Shown here piece after piece: positions 1 through 35,934 of a stretch of DNA of 35,934 bases. Numbering within the stretch: the stretch's first letter is position 1; each line of letters begins with the position of its first letter. Source of the stretch: Desulfobulbaceae bacterium (GTDB taxonomy: Bacteria; Desulfobacterota; Desulfobulbia; Desulfobulbales; Desulfobulbaceae). The DNA lies in NCBI GenBank assembly GCA_023544645.1, contig JAMJFO010000038.1:1-35934 (forward strand), read 5' to 3'. Position numbers and translations under genes: made by a program. Under the pieces are notes generated by a model. That model ran no database searches and was not told the DNA's origin. It saw only the letters and a program-made list of their open reading frames with translations.

Positions 1-32
1 GCCCTACACTAATTTCTCAAGGAGTAGGTGTC

Positions 33-92
33 TCACTCACATTGACACAGAGGGATGTCTTCGAGCATGCGTTTTCTGAGTTGCGTTGCCAT
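33..92 (-). pseudogene. 5' fragment of a possible tyrosine recombinase/integrase, broken
   Basis: A strong ribosome binding site (GAGGAGG at 98-104, minus strand) stands 5 bases before an ATG at 92. The reading frame gives MATQLRKRMLEDIPLCQCE and then a stop. The LRxRMxED pattern resembles the start of many phage-type integrases that begin 'LRxRMIEDMxLRNLS'. A one-base shift would continue with NVSE before another stop. The rest of the gene would lie outside the window or has been lost. Start signal and stop are visible; the family assignment rests on about ten residues and is a weak inference. Confidence 0.3.
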
Positions 93-185
93 GATGTACC
101 TCCTCTGAAAGAGTGAATAATGAGAGACCTCTTTCAGAAGTATATCAGGCGGGACAGGGGTGGGTGTTCTGTGCTATAAGGAATT

Positions 186-244
186 GAGTTTGCAGGAGAA
201 CTGCGCGAAGCGCTTAGTTCAACCTGCATTTCCACAGCGAACTC
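186..244. terminator. Large imperfect hairpin at the 3' end of the methyltransferase gene
   Basis: Nested inverted repeats: GAGTTTGC (186-193) with GCGAACTC (237-244), TGCAGG (191-196) with CCTGCA (223-228), GAACT (198-202) with AGTTC (216-220), and GCGC (203-206) with GCGC (210-213) around a GAA loop. It overlaps the stop codon of the minus-strand methyltransferase. No clear U-tract follows, so it may be an RNA 3'-end structure or a repeat element rather than a classical terminator. Confidence 0.35.
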
Positions 245-1082
245 ATTGATCTTCCTTTTTCAGAATCCATATATAGCCTGGGAAGAGCCAATAAAAATTA
301 TTTACCATAAACGCTGCTAATTTCGCTTTACAGCCTGATGAAATCATATAATCCGCATGATATTTACCAGGAGACGCTATTATCGCTTTTGTATAATCAA
401 TAAGAGTAAAAGGGCTAACCAGTTTTTTAAGTCCCCAGAAGGTAAAATGTTTTTCATAATAATGATTCCCCCTTCCAGCAACTCTCATGTAATAATGCGC
501 AACAAAACGAGGAATAACAGAGAGCAAGGGTAAATTATAATGAGGCTCATTCCACATCAACCTGTTATTGGCGGCAAAAAAACAAACCCCGCTGGGCTTA
601 AGCACTCTATGAATCTCATTTATCGCTGTTTGCGAGTTGGGAAGATGCTCATAAACTTGAGAGAAAATAACAACATCAAAGGTATTATCGGCAAATCTCA
701 ACTTCATCGCGTCGCCAATCTCGAAAATCAAATTCTCTTTTTTAAATTCTCTTTTAGCATGGCTTATTGCATTTTCATCTATGTCGATACCGATAACCTG
801 GTGAAAATGTGACGACAAATAGTGATCAATGATACCTGTCGAACCACCTACATTCAACAAATCGAATCTATTTAAGGAGCAACCAAAATAATCTTCCAAA
901 ACACTAATCATAGTCTTTGCTTTACGTTGTCGCGCGGCAACATCAAACATGGAAGTGCCTCTACCGGAAAAATTATGCTGATACTCTCTCTCCACGACTT
1001 TCTGGCCACTCAATATTTCATCAAATTCAACTTGCCACTTTATTCTGCAATTTCCTGGTTTAAAGAATTGTTCAAATTGCAA
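243..1082 (-). CDS. Class I SAM-dependent methyltransferase
   Basis: 279 residues. The fold is shown by motif I (LLNVGGSTG, about residues 75-83), an acidic motif II (VIGIDID), motif III (EIGDAMKLRFADNTFDVV) and the post-motif EHLPN and HRVLKPSG, as in Methyltransf_11 proteins. No membrane segment is obvious. The gene starts one base beyond the glycosyltransferase stop and is probably translated with it. The first usable codon is TTG at 1082 with no clear Shine-Dalgarno, because the frame is closed by a TAG a few codons upstream, so the true start is uncertain. The substrate is unknown; the neighbour suggests a sugar or lipid-linked glycan (inference). The sequence is visibly richer in A+T than the genes after 5000. 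Confidence 0.8.
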   Translation of the reverse strand: MQFEQFFKPGNCRIKWQVEFDEILSGQKVVEREYQHNFSGRGTSMFDVAARQRKAKTMISVLEDYFGCSLNRFDLLNVGGSTGIIDHYLSSHFHQVIGIDIDENAISHAKREFKKENLIFEIGDAMKLRFADNTFDVVIFSQVYEHLPNSQTAINEIHRVLKPSGVCFFAANNRLMWNEPHYNLPLLSVIPRFVAHYYMRVAGRGNHYYEKHFTFWGLKKLVSPFTLIDYTKAIIASPGKYHADYMISSGCKAKLAAFMVNNFYWLFPGYIWILKKEDQ

Positions 1083-1083
1083 T

Positions 1084-2295
1084 TCAATGCGTTTTGGAAA
1101 AGGCTAACAGTTTAACGTATTGTCGCGATATATATTCCCAATCAAATTTTTCCAAAGACTTAATTCGAGCATTTTGGGACATTACTCCTGCTTCATCACT
1201 ATTACCCAAGGCATAAATTATTTTTTCCGCTATAGCTCTGCTATTCTTTTCCGGAACAAGAAAACCGGTTTTATTATTTTCTATAATGTCTCGAATACCA
1301 CCGACATCGCTCCCAATGAGAAGACAGCCGGACAATGCGGCCTCAACAAAGGTAAGACCAAAACCCTCAGTATCTCCATCTTTTGCGGTGACGGATGGGC
1401 CGACAAACACCTGGCAACTGGCGTAGTACGCCGGAAGATCATTATTGGGAACTCCGCCCATAAAAAAAATATTTTCCTGCAATCCTAAATTATCAGCAAG
1501 GTTATGTAGAGAATCCTGGAGTTCACCTGCTCCAACAATCATTAATTTGGCATCCGGAAATTCTTTCAGCACCATTGGCATGGCCTCAATCAAAAACATA
1601 ACTCCCTTCTTTTCCGATAAACGTCCGACATACAGTATACTGCGGTGTTGTAATTTATATCTGCGAATCAATGCTTCACTGCGACGCTCAGGAGAAAATT
1701 TCTTTGAAGATACACCCATGGAAACAACATCTATATCGACCTTAAAAATATCGCGCCTGATTTTATTCTTTAACGAAGAGCTCACAACCGTTACTTTATC
1801 AGCTTTCTCAAGAACAAATCGTTTAAAAGCATTCATTAGTTTCGATTGAAGCCCATAGACATCGCCTCCATGGGCAGTGACAACTACGGGCACACCAAAA
1901 ATCATTTTCATTATTACAGCATGAAACCCCTGGGGAATAATCCAGTGAGCATGTATGATATCAGGACGAATCCGATATACTAAAAAAAGCAAAGAAAAGA
2001 ATTGCGCTATCAGGTACAACGGCAACAGGCCATAAAACATTTTATTTCGCTGCAAAGTCGGGAGTATGCCGGAAGAACCTGCTAACTTCTCAAAAGGCGC
2101 CAGACAATAACGGAAGCGGTGGACTGTAATATTATCCACAATTTCGTGTGTTTTAGAACCAGGATAATGAGGCGTGTGAACGAAAACCTCAAAGTCCGCT
2201 GCCAGACGTTTTGACAATTCATAAACAAACGGCGGATCAGTATCTTCCGACCAGCGCGGAAACGTCGAGGTTAGCACAAGGAGCCTATGCTTCAT
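1084..2295 (-). CDS. GT4-family glycosyltransferase (group 1)
   Basis: 403 residues, a normal length for a retaining GT-B glycosyltransferase. The N-terminal domain begins LLVLTSTFPRWSEDTDPPF, typical of GT4 enzymes that find cytoplasmic sugar nucleotides, and has a TAHGGDVYGL acceptor loop. The C-terminal donor domain shows ILYVGRLSEKKG and the E-x7-E signature in EGFGLTFVEAALSGC, followed by GSDVGGIRD. It likely adds a sugar to a lipid carrier or polysaccharide at the inner face of the membrane. ATG start at 2295, reading away from the TMTC-like gene. The A+T-rich composition and the adjacent methyltransferase suggest an acquired surface-glycan cluster. Confidence 0.9.
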   Translation of the reverse strand: MKHRLLVLTSTFPRWSEDTDPPFVYELSKRLAADFEVFVHTPHYPGSKTHEIVDNITVHRFRYCLAPFEKLAGSSGILPTLQRNKMFYGLLPLYLIAQFFSLLFLVYRIRPDIIHAHWIIPQGFHAVIMKMIFGVPVVVTAHGGDVYGLQSKLMNAFKRFVLEKADKVTVVSSSLKNKIRRDIFKVDIDVVSMGVSSKKFSPERRSEALIRRYKLQHRSILYVGRLSEKKGVMFLIEAMPMVLKEFPDAKLMIVGAGELQDSLHNLADNLGLQENIFFMGGVPNNDLPAYYASCQVFVGPSVTAKDGDTEGFGLTFVEAALSGCLLIGSDVGGIRDIIENNKTGFLVPEKNSRAIAEKIIYALGNSDEAGVMSQNARIKSLEKFDWEYISRQYVKLLAFSKTH

Positions 2296-2830
2296 CTATT
2301 AATCAGTCCAAACCTTCTTAATAATCATTTTCTTTCTGCTAGAAAAACCATAAAAATCAAGTAATTGCAGAAGCGCAACCTACTGTATTAACGAATAAAA
2401 TTACATGACTCAAAAGACATCTTTATTTTATAGTTTCCAACATTATAACAATATAAAATATAACTATAAACTCATTGTCCACGCAAAAGGGCCTTGCGTC
2501 GGGCTGCACTTAAATGATAACATAACTCATTGAAAAAAATAGGATTCACTTTCAACTCGTTTTATCTGGATCAAATAATAAACCAGCTGTTTCTCATCGA
2601 TACCCAGCAAATTTATATTGCCTGAGCATGCCATGCAGATTTCAGCTAAATACATTGCATTCAAACTGTTGCAGAGCACACAGGCAGGAGTCCTACACGA
2701 ACTCAGGATGCATGCAAAGTTCACGAGGACATGAGACTCCGAATATTATTATTTTCAGGCTCAAAAATATCCTTTCCGAATTTTAATTATAACCAGAAGA
2801 AACAATAACTCCTTAAGATTATTATTTGTC
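2296..2830. other. A+T-rich divergent intergenic region
   Basis: This 535-base gap separates the divergent glycosyltransferase and TMTC-like genes. I see no convincing promoter. At 2476-2495 there is a small hairpin (ACGCAA/TTGCGT). At 2687-2740 GGAGTC and GACTCC enclose weaker pairs (GAAC/GTTC, GTCCT/AGGAC) about 90 bases before the next start, possibly a leader structure. A 65-codon open frame at 2527-2724 has a GTG start and no ribosome binding site, and is not called. Confidence 0.5.
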
Positions 2831-5002
2831 ATGCACGATAGTCTCACCACCAGTAAAAAGATATATTTTTTCGTAATCTTTTCATTCATAATCATTGGCT
2901 CAGTCATTTATGCCAATTCTCTCAATTCACCTTTCTATTTTGATGATTTCCATAATATCTTGTCTCCTTCCCTCAAGATGGAGGAAATGTCGCAGGAAAC
3001 AATTAGCAAAGCAATTTCAGAGGGATGGTTAAAAAATCGCTTTGTCGCGAATACCAGCTTTGCATTAAATTATTATCTTCATGGCTCTAAAGTGCAGGGA
3101 TACCATATCCTGAACATAGTTATTCATATTGTCAATTCCGTTTTAGTATTTTTCTTTATCTATATGACGCTGACGTTACCTCCGAACAGAGATAAATATA
3201 AACATTTTCTGTTGTTAGCGTATACGATATCGCTCCTCTGGCTGGTACATCCACTGGCGACGCAATCTGTAACCTATATCGTACAGAGGATGAACAGCTT
3301 GGCTGTCATGTTTTATCTGCTTTCAATAATTTGTTATATCAAGGTACGATTATATCAGAGAAACCGGATAAATAATAAATTGTTTGTTGTGAGTGGTTAT
3401 GCACTGTGCATTTTATTTGGTTTAATGGCATTGGGATCCAAGGAAAATGCCGCAACTCTTCCGATAATGATTTTCCTTTATGAAATATTTTTTTATCAAG
3501 ACCTCCGCTTGCGCGTTAGCACCAAAAATATCATACTGGCCTGCGCCACCACAGCTATATTTATAAGCCTCATTTATTATTTTCTCGGATCGGATCCATG
3601 GCGTTTTTTTTCAAACACCTGTCCAGGTAGAGATTTTACAGTCTATGAGCGGATTCTGACTCAATTCAGAGTAGTTTCACACTATATAAGCCTGATCTTC
3701 TACCCGATACCGCAGCGACTGGTTTTTGATTATAATTTTCCTCTTTCCACTTCATTCTTTCAGCCAATCAGCACAGTATATTCTTTTATATTTTTGGTGG
3801 GGCTTGCTATAATTGCAATTCTTCTGGCCAATAAAGAACGCCTCCTCTCCTTCTGCATTATCTGCTTTTTCCTTACTCTCGCTATCGAATCATCAGTCAT
3901 TTGTCTGGAAATTATTTTTGAACACCGCACTTACCTTCCTTCAGTGTTCCTGCTCATTTTCTGCATAGCAGGTTTGCAAAGAGTCACAGGCAACAGGAAA
4001 ATGACACCCATACTCTTCCTGGTAATTTCTATTTTATTTGGATCTTGGACCTTTGAGCGAAACAAGATATGGCAGGATCCTCTTGTATTCTGGTCTGATT
4101 CTGTTAAGAAGTCCCCGGGAAAACCCCGTTCACTCAACAATCTTGGGAATACCTATGCCTACAAAAATGAATTTGATCTGGCCATACAGGCATATGAGAA
4201 AGCCCTTGCGATTGATCCTGATTTTCTTCCCACACTAAAAAATATTTCTATAATTTACACAAAAAATGAAAATTTAGAGATGGCAAAGTACTACGCTTAC
4301 CTGGCACTGGAACATGAACCAGACTTTGTAAGCGTGTTGAACACCCTTGGCGTTATTTTCATGCAAGAAAAAAACAGTATAAAAGCGGAACACTATTATC
4401 GCAAAGCACTTGAAACCGCGCCTGATCATGGCCTGGTAAATAAAAATATCGGAACACTGCTTCTGCGTTCCAACAAGCCGGCTGAGGCCCTTCCGCACTT
4501 GGAAAAAGCCTTTCGCGTTAAAAAAGTACGAGACACTGAGCTCCTCCTTAATTTGGGGGAAGCCTACCTGCGTACCGGCAAAATTGAACAGGCGCGAGAA
4601 GCATATCAGAACACACTGGAAATTACGCCCGAATCAGCTGCTGCCCATTACAATCTAGCCATGATCTTATCCAGGGAAAGAAAAGAAAAAGATGCCCTGC
4701 ATCATTACAAGGAAGCTGTCAAGCTCGCCCCATTTTATATCCCCGCACTGTACAACTATGGCAACCTGCTCCTGCGAACAGGTAAAACGAAGGAAGCTGT
4801 TGAGCAATACCAGAAAATTATTGAAATGCGGCCGGAACTAGCCGATGCCTACAATAACCTTGGATTGATTTTTGCTCAAAACCAGCAATTACAGGAGGCT
4901 GCGTTATTATTTCAGGAAGCCCTGCAAATTCTGCCCAACCATGCAATGGCGGAAAAAAATCTTCAGGCCGTTCAACGCGAATTGGATCTGGAACTGGAAT
5001 AG
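2831..5002 (+). CDS. TMTC-like polytopic membrane protein with C-terminal TPR repeats, candidate protein O-glycosyltransferase
   Basis: 723 residues. Residues 1 to about 410 carry roughly ten hydrophobic segments. After the first comes FYFDDFHNI, the paired-aspartate loop of GT-C enzymes. Around 280-300 is a SHYISLIFYPIPQRLVFDY segment resembling the DUF1736 region, and at about 363 EHRTYLPSV matches the ERxLYxPS motif of the TMTC/DUF1736 family. From about 435 to the end are eight TPRs of 34 residues, for example LNNLGNTYAYKNEFDLAIQ. TMTC proteins are O-mannosyltransferases in animals; the bacterial substrates are mostly unknown. Its position next to the pilin operon, with convergent 3' ends 18 bases apart, makes pilin or PilY1 glycosylation a reasonable guess. 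No clear ribosome binding site precedes the ATG. A+T-rich. Confidence 0.75.
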   Translation: MHDSLTTSKKIYFFVIFSFIIIGSVIYANSLNSPFYFDDFHNILSPSLKMEEMSQETISKAISEGWLKNRFVANTSFALNYYLHGSKVQGYHILNIVIHIVNSVLVFFFIYMTLTLPPNRDKYKHFLLLAYTISLLWLVHPLATQSVTYIVQRMNSLAVMFYLLSIICYIKVRLYQRNRINNKLFVVSGYALCILFGLMALGSKENAATLPIMIFLYEIFFYQDLRLRVSTKNIILACATTAIFISLIYYFLGSDPWRFFSNTCPGRDFTVYERILTQFRVVSHYISLIFYPIPQRLVFDYNFPLSTSFFQPISTVYSFIFLVGLAIIAILLANKERLLSFCIICFFLTLAIESSVICLEIIFEHRTYLPSVFLLIFCIAGLQRVTGNRKMTPILFLVISILFGSWTFERNKIWQDPLVFWSDSVKKSPGKPRSLNNLGNTYAYKNEFDLAIQAYEKALAIDPDFLPTLKNISIIYTKNENLEMAKYYAYLALEHEPDFVSVLNTLGVIFMQEKNSIKAEHYYRKALETAPDHGLVNKNIGTLLLRSNKPAEALPHLEKAFRVKKVRDTELLLNLGEAYLRTGKIEQAREAYQNTLEITPESAAAHYNLAMILSRERKEKDALHHYKEAVKLAPFYIPALYNYGNLLLRTGKTKEAVEQYQKIIEMRPELADAYNNLGLIFAQNQQLQEAALLFQEALQILPNHAMAEKNLQAVQRELDLELE

Positions 5003-5020
5003 TCCATAGAAAAGAAACAA

Positions 5021-5875
5021 CTAATTGCTTTTTAACTGCACAAGATTTGAAGTCGTATATACCCGGCCATTCTCCATTATATAAAATTCCCCGCCATACG
5101 GATCCCTGGGAATTTCTTCCATGAGTCCTTCTCTGACGAGGTCTGACAAATTTTCAGGCTGCTGGTTGAATTGTTTTATATATTCGCCAACATGTTTTTC
5201 CAGGGCAGCGATTATCCTGAGTGTGTCCAGCCTTTTCTGCAGAAATAATTTTGTTTTAGCATCTCTAGTTTCCTTGAGCATCTCCTGAAGAAAAATAATC
5301 CCGCTCATAATGTTCCCGGACTGCAAACGCATTCGTGCTGCAAGGGTTTTATAAAATTGGGGGGCGCCTGGAACAATTGCCGCTTTTTCAAGATACATGC
5401 CGGCGGTTTCCGGATCCTTCAAGAAATAATAATGATTGAACCAGAGAAAAAAATATGGCCGATAATTATCTTTCAAAACCGAGGCTGCCTTAAGCAGCAG
5501 TTCGTTCGTCTCCTCGACCATTCCCGCCTCCCAGGGCAAGGATGTTTCAGCCAGGACATAAGGGTCCAAGAATCGGGGATCCAGTTCGGTGATGAGCTTT
5601 ACCCCTAGGTAGGTCGCCTGCCATTCAGCGGGCTTCACCTCAATTTTGTCAAGGATTTTTTCGCCGTGCCAGACCATGGTATTGAGCATCAAATAATCCG
5701 CCATAACACCCGGAAATTCCAACACAAGTGCTTTCACAAGCGAGGGGGGATAATAAACCAGTCGACTTACCTCGGTTTTCTCCCCACCGGTGTGCATATC
5801 ATAAATACGCCCCACACAAAAAAAACTGATAAAACAGACTACGATGAAGGATAAAAGAAGGCCCCATGCTTTCAT
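5021..5875 (-). CDS. Membrane-anchored accessory protein of the pilin-linked ABC exporter (PilG-like position)
   Basis: 284 residues. An N-terminal hydrophobic helix (about residues 4-24) anchors a periplasmic domain. The middle (about 85-225) has helical, TPR-like pairs: PYVLAETSLPWEAG, PYFFLWFNHYYFLKDPETA, FYKTLAARMRLQSGN. The C-terminus reads EIPRDPYGGEFYIMENGRVYTTS, which resembles the DPWGxxYxY / G-V-S ending of GspG pseudopilins. The ATG overlaps the permease stop (ATGA), so the two are translationally coupled. In Myxococcus xanthus the pilA-linked pilG-pilH-pilI genes encode an accessory protein and an ABC transporter needed for pilus assembly; by position this would be the PilG counterpart, though I cannot show homology. 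Function unproven. Confidence 0.65.
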   Translation of the reverse strand: MKAWGLLLSFIVVCFISFFCVGRIYDMHTGGEKTEVSRLVYYPPSLVKALVLEFPGVMADYLMLNTMVWHGEKILDKIEVKPAEWQATYLGVKLITELDPRFLDPYVLAETSLPWEAGMVEETNELLLKAASVLKDNYRPYFFLWFNHYYFLKDPETAGMYLEKAAIVPGAPQFYKTLAARMRLQSGNIMSGIIFLQEMLKETRDAKTKLFLQKRLDTLRIIAALEKHVGEYIKQFNQQPENLSDLVREGLMEEIPRDPYGGEFYIMENGRVYTTSNLVQLKSN

Positions 5876-6684
5876 GGTAAATCGCGTTTATTGAAGTACA
5901 AAACAGCAATAATTAAAATTGCGGTCACATAGGCGAACCCGTAGACGGTGACCAGAGAAACCTCCTGAAAACTGATAGCAAGGCCATGGGCGGCCTGCTG
6001 TTTAAAATCAAATGCAGCAAGGTTGGGGAAGATGTACAAAGTCACGTGAATGACTTTCTTAACCGTCGGGGAGATATCCACTCCCGGTAGCTGAGCAGAG
6101 ACAAAGTGCACAAGATCTTCAACTGTCTGCCCCACCACATATGTTGCGAGTGTCAGCAGGGTTGCCAGAAACGAACTTGTCGTAACACAGCACCAGAGCA
6201 CAACTGTACTGTTCAGGGTCAGAATGGCAAGGAGAGCTATAAACGATGACATCAGGATAGAAGACACGGACAGACGGGTAAAAAAATGCTCCGGATATAT
6301 CTGTGTCGAGCCCCATACCGCGAGCAGTGTAAAACAGGTTAAAACACCGACAATCATCGCTGCCAACAATCCCAATCCGATAAATTTACCAATGATATAG
6401 TTTGCCCTGGAAGCCGGCCGCGCCAGTATCGTGTAAATTGTACGCTGTTCAATATCGCCGGAAAGGAGATTGACTGCGAGAAAAAAAGGGACCAGGAGGC
6501 CCCCAGCACTTACAACGGACAGGCAGAGATCAAGAGTGATCTTCAAAATATCGCGCATGAAAAAGCCGCTTATCAGTACCGCAAACACGTTAAAAAAAAC
6601 GGCAAAAACGACCACACCGTACAAAACCCGGTAGCGAAGCCCCTCCTTGAACGTAATTAACGCTATTGGCCAAATTGTGTTCAA
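5872..6684 (-). CDS. ABC-2 type transporter permease, PilI-like
   Basis: 270 residues with six hydrophobic stretches: about 20-42, 55-75, 100-125, 140-160, 165-190 and 240-262. The cytoplasmic motif SGDIEQRTIYTILARP followed by SRANYIIGKF is characteristic of ABC-2/NosY-type permeases. It overlaps the ATPase gene upstream and the accessory gene downstream by ATGA, so the three form one operon. In Myxococcus the pilin-linked transporter (PilH/PilI) is needed for pilus biogenesis, and similar pairs follow pilA in Geobacter (from memory). The substrate is unknown. The family call is firm; the link to pili is inferred from position. Confidence 0.85.
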   Translation of the reverse strand: MNTIWPIALITFKEGLRYRVLYGVVVFAVFFNVFAVLISGFFMRDILKITLDLCLSVVSAGGLLVPFFLAVNLLSGDIEQRTIYTILARPASRANYIIGKFIGLGLLAAMIVGVLTCFTLLAVWGSTQIYPEHFFTRLSVSSILMSSFIALLAILTLNSTVVLWCCVTTSSFLATLLTLATYVVGQTVEDLVHFVSAQLPGVDISPTVKKVIHVTLYIFPNLAAFDFKQQAAHGLAISFQEVSLVTVYGFAYVTAILIIAVLYFNKRDLP

Positions 6685-7442
6685 TTGCTTACCGCAGATA
6701 ATGTGTTAAGAAAAAATGATTCCAGCCGTGACACTCCGACATGCTCTCCCTGGTCCGCACCCACCAACTCTTCCGGCGTGGTAACTGCCGCCATAACCCC
6801 CTTATTCATGATACCGATCCGAGTGCAAATATGCTCCACATCGGCAAGAATATGCGAACAGAATACAATAGTCGTTCCCGATGTTTTGTACTGTCGGATT
6901 ATCTCCACAACCAAATGTCTGCCCAAAGGGTCAAGGCCGGACATTGGCTCATCAAGAATAAGTATTTCCGGCTCGAGAAAAAGGGCATATGCCAGTGCCG
7001 CCCGCTGGGTCATACCTTTGGAAAAAGTTCTTATGGGTAGTTTTGCAGCATGGGCAAGGTTGACGGTTTGCAGTATTTCATCAATACGCTTCCTGGTTTG
7101 TTTTTTGGACATCCCTGCCGTGCGGGCAGCAAAAACAAGATGATCCGTAACCGAAAGATTTCGATACAGGCAAGGATTTTCAGGCAAATAACCGATCCGG
7201 CGGCGAACATTCAGATCACCGACCTTCTGACCGTCAATCATTGCCGTACCATGGTCAGGACGGACAAACCCCATAAGAATCTTAAGTATGGTTGACTTTC
7301 CCGCTCCGTTAGGACCGACAATGCCAAATACTTCTCCTCTTTCCACCCTTAAATCAAACTCGACAAGAGCCTTCTGTGTTTTTGTTCCGGAAAGCGCTGC
7401 CGTATAGGACTTGGTGATATTATTGCAGTTAATAATTATCAT
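6681..7442 (-). CDS. ABC transporter ATP-binding protein, PilH-like
   Basis: 253 residues, complete. Walker A is GPNGAGKST, the signature is the variant FSKGMTQRAALA, Walker B with the catalytic glutamate is EILILDEPMSGLDP, and the switch histidine is in FCSHIL. This is the single-domain ATPase that pairs with ABC-2 permeases. The ATG at 7442 has no visible Shine-Dalgarno and lies just past the U-tract of a strong terminator that ends the pilA-N/pilA-C transcript. The transporter is therefore probably expressed at a low level by readthrough. It overlaps the permease by ATGA. PilH of Myxococcus is the closest functional precedent. Confidence 0.9.
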   Translation of the reverse strand: MIIINCNNITKSYTAALSGTKTQKALVEFDLRVERGEVFGIVGPNGAGKSTILKILMGFVRPDHGTAMIDGQKVGDLNVRRRIGYLPENPCLYRNLSVTDHLVFAARTAGMSKKQTRKRIDEILQTVNLAHAAKLPIRTFSKGMTQRAALAYALFLEPEILILDEPMSGLDPLGRHLVVEIIRQYKTSGTTIVFCSHILADVEHICTRIGIMNKGVMAAVTTPEELVGADQGEHVGVSRLESFFLNTLSAVSN

Positions 7443-7455
7443 ATATATACAAAAA

Positions 7456-7489
7456 CAAAAAAAAACTCCTCATCGAGCGATGAGGAGTT
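7456..7489 (-). terminator. Intrinsic terminator after pilA-C
   Basis: An 11-bp perfect stem, AACTCCTCATC (7464-7474) and GATGAGGAGTT (7479-7489), with a GAGC/GCTC loop. On the minus strand it is followed by a run of T (complement of the A-run 7457-7465). It lies 25 bases after the pilA-C stop and separates the abundant pilin message from the ABC transporter genes. Confidence 0.93.
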
Positions 7490-7513
7490 GGCTGGTGCAT
7501 AAAAAATATCTGT

Positions 7514-7900
7514 TTAATTCATCGGGTTATAGTCAGCCTGCTTTGTCCAGAACTCATCGGAACTACTCGTTGTAACTGCTACAAGTGTAGAATTTTCAGC
7601 CTGGACACTTATCCAAAACACCTTATTGGTATCATCCGCCATTCCGTATGCCTGGCCGCCAGCGGTTTCCAGTGCGGAAGCATGCACTCCATTAAGGGAA
7701 AAGCCTGAGGCTCGTGAAATAACAGACATTTGTACCTGCGGCGAAGGATTAAATACCAGAGGATCAGCGCCATCAATGCCAGCTGCTTCGATAGTAACCT
7801 GTGCTCCAGCGGCCGTTACACCCACGCTCACAGCATTTGCGCTAGCAACCATGAGCATTGATATTGTCATCGCCACCATGTAAATCATTATACGTTTCAT
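7514..7900 (-). CDS. Small secreted pilin partner, PilA-C / Spc-like
   Basis: 128 residues. A clear signal peptide (MKRIMIYMVAMTISMLMVASANA) predicts cleavage after ANA and a mature domain of about 105 residues. The mature part is beta-prone with no cysteine: VTAAGAQVTIEA, a central NPSPQVQMSV, and FWISVQAENSTLVAVTTSS near the end. GGAGG precedes the ATG with normal spacing, 28 bases after the pilin stop, so it is co-transcribed with the pilin. In Geobacter sulfurreducens the gene after the short pilA (GSU1497, Spc or PilA-C) encodes a small secreted protein that stabilises PilA-N and forms a heterodimeric filament with it. Position, size, signal peptide and domain style fit that role; sequence similarity was not computed. 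Confidence 0.72.
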   Translation of the reverse strand: MKRIMIYMVAMTISMLMVASANAVSVGVTAAGAQVTIEAAGIDGADPLVFNPSPQVQMSVISRASGFSLNGVHASALETAGGQAYGMADDTNKVFWISVQAENSTLVAVTTSSSDEFWTKQADYNPMN

Positions 7901-7928
7901 TGGGTCCTCCTATGTGAATTTTAAAATA

Positions 7929-8159
7929 TTAGTAAGGGTATACCTGATAGTCGGCACTGAATGCATGCATATCCGTGGTAAGGTTCCTTACATCGGACAA
8001 TGCCGCCTTGTTCTGGGCTTTGACCCGGAATTTGGCGAACTGCGGGATGGCGATGGCCGCCAGGATACCGATGATGGCGACAACGATCATCAGCTCGATC
8101 AGGGTAAAACCTTTTTGTCCTTCTTTTCTTCTCATTTGTTTGTTTATGCGGGCAATCAT
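7929..8159 (-). CDS. pilA: Short type IVa pilin, PilA-N type
   Basis: 76 residues from the ATG at 8159, chosen over the ATG at 8186 because GGAGG (8165-8169) lies 5 bases upstream of it. A 17-residue basic leader ending QKG is cut before [19 protein letters not shown], leaving a mature pilin of only 59 residues with Glu5. It lacks the globular head of ordinary pilins, as does G. sulfurreducens PilA (61 residues). Aromatics are at mature positions 1, 24, 27, 50, 54, 57 and 59; 1, 24, 27 and 57 coincide with aromatics of the Geobacter pilin, while Tyr32 is Gln here. It is followed by pilA-C and preceded by a sigma54-type promoter. It is the likely major subunit. Confidence 0.93.
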
Positions 8160-8216
8160 CTGTTCCTCCATTGTTGAATTGCTCATGCCAATAAAAACTT
8201 ACGTTGACCTAACTAA

Positions 8217-8232
8217 AGCAAATACAATACCA
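8217..8232 (-). promoter_or_regulatory. Sigma54 promoter of pilA-N
   Basis: Minus strand: TGGTATTGTATTTGCT, with the invariant GG and GC ten bases apart and a full TTGCT -12 box (consensus TGGCACG-N4-TTGCW). It is the only GG-N10-GC in the 200 bases upstream of the pilin start. The expected transcript starts near 8206, about 47 bases before the ATG. pilA is sigma54-dependent in Pseudomonas and Geobacter. Confidence 0.72.
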
Positions 8233-8321
8233 TTTTGCAAGAAAAGGAAAGAAAAAAAGATCATCCAAGGAAAACATAACGTTACCCTGTGTTGCACTGA
8301 TTGGACATGGTCACCGGATTT

Positions 8322-8385
8322 TGTCAGCCTCTGTCAATGCTGACAATTTTTGTCATGTAATCAAGAAGAGTGACTTTTATTGTCA
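8322..8385 (-). promoter_or_regulatory. Helically phased TGTCA array, candidate PilR enhancer
   Basis: TGTCA at 8322, 8332, 8351 and 8381, TGACA at 8341 and TGAC at 8371. Steps are about 10 or 20 bases, so the sites lie on one face of the helix, roughly 115-180 bases upstream of the predicted pilA start. From memory, Pseudomonas PilR recognises (C/G)TGTC elements. Orientation is mixed. Binding is an inference. Confidence 0.55.
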
Positions 8386-8417
8386 CCGGCTGCGCCGGGG
8401 TGTGGGGTGCGGGGTTG

Positions 8418-8707
8418 AAGAAATTTAGAATTATGAATGCAGAATGCAGAAGGACCATGCCTGAAGGGTGAGTTTAAAGTTATCATCAGTTTGCAGTTTG
8501 CAGTTTGCAGTTTGGAGTTTCCATCCTTTTGGCTAAGGTGCACAGCTTAGCTGTGAGTTGGCAGTCGTCAGTTTTCAGTTTTCAGTTTAGAGTTTCCAGC
8601 TTTTGGCTGTCAGATGACAGATGACAGAAGTCGCGATGCCCGTGGCAGCTGTCATCTCGAATGCATGTGAGAGATCTTTCCCTGTACGCATTAAGATATC
8701 TCCCGGA
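8418..8707 (-). repeat. Mosaic AACTG-family repeat, copy 1 (inverted relative to the copy at 24467-24727)
   Basis: The region 8418-8487 (ending near a CAGTTTG 7-bp periodic tract at 8487-8518), the hairpin around AGCTTTTGGCT, and the segment with GTCAGATGACAGATGACAG to GAGATCTTTCCCTGTACG all recur in reverse complement at 24467-24727. The element fills most of the gap between the pilA control region and the sensor kinase. No coding capacity is apparent. Confidence 0.85.
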
Positions 8708-8931
8708 GTTTATGCCCTGAAGAGGGTAGTCGACATGATAAAAATACGCCAAATCAGCCTTTTACAAACTATAAAAATTTTGCGGCTGAGGATTGTTTGT
8801 TATCAAAAAACCAAAAAATTCCGGTTATTTTTTTCATAAAACATGTCCTTCCATGTTCATATGGCATGGCATATGATACCATTAACCAATAATTATGGAG
8901 ATCTCCATGCGGTTTGTTGTTGAATAAATAC

Positions 8932-10428
8932 ATGCACGGATTAAAAATTCACATATCCCTTACCTTTGCCCTGCTGCTCGCTTCGGGCATGCTGCTGACC
9001 AATGGCATTATCACGGTCCTCTGGCAGCACTCACTGGTCAATGGCGTCATTGAAAACAACACCGCGTTTCTTGAGGCTGTTGCCAAAAACAGTGATGGTA
9101 AGACCGGAGGTATTCTCCGGTTTTTCGCCCCCATGCGCGAGCAAACCCCGGGACTCTGCGCGGCGGTTCTGCTGGACGGAGTGTGGCAGACAACCCCTGA
9201 TTCATCGTGCAGCCCGCCGGCTAAACTTCGCATGGTCGCGGAGCAGGCCAAGACCGAGGGAAGAACCGCGACATCGACCACCGGAAACGCCCTCGGGTTC
9301 CTTTTTTTACAGCAGGAATATATATATATGGCAGTCCCTTTTCCTGCCGTCCCCGGTTCCTCCGGGGCCATAAGCCTGTCCTACCCGCTGCGGCCCATCT
9401 GGCAGGTCCTGCGGCAGGACCAGAAAATAATTCTTGTCTATATCCTGATCAATACCCTGGTACTCTCGGTTATCGGGTTTTTCCGCCTTGCCTCAATTAT
9501 CCTCCGTCCCATTGACAGGCTTGTGCAGGGAACATCCAGCTATCGGGGCGAAAATCATCCAGCCCTTGTTGCCGAAGGGGAAGGAAGCGAGTTCCGCAGG
9601 CTTTCTTCCGCCATAAACGGGATGGTCCGGCGAATCGACGAAGACAAGATCAACCTGCAGGAAACCATTCACTCCCTCAAGCAGGCCAATGAAACAATTC
9701 AGGCAACCCAGCAGGAAATGATTCGAGCCGAGAAACTTGCCTCCGTGGGACGGTTGTCCGCCGGCCTGGCCCATGAAATAGGGAATCCCCTCGGAATCGT
9801 CCTTGGCTACCTGGGACTGTTAAAAGAGGATGCCATATCGCCGGAGGAAAAGGCTGATTACATACAGCGGTCGGAACAGGAGCTCAACCGGATCAACATG
9901 CTGGTGCGGCAGCTTCTCGATTTTTCCAGGCCCCTGCCCGCGACCAACGAACCGGTGCATATCCACAGCCTGCTCCTGGATATCCAGCACATGCTGCAGG
10001 CCCAGAAGAAAAACAAGGAGATTGCGTTTGAGACCGCAATAACGGCCGAACATGATATCGTGCAGGGCGGAGCCGAAACCCTGCGCCAAGCGTTTCTCAA
10101 TTTTTTCCTCAATGCAATCGATGCTATTCATGAGACAAACCATCCCGAACAGGGTAAAATCAGTATTGCAAGCAGAAACACGCGGGACAACTCGGGAAGA
10201 ACGATGCTCCAGGTAATAATCTCGGACAACGGGTCCGGCATATCTCCGGATCATCTGAAAAATATTTTTGATCCCTTTTTCACCACCAAGGACCCGGGCA
10301 AGGGCACCGGTCTCGGCCTTGCGGTTTCGCATACCATTATCGAGAATTGCGGCGGCGTTGTCCATGCCCGGAGCGATGGGAACAAGGGCACATCAATCAT
10401 TGTCGAGCTGCCGATTATGGATAAATAG
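8932..10428 (+). CDS. Membrane sensor histidine kinase, PilS position
   Basis: 498 residues from the ATG at 8932; an in-frame TTG 18 bases upstream is an alternative. A membrane helix (about residues 8-30), a periplasmic loop of about 120 residues, a second helix (about 164-188), a HAMP-like linker and a coiled coil ([20 protein letters not shown]) lead to the kinase core. The phosphorylated histidine is about H281 in AHEIGNPLG, the N box is FLNAIDAI, and the ATP lid motifs are DNGSGIS and [11 protein letters not shown]. This is an NtrB-class kinase, the usual partner of a sigma54 activator. Pseudomonas PilS has six membrane segments; this one has two and a periplasmic sensor, so the signal is likely extracytoplasmic. 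The PilS role is inferred from position. Confidence 0.85.
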
Positions 10429-10453
10429 ATCAACTTTTTGAGTTGATCTATTT
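10423..10453. terminator. Perfect 13-bp hairpin across the kinase stop codon
   Basis: AAATAGATCAACT (10423-10435) and AGTTGATCTATTT (10441-10453) with a TTTTG loop. The TAG stop lies in the first arm. There is no U-tract, so it may stabilise the mRNA 3' end or slow transcription before the repeat-filled gap. Confidence 0.55.
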
Positions 10454-10494
10454 GCCTGAAATCATGAAGTATTTATATATTAATTATGGTGGAA

Positions 10495-10637
10495 TAGGCT
10501 GTTAGCGGTTAAGGCTATAGGCTTTTAGGGGCGGTTTTCGCAAGTAGCCTCATAGTCTTCAGCCTACAGCCTGATCAATATGCGGGTTGAATACTCTTAC
10601 ATTCTTTTTCTTTACAGTTACAGTAAGTTAACATAAG
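10495..10637 (+). repeat. GGCTGTTAG-family repeat, copy 1
   Basis: Direct repeat of 34515-34639. Shared landmarks, in order, are TAGGCTGTTAGC, GTTAAGGCT, AGGGGCGGTTTTCGCAAG, AGTCTTCAGCCTACAGCCTGA, GAGTTGAATAC or GGTTGAATAC, and TACAGTAAGTTAACATAAG. The two ends form an inverted repeat (AGGCTxTAGGC with GCCTACAGCCT). Both copies lie shortly upstream of a gene start. No ORF. Confidence 0.85.
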
Positions 10638-10704
10638 TAAAAAAAATGAATAAATAATAAATCCGACAGCCGGCAGCCAACGTCATTAACTTAATCCACC
10701 ATGC

Positions 10705-10784
10705 AATCCCCTCACCCCGACCCTCTCCCCAAAGGGGCGAGGGAGAAAATCCCCTCTCCCGGGGGAGAGGGTTAGGGTGAGGGC
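10705..10784. repeat. REP-like GC-rich palindrome
   Basis: CTCACCCCGACCCTCTCCCC and, about 30 bases on, GGGGGAGAGGGTTAGGGTGAGGG form a long imperfect hairpin with an inner CCCTCTCCC/GGGCGAGGG pair. This CCCTCACCCTAACCCTCTCCC sequence is a widespread dispersed intergenic repeat in many bacterial genomes. It lies about 75 bases before the response regulator. Confidence 0.8.
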
Positions 10785-10856
10785 AAAAAAATCCTTAAGT
10801 AATGACATTGAATCAGCAGCTACAAATCCAATATCCAAAAAAACCCGCAACCCGCT

Positions 10857-12233
10857 ATGAATGAAAACCAACGCATCCTGGTCATTGATGACGAAAAAAA
10901 CATGCGCCACATGCTGCAGGCCCTGCTCAACAAGGAGGGATACCGTGTTGACACTGCAGCAGACGGCCGGGAAGCGCTCGGCGCCATTAAAAAACATGTG
11001 TATACCTATATTCTTTGCGACATCAAGATGCCCGGAATGGACGGCCTTGCCTTCCTTGATGCGGCCAGGGGTCGGCTGGACCACACCACGGTCATCATGA
11101 TGTCCGCCTACGCCAGCATTGACACCGCCCTGCGGGCTATGAAGGCCGGCGCCTACGACTTCATCACCAAGCCTTTTAAAAGCGATGAAGTACTGCTCAC
11201 CCTGAAAAAAGCCGGGGAGCGGGAACAGCTGCGCCGGGAAAATGAAATGCTCCGGCAGCAGGTTCAGCACCTTGAGCAGCGATCCGGGTTCGGCCAGCTG
11301 GTCACCGGCAATGAGCGGATGCAGGCCCTGCTTGCCCTGGCCGAAAAAGTGGCGCCATACAATACAACCGTTCTCATCACCGGTGAATCCGGCACCGGGA
11401 AGGAACTGGTGGCCCGGGGCATCCACGAAAAAAGCAACCGGGCCGACAAACCCTTTGTCGCCGTCAATTGCAGCGCCATTCCGGAACACCTCATGGAGAG
11501 TGAATTTTTCGGCTATGTCAAAGGAGCGTTCACCGGGGCGGATCGCGACCGAAACGGGCTATTCGCCAATGCCGGCGGCGGCACCCTGTTTCTGGATGAA
11601 GTCGGCGAGCTGCCTGTCGCCTTGCAGGTCAAACTGCTGCGGGTGCTGCAGGAAAATGAAATCAGGCCCGTGGGAAGCGGCAAAACAGAGAAAATCGATG
11701 TGCGCCTTGTGGCCGCAACCGCCAGAGACCTGGAGGAGGACGTCCACCAGGGCCTTTTCCGGGACGACCTGTTTTTCCGGCTCAACGTTGTCCATCTGGA
11801 CATTCCGCCCCTGCGCTGCCGCAAGGATGACATTCCCCTGCTCTGCGCCCACTTCCTGAAAAAAATGACCGGCAAGATGGAACACACCGTTCAGGGCATC
11901 ACCCCGGCGGCCCTGTCCCTGCTGATGCAGCATGACTGGCCGGGAAACGTCCGCGAACTGGAAAACGTCATGGAGCACGCAACAATCTTTGCCGACAAAA
12001 ACATTATCCTGCCGGAGAACCTGCCGGAAAATTTCGGGACCAGGAACAATGATCGGCGCCTGGACGATTTTTTCCACGGCTTTTCGCTGAAATCGGCCCG
12101 GAAGGCCATGGAAAAAGGACTTATCAGGCGGGCGCTGGAATCAACAGGCGGCAACAAGAGCGGCGCTGCCAGGCTCCTTGAAATAAGCTATCCGTCGCTG
12201 CTCAGCAAAATCAAAGAGTATAAAATATTGTAA
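10857..12233 (+). CDS. pilR: Sigma54-dependent response regulator, PilR/NtrC class
   Basis: 458 residues, complete. The receiver domain (1-120) has the acidic pocket D11/D12, phosphoacceptor D55 in LCDIKMPGMDG and the switch lysine in ITKPF. The AAA+ domain (about 145-385) has Walker A GESGTGKE (about 176), the sigma54-contacting loop GAFTGA (about 222), Walker B GGGTLFLDEVGELP and the R-finger region LFFRLNVV. A Fis-type helix-turn-helix ends the protein (GNKSGAARLLEISYPSLLSKIK). It therefore activates sigma54 promoters, and two such promoters lie in this window, before pilA-N and before the minor-pilin operon. The name PilR is inferred from this context. The ATG has no visible Shine-Dalgarno. 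Confidence 0.85.
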   Translation: MNENQRILVIDDEKNMRHMLQALLNKEGYRVDTAADGREALGAIKKHVYTYILCDIKMPGMDGLAFLDAARGRLDHTTVIMMSAYASIDTALRAMKAGAYDFITKPFKSDEVLLTLKKAGEREQLRRENEMLRQQVQHLEQRSGFGQLVTGNERMQALLALAEKVAPYNTTVLITGESGTGKELVARGIHEKSNRADKPFVAVNCSAIPEHLMESEFFGYVKGAFTGADRDRNGLFANAGGGTLFLDEVGELPVALQVKLLRVLQENEIRPVGSGKTEKIDVRLVAATARDLEEDVHQGLFRDDLFFRLNVVHLDIPPLRCRKDDIPLLCAHFLKKMTGKMEHTVQGITPAALSLLMQHDWPGNVRELENVMEHATIFADKNIILPENLPENFGTRNNDRRLDDFFHGFSLKSARKAMEKGLIRRALESTGGNKSGAARLLEISYPSLLSKIKEYKIL

Positions 12234-12235
12234 CT

Positions 12236-12336
12236 ATCCAGCAGCACCCCATCTTGCGGCGATCGGGCCGGCTCACGTACCCGATGTACGCTTCGCCGCC
12301 CCGCTTACCGCAACCTGGGGCACTGCTGAACAGTTA
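12236..12336. repeat. Long palindromic repeat after the response regulator
   Basis: Outer arms: GTAACTATCCAGCAG followed by CACCCCATCTTGCGG (12230-12259), mirrored by CCGCAACCTGGGG and CACTGCTGAACAGTTAC (12308-12337). Inner pairs are GCGGCGA/TCGCCGC and CGTAC-ccgat-GTACG. It may serve as a terminator for pilR. The GTACG-loop style recurs in many Desulfobacterota intergenic repeats. Confidence 0.75.
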
Positions 12337-12524
12337 CGGCTTGGGGGTTTGTGTCATTTCCGGCATTAAACTGGATAGCTATAAAATATTTTAATAGCCC
12401 CCTGGCAAACTATAAAAAAAATTAACAAGCGCCCTGTTCTTTTTTTCTTGCCATGGACAAATCATCTCGCATAATATATCGATATAACAAAAAGTTGCGC
12501 GCATCCAACACTTCAGCTCTTATC

Positions 12525-12540
12525 TGGTACGGAAATTGCT
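12525..12540 (+). promoter_or_regulatory. Sigma54 promoter of the minor-pilin operon
   Basis: TGGTACGGAAATTGCT matches TGGCACG-N4-TTGCW with a single mismatch; GG and GC are ten bases apart. The predicted start is near 12552, about 54 bases before the fimT-like ATG. It shares TGG-T-A and TTGCT with the pilA-N promoter, so the regulator encoded just upstream is the likely activator. Confidence 0.8.
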
Positions 12541-12605
12541 GAAAAATACATACAACTGCAGGGGATCGACCATCAGGAACCACGACTTATGATCAAGCCA
12601 CGACA

Positions 12606-13208
12606 ATGCTGAAACTCAAGACATCATTCTCGAACCGCCCGGGAATCTCTGACAGATACAATGGTCATGGATTCACACTCATGGAAGTAATAATTGTCAT
12701 GGCGATCATCGGCATCATGTCCGCCGTGGCGATTCCCAGTTTTCTTCACTGGCTGCCCAATATACGTCTGAAAAGCGCTGCCCGGGACATGTATTCCACC
12801 ATACAGAAGGCAAAGCTGGGGGCCATCAAGGAAAATCGGGATTGGGCCGTTATTTTTGATCCAGGAGACAACTCATATGCAATCTGCGATGATTCAGGGG
12901 ATGACGACTGGACCACTAATATAGGCAACAACTGCTTTGAATCAGTAAGCCTTTCAAGTTACCAGAGCGGTGTTACCTATGGCCACGGAAATGTTCCCGC
13001 CGGACAAAGCGCAACAACTCCTCCGGCGGCATTTCCCGGAGACGATGTGAACTACACCAACAATACGGTGGTCTTTAATTCACGAGGCACGGGAAGCGCC
13101 GGATACGTCTACCTGGAAAACGAGAGACAGGAAACAGCATTTGCCGTGGGCACAACGACCAGCGGCACGGTCAAACTTTTACGGTGGCAGGGGGGGGCGT
13201 GGCAATAA
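12606..13208 (+). CDS. GspH/FimT-type minor pseudopilin
   Basis: 200 residues. A 22-residue leader ends NGHG before FTLMEVIIVMAIIGIMSAVAIPSF, with Glu5 and the hydrophobic assembly helix. The soluble part has the GspH/FimT landmarks: RLKSAARDMYSTIQKAKLGAIKENR, then VFNSRGTGSAGYVYLEN. In type IVa pili FimU/FimT and PilV, W, X form a tip complex with PilY1 that primes assembly. First gene of the operon, 65 bases after a sigma54 promoter; the next ATG follows its stop by one base. It contains an Asp-rich loop (DDSGDDDW). Confidence 0.88.
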   Translation: MLKLKTSFSNRPGISDRYNGHGFTLMEVIIVMAIIGIMSAVAIPSFLHWLPNIRLKSAARDMYSTIQKAKLGAIKENRDWAVIFDPGDNSYAICDDSGDDDWTTNIGNNCFESVSLSSYQSGVTYGHGNVPAGQSATTPPAAFPGDDVNYTNNTVVFNSRGTGSAGYVYLENERQETAFAVGTTTSGTVKLLRWQGGAWQ

Positions 13209-13209
13209 A

Positions 13210-13911
13210 ATGACAACAACGACGAAACACTGCCGCGAATACGGCTTCACTCTGGTTGAAGTCATGATCACCATGGTGATCAGCGCTATTATCCTGGCGG
13301 CGATCTACTCTGCCTATAAATTCCAGCGGGACACTTTTGAGGCGCAGAACCAGGTTACCGAAATGCAGCAGAACATCCGCAACGCCATGTGGATCATGGT
13401 CAAGGAATTTCGCATGGCCGGCTACGACCCCACCCAGAAGGCAAGCCCCGAAATCGCGGAGGCCAAACAGCACCGCCTGCGGTTTACCATGGATATCACC
13501 AACACCGCGGGCACAGGAGATCCCGACGGTGACCTTGACGGACCCAACGAAGACGTGACCTTTGGTTTTTCCGACACAAACGATCCCGACAAGGACGGCC
13601 TCATCGCAGGATCCGGCGCGGCATCGCTCGGCCCGAATACCGGCGGCGGTTTCCAGCCCATAGCCGAGAACATCAGCGCCATTGAATTCAACTATATCCT
13701 GGAGGACGGCACCCCGGTCCTCAATCCCACCGGCTTTGAAATTTCCAAGATCCGGGCGGTTGAAATTACGGTCCTGGCCCGGGCCCACCTGCCTGACCGC
13801 AAATTCAACAATACCATGACCTATACAACACCCGGCGGACAGAACTGGGCTTTTAACGATAATTACCGGCGCCTGCTCATGACCACCACCGTGCAGGGAC
13901 GAAATCTTTGA
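13210..13911 (+). CDS. pilW: PilW-like minor pilin
   Basis: 233 residues from the ATG at 13210, chosen because it follows a G-run and gives a 12-residue leader ending REYG before FTLVEVMITMVISAIILAAI. The next segment, QVTEMQQNIRNAMWIMVKEFRMAGYDPT, is the PilW/GspJ helix seen across the family. The central part carries an Asp-rich loop (DPDGDLDGPNED, DTNDPDKDG), a possible calcium site. It belongs to the pilus tip complex. The name is inferred from order and helix pattern. Confidence 0.8.
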   Translation: MTTTTKHCREYGFTLVEVMITMVISAIILAAIYSAYKFQRDTFEAQNQVTEMQQNIRNAMWIMVKEFRMAGYDPTQKASPEIAEAKQHRLRFTMDITNTAGTGDPDGDLDGPNEDVTFGFSDTNDPDKDGLIAGSGAASLGPNTGGGFQPIAENISAIEFNYILEDGTPVLNPTGFEISKIRAVEITVLARAHLPDRKFNNTMTYTTPGGQNWAFNDNYRRLLMTTTVQGRNL

Positions 13912-13920
13912 GTATGACCC

Positions 13921-14325
13921 ATGAATGCAATGAATAACGAAAAAGGATTTTCGCTGATCGAGGCCCTGATGGCCACGGCCATCCTGTCAATCGGCATCAT
14001 CACCCTGATCACCATGCAGACCACCAGCGTCAAGGGCAATGCCAAGGCCAGGGGAATTACGACTGCGGCAACCTTGGCCCAGGACAAAATAGAAGAGTTA
14101 ATAAACACAGACTTTGATGGTATTGTTGATGGGAATGAACCATCAACAGACGGGCATTTCGATATAACCTGGACAATCAACCAGGATGTAATGCTGTCGG
14201 ATACAACTACCCCCGTACCATTGGGCAATCGCCCAGTAAAAGAAATACAGATCACTGTAACGAGGGACGATTTCGGCTTGCAAAGAGCGGTTTCTTTCAC
14301 ATATTACCGACAAAAAACTTACTGA
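13921..14325 (+). CDS. pilV: PilV-like minor pilin
   Basis: 134 residues. A short leader MNAMNNEKG precedes FSLIEALMATAILSIGIITLITMQTTSVKGN, the hallmark of PilV/GspI: FSLIEA-L-A and a downstream LAQDKIEEL helix (TTAATLAQDKIEELINTD). An in-frame ATG nine bases later is equally possible. It lies 9 bases after pilW and 13 before pilX. Role: minor subunit of the tip complex. Confidence 0.82.
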   Translation: MNAMNNEKGFSLIEALMATAILSIGIITLITMQTTSVKGNAKARGITTAATLAQDKIEELINTDFDGIVDGNEPSTDGHFDITWTINQDVMLSDTTTPVPLGNRPVKEIQITVTRDDFGLQRAVSFTYYRQKTY

Positions 14326-14338
14326 TAAGAGTTATCAG

Positions 14339-14980
14339 ATGACTTCACCTGACAAAATAGCAACAAAAGAACAGGGTTTCGTTCTTGTCACAGCCCTGCT
14401 GATCATGCTGGTCCTGACTATCATCGGCATTGCAGCAAATCGTAACACTTCAACAGAATTGCTTATTGCCGGCAATGACAGGACAGGCAAGGAGTCCTTT
14501 TACCAGGCGGACGGCGGTGTTGAAATAGGAGCCGAAACCCTGGAGCAGAGTTTAGCCTGCATCAAGGGCTTTCCTGTTGCAACATTTCCTGAGCCATTTA
14601 ATGCCGCCCCAAATGACCGAACCGGCGGCGCCCTTCTGGATAATTTTATTTACATCTCTCCCGACTCCCTTGATTTCTGGAAAAATTTCACCCCAACCAA
14701 CAAGCCCAGCGATACAGACAGGGACCTCGCCTTCCCCTGGAACTATCAGGGAAACGACCCCCACACGAATATCAACATCGCCGGCGACACCAAGATGACT
14801 ACCGGGGCGGCAATCCAGATGCTTGCCGGTTACGAAGGCAAAGGCAAAGGCATCAGCGCCGGCGGCACATATCTCGTTTACGACATCCTTTCGCAGCATC
14901 TTGGCAAAAATAACAGCGAGGCTGTAGTTTATCTCTTGTACAGACATATCATTGGCCAGGAAGGGAGCTGTTACTATTAA
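14339..14980 (+). CDS. pilX: PilX-like minor pilin
   Basis: 213 residues. The leader ends EQG before FVLVTALLIMLVLTIIGIAANRNTSTELLIAGNDR, the PilX N-terminal pattern. Position +5 is Thr, not Glu; lack of the +5 glutamate is known for the tip-most GspK/PilX-type pseudopilins. The following ESFYQADGGVEIGAETLEQ is also typical. The C-terminus holds a lone pair of cysteines (SLACIKG and the final GSCYY). It directly precedes pilY1, as in many pil operons. Confidence 0.8.
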   Translation: MTSPDKIATKEQGFVLVTALLIMLVLTIIGIAANRNTSTELLIAGNDRTGKESFYQADGGVEIGAETLEQSLACIKGFPVATFPEPFNAAPNDRTGGALLDNFIYISPDSLDFWKNFTPTNKPSDTDRDLAFPWNYQGNDPHTNINIAGDTKMTTGAAIQMLAGYEGKGKGISAGGTYLVYDILSQHLGKNNSEAVVYLLYRHIIGQEGSCYY

Positions 14981-15091
14981 ACTACTGAATATCATTTAGA
15001 TATTCTCTATCTTACTGAAATGCTATCACAACATAAACCGCACATGGGAAATCAACTTGAGCCTGTGCCGTTTTTCTGCGGAGGGAGTCAA

Positions 15092-18000
15092 ATGAAAAAC
15101 CACATACTGCATGCGAGATTTGTCCAAACAATATCTTTCCTCGCTCTAACATTCTGGTTATTCAGTTTATCAACTGGCAATTCCTGGGCAAACGTTTGTT
15201 CACAAGGCGTTGGCCTGCCGCCTTTTCTCAGCGCCGGAGCAAACCCCAACCTGCTGCTGGTCCTTGACAATTCCGGCTCCATGCTGGATTTGGCCTACCT
15301 GGACCAGGTATGCGTCGAAGTTGACAACAATGGCGATCCGGTCAAAGACAGCAATGGCGATTATAACGAGGTTGCCTGTATCGACCATGACGAAGATGGT
15401 ATATATGACCTGGGGCTTGATACGGATACCACGGGCGACGGTTTATTCGATACTGCAAGCACCAACGCCGCAATCAAGTCGGCAGAATGCTACGACAATG
15501 GATACCTGTACAGCAAAGAATCCATGGCCATTGACCCAACTATGCAGTATGAGGGATATTTCGATAGGGACACATGGTATGTCTGGTCAGGGAGTTTTCA
15601 GCCCTGGTACGAGACATTAAGCTACGGCATCGAAGAATGGGAAAATGGAGCCATCTTTGCGGCAGAAAGCTTTGCCAAGGTTGGACAACAGCTCTACTTT
15701 ACCCAAAATGGCGGAACCACAAATGACCCTGATTCAAGCAACGGTTTTTCAATAGATGATGACAACGGAGTTACGGACTGGGTCATGGTTGACTGGACCT
15801 GGAGACCCGGTACGGTCTATGGTGCGGGTGCCCTGGTTTCCTTCCAGAGCATGCTTTTTTACACCAGCGCAGGAGGAACATCCGGAACAATAGATCCCTG
15901 GAATGATGGCTTCTGGGCCCGTGTTGATGGGGGCCAGTTTGTACCTGCCCCAACCGATCTTGCTGCCAAAAATGTTTGCACTACAGCTGCATCCGGCAAC
16001 GGTGACGAGTTTACCCATACTGATCTTTGCATTGTCCAGGATTCCACGACAGATCCGGCCGCTATTGCCATTACTGCTTTTGCGGCCCGGGGGAACTTTC
16101 TCAACTGGGCCATGTCGTCAAAATTTGATATTCAGAAAAAAATCCTTACCGGTGGCAAATACAACGACACCGTTGTGTTAGGAGGAGGTCTCAACGGAGG
16201 CTTTCTGGTAGCTGAAAACAGAGGTTGTGCCGGAAGCCGATTTGTCAAGGAACTCACCCTGGATCAAAATGGCAGCGGTGGCGCCCCTATGGTCCTCACC
16301 CTTGGAATCCGAGGATTCAACGATAAAGACTGGCTGGATACCCTCGACAACACAACCCGGATGGAAATTTTTGAAATAACCGAGGGAGGCGCTTCTGAAC
16401 AAATGGGAAAATGCCAGGAAGCCGTTGACGTTCTGATGGATCCTAACTCAGCGCCCGGTCATATCTACACCCCGTTGGAAGGATGCCTTGGAGTTTCCCA
16501 CACAGGCCCGACTATTCATGCCACCCAGGAATGTTGGCAGTTAAGCAATGCGGCCGACCCGGCAACATATTCTATCAACGCTACTAACATCTATTCAGAC
16601 TGTAACAAAATCTATGACCCTGCGGGTGGCCCTCGAACGTATCCCTGGGATATAAACTACTATGACGACGCATATGTTTGTTACGGCGCCTATAATTCCA
16701 TTGCCCCCTGGCGATTCGAGCTCAATGACGACGCTCTTTTCCCACAGAGCAACATCGGCTATGTAGGCCGATGCTGGAGAGAATGGGAAACAAATGAAGC
16801 AGGGGTACAATGCCTGCCTAAACCGTGCCCGGCTCCATACGTTTCCGGGGATTCCTGGAAAAGTACTGGGATAATCTACCAATGCGTGGCAGGGAGTCTG
16901 CAGGAATGCGTAAATTATGACAACTCCTCTAAAATCTGCCTGGAATGGGAAGGTCTTTTTGAAGATCCTACCGGCGCCACATGTGTTCCAAATGCCGGCT
17001 CAGTTTCCAGCATACTACCTAGCGGCGTAAATCTGGACTGCGGTGGAAGTGTGAGTAAATGGATGCCGACTTCACCACTGTCTGATGGCGATGTCGGCTA
17101 CTATGACCCTTGGGTCTGCGACAACCAGAAATATAACGAATGTGTTGAAGAAGCCATACGGGATTACTGCACGGGTATAACAGTTCCCGAAGTAATTGAC
17201 CCCTCAGATGCACCGACCCAGTCCGACCAGACATGGAACCTGCCGGCAAGCTTTGTTGATCGTGGGCTGCAGAACTTTTTCGGTGACCCCATTGCGGTTA
17301 TCAAGGGTTGGATTCAATATGAGCTGCCCGCAGAACAGACAACTGACCATGTGAACGAACCGGACGGACCCCGTGGACTGCTCTATGATGTAGCAGACAG
17401 CCTGAGAATAGGCGCCATGGCGTTTAATAATGTCGGTTCACGGACAGAATGTGACCCGAACATTGTCCCACCTGATGCTGCCTTGAAAAAGCACTGTCCG
17501 GAAAACAACAAGGACGGCGCTGAGCTGGTCGCCATGATTGATACCACCATGTACGTCCATGACAACTGGACAGAAGATAACGTTCTTGATGATTTCCCTG
17601 TCTGGGGGCACTACAAGAACCTGGTGGCGGCTGTCAATGATGTCCGGGCCACCTCGTGGACACCGCTCGCAGAAGCAATGTTCAATGCCATTGGCTACTA
17701 TGCGCAGCGTACAGACATGCGGCTGAATGCAGATGATTTTACCACTGTCGCCGAAATAGCCGCGGCGGCCACTGAATGGGTGCCGGGTACTACAACCACC
17801 TATGATCCAGGTGACCATGTCTACTATTACAAGGACCCGCTGGATATAACCTCTGAAAAAATCTATTTTGTGACTGTGGAAGGCGGAACAAGCAATGCCA
17901 ATGCAACGTTTCCCACCAATGACGATCAGGTGCAATGGACTCCTGTTGCCCCCCAGCAATACTGGTGTCAGTCAAACCATGTCCTGATGATCACTGAAGG

Positions 18001-21000
18001 ATCGTCAACCCAGGATATTAACCAAACCGTATCTACCTTTCTGAATGACCCAACTATGGTTCCTGTATCCCGTGCTGAGCCTGTTGACGATGGCGACTCT
18101 CAATGTGCAGTCATGAACGGCTCCACCTATCTTGACGATCTTACTTATTTTGCCCAGTATGACCCTGATGTAGAAAAGGATGATGTGCTGCGGCTGGCAG
18201 CTGCTGAAGCGCTCTATACACCTGCCAATGCGATGTTGGATGGCGAGATACGAGGTGATATAACCACACATATCGTGACCAGTGGTTCACTGCGAGACAC
18301 AGGAACAACAGATGAATGCAACCCGAAAAACTTAATCACTAATGCTGCCACAAATGGAGGAACAACAGCATATAGCGGAGAAAATCCAACAACACTTGGA
18401 CCAAACCTGGAAGCTGTTTTCAGTAATATCATGAGCCGCGCCTCCGCCGGTTCAGCGGCATCTGTTATCTCCAGTTCCCGCAGCGGCAGCGGCGCGGTCT
18501 ACCAGGCTATTTTCTGGCCCGAACTCCAGGACGCCGAAACCAATACCACTGTTGAATGGGTGGGCGATGTTCATGGCCTGTTCCTGGACAAAAACGGATT
18601 CCTCTATGAGGATACACCCGACGCATTCGGAAATCAGGACGGCATGCTGACCCCCTCCAGCGACATGAACAACAACGGTATCTGCGATGGCGATGAAAAA
18701 TGCAAAGTGGATGCCGGCGGCAACCCGGTCATTGTTGGCGGTAATAAGGTTCCGGTGGGACACGACAGACGCGTTATCTTTTACTTCAGTGAACTGTCGA
18801 ACCGATCGCGAGCATGTTATAACATTGACGGTTTTTACAGCAATAACAAACAATGTCCCGGAGATACGCCGGAAGGGACTGAATGTACGGGCGATTGCGT
18901 TGAGCTGCCCAGAATTAATTATCTCTGGTCAGCAAGCAAGTGGTTGTCAAAGGTGACAGACCCAAATGCCCAACGAACATATGACAATACCGTCTCAGTC
19001 GATCCCTACCAACGGTATATCATCACCTGGCAGGACTTGAACAACAACGGCATTGTAGATACCGGCGAGCAGCTCGATTTCACAGAGAATCTTGCAACAG
19101 TCGCCGGCACAAATGGACGAGGAACAGTTGCCGATGATTTTGCCTTCAGTACCAACCAGGAAATTGAGGCATTCGTCGGAGATATGACGGCAGACAAAAA
19201 GCAACTCGCTGCCAAGGCCGTCATCAGCTGGATTCGCGGCAAAGACCAGCTCAATAACGAAACAACTGACACAAACGTGAACGGTCGCCTGGATAAACAA
19301 CTGAGATCACGAGACTATCCCTTTGAAAAAACATATGCCGCTGACGGGACACTCTCATCGTACGTACTGAAAACTTGGCGTCTTGGCGATGTTATTCATT
19401 CAACTCCTACGGTCGTTGCACGACCTGCCGAGGCCTTCCACTTTGTGTACAAGGACCCGACCTATGCTACTTTTGCCGATCATTATAAGAATAGGAGGCA
19501 GGTGGTTTATTTCGGCGCCAATGATGGCATGCTTCATGCAATTAACGCCGGGTTCTACGAGGAGGCTGCCAATAAGTTCTGGAAAGGCTTTAAAACAAAA
19601 GCAGAATATCTGTCGCATAGAGCTGATTCAGACCCGAGCAATGACACATATTACAAAGATGTTGGGCCGGATCTCGGCGCCGAGTTATGGGCATACGTCC
19701 CATACAATCTTATCCCGCACCTCAAATGTCTGGCTGATCAAAATTACGATCATAAATTCTATGTCGACCAGAGACCAAAGGTTTTTGACGTCCAGATCTT
19801 CCAGGATGATTCCGGCGCTGCCAATCCGGTTCATCCCGGCGGATGGGGAACAATCTTGGTCGGATCCATGCGCTTTGGAGGCGCCTGCGTCGAAAATCCG
19901 GTCAAGGCAACCGATATTGGAAGTACAGGGGCCACGGATAACCGGACATTTATTTCTTCCTATTTTATCCTTGATATTACCAACCCGGAACAACCACCTA
20001 CAGTACTCGCCGAGATGACCTCAGTGGTGGACGGCAGCGGCAACCCTGTCAACCCTGACATGGGCTTCACTACCCCTTCCCCTGCCATGACTGTACAGCG
20101 TGATACCGCTGGTTCCACAAACTGGTACCTGATGTTAGGCAATGGTCCCCAGACCATTCAAGGGAAAAATTTTCAACCTGGAAAAATAGCTGTAGTACCA
20201 CTTAAATGGTTTACAGGTGAAGCGAGTTGGGCTACTGTCGATGGCGATTATGTGCCAACCTCCATTGATCAATCCGAGAAAAGGCCTTTCCGTATCCCGA
20301 ACAGCCGTCCTGCATCAGGTGTTGACATGGGAGAAGGCGGATTTTTTGAGGTCCCGGCAGGCCCGAGCGGTGCCGACAGTTTTATTTCCGATCTCATCAC
20401 AGTCGACTTTGATGTCGAAGTCCAGGGGGTTCCTGGCCTCGGAGGCTTGTACAGAGGGGATGCGGTATACTTTGGCACAACAGACGGAAATGATTTTACA
20501 TCAGCGCCTTTTTCCAGATGGGACGGCGGCGGCAGAATGTTCCGACTCGTTACCAAGGTCCTCGATGCCGCAGGGAATGAAATAGCAAGCAAACCATATG
20601 ATTGGGCTCCACAATGGTCCGCAGCACCTTCAGATCCCAACAACCCCATCAGGCTCCTTATAGACGCAAAAGCCCCGATCACCGCAGCTCCTTCTGTGGG
20701 CTGGGACGGCAAAAGCTTTTGGGTCTACTTCGGCAGCGGCCGATTTTTCGACAAAAAAGACAAAACAGATCCCACAATGAACAGGTTCTTCGGCATTCGA
20801 GAACCCTTTGATATAACATCGCCATTGACGTGTAATGATCAGAGGCTCTTCTGGCCGACCCTCACATGGGATCTGGCCACTGATGATCTCAACGATGAAA
20901 ACGCAACAGCCGGTACCATGCCAGGGACAAGGGGGCTCCTCCAAACCGATAATATGATGGTAGCTGAATATGCCTCATCAATGTATGATGTGCCTTTCCT

Positions 21001-21646
21001 TACATGCGAATACTGCATTGAGGACCCCGATAATCTTGATGGGGACGATGACGGTATAACCTGTAACCCGGCTCATACTGGTATTGACCTGGACGAGCCT
21101 GACTGCTTTCCGAACTATTTACTATCGAACAAAAGAGATGTGCCCAATCCTCAAACCGCAGACCCAACCGACACGGTTTCTGTCGTCCATTTTAATGATG
21201 TACGGGATTATATCGCTGGCACAAGCTGCGATACCGGTATCGACGGCTGGTTCAGGGAAGTACATGAAGAGCGGGAAAGACACCTGGGACAGGCCGCATT
21301 GTTGGGAGGACTCTTAACCTTCACCGGTTACCAGCCATTTGAAGATGTATGCAAGGCGGAAGGAAAAAGTTTTCTCTACGGTGTTCATTATCAGACAGGA
21401 ACTGCCTGGTACGAAAATGTTTTCGGTACATATGGAGTCGACGGACAACAGTATGTAAAGGCTAAACTTAGCCTGGGCACCGGTCTGGCAACAACCCCAA
21501 GTTTGCATGTCGGAGCAGGTGCTAATGATGCAAAGGCATTCGTCCAGACAAGTACCGGTGAAATCATCGAAATCGGCCAGGAAAACCTGCCGCTCAAAAA
21601 CGTGAAAAGCGGCAGGATAGGCTGGTCCGATGAAATTCCTGATTAA
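15092..21646 (+). CDS. pilY1: PilY1-like pilus tip adhesin with von Willebrand A domain
   Basis: 2184 residues from the ATG at 15092, chosen for GGAGGGAG just upstream; the frame opens earlier at 15020. A signal peptide ends NSWA. A VWA fold begins with LLLVLDNSGSM (MIDAS DxSxS, about 15265) and resumes at about 17640 with WTPLAEAMFNAIG and HVLMITEGSS; the usual TDG aspartate is Glu. About 800 residues, many cysteine-rich, are inserted between. The C-terminal half is the PilY1 propeller: GDVIHSTPTVV, VVYFGANDGMLHAINAG and WGTILVGSMRFGG. Calcium-type loops are DMNNNGICDGDE (about 18665) and DLNNNGIVDTGE (about 19036). Three related W-x-P-G-T...GGTS modules occur at 15633-15795, 15797-15935 and 17770-17955. 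PilY1 caps the pilus, binds surfaces and controls retraction. It is larger than Pseudomonas PilY1 (about 1160 residues). Confidence 0.9.
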   Translation: MKNHILHARFVQTISFLALTFWLFSLSTGNSWANVCSQGVGLPPFLSAGANPNLLLVLDNSGSMLDLAYLDQVCVEVDNNGDPVKDSNGDYNEVACIDHDEDGIYDLGLDTDTTGDGLFDTASTNAAIKSAECYDNGYLYSKESMAIDPTMQYEGYFDRDTWYVWSGSFQPWYETLSYGIEEWENGAIFAAESFAKVGQQLYFTQNGGTTNDPDSSNGFSIDDDNGVTDWVMVDWTWRPGTVYGAGALVSFQSMLFYTSAGGTSGTIDPWNDGFWARVDGGQFVPAPTDLAAKNVCTTAASGNGDEFTHTDLCIVQDSTTDPAAIAITAFAARGNFLNWAMSSKFDIQKKILTGGKYNDTVVLGGGLNGGFLVAENRGCAGSRFVKELTLDQNGSGGAPMVLTLGIRGFNDKDWLDTLDNTTRMEIFEITEGGASEQMGKCQEAVDVLMDPNSAPGHIYTPLEGCLGVSHTGPTIHATQECWQLSNAADPATYSINATNIYSDCNKIYDPAGGPRTYPWDINYYDDAYVCYGAYNSIAPWRFELNDDALFPQSNIGYVGRCWREWETNEAGVQCLPKPCPAPYVSGDSWKSTGIIYQCVAGSLQECVNYDNSSKICLEWEGLFEDPTGATCVPNAGSVSSILPSGVNLDCGGSVSKWMPTSPLSDGDVGYYDPWVCDNQKYNECVEEAIRDYCTGITVPEVIDPSDAPTQSDQTWNLPASFVDRGLQNFFGDPIAVIKGWIQYELPAEQTTDHVNEPDGPRGLLYDVADSLRIGAMAFNNVGSRTECDPNIVPPDAALKKHCPENNKDGAELVAMIDTTMYVHDNWTEDNVLDDFPVWGHYKNLVAAVNDVRATSWTPLAEAMFNAIGYYAQRTDMRLNADDFTTVAEIAAAATEWVPGTTTTYDPGDHVYYYKDPLDITSEKIYFVTVEGGTSNANATFPTNDDQVQWTPVAPQQYWCQSNHVLMITEGSSTQDINQTVSTFLNDPTMVPVSRAEPVDDGDSQCAVMNGSTYLDDLTYFAQYDPDVEKDDVLRLAAAEALYTPANAMLDGEIRGDITTHIVTSGSLRDTGTTDECNPKNLITNAATNGGTTAYSGENPTTLGPNLEAVFSNIMSRASAGSAASVISSSRSGSGAVYQAIFWPELQDAETNTTVEWVGDVHGLFLDKNGFLYEDTPDAFGNQDGMLTPSSDMNNNGICDGDEKCKVDAGGNPVIVGGNKVPVGHDRRVIFYFSELSNRSRACYNIDGFYSNNKQCPGDTPEGTECTGDCVELPRINYLWSASKWLSKVTDPNAQRTYDNTVSVDPYQRYIITWQDLNNNGIVDTGEQLDFTENLATVAGTNGRGTVADDFAFSTNQEIEAFVGDMTADKKQLAAKAVISWIRGKDQLNNETTDTNVNGRLDKQLRSRDYPFEKTYAADGTLSSYVLKTWRLGDVIHSTPTVVARPAEAFHFVYKDPTYATFADHYKNRRQVVYFGANDGMLHAINAGFYEEAANKFWKGFKTKAEYLSHRADSDPSNDTYYKDVGPDLGAELWAYVPYNLIPHLKCLADQNYDHKFYVDQRPKVFDVQIFQDDSGAANPVHPGGWGTILVGSMRFGGACVENPVKATDIGSTGATDNRTFISSYFILDITNPEQPPTVLAEMTSVVDGSGNPVNPDMGFTTPSPAMTVQRDTAGSTNWYLMLGNGPQTIQGKNFQPGKIAVVPLKWFTGEASWATVDGDYVPTSIDQSEKRPFRIPNSRPASGVDMGEGGFFEVPAGPSGADSFISDLITVDFDVEVQGVPGLGGLYRGDAVYFGTTDGNDFTSAPFSRWDGGGRMFRLVTKVLDAAGNEIASKPYDWAPQWSAAPSDPNNPIRLLIDAKAPITAAPSVGWDGKSFWVYFGSGRFFDKKDKTDPTMNRFFGIREPFDITSPLTCNDQRLFWPTLTWDLATDDLNDENATAGTMPGTRGLLQTDNMMVAEYASSMYDVPFLTCEYCIEDPDNLDGDDDGITCNPAHTGIDLDEPDCFPNYLLSNKRDVPNPQTADPTDTVSVVHFNDVRDYIAGTSCDTGIDGWFREVHEERERHLGQAALLGGLLTFTGYQPFEDVCKAEGKSFLYGVHYQTGTAWYENVFGTYGVDGQQYVKAKLSLGTGLATTPSLHVGAGANDAKAFVQTSTGEIIEIGQENLPLKNVKSGRIGWSDEIPD

Positions 21647-21671
21647 TCATACATATTTATTTTAACGAATC

Positions 21672-21716
21672 GAAACAGGGTTGGCGGCAAAAATCCGTCA
21701 CCCCTGTTTCTTTTTG
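21672..21716 (+). terminator. Intrinsic terminator after pilY1
   Basis: GAAACAGGG (21672-21680) pairs with CCCTGTTTC (21702-21710), extended by GGCGG/CCG toward an A-rich loop, followed by TTTTT. It lies 25 bases after the pilY1 stop and closes the minor-pilin operon. Confidence 0.88.
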
Positions 21717-21845
21717 GAGCTCTGAAAAAACTCTATCCCAGCTTCCTTCCTGCTTTTTAATTTTGAGCATTGTCAATCATTATTTTAAAGTAGTACCAAC
21801 AAGTTAATACAGTGCTACACTTTGTGGCATGGAAGCCTTCATAAT

Positions 21846-24335
<2,490 letters not shown>

Positions 24336-24341
24336 ACAAGT

Positions 24342-24812
24342 TTGTAGTTGGCTGTTGGCTGTTTAAATTCAGCGGCCTTCGGCCGGAAACTTTAGACTGA
24401 AAACTGACGACTGCAAACTGCCAACTCCCGGCAAAGCCGGGTTCTCCTGTCATATCGACCAAAGGGAGATATCCTGGTACGTACAGGGAAAGATCTCTCA
24501 CATAGGTTCGAGATGACAGTTGCCAGGGGCATCGCGACTTCTGTCATCTGTCATCTGACAGCCAAAGGCTGGAAACTCTAAACTGACAACTGACAACTGA
24601 CGACTGCCAACTCACAGCAAAGCTGTTACCTCAGCCAAAAGGTTGGAAACTCCAAACTGATAACTTTAAACTCACCCTTCAGGCATGGTCCTTCTGCATT
24701 CTGCATTCATAATTCTAAATTTCTTCAAAGCCGGGTTCTCCTGTCATATCGACCATGAGGAGATATCTTGATGCGCAAAAAAATTCTCTCACATGCGCTG
24801 GAGATGACTCGG
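24342..24812 (+). repeat. Mosaic AACTG/CTGTCAT repeat block, copy 2
   Basis: Contains 7-bp periodic tracts (AAACTGA, CAACTGA, CGACTGC at 24393-24425 and 24577-24612), the hairpins GCGGCCTTCGGCCG and AGCCAAAGGCT, and two copies of a CCGGGTTCTCCTGTCATATCG unit (near 24437 and 24731). Each unit is followed by a GAGATATC and a TCTCACAT segment ending in GAGATGAC. Bases 24467-24727 are the inverted partner of 8418-8707. No gene. Confidence 0.85.
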
Positions 24813-24872
24813 TTTTCCCGGTCCGGCAATTATTCTGCTGAACTCCGCAGGTAATCAGTAAATATTTTTTCC

Positions 24873-24902
24873 TTGACATCACACCCTACACACCGATATA
24901 TA
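24873..24902 (+). promoter_or_regulatory. Sigma70-type promoter of sat
   Basis: A perfect TTGACA (-35, 24873-24878), an 18-base spacer and TATATA (24897-24902) as the -10. The long leader of about 130 bases leads to AAGGAGAGG before the sat ATG. The strong -35 fits a highly expressed sulfur-energy gene. Confidence 0.6.
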
Positions 24903-25036
24903 TCATAACTTAAAAGATGAATACCGGCTCAGTTATTCTTGTTTTTCATTGAAAAATACAGGGATTGCGCCCGGCCCGGTTCGTTGTACATAACGTTCTA
25001 ACTTTTCTAACAATTATTCAACCAAGGAGAGGAAAC

Positions 25037-26314
25037 ATGTCGAAATTAGTCCCCCCTCATGGAGGTAAAGGTCTCGTTTGCTGCAAGCTGCATGGCAGTG
25101 AACTCATAGCTGAGCAGGAAAAAGCAGCAGGAATGAAAAAAATTCAGATCAGCGCCCGCGCCAAAGGCGACCTGATAATGATGGGCATCGGCGGCTTCAG
25201 CCCGCTGAACGGCTTCATGACCAAAGCCGACTGGAAAGGAGTTTGCGACAACTTCACCATGGCCGACGGCACCTTCTGGCCCGTACCGATCACCTTGGAC
25301 ATTTCCAAGGCTGATGCCGACGGCATCAATATCGGCGACGAGATCGCCCTGGAAAGAGACGGGGTCGTCTATGCCACCATGAAGGTCAACGAAAAATACG
25401 AAATGTCTGAAGCTGACAAAAAATGGGAATGCGAGAAAGTATTCAAAGGCAAGGGCGAAGAGTCTGCCGACGATGTTTTCTGGAAAATCGCCATGGAAGA
25501 CCACCCGGGTGTGCAGATGGTGATGGGACAGAAAGAAGTCAACATCGCCGGTCCGGTTAAAGTGCTGTCCGAGGGTGCGTACCCCGAGGAGTACAAAGGT
25601 GTTTACCTGACCCCGGCCGAGACCCGCGCCATGTTTGAAGAGCGCGGCTGGTCCGACGTTGCCGCTCTGCAGCTGCGTAACCCCATGCACCGCTCCCATG
25701 AGTTCCTGGCCAAGATCGCCATCGAGGTTTGCGACGGCGTGCTGATCCACTCTTTGATCGGCAACCTCAAGCCCGGCGATATCCCGGCTGAAGTCCGGGT
25801 CAAAGCCATCGACTGCCTGGTTGAGAACTACTTTGTCAAAGACAATGTCATCCAGGGCGGTTATCCGCTGGATATGCGCTATGCTGGTCCCCGTGAAGGC
25901 CTGCTGCATGCAACTTTCCGCCAGAACTACGGCATCAGCAAGATGATCATCGGTCGCGACCATGCCGGCGTTGGCGATTTCTACGGTCTGTTCGAAGCAC
26001 AGACCATCTTTGACGAGATCCCGACCCCCTCCGATCCAGGCAAAGCCCTGCAGTGCGCGCCGCTGAAGATCGACTGGACCTTCTACTGCCACAAGTGCGA
26101 CGGTATGGCTTCCCTGCGTACCTGCCCGCACACCAAAGATGACCGGGTCATTCTTTCCGGCACCAAACTGCGTAAGGCTCTTTCCGAGGGCGCCGAGGTT
26201 GTCGACCACTTCGGTCGCGACGAGGTTCTGGTTATCCTCCGCGAGTACTATGCAGGACTGACCGAGAAAGTCGAGGTCAAGATGCAGGGCGCCGCTTCAG
26301 GACAGTCCATGTAA
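25037..26314 (+). CDS. sat: Sulfate adenylyltransferase (ATP sulfurylase)
   Basis: 425 residues from the ATG at 25037, which has AAGGAGAGG upstream; the frame extends to 24965 but without a start signal. It activates sulfate to adenosine phosphosulfate, or runs in reverse during sulfur oxidation or disproportionation. Motifs: [11 protein letters not shown] (nucleotide-binding QxRNPxHxxH), [12 protein letters not shown], and [17 protein letters not shown], the Cys/His set that binds zinc or cobalt in sulfate-reducer and Archaeoglobus enzymes. No aprAB or dsr gene is nearby. The well-biased, G+C-rich coding contrasts with the A+T-rich left end. It has its own promoter and terminator, so it is monocistronic. 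Confidence 0.95.
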
Positions 26315-26348
26315 TTTCACTCAGCCCAGCTGAGTTGTGCGAATGAAA

Positions 26349-26382
26349 GGAGATGCTCTTGACGGGCATCTCCTTTTTTTAT
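26349..26382 (+). terminator. Intrinsic terminator after sat
   Basis: GGAGATGC (26349-26356) and GCATCTCC (26366-26373) around a short loop, followed by TTTTTTT. It lies 35 bases after the sat stop. Confidence 0.92.
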
Positions 26383-26416
26383 TTTACATGATGTACTGTG
26401 CAGAACATGTGATTAT

Positions 26417-26547
26417 TAGTTAACAGTTATCAGTTGGCAGTTGGCAGTTTAGATTCAGCGGCCTTCGGCCGGAAACTTTAGACTGAAAACTGGGAACTGA
26501 TGACTGACGACTCGCGGCGCAGCCGTGCTGCCAACTGATAACTAACT
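26417..26547 (+). repeat. AACTG-family repeat, copy 3
   Basis: CAGTTATCAGTTGGCAGTT (7-bp period), then the hairpin GCGGCCTTCGGCCG, GAAACTTTAGACTGAAAACTG, and a closing tract that ends CTGCCAACTGATAACTAAC. The central part repeats 24365-24410 nearly exactly. The outer ends are inverted (AGTTATCAGTTGGCAG with CTGCCAACTGATAACT). It runs to within 16 bases of the aroB start. Confidence 0.88.
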
Positions 26548-26562
26548 TATTAAACAAAACAT

Positions 26563-27654
26563 ATGGAACATACCCCCCGAAAAATAGTCCAGGTCGGACT
26601 TGGCAACCGGACCTACCCAATCCTCATCCAATCAGGTGTTCTCCAGCTGATCGGCAGGGACCTGTTGCAGAGAAAGGTGGCCAAACGCTACGGGGTGATC
26701 AGCGATGACCATGTAGCCTCTCTCTACGGCGACCGGCTCATGGCATCACTTACTGAAGCAGGGCTGGCAGCCGAGCTGATCACCTTTCCCCGGGGCGAGA
26801 AAAATAAAAATCTTCAAACCATTGGTGCTCTTTCCAGTGAACTTGCGGCAAGAAACTTTGACCGCAAGGATGGATTGATCGCCCTTGGCGGCGGCGTGAC
26901 CGGGGACATCACCGGATTCCTGGCCTCGGTTTATATGCGCGGCATCCCCTTTGTCCAGGCGCCGACCACCCTGCTGGCCCAGGTGGACAGTTCGGTGGGC
27001 GGGAAAACCGGGGTCGATATTCCTGAAGGCAAGAACCTGGTAGGCACCTTTTATCAGCCCGCCGCGGTATATATCGACACCGATGCGTTGCAGACCCTGC
27101 CCGGTGAAGAGCTGCTGGGCGGCCTGGCAGAGGTGATCAAATACGGGATCATTGCCGACGCCGATTTTTTCCATTTCCTGGAGAATAACCGCGAGCCCAT
27201 CCTGGCCCTAGACAAACCGGTCATCACCGAAACCGTTGCCCGCTGCTGCGAAATCAAGGCCCGGGTCGTGGAACAGGACGAACGGGAAGGCGACCTGCGC
27301 CGCATTCTCAATTTCGGCCATACCATCGGCCATGCCATCGAGGCCGCCTCCGACTTCAAACTGATCCACGGCCTGGCCGTCGCCATGGGCATGTGCGCCG
27401 TTGTTCGTCTTGCCGTCCGCACAGGCTGCCTGGCAACGGAGGAAGCCGCCCGGATCATCAACCTTATACAGGCCTATGGCATGCCGGTGACCATCCCGGC
27501 GGAACTTGACCGGAACCGCATCAAGGGCTATCTGCTGACAGACAAGAAAACAGTGGGCGGCAGGGTCTTTTACGTCATCCCCAATCATATCGGTGAAGTA
27601 TTCATCACCGACCAGGTAGACGAATCCGATATAGATCAGGTTCTCAGGCTGTAG
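26563..27654 (+). CDS. aroB: 3-dehydroquinate synthase
   Basis: 363 residues, the usual length. It converts DAHP to 3-dehydroquinate in the shikimate pathway using NAD and a divalent metal. Visible: the glycine-rich GGGVTGDITGFLASVYMRGI, the PTTLLAQVDSSVGGKTGVD active-site block, NLVGTFYQP, and the metal ligands in GGLAEVIKYG (Glu), NFGHTIGHAIE (His) and IHGLAVAMGM (His). All key residues are present. A repeat replaces the expected leader and there is no visible ribosome binding site before the ATG. The last codons and stop run into a TTTTAGGG array. Confidence 0.95.
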   Translation: MEHTPRKIVQVGLGNRTYPILIQSGVLQLIGRDLLQRKVAKRYGVISDDHVASLYGDRLMASLTEAGLAAELITFPRGEKNKNLQTIGALSSELAARNFDRKDGLIALGGGVTGDITGFLASVYMRGIPFVQAPTTLLAQVDSSVGGKTGVDIPEGKNLVGTFYQPAAVYIDTDALQTLPGEELLGGLAEVIKYGIIADADFFHFLENNREPILALDKPVITETVARCCEIKARVVEQDEREGDLRRILNFGHTIGHAIEAASDFKLIHGLAVAMGMCAVVRLAVRTGCLATEEAARIINLIQAYGMPVTIPAELDRNRIKGYLLTDKKTVGGRVFYVIPNHIGEVFITDQVDESDIDQVLRL

Positions 27655-27687
27655 GGTTTTAGGGTTTTAGGGTTTTAGGCTGTTAGG
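27648..27687 (+). repeat. TTTTAGGG tandem array (left flank of the S23 gene)
   Basis: GGCTGTAGGG, then GTTTTAGG three times, then GGCTGTTAGG: an 8-bp period. It begins in the last codons of aroB and ends 9 bases before the S23 ATG, so the TTAGGA at its edge may serve as that gene's ribosome binding site. Confidence 0.9.
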
Positions 27688-27696
27688 AAAAAAGAT

Positions 27697-28059
27697 ATGC
27701 GCGACCACAAAAAGCTTAGAGCTTTTGAGCTGGCTGATGAAGTGGTTCTCTTGATCTATCAGCTTACGAGAGGGTTCCCCGATCAAGAAAGGTATGGATT
27801 GACTTCACAGATGAGAAGAGCGGCGGTTTCAGTACCATCAAACATTGTGGAAGGATGCGCTCGTCAAAGCCAGAGCGAGTATCTTCGCTTTCTTGAAATC
27901 GCATTCGGTTCCTTAAGAGAGTTGCATTACCAATTTGACCTGTCCATGCGCTTGGGGTATTCTAATGGGCATGACATGTCTCACTGTGAATCAAAAATCA
28001 TAGAGACAGAGAAAGTTTTGGGCGCTCTACTTCGATCAAGGCGAAAAAAATTAACTTAA
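27697..28059 (+). CDS. Four-helix-bundle protein, S23 / Avd-like family
   Basis: 120 residues. The family (23S rRNA intervening-sequence protein, TIGR02436-type) is shown by FELADEVVLLIYQLTRGFP, GLTSQMRRAAVSVPSNIVEGCAR, and EYLRFLEIAFGSLRELHYQF. These form a bundle of four amphipathic helices, and members assemble as barrel-like pentamers; the Avd relatives serve diversity-generating retroelements. The gene is not inside an rRNA, and no reverse transcriptase is present. It sits between two arrays with opposite strand sense, TTTTAGGG on the left and CCTAAAC on the right, between two unrelated genes. It is probably a dispersed genetic unit. Function unknown. Confidence 0.9.
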   Translation: MRDHKKLRAFELADEVVLLIYQLTRGFPDQERYGLTSQMRRAAVSVPSNIVEGCARQSQSEYLRFLEIAFGSLRELHYQFDLSMRLGYSNGHDMSHCESKIIETEKVLGALLRSRRKKLT

Positions 28060-28073
28060 TTGCATTTAATAAT

Positions 28074-28166
28074 CTAAAACCCAAATACCTATGCCCCTAA
28101 TGACCTAAACACCTAAACGCCTAAACTCCTAAGCACCTAAACTCCTAAGCACCTAAACACCTAAAA
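28074..28166 (+). repeat. CCTAAAC tandem array (right flank of the S23 gene)
   Basis: CTAAAACCC followed by about nine units of CCTAAxxN with a mostly 8-bp period (CCTAAACA, CCTAAACG, CCTAAACT, CCTAAGCA). It is the inverted counterpart of the left TTTTAGGG array and ends 2 bases before the fmdB-like ATG, leaving that gene without a visible Shine-Dalgarno. Confidence 0.9.
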
Positions 28167-28168
28167 AA

Positions 28169-28663
28169 ATGCCTATCTACGAATTCTTGTGCCCTGACTG
28201 CAACACCGTGTTCAACTTTTTTTCACGGCGGGTCAATACCGACAAGCAACCGAACTGTCCAAAATGCGGACGGAAGAAAATCCAGCGGCAGATGTCCACC
28301 TTTGCCACTATCGGCAAGGCCGGAGAAGCCGGCGAAGGCGATCCGTCAGACGCCATTGACGAAGCAAAAATGGAACAGGCCTTTGAGGGATTATTGCGGG
28401 AAGCGGAAAACGTCAACGAGGAAGACCCGCGGCAGATGGCAAACCTTATGCGCAGATTTTCAGACAGGACCGGGATTTCGCTGGGGGACAGAATGGAGGA
28501 GGCTTTGTCACGCCTGGAGGCCGGGGAGGACCCGGACAGCATTGAACAGGAGATGGGCGACCTCCTTGATGCTGATGAGGGTTTTACTCTGGAGCAGATG
28601 AAGAAAAAAGCGCTGGCCGGCTCCAGGCCGCCGGCTAAAGACGACAAACTCTATGAACTGTAG
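28169..28663 (+). CDS. FmdB-family zinc-ribbon protein
   Basis: 164 residues. The N-terminus is the FmdB/CxxC_CXXC_SSSS ribbon: MPIYEFLCPDCNTVFNFF with the second pair in NCPKCGRK, so one zinc is bound by CPDC and CPKC. After about residue 55 an acidic helical tail follows (EGDPSDAIDEAKMEQAFEG, EEDPRQMANLMRRFSDRTG). In Desulfobacterota such proteins are common and uncharacterised; a regulatory or metal-sensing role is a guess. The start directly abuts the CCTAAAC array. It is convergent with the next gene across a shared terminator. Confidence 0.85.
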   Translation: MPIYEFLCPDCNTVFNFFSRRVNTDKQPNCPKCGRKKIQRQMSTFATIGKAGEAGEGDPSDAIDEAKMEQAFEGLLREAENVNEEDPRQMANLMRRFSDRTGISLGDRMEEALSRLEAGEDPDSIEQEMGDLLDADEGFTLEQMKKKALAGSRPPAKDDKLYEL

Positions 28664-28664
28664 G

Positions 28665-28696
28665 TAAAGCGGGGCGATCAGGATCACCCCGCTTTA
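28665..28696. terminator. Bidirectional terminator hairpin
   Basis: TAAAGCGGGGCGATCA (28665-28680) pairs with GGATCACCCCGCTTTA (28681-28696) with one internal mismatch. It lies between two convergent genes, after the fmdB-like stop and before the stop of the minus-strand Met-rich gene. T and A residues at the stem base serve either direction. Confidence 0.85.
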
Positions 28697-28718
28697 TCAA
28701 ATCCTCACTGTTCGGAAA

Positions 28719-29108
28719 TTACTCGTCACACACATGCCCATCGGAAAAATCAAAGTCATCTTCCATGGAGGGCATGGACTCTTCCGGCACCAGGCCTCTG
28801 GTGATTTCACCGCACTCTTTCATCTGTATCATGGCTGGATTTTTCATCATCTCCTTGCCGTAGGCAATGGCCTTTTTCTGGGCCGCATCACGCTTTCCCT
28901 GGTCGCAGAGGGCCGTGATTTCAGCCTCCATCTCCTCGGAACGTTGCTCAAGGGCCTCAAGTTCCGCCTGGTCGACCTTGGCCATGCATTCCTGCATCTC
29001 CTGCATCAGCATCATCATTTGCCCCATGTCAACACCATTCATGCCCTGATTCTGGGCCGATGCCGCCACAGGCAGCAATAAAAAAAAGATAGTGACGATA
29101 GTTTTCAT
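28719..29108 (-). CDS. Small Met-rich secreted protein, unknown function
   Basis: 129 residues from the ATG at 29108, chosen because GGAGG lies 8 bases upstream; the frame opens at 29159. A signal peptide MKTIVTIFFLLLPVAASA precedes QNQGMNG. The mature part begins with a methionine cluster (MGQMMMLMQEMQECM), continues as an acidic coiled-coil-like helix (QAELEALEQRSEEMEAEIT), and ends in EDDFDFSDGHVCDE. Four cysteines are present (QECM, ALCDQ, KECGE, HVCDE). The methionine and acidic clusters would suit copper or other metal binding in the periplasm, but no family is recognised and the idea is speculative. It is a single gene behind a repeat block. Confidence 0.75.
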   Translation of the reverse strand: MKTIVTIFFLLLPVAASAQNQGMNGVDMGQMMMLMQEMQECMAKVDQAELEALEQRSEEMEAEITALCDQGKRDAAQKKAIAYGKEMMKNPAMIQMKECGEITRGLVPEESMPSMEDDFDFSDGHVCDE

Positions 29109-29185
29109 TCGGGTTGCCTCCTTACATTTATTTTTCTGGTTACGTACGAAACTCAGCAAATTTATTGCCAGCTCCTGTGTCTCTT

Positions 29186-29345
29186 TGTCATCTGACAGCC
29201 AAAAGGCTGGAAACTCTAAACTGAAAACTGAAAACTGACGACTGCCAACTCACAGCAAAACTGTGTACCTCAGCCAAAGGCTGGAAACTCCAAACTGCCA
29301 ACTGCAAACTGATGACTGATGACTCCCGCCGAGGCGGGTTCCGTC
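29186..29345 (+). repeat. AACTG-family repeat, copy 4
   Basis: TGTCATCTGACAGCCAAAAG, then GGCTGGAAACTCTAAACTG, 7-bp units (AAAACTGA, CGACTGC), CAACTCACAGC, a second AGCCAAAGGCT hairpin and AAACTGATGACTGATGACT, ending in CCCGCCGAGGCGGG. It matches 24547-24660 closely in the same orientation. It fills the gap between the Met-rich gene's promoter region and the phosphoesterase 3' end. Confidence 0.88.
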
Positions 29346-29355
29346 ATTATACAAT

Positions 29356-30003
29356 TCAGTGATCTCTTTGCTTTGTTCCGCCATTGCCGGTCATCATCCC
29401 CCAATGCCAGGACATTACCGGTTTTTTTCCGGACAAGGGGATGAGCCGGAACTCTCTTTCGGGAAGACTCAATATTGCACAGGTATGATTAAACTTTGTA
29501 CTGCCGGGATTAATGATCAATCTGTTTCCCATCTGTTCTGCAAACACCTGGTGGGTATGCCCGACAACAAGGATATCAAATGGATATTGCCCCAACCGGC
29601 CCTCCCACCGTTTTTTCTCCGATTCGATGATCCGGCCGTGTTCATCCAGCAGCCTGATCCCGGCATCAATTGACGCCGGCGGACTTGCATGGACCGCATA
29701 TACGCGCACCCCTTGGACAACGGATTCCCACACGCGGGGCAACCCGGCGAGATACTCGACCACCGGACTCTCCTCTTTTTCACCTGTCTTGTCAAGATAC
29801 CAGGCATCGTGATTGCCCAGGATGGAGAAACAATTGCTGTCTTTGAGCAGCTTCACGCTCTCTCCGAGTTCCGACCCGTAACCGGCGATGTCGCCGGCGC
29901 AAAGAAGAAAGGAGACATTTTCCCGGTCAAAAATCGCCAGAGCCTCTGCCAGAGGAGTTGCACAGGCATGAATATCGCTGATCAGGCCGATTTTCGCTGT
30001 CAC
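29356..30003 (-). CDS. Calcineurin-like metallophosphoesterase, YfcE/MJ0936 type
   Basis: 215 residues. The five metal-binding motifs are in order: SDIHA (near residue 9), GDIAGYG, GNHD, HASPP and GHTHQ, which bind two divalent metals. The small single-domain size and lack of a signal peptide fit cytoplasmic YfcE/MJ0936-type phosphodiesterases. The substrate is unknown. The start is GTG at 30003 with GGGGAA upstream. It is the second gene of an apparent two-gene operon after the S4-domain gene, with a 27-base gap. The C-terminal 20 residues (SWHWGMMTGNGGTKQRDH) look extra to the fold. Confidence 0.88.
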   Translation of the reverse strand: MTAKIGLISDIHACATPLAEALAIFDRENVSFLLCAGDIAGYGSELGESVKLLKDSNCFSILGNHDAWYLDKTGEKEESPVVEYLAGLPRVWESVVQGVRVYAVHASPPASIDAGIRLLDEHGRIIESEKKRWEGRLGQYPFDILVVGHTHQVFAEQMGNRLIINPGSTKFNHTCAILSLPEREFRLIPLSGKKPVMSWHWGMMTGNGGTKQRDH

Positions 30004-30030
30004 GGATTCCCCAATCGTTGAAGGCTGGTT

Positions 30031-30258
30031 TTATTTCGCCGTATTTTCCGGCAGGCTGACCTGCACCTGCTCACCATCCAGATCGATGATATCGCCGCCA
30101 ACGATCTTTTTTCTTTTTCGTGTTTCCACCACTCCGTTCACCTTTACCAGCCCTTCTCCGATGAACATTTTTGCTTCGCCGCCGCTGGCAGCCATGTTCG
30201 CCAGCTTGAGAAGTTTATAGAGTTCAATGGGTTCTTCCCTGATCGCAACGACGTTCAT
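30031..30258 (-). CDS. S4-domain RNA-binding protein, YbcJ-like
   Basis: 75 residues, nearly all one S4 fold: YKLLKLANMAASGGEAKMFIGEGLVKVNGVVETRKRKKI, then VGGDIIDLDGEQVQVS. The lysine/arginine run in ETRKRKK is the RNA-facing surface of the YbcJ/YaaA group, which act on ribosomal RNA or stalled ribosomes (the exact role varies). ATG start; it is divergent from the SPFH gene with a 93-base gap. It probably heads an operon with the phosphoesterase. Confidence 0.88.
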   Translation of the reverse strand: MNVVAIREEPIELYKLLKLANMAASGGEAKMFIGEGLVKVNGVVETRKRKKIVGGDIIDLDGEQVQVSLPENTAK

Positions 30259-30351
30259 CGGTTTTATTTATCCTTGGTTATACCATGTTTCTTGTACTAT
30301 AATGAGAGAATCCTTCAATTCAAACCTTTCATTTTGCCCGGGAGAAAAAAT

Positions 30352-31491
30352 ATGGGTGTTGATAATCTTGTTTTTCTGGAAGCGCTGGAATGGTTCGATG
30401 AAACCGGCCAGGAACTGCTGCACCGCCTCCCGGAACACGGATCCGGGGAAATTAAATGGGGCGCGCAGTTGACGGTCCGGGAAAGCCAGGCCGCGGTTCT
30501 TTTCTACAAGGGACGGGCCTGCGATGCGTTCGGGCCGGGCCGTCATACCCTGAAAACCGGCAACATCCCGATCCTGACCAAGATCCTTTCCGCTCCTTGG
30601 GCCATGACCAGCCCCCTGCGGGCCGAGGTCTACTTTGTCAACCTCAAGATCTTCACCAATCTCAAGTGGGGCACCCGCGATCCTGTCGCCTTCCGGGACC
30701 AGGAGCTCGGGCTTATCCGTTTACGCGCCCACGGCATTTTCAACATCCGTGTTGTGCAGCCGGTGCTGTTCATCAACTCCATGGCCGGGACCATGGGGAA
30801 ATTCACCACCGGAGAAGTCGAGGAATACTTGCGGCGGGTCATTATTTCCCGGCTCAATGACTACCTGGGCGAAGAACTCGACACCATCTTCAACCTGCCC
30901 GGCCGTTTTGACGACCTGGCCACGGGTGTCAAGCAGCGGCTGGTCAATGATTTTTCCCGGTTCGGCCTGGCCCTTGATGAACTCTATATCACTTCCATCA
31001 CCCCGCCACCCGACGTGCAGGGCGCCATTGACGACCGCAGCCGCCTGAGCGTAATCCGGGACATGGACAATTTCGTCCGCATGAAGGCGGCCATGGCCAT
31101 GGAAAAGGCTTCCCAATCAGGCGGTGAAGCCGGGGCCGGTCTTGGCATGGGCATGGGACTCATGATGCCGGCCATGTTTGCCAACCTGCAGGGTCAGGCA
31201 AAGAGTTCACCTCAGCCGGCCGGAGAATCCGGAGCGCCAAAAGCCCAATGCCGGGAATGCGAAAAATCAATTCCGCCGGATGCCCGCTTCTGCCCTTTCT
31301 GCGGCCATCAGCAGGTTATCCTTTCCCAGTGCGCCAATTGCGGCAAAAACCTGACTCCGGGCGCGAAATTCTGCCCCCGCTGCGGCCACCCGGCTTCGGA
31401 AAAACCCCAGGGGCGGATCTGTCCCGAATGCCGGACCGAGAATATTCCGGGAGCCACCTTCTGCAACCAGTGCGGCAGCAAGCTGCCATAG
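30352..31491 (+). CDS. SPFH-domain protein with three C-terminal zinc ribbons, YdjI-like
   Basis: 379 residues from the ATG at 30352 with GGGAG upstream; the frame opens at 30274. The SPFH/Band-7 region covers about 30-240: QLTVRESQAAVLFYKGRACDAFGPGRHTL, then RAHGIFNIRVVQP and FGLALDELYITSITPP. A Gly/Met-rich hydrophobic stretch (AGLGMGMGLMMPAMF) follows, then three ribbons: C-xx-C pairs CREC/CPFC, CANC/CPRC and CPEC/CNQC. This is the architecture of B. subtilis YdjI, which is recruited with a PspA homologue to the membrane. The gene ends right before the next ATG. A membrane-stress role is inferred; there is no pspA here. Confidence 0.88.
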   Translation: MGVDNLVFLEALEWFDETGQELLHRLPEHGSGEIKWGAQLTVRESQAAVLFYKGRACDAFGPGRHTLKTGNIPILTKILSAPWAMTSPLRAEVYFVNLKIFTNLKWGTRDPVAFRDQELGLIRLRAHGIFNIRVVQPVLFINSMAGTMGKFTTGEVEEYLRRVIISRLNDYLGEELDTIFNLPGRFDDLATGVKQRLVNDFSRFGLALDELYITSITPPPDVQGAIDDRSRLSVIRDMDNFVRMKAAMAMEKASQSGGEAGAGLGMGMGLMMPAMFANLQGQAKSSPQPAGESGAPKAQCRECEKSIPPDARFCPFCGHQQVILSQCANCGKNLTPGAKFCPRCGHPASEKPQGRICPECRTENIPGATFCNQCGSKLP

Positions 31492-32733
31492 ATGGATATC
31501 AAGGTTGAACAGGGCTGCCCTCAGTGCGGGGCGCCCGTCATCCTGTCGGAAGATGATCGTTTGCTCACCTGCCCCTACTGCGGAGTAAAAAATTTTCTGC
31601 AGAGCAGCTCCGTTTTCCGCTATGTCCTGCCGGACAAGCTCGATGAGACCGAAAAGCGCCATCTCGTCTACGCGCCGTACATCCGCTTGAAAAGCAATCT
31701 TTTCCACATTACCGAAAAGGGCATAGCCTACAAGGTCATTGACACAACCCAGCTCGGCTTCATCATGCCCGGCCTCCCGCCCTCACTGGGCATGCGGCCC
31801 CAGGCCATGAAAATCGGGCGGCTGACCCCGAAGACTGAAGGCCGGTTCCTCCGCCTGTCGGTCAAGGCCAAGGTCATCCTGGAAAAGGCTGTCCAATTGA
31901 GCAGGCTGTCCAACGACCTTGGCCGGGAACTGCTGCATCAGGCCTATATCGGCGACACCCTGAGCCTGATGTACCTCCCCCTGCTGGCCGGCGAGACTCA
32001 TCTGTTTGACGCGGTCACCGATACCCCCCTCATCTCCCTTAACAAAATCAGGGAATATTCGCTGCAGGGCCCCGGCTTCAACCCCCGCTGGCAGGTACAA
32101 TTTCTCCCGACCCTCTGCCCGCGCTGCGGCTGGGACCTGGAAGGCGAAAAAGACTGTCTGGTCCCCACCTGCCGCAATTGCGAAACCGCCTGGGAAATAA
32201 CCGACCAGGGGCTGCAGCGTCTTGACTGGTTTGTCCAGCCCGGAGATCGTGAAACACCGCTTCACCTTCCTTTCTGGAGGATTTCCGGTGAAATCCCGTC
32301 CCTGGAGATCCACAGTTTCGCTGATTTTATCCGCCGCGCCAACCTGCCGATGATTCCCCGTCCAAAGTGGCATGAACAGGAAATGCAGTTCTGGATACCG
32401 GCCTTTAAGCTGCGCCCCAAAATCTTTCTCCAGACTGCCCGTCAGGCGACCATCGGCCACCACCGACTGCACCTGGAGCAGGGCAGAAACACCCCCAACC
32501 TGTTTCCGGTGAACCTGCCGAAGACCGAGGCCCGCCAGGCGATCAAGGTTGTGCTGGCCGCCTGCGCGACCAGCCCGCGCAATATCTTTCCATATCTCCC
32601 GAATGCGCGGATCAAAAATGTTCATGCCTCGCTGGCCTATCTTCCATTTCGCGACAAGGGCCACGACTGGGTCCAGCCGCAAACCGGCGTCGTCATTGCC
32701 AAGAACATCCTGCGTTTCGGCAGAACTCTCTGA
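31492..32733 (+). CDS. Zinc-ribbon protein paired with the SPFH protein, function unknown
   Basis: 413 residues. Its ATG follows the SPFH stop with no gap, so the two are translationally coupled. The N-terminal TFIIB-like ribbon is CPQC (about 9-12) with CPYC (about 28-31). A second ribbon lies in the middle, CPRCGWDLEGEKDC with CRNC. The rest is mixed alpha/beta with no clear membrane helix: RHLVYAPYIRLKSNLFHI near 65 and LHLPFWRISGEIPSLEI near 255, then IPAFKLRPK. I do not recognise a named family. The two proteins likely act together; in Bacillus, YdjG and YdjI also pair ribbons with SPFH. Confidence 0.75.
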   Translation: MDIKVEQGCPQCGAPVILSEDDRLLTCPYCGVKNFLQSSSVFRYVLPDKLDETEKRHLVYAPYIRLKSNLFHITEKGIAYKVIDTTQLGFIMPGLPPSLGMRPQAMKIGRLTPKTEGRFLRLSVKAKVILEKAVQLSRLSNDLGRELLHQAYIGDTLSLMYLPLLAGETHLFDAVTDTPLISLNKIREYSLQGPGFNPRWQVQFLPTLCPRCGWDLEGEKDCLVPTCRNCETAWEITDQGLQRLDWFVQPGDRETPLHLPFWRISGEIPSLEIHSFADFIRRANLPMIPRPKWHEQEMQFWIPAFKLRPKIFLQTARQATIGHHRLHLEQGRNTPNLFPVNLPKTEARQAIKVVLAACATSPRNIFPYLPNARIKNVHASLAYLPFRDKGHDWVQPQTGVVIAKNILRFGRTL

Positions 32734-32935
32734 CGCTCCTCTTTCGCGGACCTGCGGCGCCCTGTATCGCAACCCTCACAGGGCTTGCAATCACCAACAA
32801 AGGTCAATGCTGGTAAAAGCGCAAAGCGTGGCGGCTCTACCCCGTGAGTATTTACATGGTATGCGGCACATGGTATATTTTCCATCTGTCCGGGCATGCG
32901 AAAACCGGTGTGCTCACTAATCCTGAAGGAAGGAA

Positions 32936-33445
32936 ATGGAACAGCACGAAAAATTCATGCGTCTCGCCCTGGCCGAGGCCGAGGAGGCCCTGGAAGCGGG
33001 CGATTTCCCGGTGGGCTGCGTCCTGGTCGACAACGGCAAAGCGCTGGCCCGCGGCCGGAGAAAAAACAGCAGCGGCCCCCGGGCCAATGAACTGGATCAT
33101 GCTGAAGTCATCACCCTCAGAGAATTGCTGAGGAAAAATCCCCAATACGACCTGGCAGGCGTTACCGCCTATTCGACCATGGAGCCGTGCCTCATGTGCT
33201 ATACCACCCTTCTGCTCTCCGGCATCCGCAGGTTTGTCTGGGCGTATGAAGACATCATGGGCGGCGGCGCCAACCTGCCCCTGGACCGGCTCAGCCAATT
33301 ATATGCCTCCATGCGGGTTGAATGTGTACCCGGGATGCTGCGTCCGCAAAGCCTGGCCCTGTTCCAGGAATTTTTCCGCCGCTATTCGTACTGGGCAGAC
33401 AGCCCCCTGGCCGTCTACACCCTGGAACAAACCCTCGCGAGATAA
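32936..33445 (+). CDS. Zinc-dependent nucleoside/tRNA deaminase-family protein
   Basis: 169 residues. Cytidine/deoxycytidylate deaminase fold with zinc ligands H55 in DHAEVI, C85 and C88 in EPCLMC, and the catalytic proton shuttle E57. The N-terminal FMRLALAEAEEALEAGDFPVGCVLV is like TadA and guanine deaminases, where FPVGAV is typical. After the zinc site, GGGANLPLDRL and a C-terminal helix diverge from standard TadA (inosine-34), so the substrate is uncertain. Strong AAGGAAGGA ribosome binding site. It is followed 2 bases later by the radical SAM gene, so the two are co-expressed. Confidence 0.8.
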   Translation: MEQHEKFMRLALAEAEEALEAGDFPVGCVLVDNGKALARGRRKNSSGPRANELDHAEVITLRELLRKNPQYDLAGVTAYSTMEPCLMCYTTLLLSGIRRFVWAYEDIMGGGANLPLDRLSQLYASMRVECVPGMLRPQSLALFQEFFRRYSYWADSPLAVYTLEQTLAR

Positions 33446-33447
33446 CC

Positions 33448-34476
33448 ATGGCGACCCGCAAAAAAACAAATGCCCGGACCGTCGGCTTCAAGCCCGGAGA
33501 ACGCAACGTTTTTCTGCACCTGCTCACTGCCTGCAACCTCGCCTGCATCCATTGTTATATCAATCCGTCACAGCACGGGACCGCCACCCTGCCCAAGGAA
33601 ACCGCTTTGGAATGGCTGCGGCTATTTGCCCGCCCCGACCGGTTGACCAACCTTGTTCTGCTTGGCGGGGAGCCGACCCTGCATCCGGACCTGGCGGAAA
33701 TCATCCACGCGGCCAAGGCCATGCGCTATACGGTGACCGTCGACTCCAACGGCTTTCTCTTCCATGATCTGCTGGAAAAGGTCACCCCCAGAGAACTCGA
33801 TTTTCTCAGTTTCAGCCTTGACGGGCCGGACCCGGAGGTCAATGATCCCATCCGGGGCGACAACGTCTTTGTCACCTGCACCGACAACATCCGCCGGGCA
33901 GTCAAAAAAGGGTTCAACACCAGTGTCATTTACACTGTTTCAAACCGCAATATAGACCATCTGCACCGCATGCCCCCATTACTGGTGGAATTGGGTGTCA
34001 AACGATTTTTCATCCAGGTCATCGGCCTGCGCGGCAAGTCTGCCGCAGCGCAGCCCGGCATTACACCAAACCTGCAGGTTGAACCGGAACGATGGCTCCG
34101 GATCGTGCCGCAGGTCGCCGCTGAGGCTGCCGGCCGCGGCCTCCATGTCACCTTTCCCAAGGTGTATCTGGAACCGGGCGATGTGTTTGAATGCGCGGGC
34201 CGGGTTGCCGAGAATTATTTTATTTTTCCCAATGGCCGGGTCTATCAGTGCCCGCTGTGTGAAGATCATCCTATCCACACCTTCAGCATTGAAAACAACC
34301 GGCTGGTCAAGCGTGACGGGATCAATGAGGACCGGTTCTTCAATCTTTCCATTCCGGAAGGCTGCGTCATGAATAAACTGCTGCAGCCTGATAATATCGA
34401 GTACCTCCCCGACGGCACTCCCAGGCATTGCATATCATGCTGCCTGCTGAAACAGGAAATCAGCCTGAATCCATGA
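33448..34476 (+). CDS. Radical SAM protein with SPASM-like C-terminal cysteines
   Basis: 342 residues from the ATG at 33448; the frame opens at 33322 inside the deaminase, but that is unlikely. The [4Fe-4S] motif is CNLACIHC (C29, C33, C36). Typical barrel motifs follow: LLGGEPTLHPD, TVDSNGFL and LSFSLDGPDPEVND. The C-terminal part has CAGR, FPNGRVYQCPLC, EGC and HCISCC, which fit auxiliary iron-sulfur clusters as in SPASM/Twitch enzymes. These modify peptides, proteins or alcohols. It starts 2 bases after the deaminase stop, and no substrate peptide gene is visible. The function is unknown. Confidence 0.88.
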   Translation: MATRKKTNARTVGFKPGERNVFLHLLTACNLACIHCYINPSQHGTATLPKETALEWLRLFARPDRLTNLVLLGGEPTLHPDLAEIIHAAKAMRYTVTVDSNGFLFHDLLEKVTPRELDFLSFSLDGPDPEVNDPIRGDNVFVTCTDNIRRAVKKGFNTSVIYTVSNRNIDHLHRMPPLLVELGVKRFFIQVIGLRGKSAAAQPGITPNLQVEPERWLRIVPQVAAEAAGRGLHVTFPKVYLEPGDVFECAGRVAENYFIFPNGRVYQCPLCEDHPIHTFSIENNRLVKRDGINEDRFFNLSIPEGCVMNKLLQPDNIEYLPDGTPRHCISCCLLKQEISLNP

Positions 34477-34514
34477 CGGCTTTTTATCGGCACGCTATGA
34501 AACAGTTTGTGCAG

Positions 34515-34639
34515 ATAGGCTGTTAGCTGTTAAGGCTGTAGGCTTTCAGGGGCGGTTTTCGCAAGGAGCCTGATAGTCTTCAGCCTACAGCCTGACAATA
34601 AGCGAGTTGAATACATTCTTTACAGTAAGTTAACATAAG
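34515..34639 (+). repeat. GGCTGTTAG-family repeat, copy 2
   Basis: Direct repeat of 10495-10637 with the same order of landmarks, about 125 bases, ending in TACAGTAAGTTAACATAAG. It lies 28 bases before the TPR-methyltransferase start. The arms (AGGCTGTTAGC, GCTGTAGGCT with AGCCTACAGC) make it foldable. Confidence 0.85.
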
Positions 34640-34666
34640 GCAAGAAGTTGAGTAATAGAGATACCC

Positions 34667-35884
34667 ATGGGCAAAAAACCGGAATCCGTTGACATTCAAA
34701 GCATATACCAGAGCGCGGTCACCCTGCACCAGCAGGGAGAGATCAGCCGCGCCGTCACTCTTTACCTGCAGGTTCTCCACCATTTCCCCGATGTGGCGGC
34801 GATCCACTACAATCTCGGCCTGGCCCGGTTTGAACTCGAACAGTTTGCCGGGGCCATCGAGGCGTACAACAGGGCAGCCGAACTCAATCCCGTTGACAGC
34901 GATATCTTCTATAATCTCGGCCTGGCCTGCAAAATGGCCAGGCAATATGACCAGGCAGAGAAAGCCTATCTCCGCGCCCTGGAGCTTGCCGATAATGAAC
35001 GGGACATTCTCTACAATCTCGGCTGCTGCTACCAGGATGCCGGCGCCATCGAGCAGGCATGCCTGGTATATGAAAGGCTGCTGGAACTGGCGCCGGATCA
35101 CGTTTCCGGCGTCAATAATCTGGCCTACCTGCAGCATCTCCGGAAAAATTTCGCTCAGGCAAAAAAACTCTATGCCCGGGTGCTGGAACTGGATCCCCAC
35201 CGCCGGTCCGCGCAGCACATGCTGGCAGCGCTGTCAGGCAAGGTTGAGCAGGGGCCGCCCCGGGAATATATCCGGGAGCTTTTTGACCAGTACAGTGAAA
35301 ACTTTGAAGAAAATCTGGTCAAGGACCTGGAATACAACACCTACTGCATTCTGCGCCAGGCCATCGATGCCTTGCCCGGGAAAAAATCCCGCTATGATCA
35401 TGGACTGGACATCGGCTGCGGGACGGGCCTGGCCGGGGAGGCTTTTCACTCCATCTGCGCGAGACTCAGCGGAATCGATCTTTCCGCAAACATGATCGGG
35501 CAGTCGGCAGAAAAAAACCTGTACGATGAACTGCACTGCGCGGAAGTCATCGAATTTCTTGGCCGGACCAACCATGAATACGACCTGCTCATTGCCGCGG
35601 ATGTGGTTCCCTACCTGGGCAATCTGGAGCCCTTGTTTGCCGCGGCCGCGCAAAGCGCCGCCGAAAACGCCCATTTCTGCCTGTCCTCGGAAAAAACGGA
35701 AAAACCGGGCTGGAACATCCGACCGACGGGGAGATATGCCCATAACCCCGAATATATCGCCCATACGGCGGCAAAAAACGGCTGGGTCGTTCTGGAAAGG
35801 TTCCGGGCCAACATCCGCAGGGAGCATGATGCCTGGATCAGAGGAACGATCTTTGTCCTGGAAAAACGTACGCGCTATAAATGA
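34667..35884 (+). CDS. TPR protein fused to a SAM-dependent methyltransferase
   Basis: 405 residues. Five TPRs in the first 190 (IHYNLGLARFELEQFAGAIE, IFYNLGLACKMARQYDQAE, ILYNLGCCYQDAGAIEQAC and others). Then a linker and a class I methyltransferase from about 235: LDIGCGTGLAG (245-255) for SAM, ARLSGIDLSANM (motif II) and YDLLIAADVVPYLG (motif III/IV). In this group the TPRs are thought to dock the substrate. The conserved FDQYSENFEENL segment before the fold is typical of the family. A protein substrate is plausible; identity unknown. The ATG has a weak ribosome binding site, and repeat copy 2 precedes it. Confidence 0.85.
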   Translation: MGKKPESVDIQSIYQSAVTLHQQGEISRAVTLYLQVLHHFPDVAAIHYNLGLARFELEQFAGAIEAYNRAAELNPVDSDIFYNLGLACKMARQYDQAEKAYLRALELADNERDILYNLGCCYQDAGAIEQACLVYERLLELAPDHVSGVNNLAYLQHLRKNFAQAKKLYARVLELDPHRRSAQHMLAALSGKVEQGPPREYIRELFDQYSENFEENLVKDLEYNTYCILRQAIDALPGKKSRYDHGLDIGCGTGLAGEAFHSICARLSGIDLSANMIGQSAEKNLYDELHCAEVIEFLGRTNHEYDLLIAADVVPYLGNLEPLFAAAAQSAAENAHFCLSSEKTEKPGWNIRPTGRYAHNPEYIAHTAAKNGWVVLERFRANIRREHDAWIRGTIFVLEKRTRYK

Positions 35885-35934
35885 TGGCGTCGTAAAAAGT
35901 CCGATCTACTGCGTCATAGCGGGTACGGCCAATG
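35885..35934 (+). repeat. Start of a GGCGTCGTAAAAAGTCC-type intergenic repeat, cut by the window end
   Basis: GGCGTCGTAAAAAGTCCGAT followed by a GCGTCATAGCGGGTACG segment resembles a dispersed repeat common in Desulfobacterota intergenic DNA that often contains a GTACG hairpin as at 12271-12290. Only 50 bases are present, so the assignment is tentative. Confidence 0.4.

Follow-up and report, generated by a model that had tools for sequence, protein, structure and literature searches.

Within the window analysed here, a 35,934-nucleotide stretch of DNA from a Desulfobulbaceae bacterium, the gap between aroB and an fmdB-family gene is occupied by a unit of roughly 0.5 kb that consists of an S23 gene and two arrays of an 8-bp word (Table 1). 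The right arm is of the reverse-complement type of the left arm, and the G-rich strand of the left arm is directed at the S23 gene. The left array opens with the aroB stop codon (TAG, 27652–27654), which is thus supplied by the left arm. An earlier, sequence-only reading had described an S23 gene bracketed by inverted 8-bp arrays with no other gene between them, overlapping the aroB stop and touching the fmdB start. Tandem repeat (TRF) and profile (PF05635) searches confirm this description; fmdB begins 3 bp beyond the right array. The word TTTTAGG itself is not enriched, being seen 5 times in the window where 5.0 occurrences are expected by chance; the weight therefore rests on the arrangement and not on the word. 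In the predicted RNA fold the left arm is paired with the right one, with a weak folding z-score (-1.65), and an Rfam search around the unit gave no match.

Table 1 Features of the S23 unit and its host genes in the window.
Feature	Position	Strand	Basis
aroB (3-dehydroquinate synthase), upstream host gene	26563-27654	+	TIGR01357
Left arm, 8-bp array (TAGGGTTT)x4.5	27652-27687	+	TRF, period 8, 4.5 copies
S23 / four-helix-bundle gene (PF05635, TIGR02436), 120 aa	27697-28059	+	Profile matches
Right arm, 8-bp array (CTAAACAC)x11.6	28074-28165	+	TRF, period 8, 11.6 copies, 74% matches
fmdB-family zinc ribbon gene, downstream host gene	28169-28663	+	TIGR02605

S23/IVP genes are frequent in bacteria and are annotated merely as "four helix bundle protein". 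The protein encoded in the window clearly belongs to this family, matching PF05635 (E = 9.8e-33; 113 bits against a cut-off of 33.8) as well as TIGR02436 (109.6 bits, cut-off 24). The Avd model NF033474 gives 31 bits against a cut-off of 80, which indicates distant homology but not Avd membership, and no transposase family is matched. Two structures have been solved for the family (2GSC and 2RLD), of which 2GSC (Xcc0516) is the nearest. The dN/dS values of the window gene relative to orthologues in congeners are 0.07–0.10, and those for S23 in the congeners are 0.07–0.18, low enough to infer that the protein is kept by purifying selection.

The inverted score of an S23 locus was defined as the best local alignment between the upstream 350 bp and the reverse-complemented downstream 350 bp, and an inverted array pair was called at a score of at least 28. 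By this measure the window unit is modest, with a score of 28. S23 loci were sampled without regard to arrays, and a set of named GTDB loci was picked by protein similarity only. Among relatives and the phylum, 73% of 55 S23 loci reach the cut-off, compared to none of 28 fmdB-type control genes, none of 110 control positions within the same loci and 4.2% of 647 mismatched upstream/downstream pairs; for direct (non-inverted) similarity the figure is 20%. The named set, with 76 scorable loci out of 80 from many phyla, gives a very similar result, with inverted arrays at 74% of the loci vs. 2.7% and 1.6% for mismatched pairs and controls, respectively. The named loci span Bacteroidota, Acidobacteriota, Pseudomonadota, Nitrospirota, Thermodesulfobacteriota and others, including one ANME-1 archaeal contig, and since cultured isolates are among them the association does not stem from metagenome artefacts. 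Of 59 S23 loci in seven multi-copy genomes, 41 qualify. The association between S23 genes and inverted arrays is general and far beyond chance, and the outcome that would have spoken against the sequence-only reading, an absence of arrays from other S23 loci, did not occur. At about a quarter of S23 loci the arms are undetectable.

What differs from locus to locus is the repeat word, e.g. GGAGTCA, GTTGACGA, AGATTTG, GTGAATC or GTTTTAGG. The sole other S23 gene of the source genome (L001, C115:15526–15834) likewise has arms built on another, longer word, of the AAGTTTATC / AAGTTATCA type. For 93 clear loci, the detectable periods are 7 or 8, or derive from these as multiples or sums, apart from one of 17 and one of 22, while about half of the arms have no period above the cut-off. 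The orientation is very consistent, with the G-rich strand of each arm pointing inward in 90 of the 93 loci. Alignments between the two arms of a unit have 82% identity and a median length of 42 columns. G-U-compatible changes are not enriched among the arm mismatches (176 vs. 214), which gives no indication that an RNA stem is under selection; this is a weak test, with ambiguous repeat registers.

The units occupy the intergenic gaps of operons, mostly in the same direction as the genes, and begin at the upstream stop codon. Codirectional placement is found for 78% of S23 units vs. 59% of control triples (p 1e-4), and the arm starts at a median offset of -2 bp from the upstream stop codon, lying within 12 bp of it in 45 of 78 cases. 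Neighbours confirmed by profiles are sdhA-sdhB, fadB-fadA, fadA-fadE, rmlB-rmlA and groES-groEL. A target-site duplication could not be defined because the repetitive ends blur the junction, and none of the insertions seen was both recent and matched by a clean empty site.

Does the unit move as a whole? For loci without a common neighbour gene and with an S23 tree distance below 0.8, the word is common to 13 of 17 pairs, compared to 163 of 4400 distant S23 pairs (~4%; Fisher p ~1e-15, bearing in mind that pairs are not fully independent). In a repeat search of the flanking regions, covering 15 close pairs, two pairs had a 21–27-residue match on opposite sides only, and the rest had none. Within one genome, the word is shared in 3/3 scored pairs with S23 identity of at least 60%, vs. 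0–10% below 60%, and genome background is therefore not the cause of the shared word. Two loci on different contigs of one genome (L346 and L356) have 83% identity over ~500 bp covering only array, S23 gene and array, with unrelated flanks. In the S23 tree, a Mucilaginibacter gene located between sdhA and sdhB (L153) is sister to Pedobacter genes located between fadB and fadA (L142 and L146) and has the same word. Two Bacteroidota sister genes, in fadB-fadA (L143) and fadA-fadE (L175), share a word in neighbouring gaps of one operon. These data show that the arms belong to the unit, and that gene and arms co-occur at unrelated sites; transposition itself has not been observed. Since the word follows the S23 lineage and the copies are bounded by the arrays, we consider array, gene and array together as a mobile unit. 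This supports the proposal in the sequence-only reading of a mobile unit with its own terminal arrays.

The aroB-fmdB site adds to this picture. The five S23 genes of congeners at this site form one clade (support 100/100), and the gap is S23-free in the other, related genera examined (e.g. G007, G008, G013 and G017). In one congener (G001) both arms are present at the orthologous site and the S23 gene is absent. Evidence for coevolution of the arms at orthologous sites is mixed, being clear in several groups but not all, with a partly diagonal matrix for aroB-fmdB. Several same-site groups are polyphyletic in the S23 tree, so that same-site comparison alone is no proof of arm coevolution. As a separate observation, an array of a different word (ACACCTG) precedes fmdB in another congener (L205, G004:C52:1–30), where the contig ends.

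Could the arms be an RNA device only, i.e. a selected stem, cut by RNase III or regulatory, that protects the host operon or regulates the expression of S23, distributed by vertical inheritance and ordinary recombination? The codirectional operon location, the stem in the predicted fold, the vertical retention at aroB-fmdB and the precedent of RNase III excision in 23S rRNA intervening sequences (IVS; PMC4990558) would all be compatible with this. However, the arms lack a G-U bias, and same-word sister genes at unrelated sites together with copies that have unrelated flanks require movement of the whole unit. We consider this explanation unlikely.

Inverted arrays also occur without S23. In the source genome, same-word inverted pairs lacking the gene are present on contigs C129, C76 and C101 (short spacer), and the window carries array families of a different word than the S23 unit, whose derivation from S23 units has not been shown. 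The S23-less inverted pairs might be deletion derivatives of S23 units, again without their derivation having been shown. Arrays resembling the C129 element are seen at C140:7023–7277 of the source genome (L363 and L364). Two miniature repeats in the window (24340–24460 and 26410–26545) have a common core, CAGCGGCCTTCGGCCGGAAACTTTAGACTGAAAACTG; neither has an S23 gene, and each lies between inverted 7-bp arrays of the CAGTTGG / AACTGAC type. Three copies of another repeat, GTCATCTGACAGCC...GGCTGGAAACTCTAAACTG with heptamer arrays, lie between genes at 8480–8650 (inverted), 24540–24670 and 29188–29330. Genome-wide, the comparison of array density with S23 presence gives p 0.12 with N-runs counted; per 400 kb, there are 78 arrays in one rich S23-positive genome vs. 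2 in one S23-negative genome. Arrays without any S23 gene were the second outcome that would have counted against the sequence-only reading, and this was met to a small extent, at no fewer than three places in the genome, all of them inverted pairs.

S23-less arrays in the window and genome are also a point in favour of an "arrays first" explanation, in which slippage during replication and template switching at hairpins generate 7–8-bp intergenic arrays, where S23 genes merely settle or survive. Template switching could keep the arms alike without a protein, and the arms resemble DNA copies rather than RNA pairs. On the other hand, control genes and positions of the same genomes have inverted pairs in only 0–2% of cases, the word tracks the S23 lineage and not the genome, and the homology between copies takes in the arms. 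This explanation, too, appears unlikely.

The mobilising enzyme remains unidentified. Profile searches of the source genome found no RVT_1 at 1e-15 and no Y1_Tnp at 1e-8. A reverse transcriptase or a Y1 transposase was therefore rejected as a necessary partner, neither being found in this genome at these thresholds. A related alternative is a retroelement in which S23 acts like its homologue Avd of diversity-generating retroelements, with a reverse transcriptase provided in trans. The distant Avd homology described above would fit, as would the presence of reverse transcriptase in 40 of 99 S23-positive vs. 19 of 99 S23-negative genomes (genome size uncontrolled). Against it, the source genome is without RVT_1, and a genome with 14 S23 genes (G203) is not among the reverse transcriptase positives, making a retroelement very unlikely. 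S23 and Avd belong to the same four-helix-bundle superfamily, but S23 falls below the Avd cut-off and the system has neither a reverse transcriptase nor a template repeat, and thus does not qualify as a diversity-generating retroelement. The insertion at aroB-fmdB is an old one, so the enzyme could since have disappeared, or it could be a host repair enzyme.

How does the unit compare with known systems? The REP/RAYT-like relation between protein and repeat suggested by the sequence-only reading holds in part. As in RAYT/REPIN systems, one gene has flanking inverted repeats, and inverted pairs without the gene exist elsewhere in the genome, one S23-less same-word pair being at the orthologous site of a congener. 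The likeness fails in that S23 is not a Y1 transposase, the word is variable and not a fixed palindrome as in REP, and the genome is without Y1_Tnp. Foldback elements such as those of Drosophila (FB) and Galileo-like elements likewise have terminal inverted repeats built of short tandem repeats, but they are eukaryotic and far longer, Galileo encodes a P-type transposase, and no homology is claimed.

A close parallel exists with 23S rRNA IVS, whose origin has stayed unresolved for over 25 years (PMC4990558). The 428-nt Coxiella IVS contains an S23 ORF, a 28-bp terminal inverted repeat and GACAGAT heptamers of variable number, and is excised via RNase III; its S23p is unlikely to be produced in vivo (PMC4990558). 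The window unit resembles IVS of the Coxiella and Leptospira type in having an S23 ORF between complementary ends, inside a transcribed operon and with a similar size. The heptamers of variable copy number in the Coxiella arm are a further likeness. In addition, one of our S23 loci (L031) is situated in a 23S rRNA gene, at what we take to be, reading from the sequence, the known helix-45 site. The arms of this insert (CAGAAACCGGAACACAGAGGACAGAAG) are inverted repeats with a 7-bp spacing, and they have the same orientation as those of free-standing units. Unlike IVS, the window unit lies between protein genes and not in 23S or 16S rRNA, its free-standing protein is under strong purifying selection, the arrays that make up its arms are longer and have a lineage-specific word, and excision, which in IVS takes place via RNase III with no religation, is only inferred. 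Judging from the L031 arms and the published Coxiella IVS, 23S rRNA inserts look like a special case of the S23-array unit. This shared anatomy, together with the locus-to-locus word differences and the stop-codon placement in operons, had been missed in the sequence-only reading. S23 (23S_rRNA_IVP) genes have also been reported in cas loci, e.g. between cmr3 and cmr2 (PMC3936711); these could be operon-gap units of the same kind rather than CRISPR components. The open-access literature that we searched does not describe free-standing S23 genes as array-bracketed units (subscription papers and preprints were outside the search).

Taken together, the S23 gene and its inverted arrays of a lineage-specific 7–8-bp word likely form a compact mobile unit, a free-standing relative of the S23-coding IVS. 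In the mechanism that we propose, the unit would be co-transcribed with the host operon, and the arms would fold into a long stem that is trimmed in the way RNase III cuts that of IVS, which would let host genes tolerate the unit. The S23 pentamer may bind the folded nucleic acid and aid reinsertion by a host or trans-acting enzyme. The ends would be recognised by fold and not by a fixed sequence, which would allow the word to drift while both arms stay alike. A bolder reading, for which we see the arguments as balanced, is that S23-array units are a widespread class of mobile element without a transposase, whose ends are drifting 7–8-bp inverted arrays recognised by fold, and that 23S rRNA IVS and the S23 genes of cas operons are the same element. 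If each S23 gene belongs to a mobile, array-bracketed unit, there would be one explanation for the free-standing genes and for the origin of 23S rRNA IVS, and the same explanation would extend to a class of short intergenic repeat arrays as well as to the S23 genes reported from cas operons (PMC3936711). A new question would then arise, namely how a mobile unit keeps its ends alike while their sequence shifts between lineages, without a recognisable recombinase.
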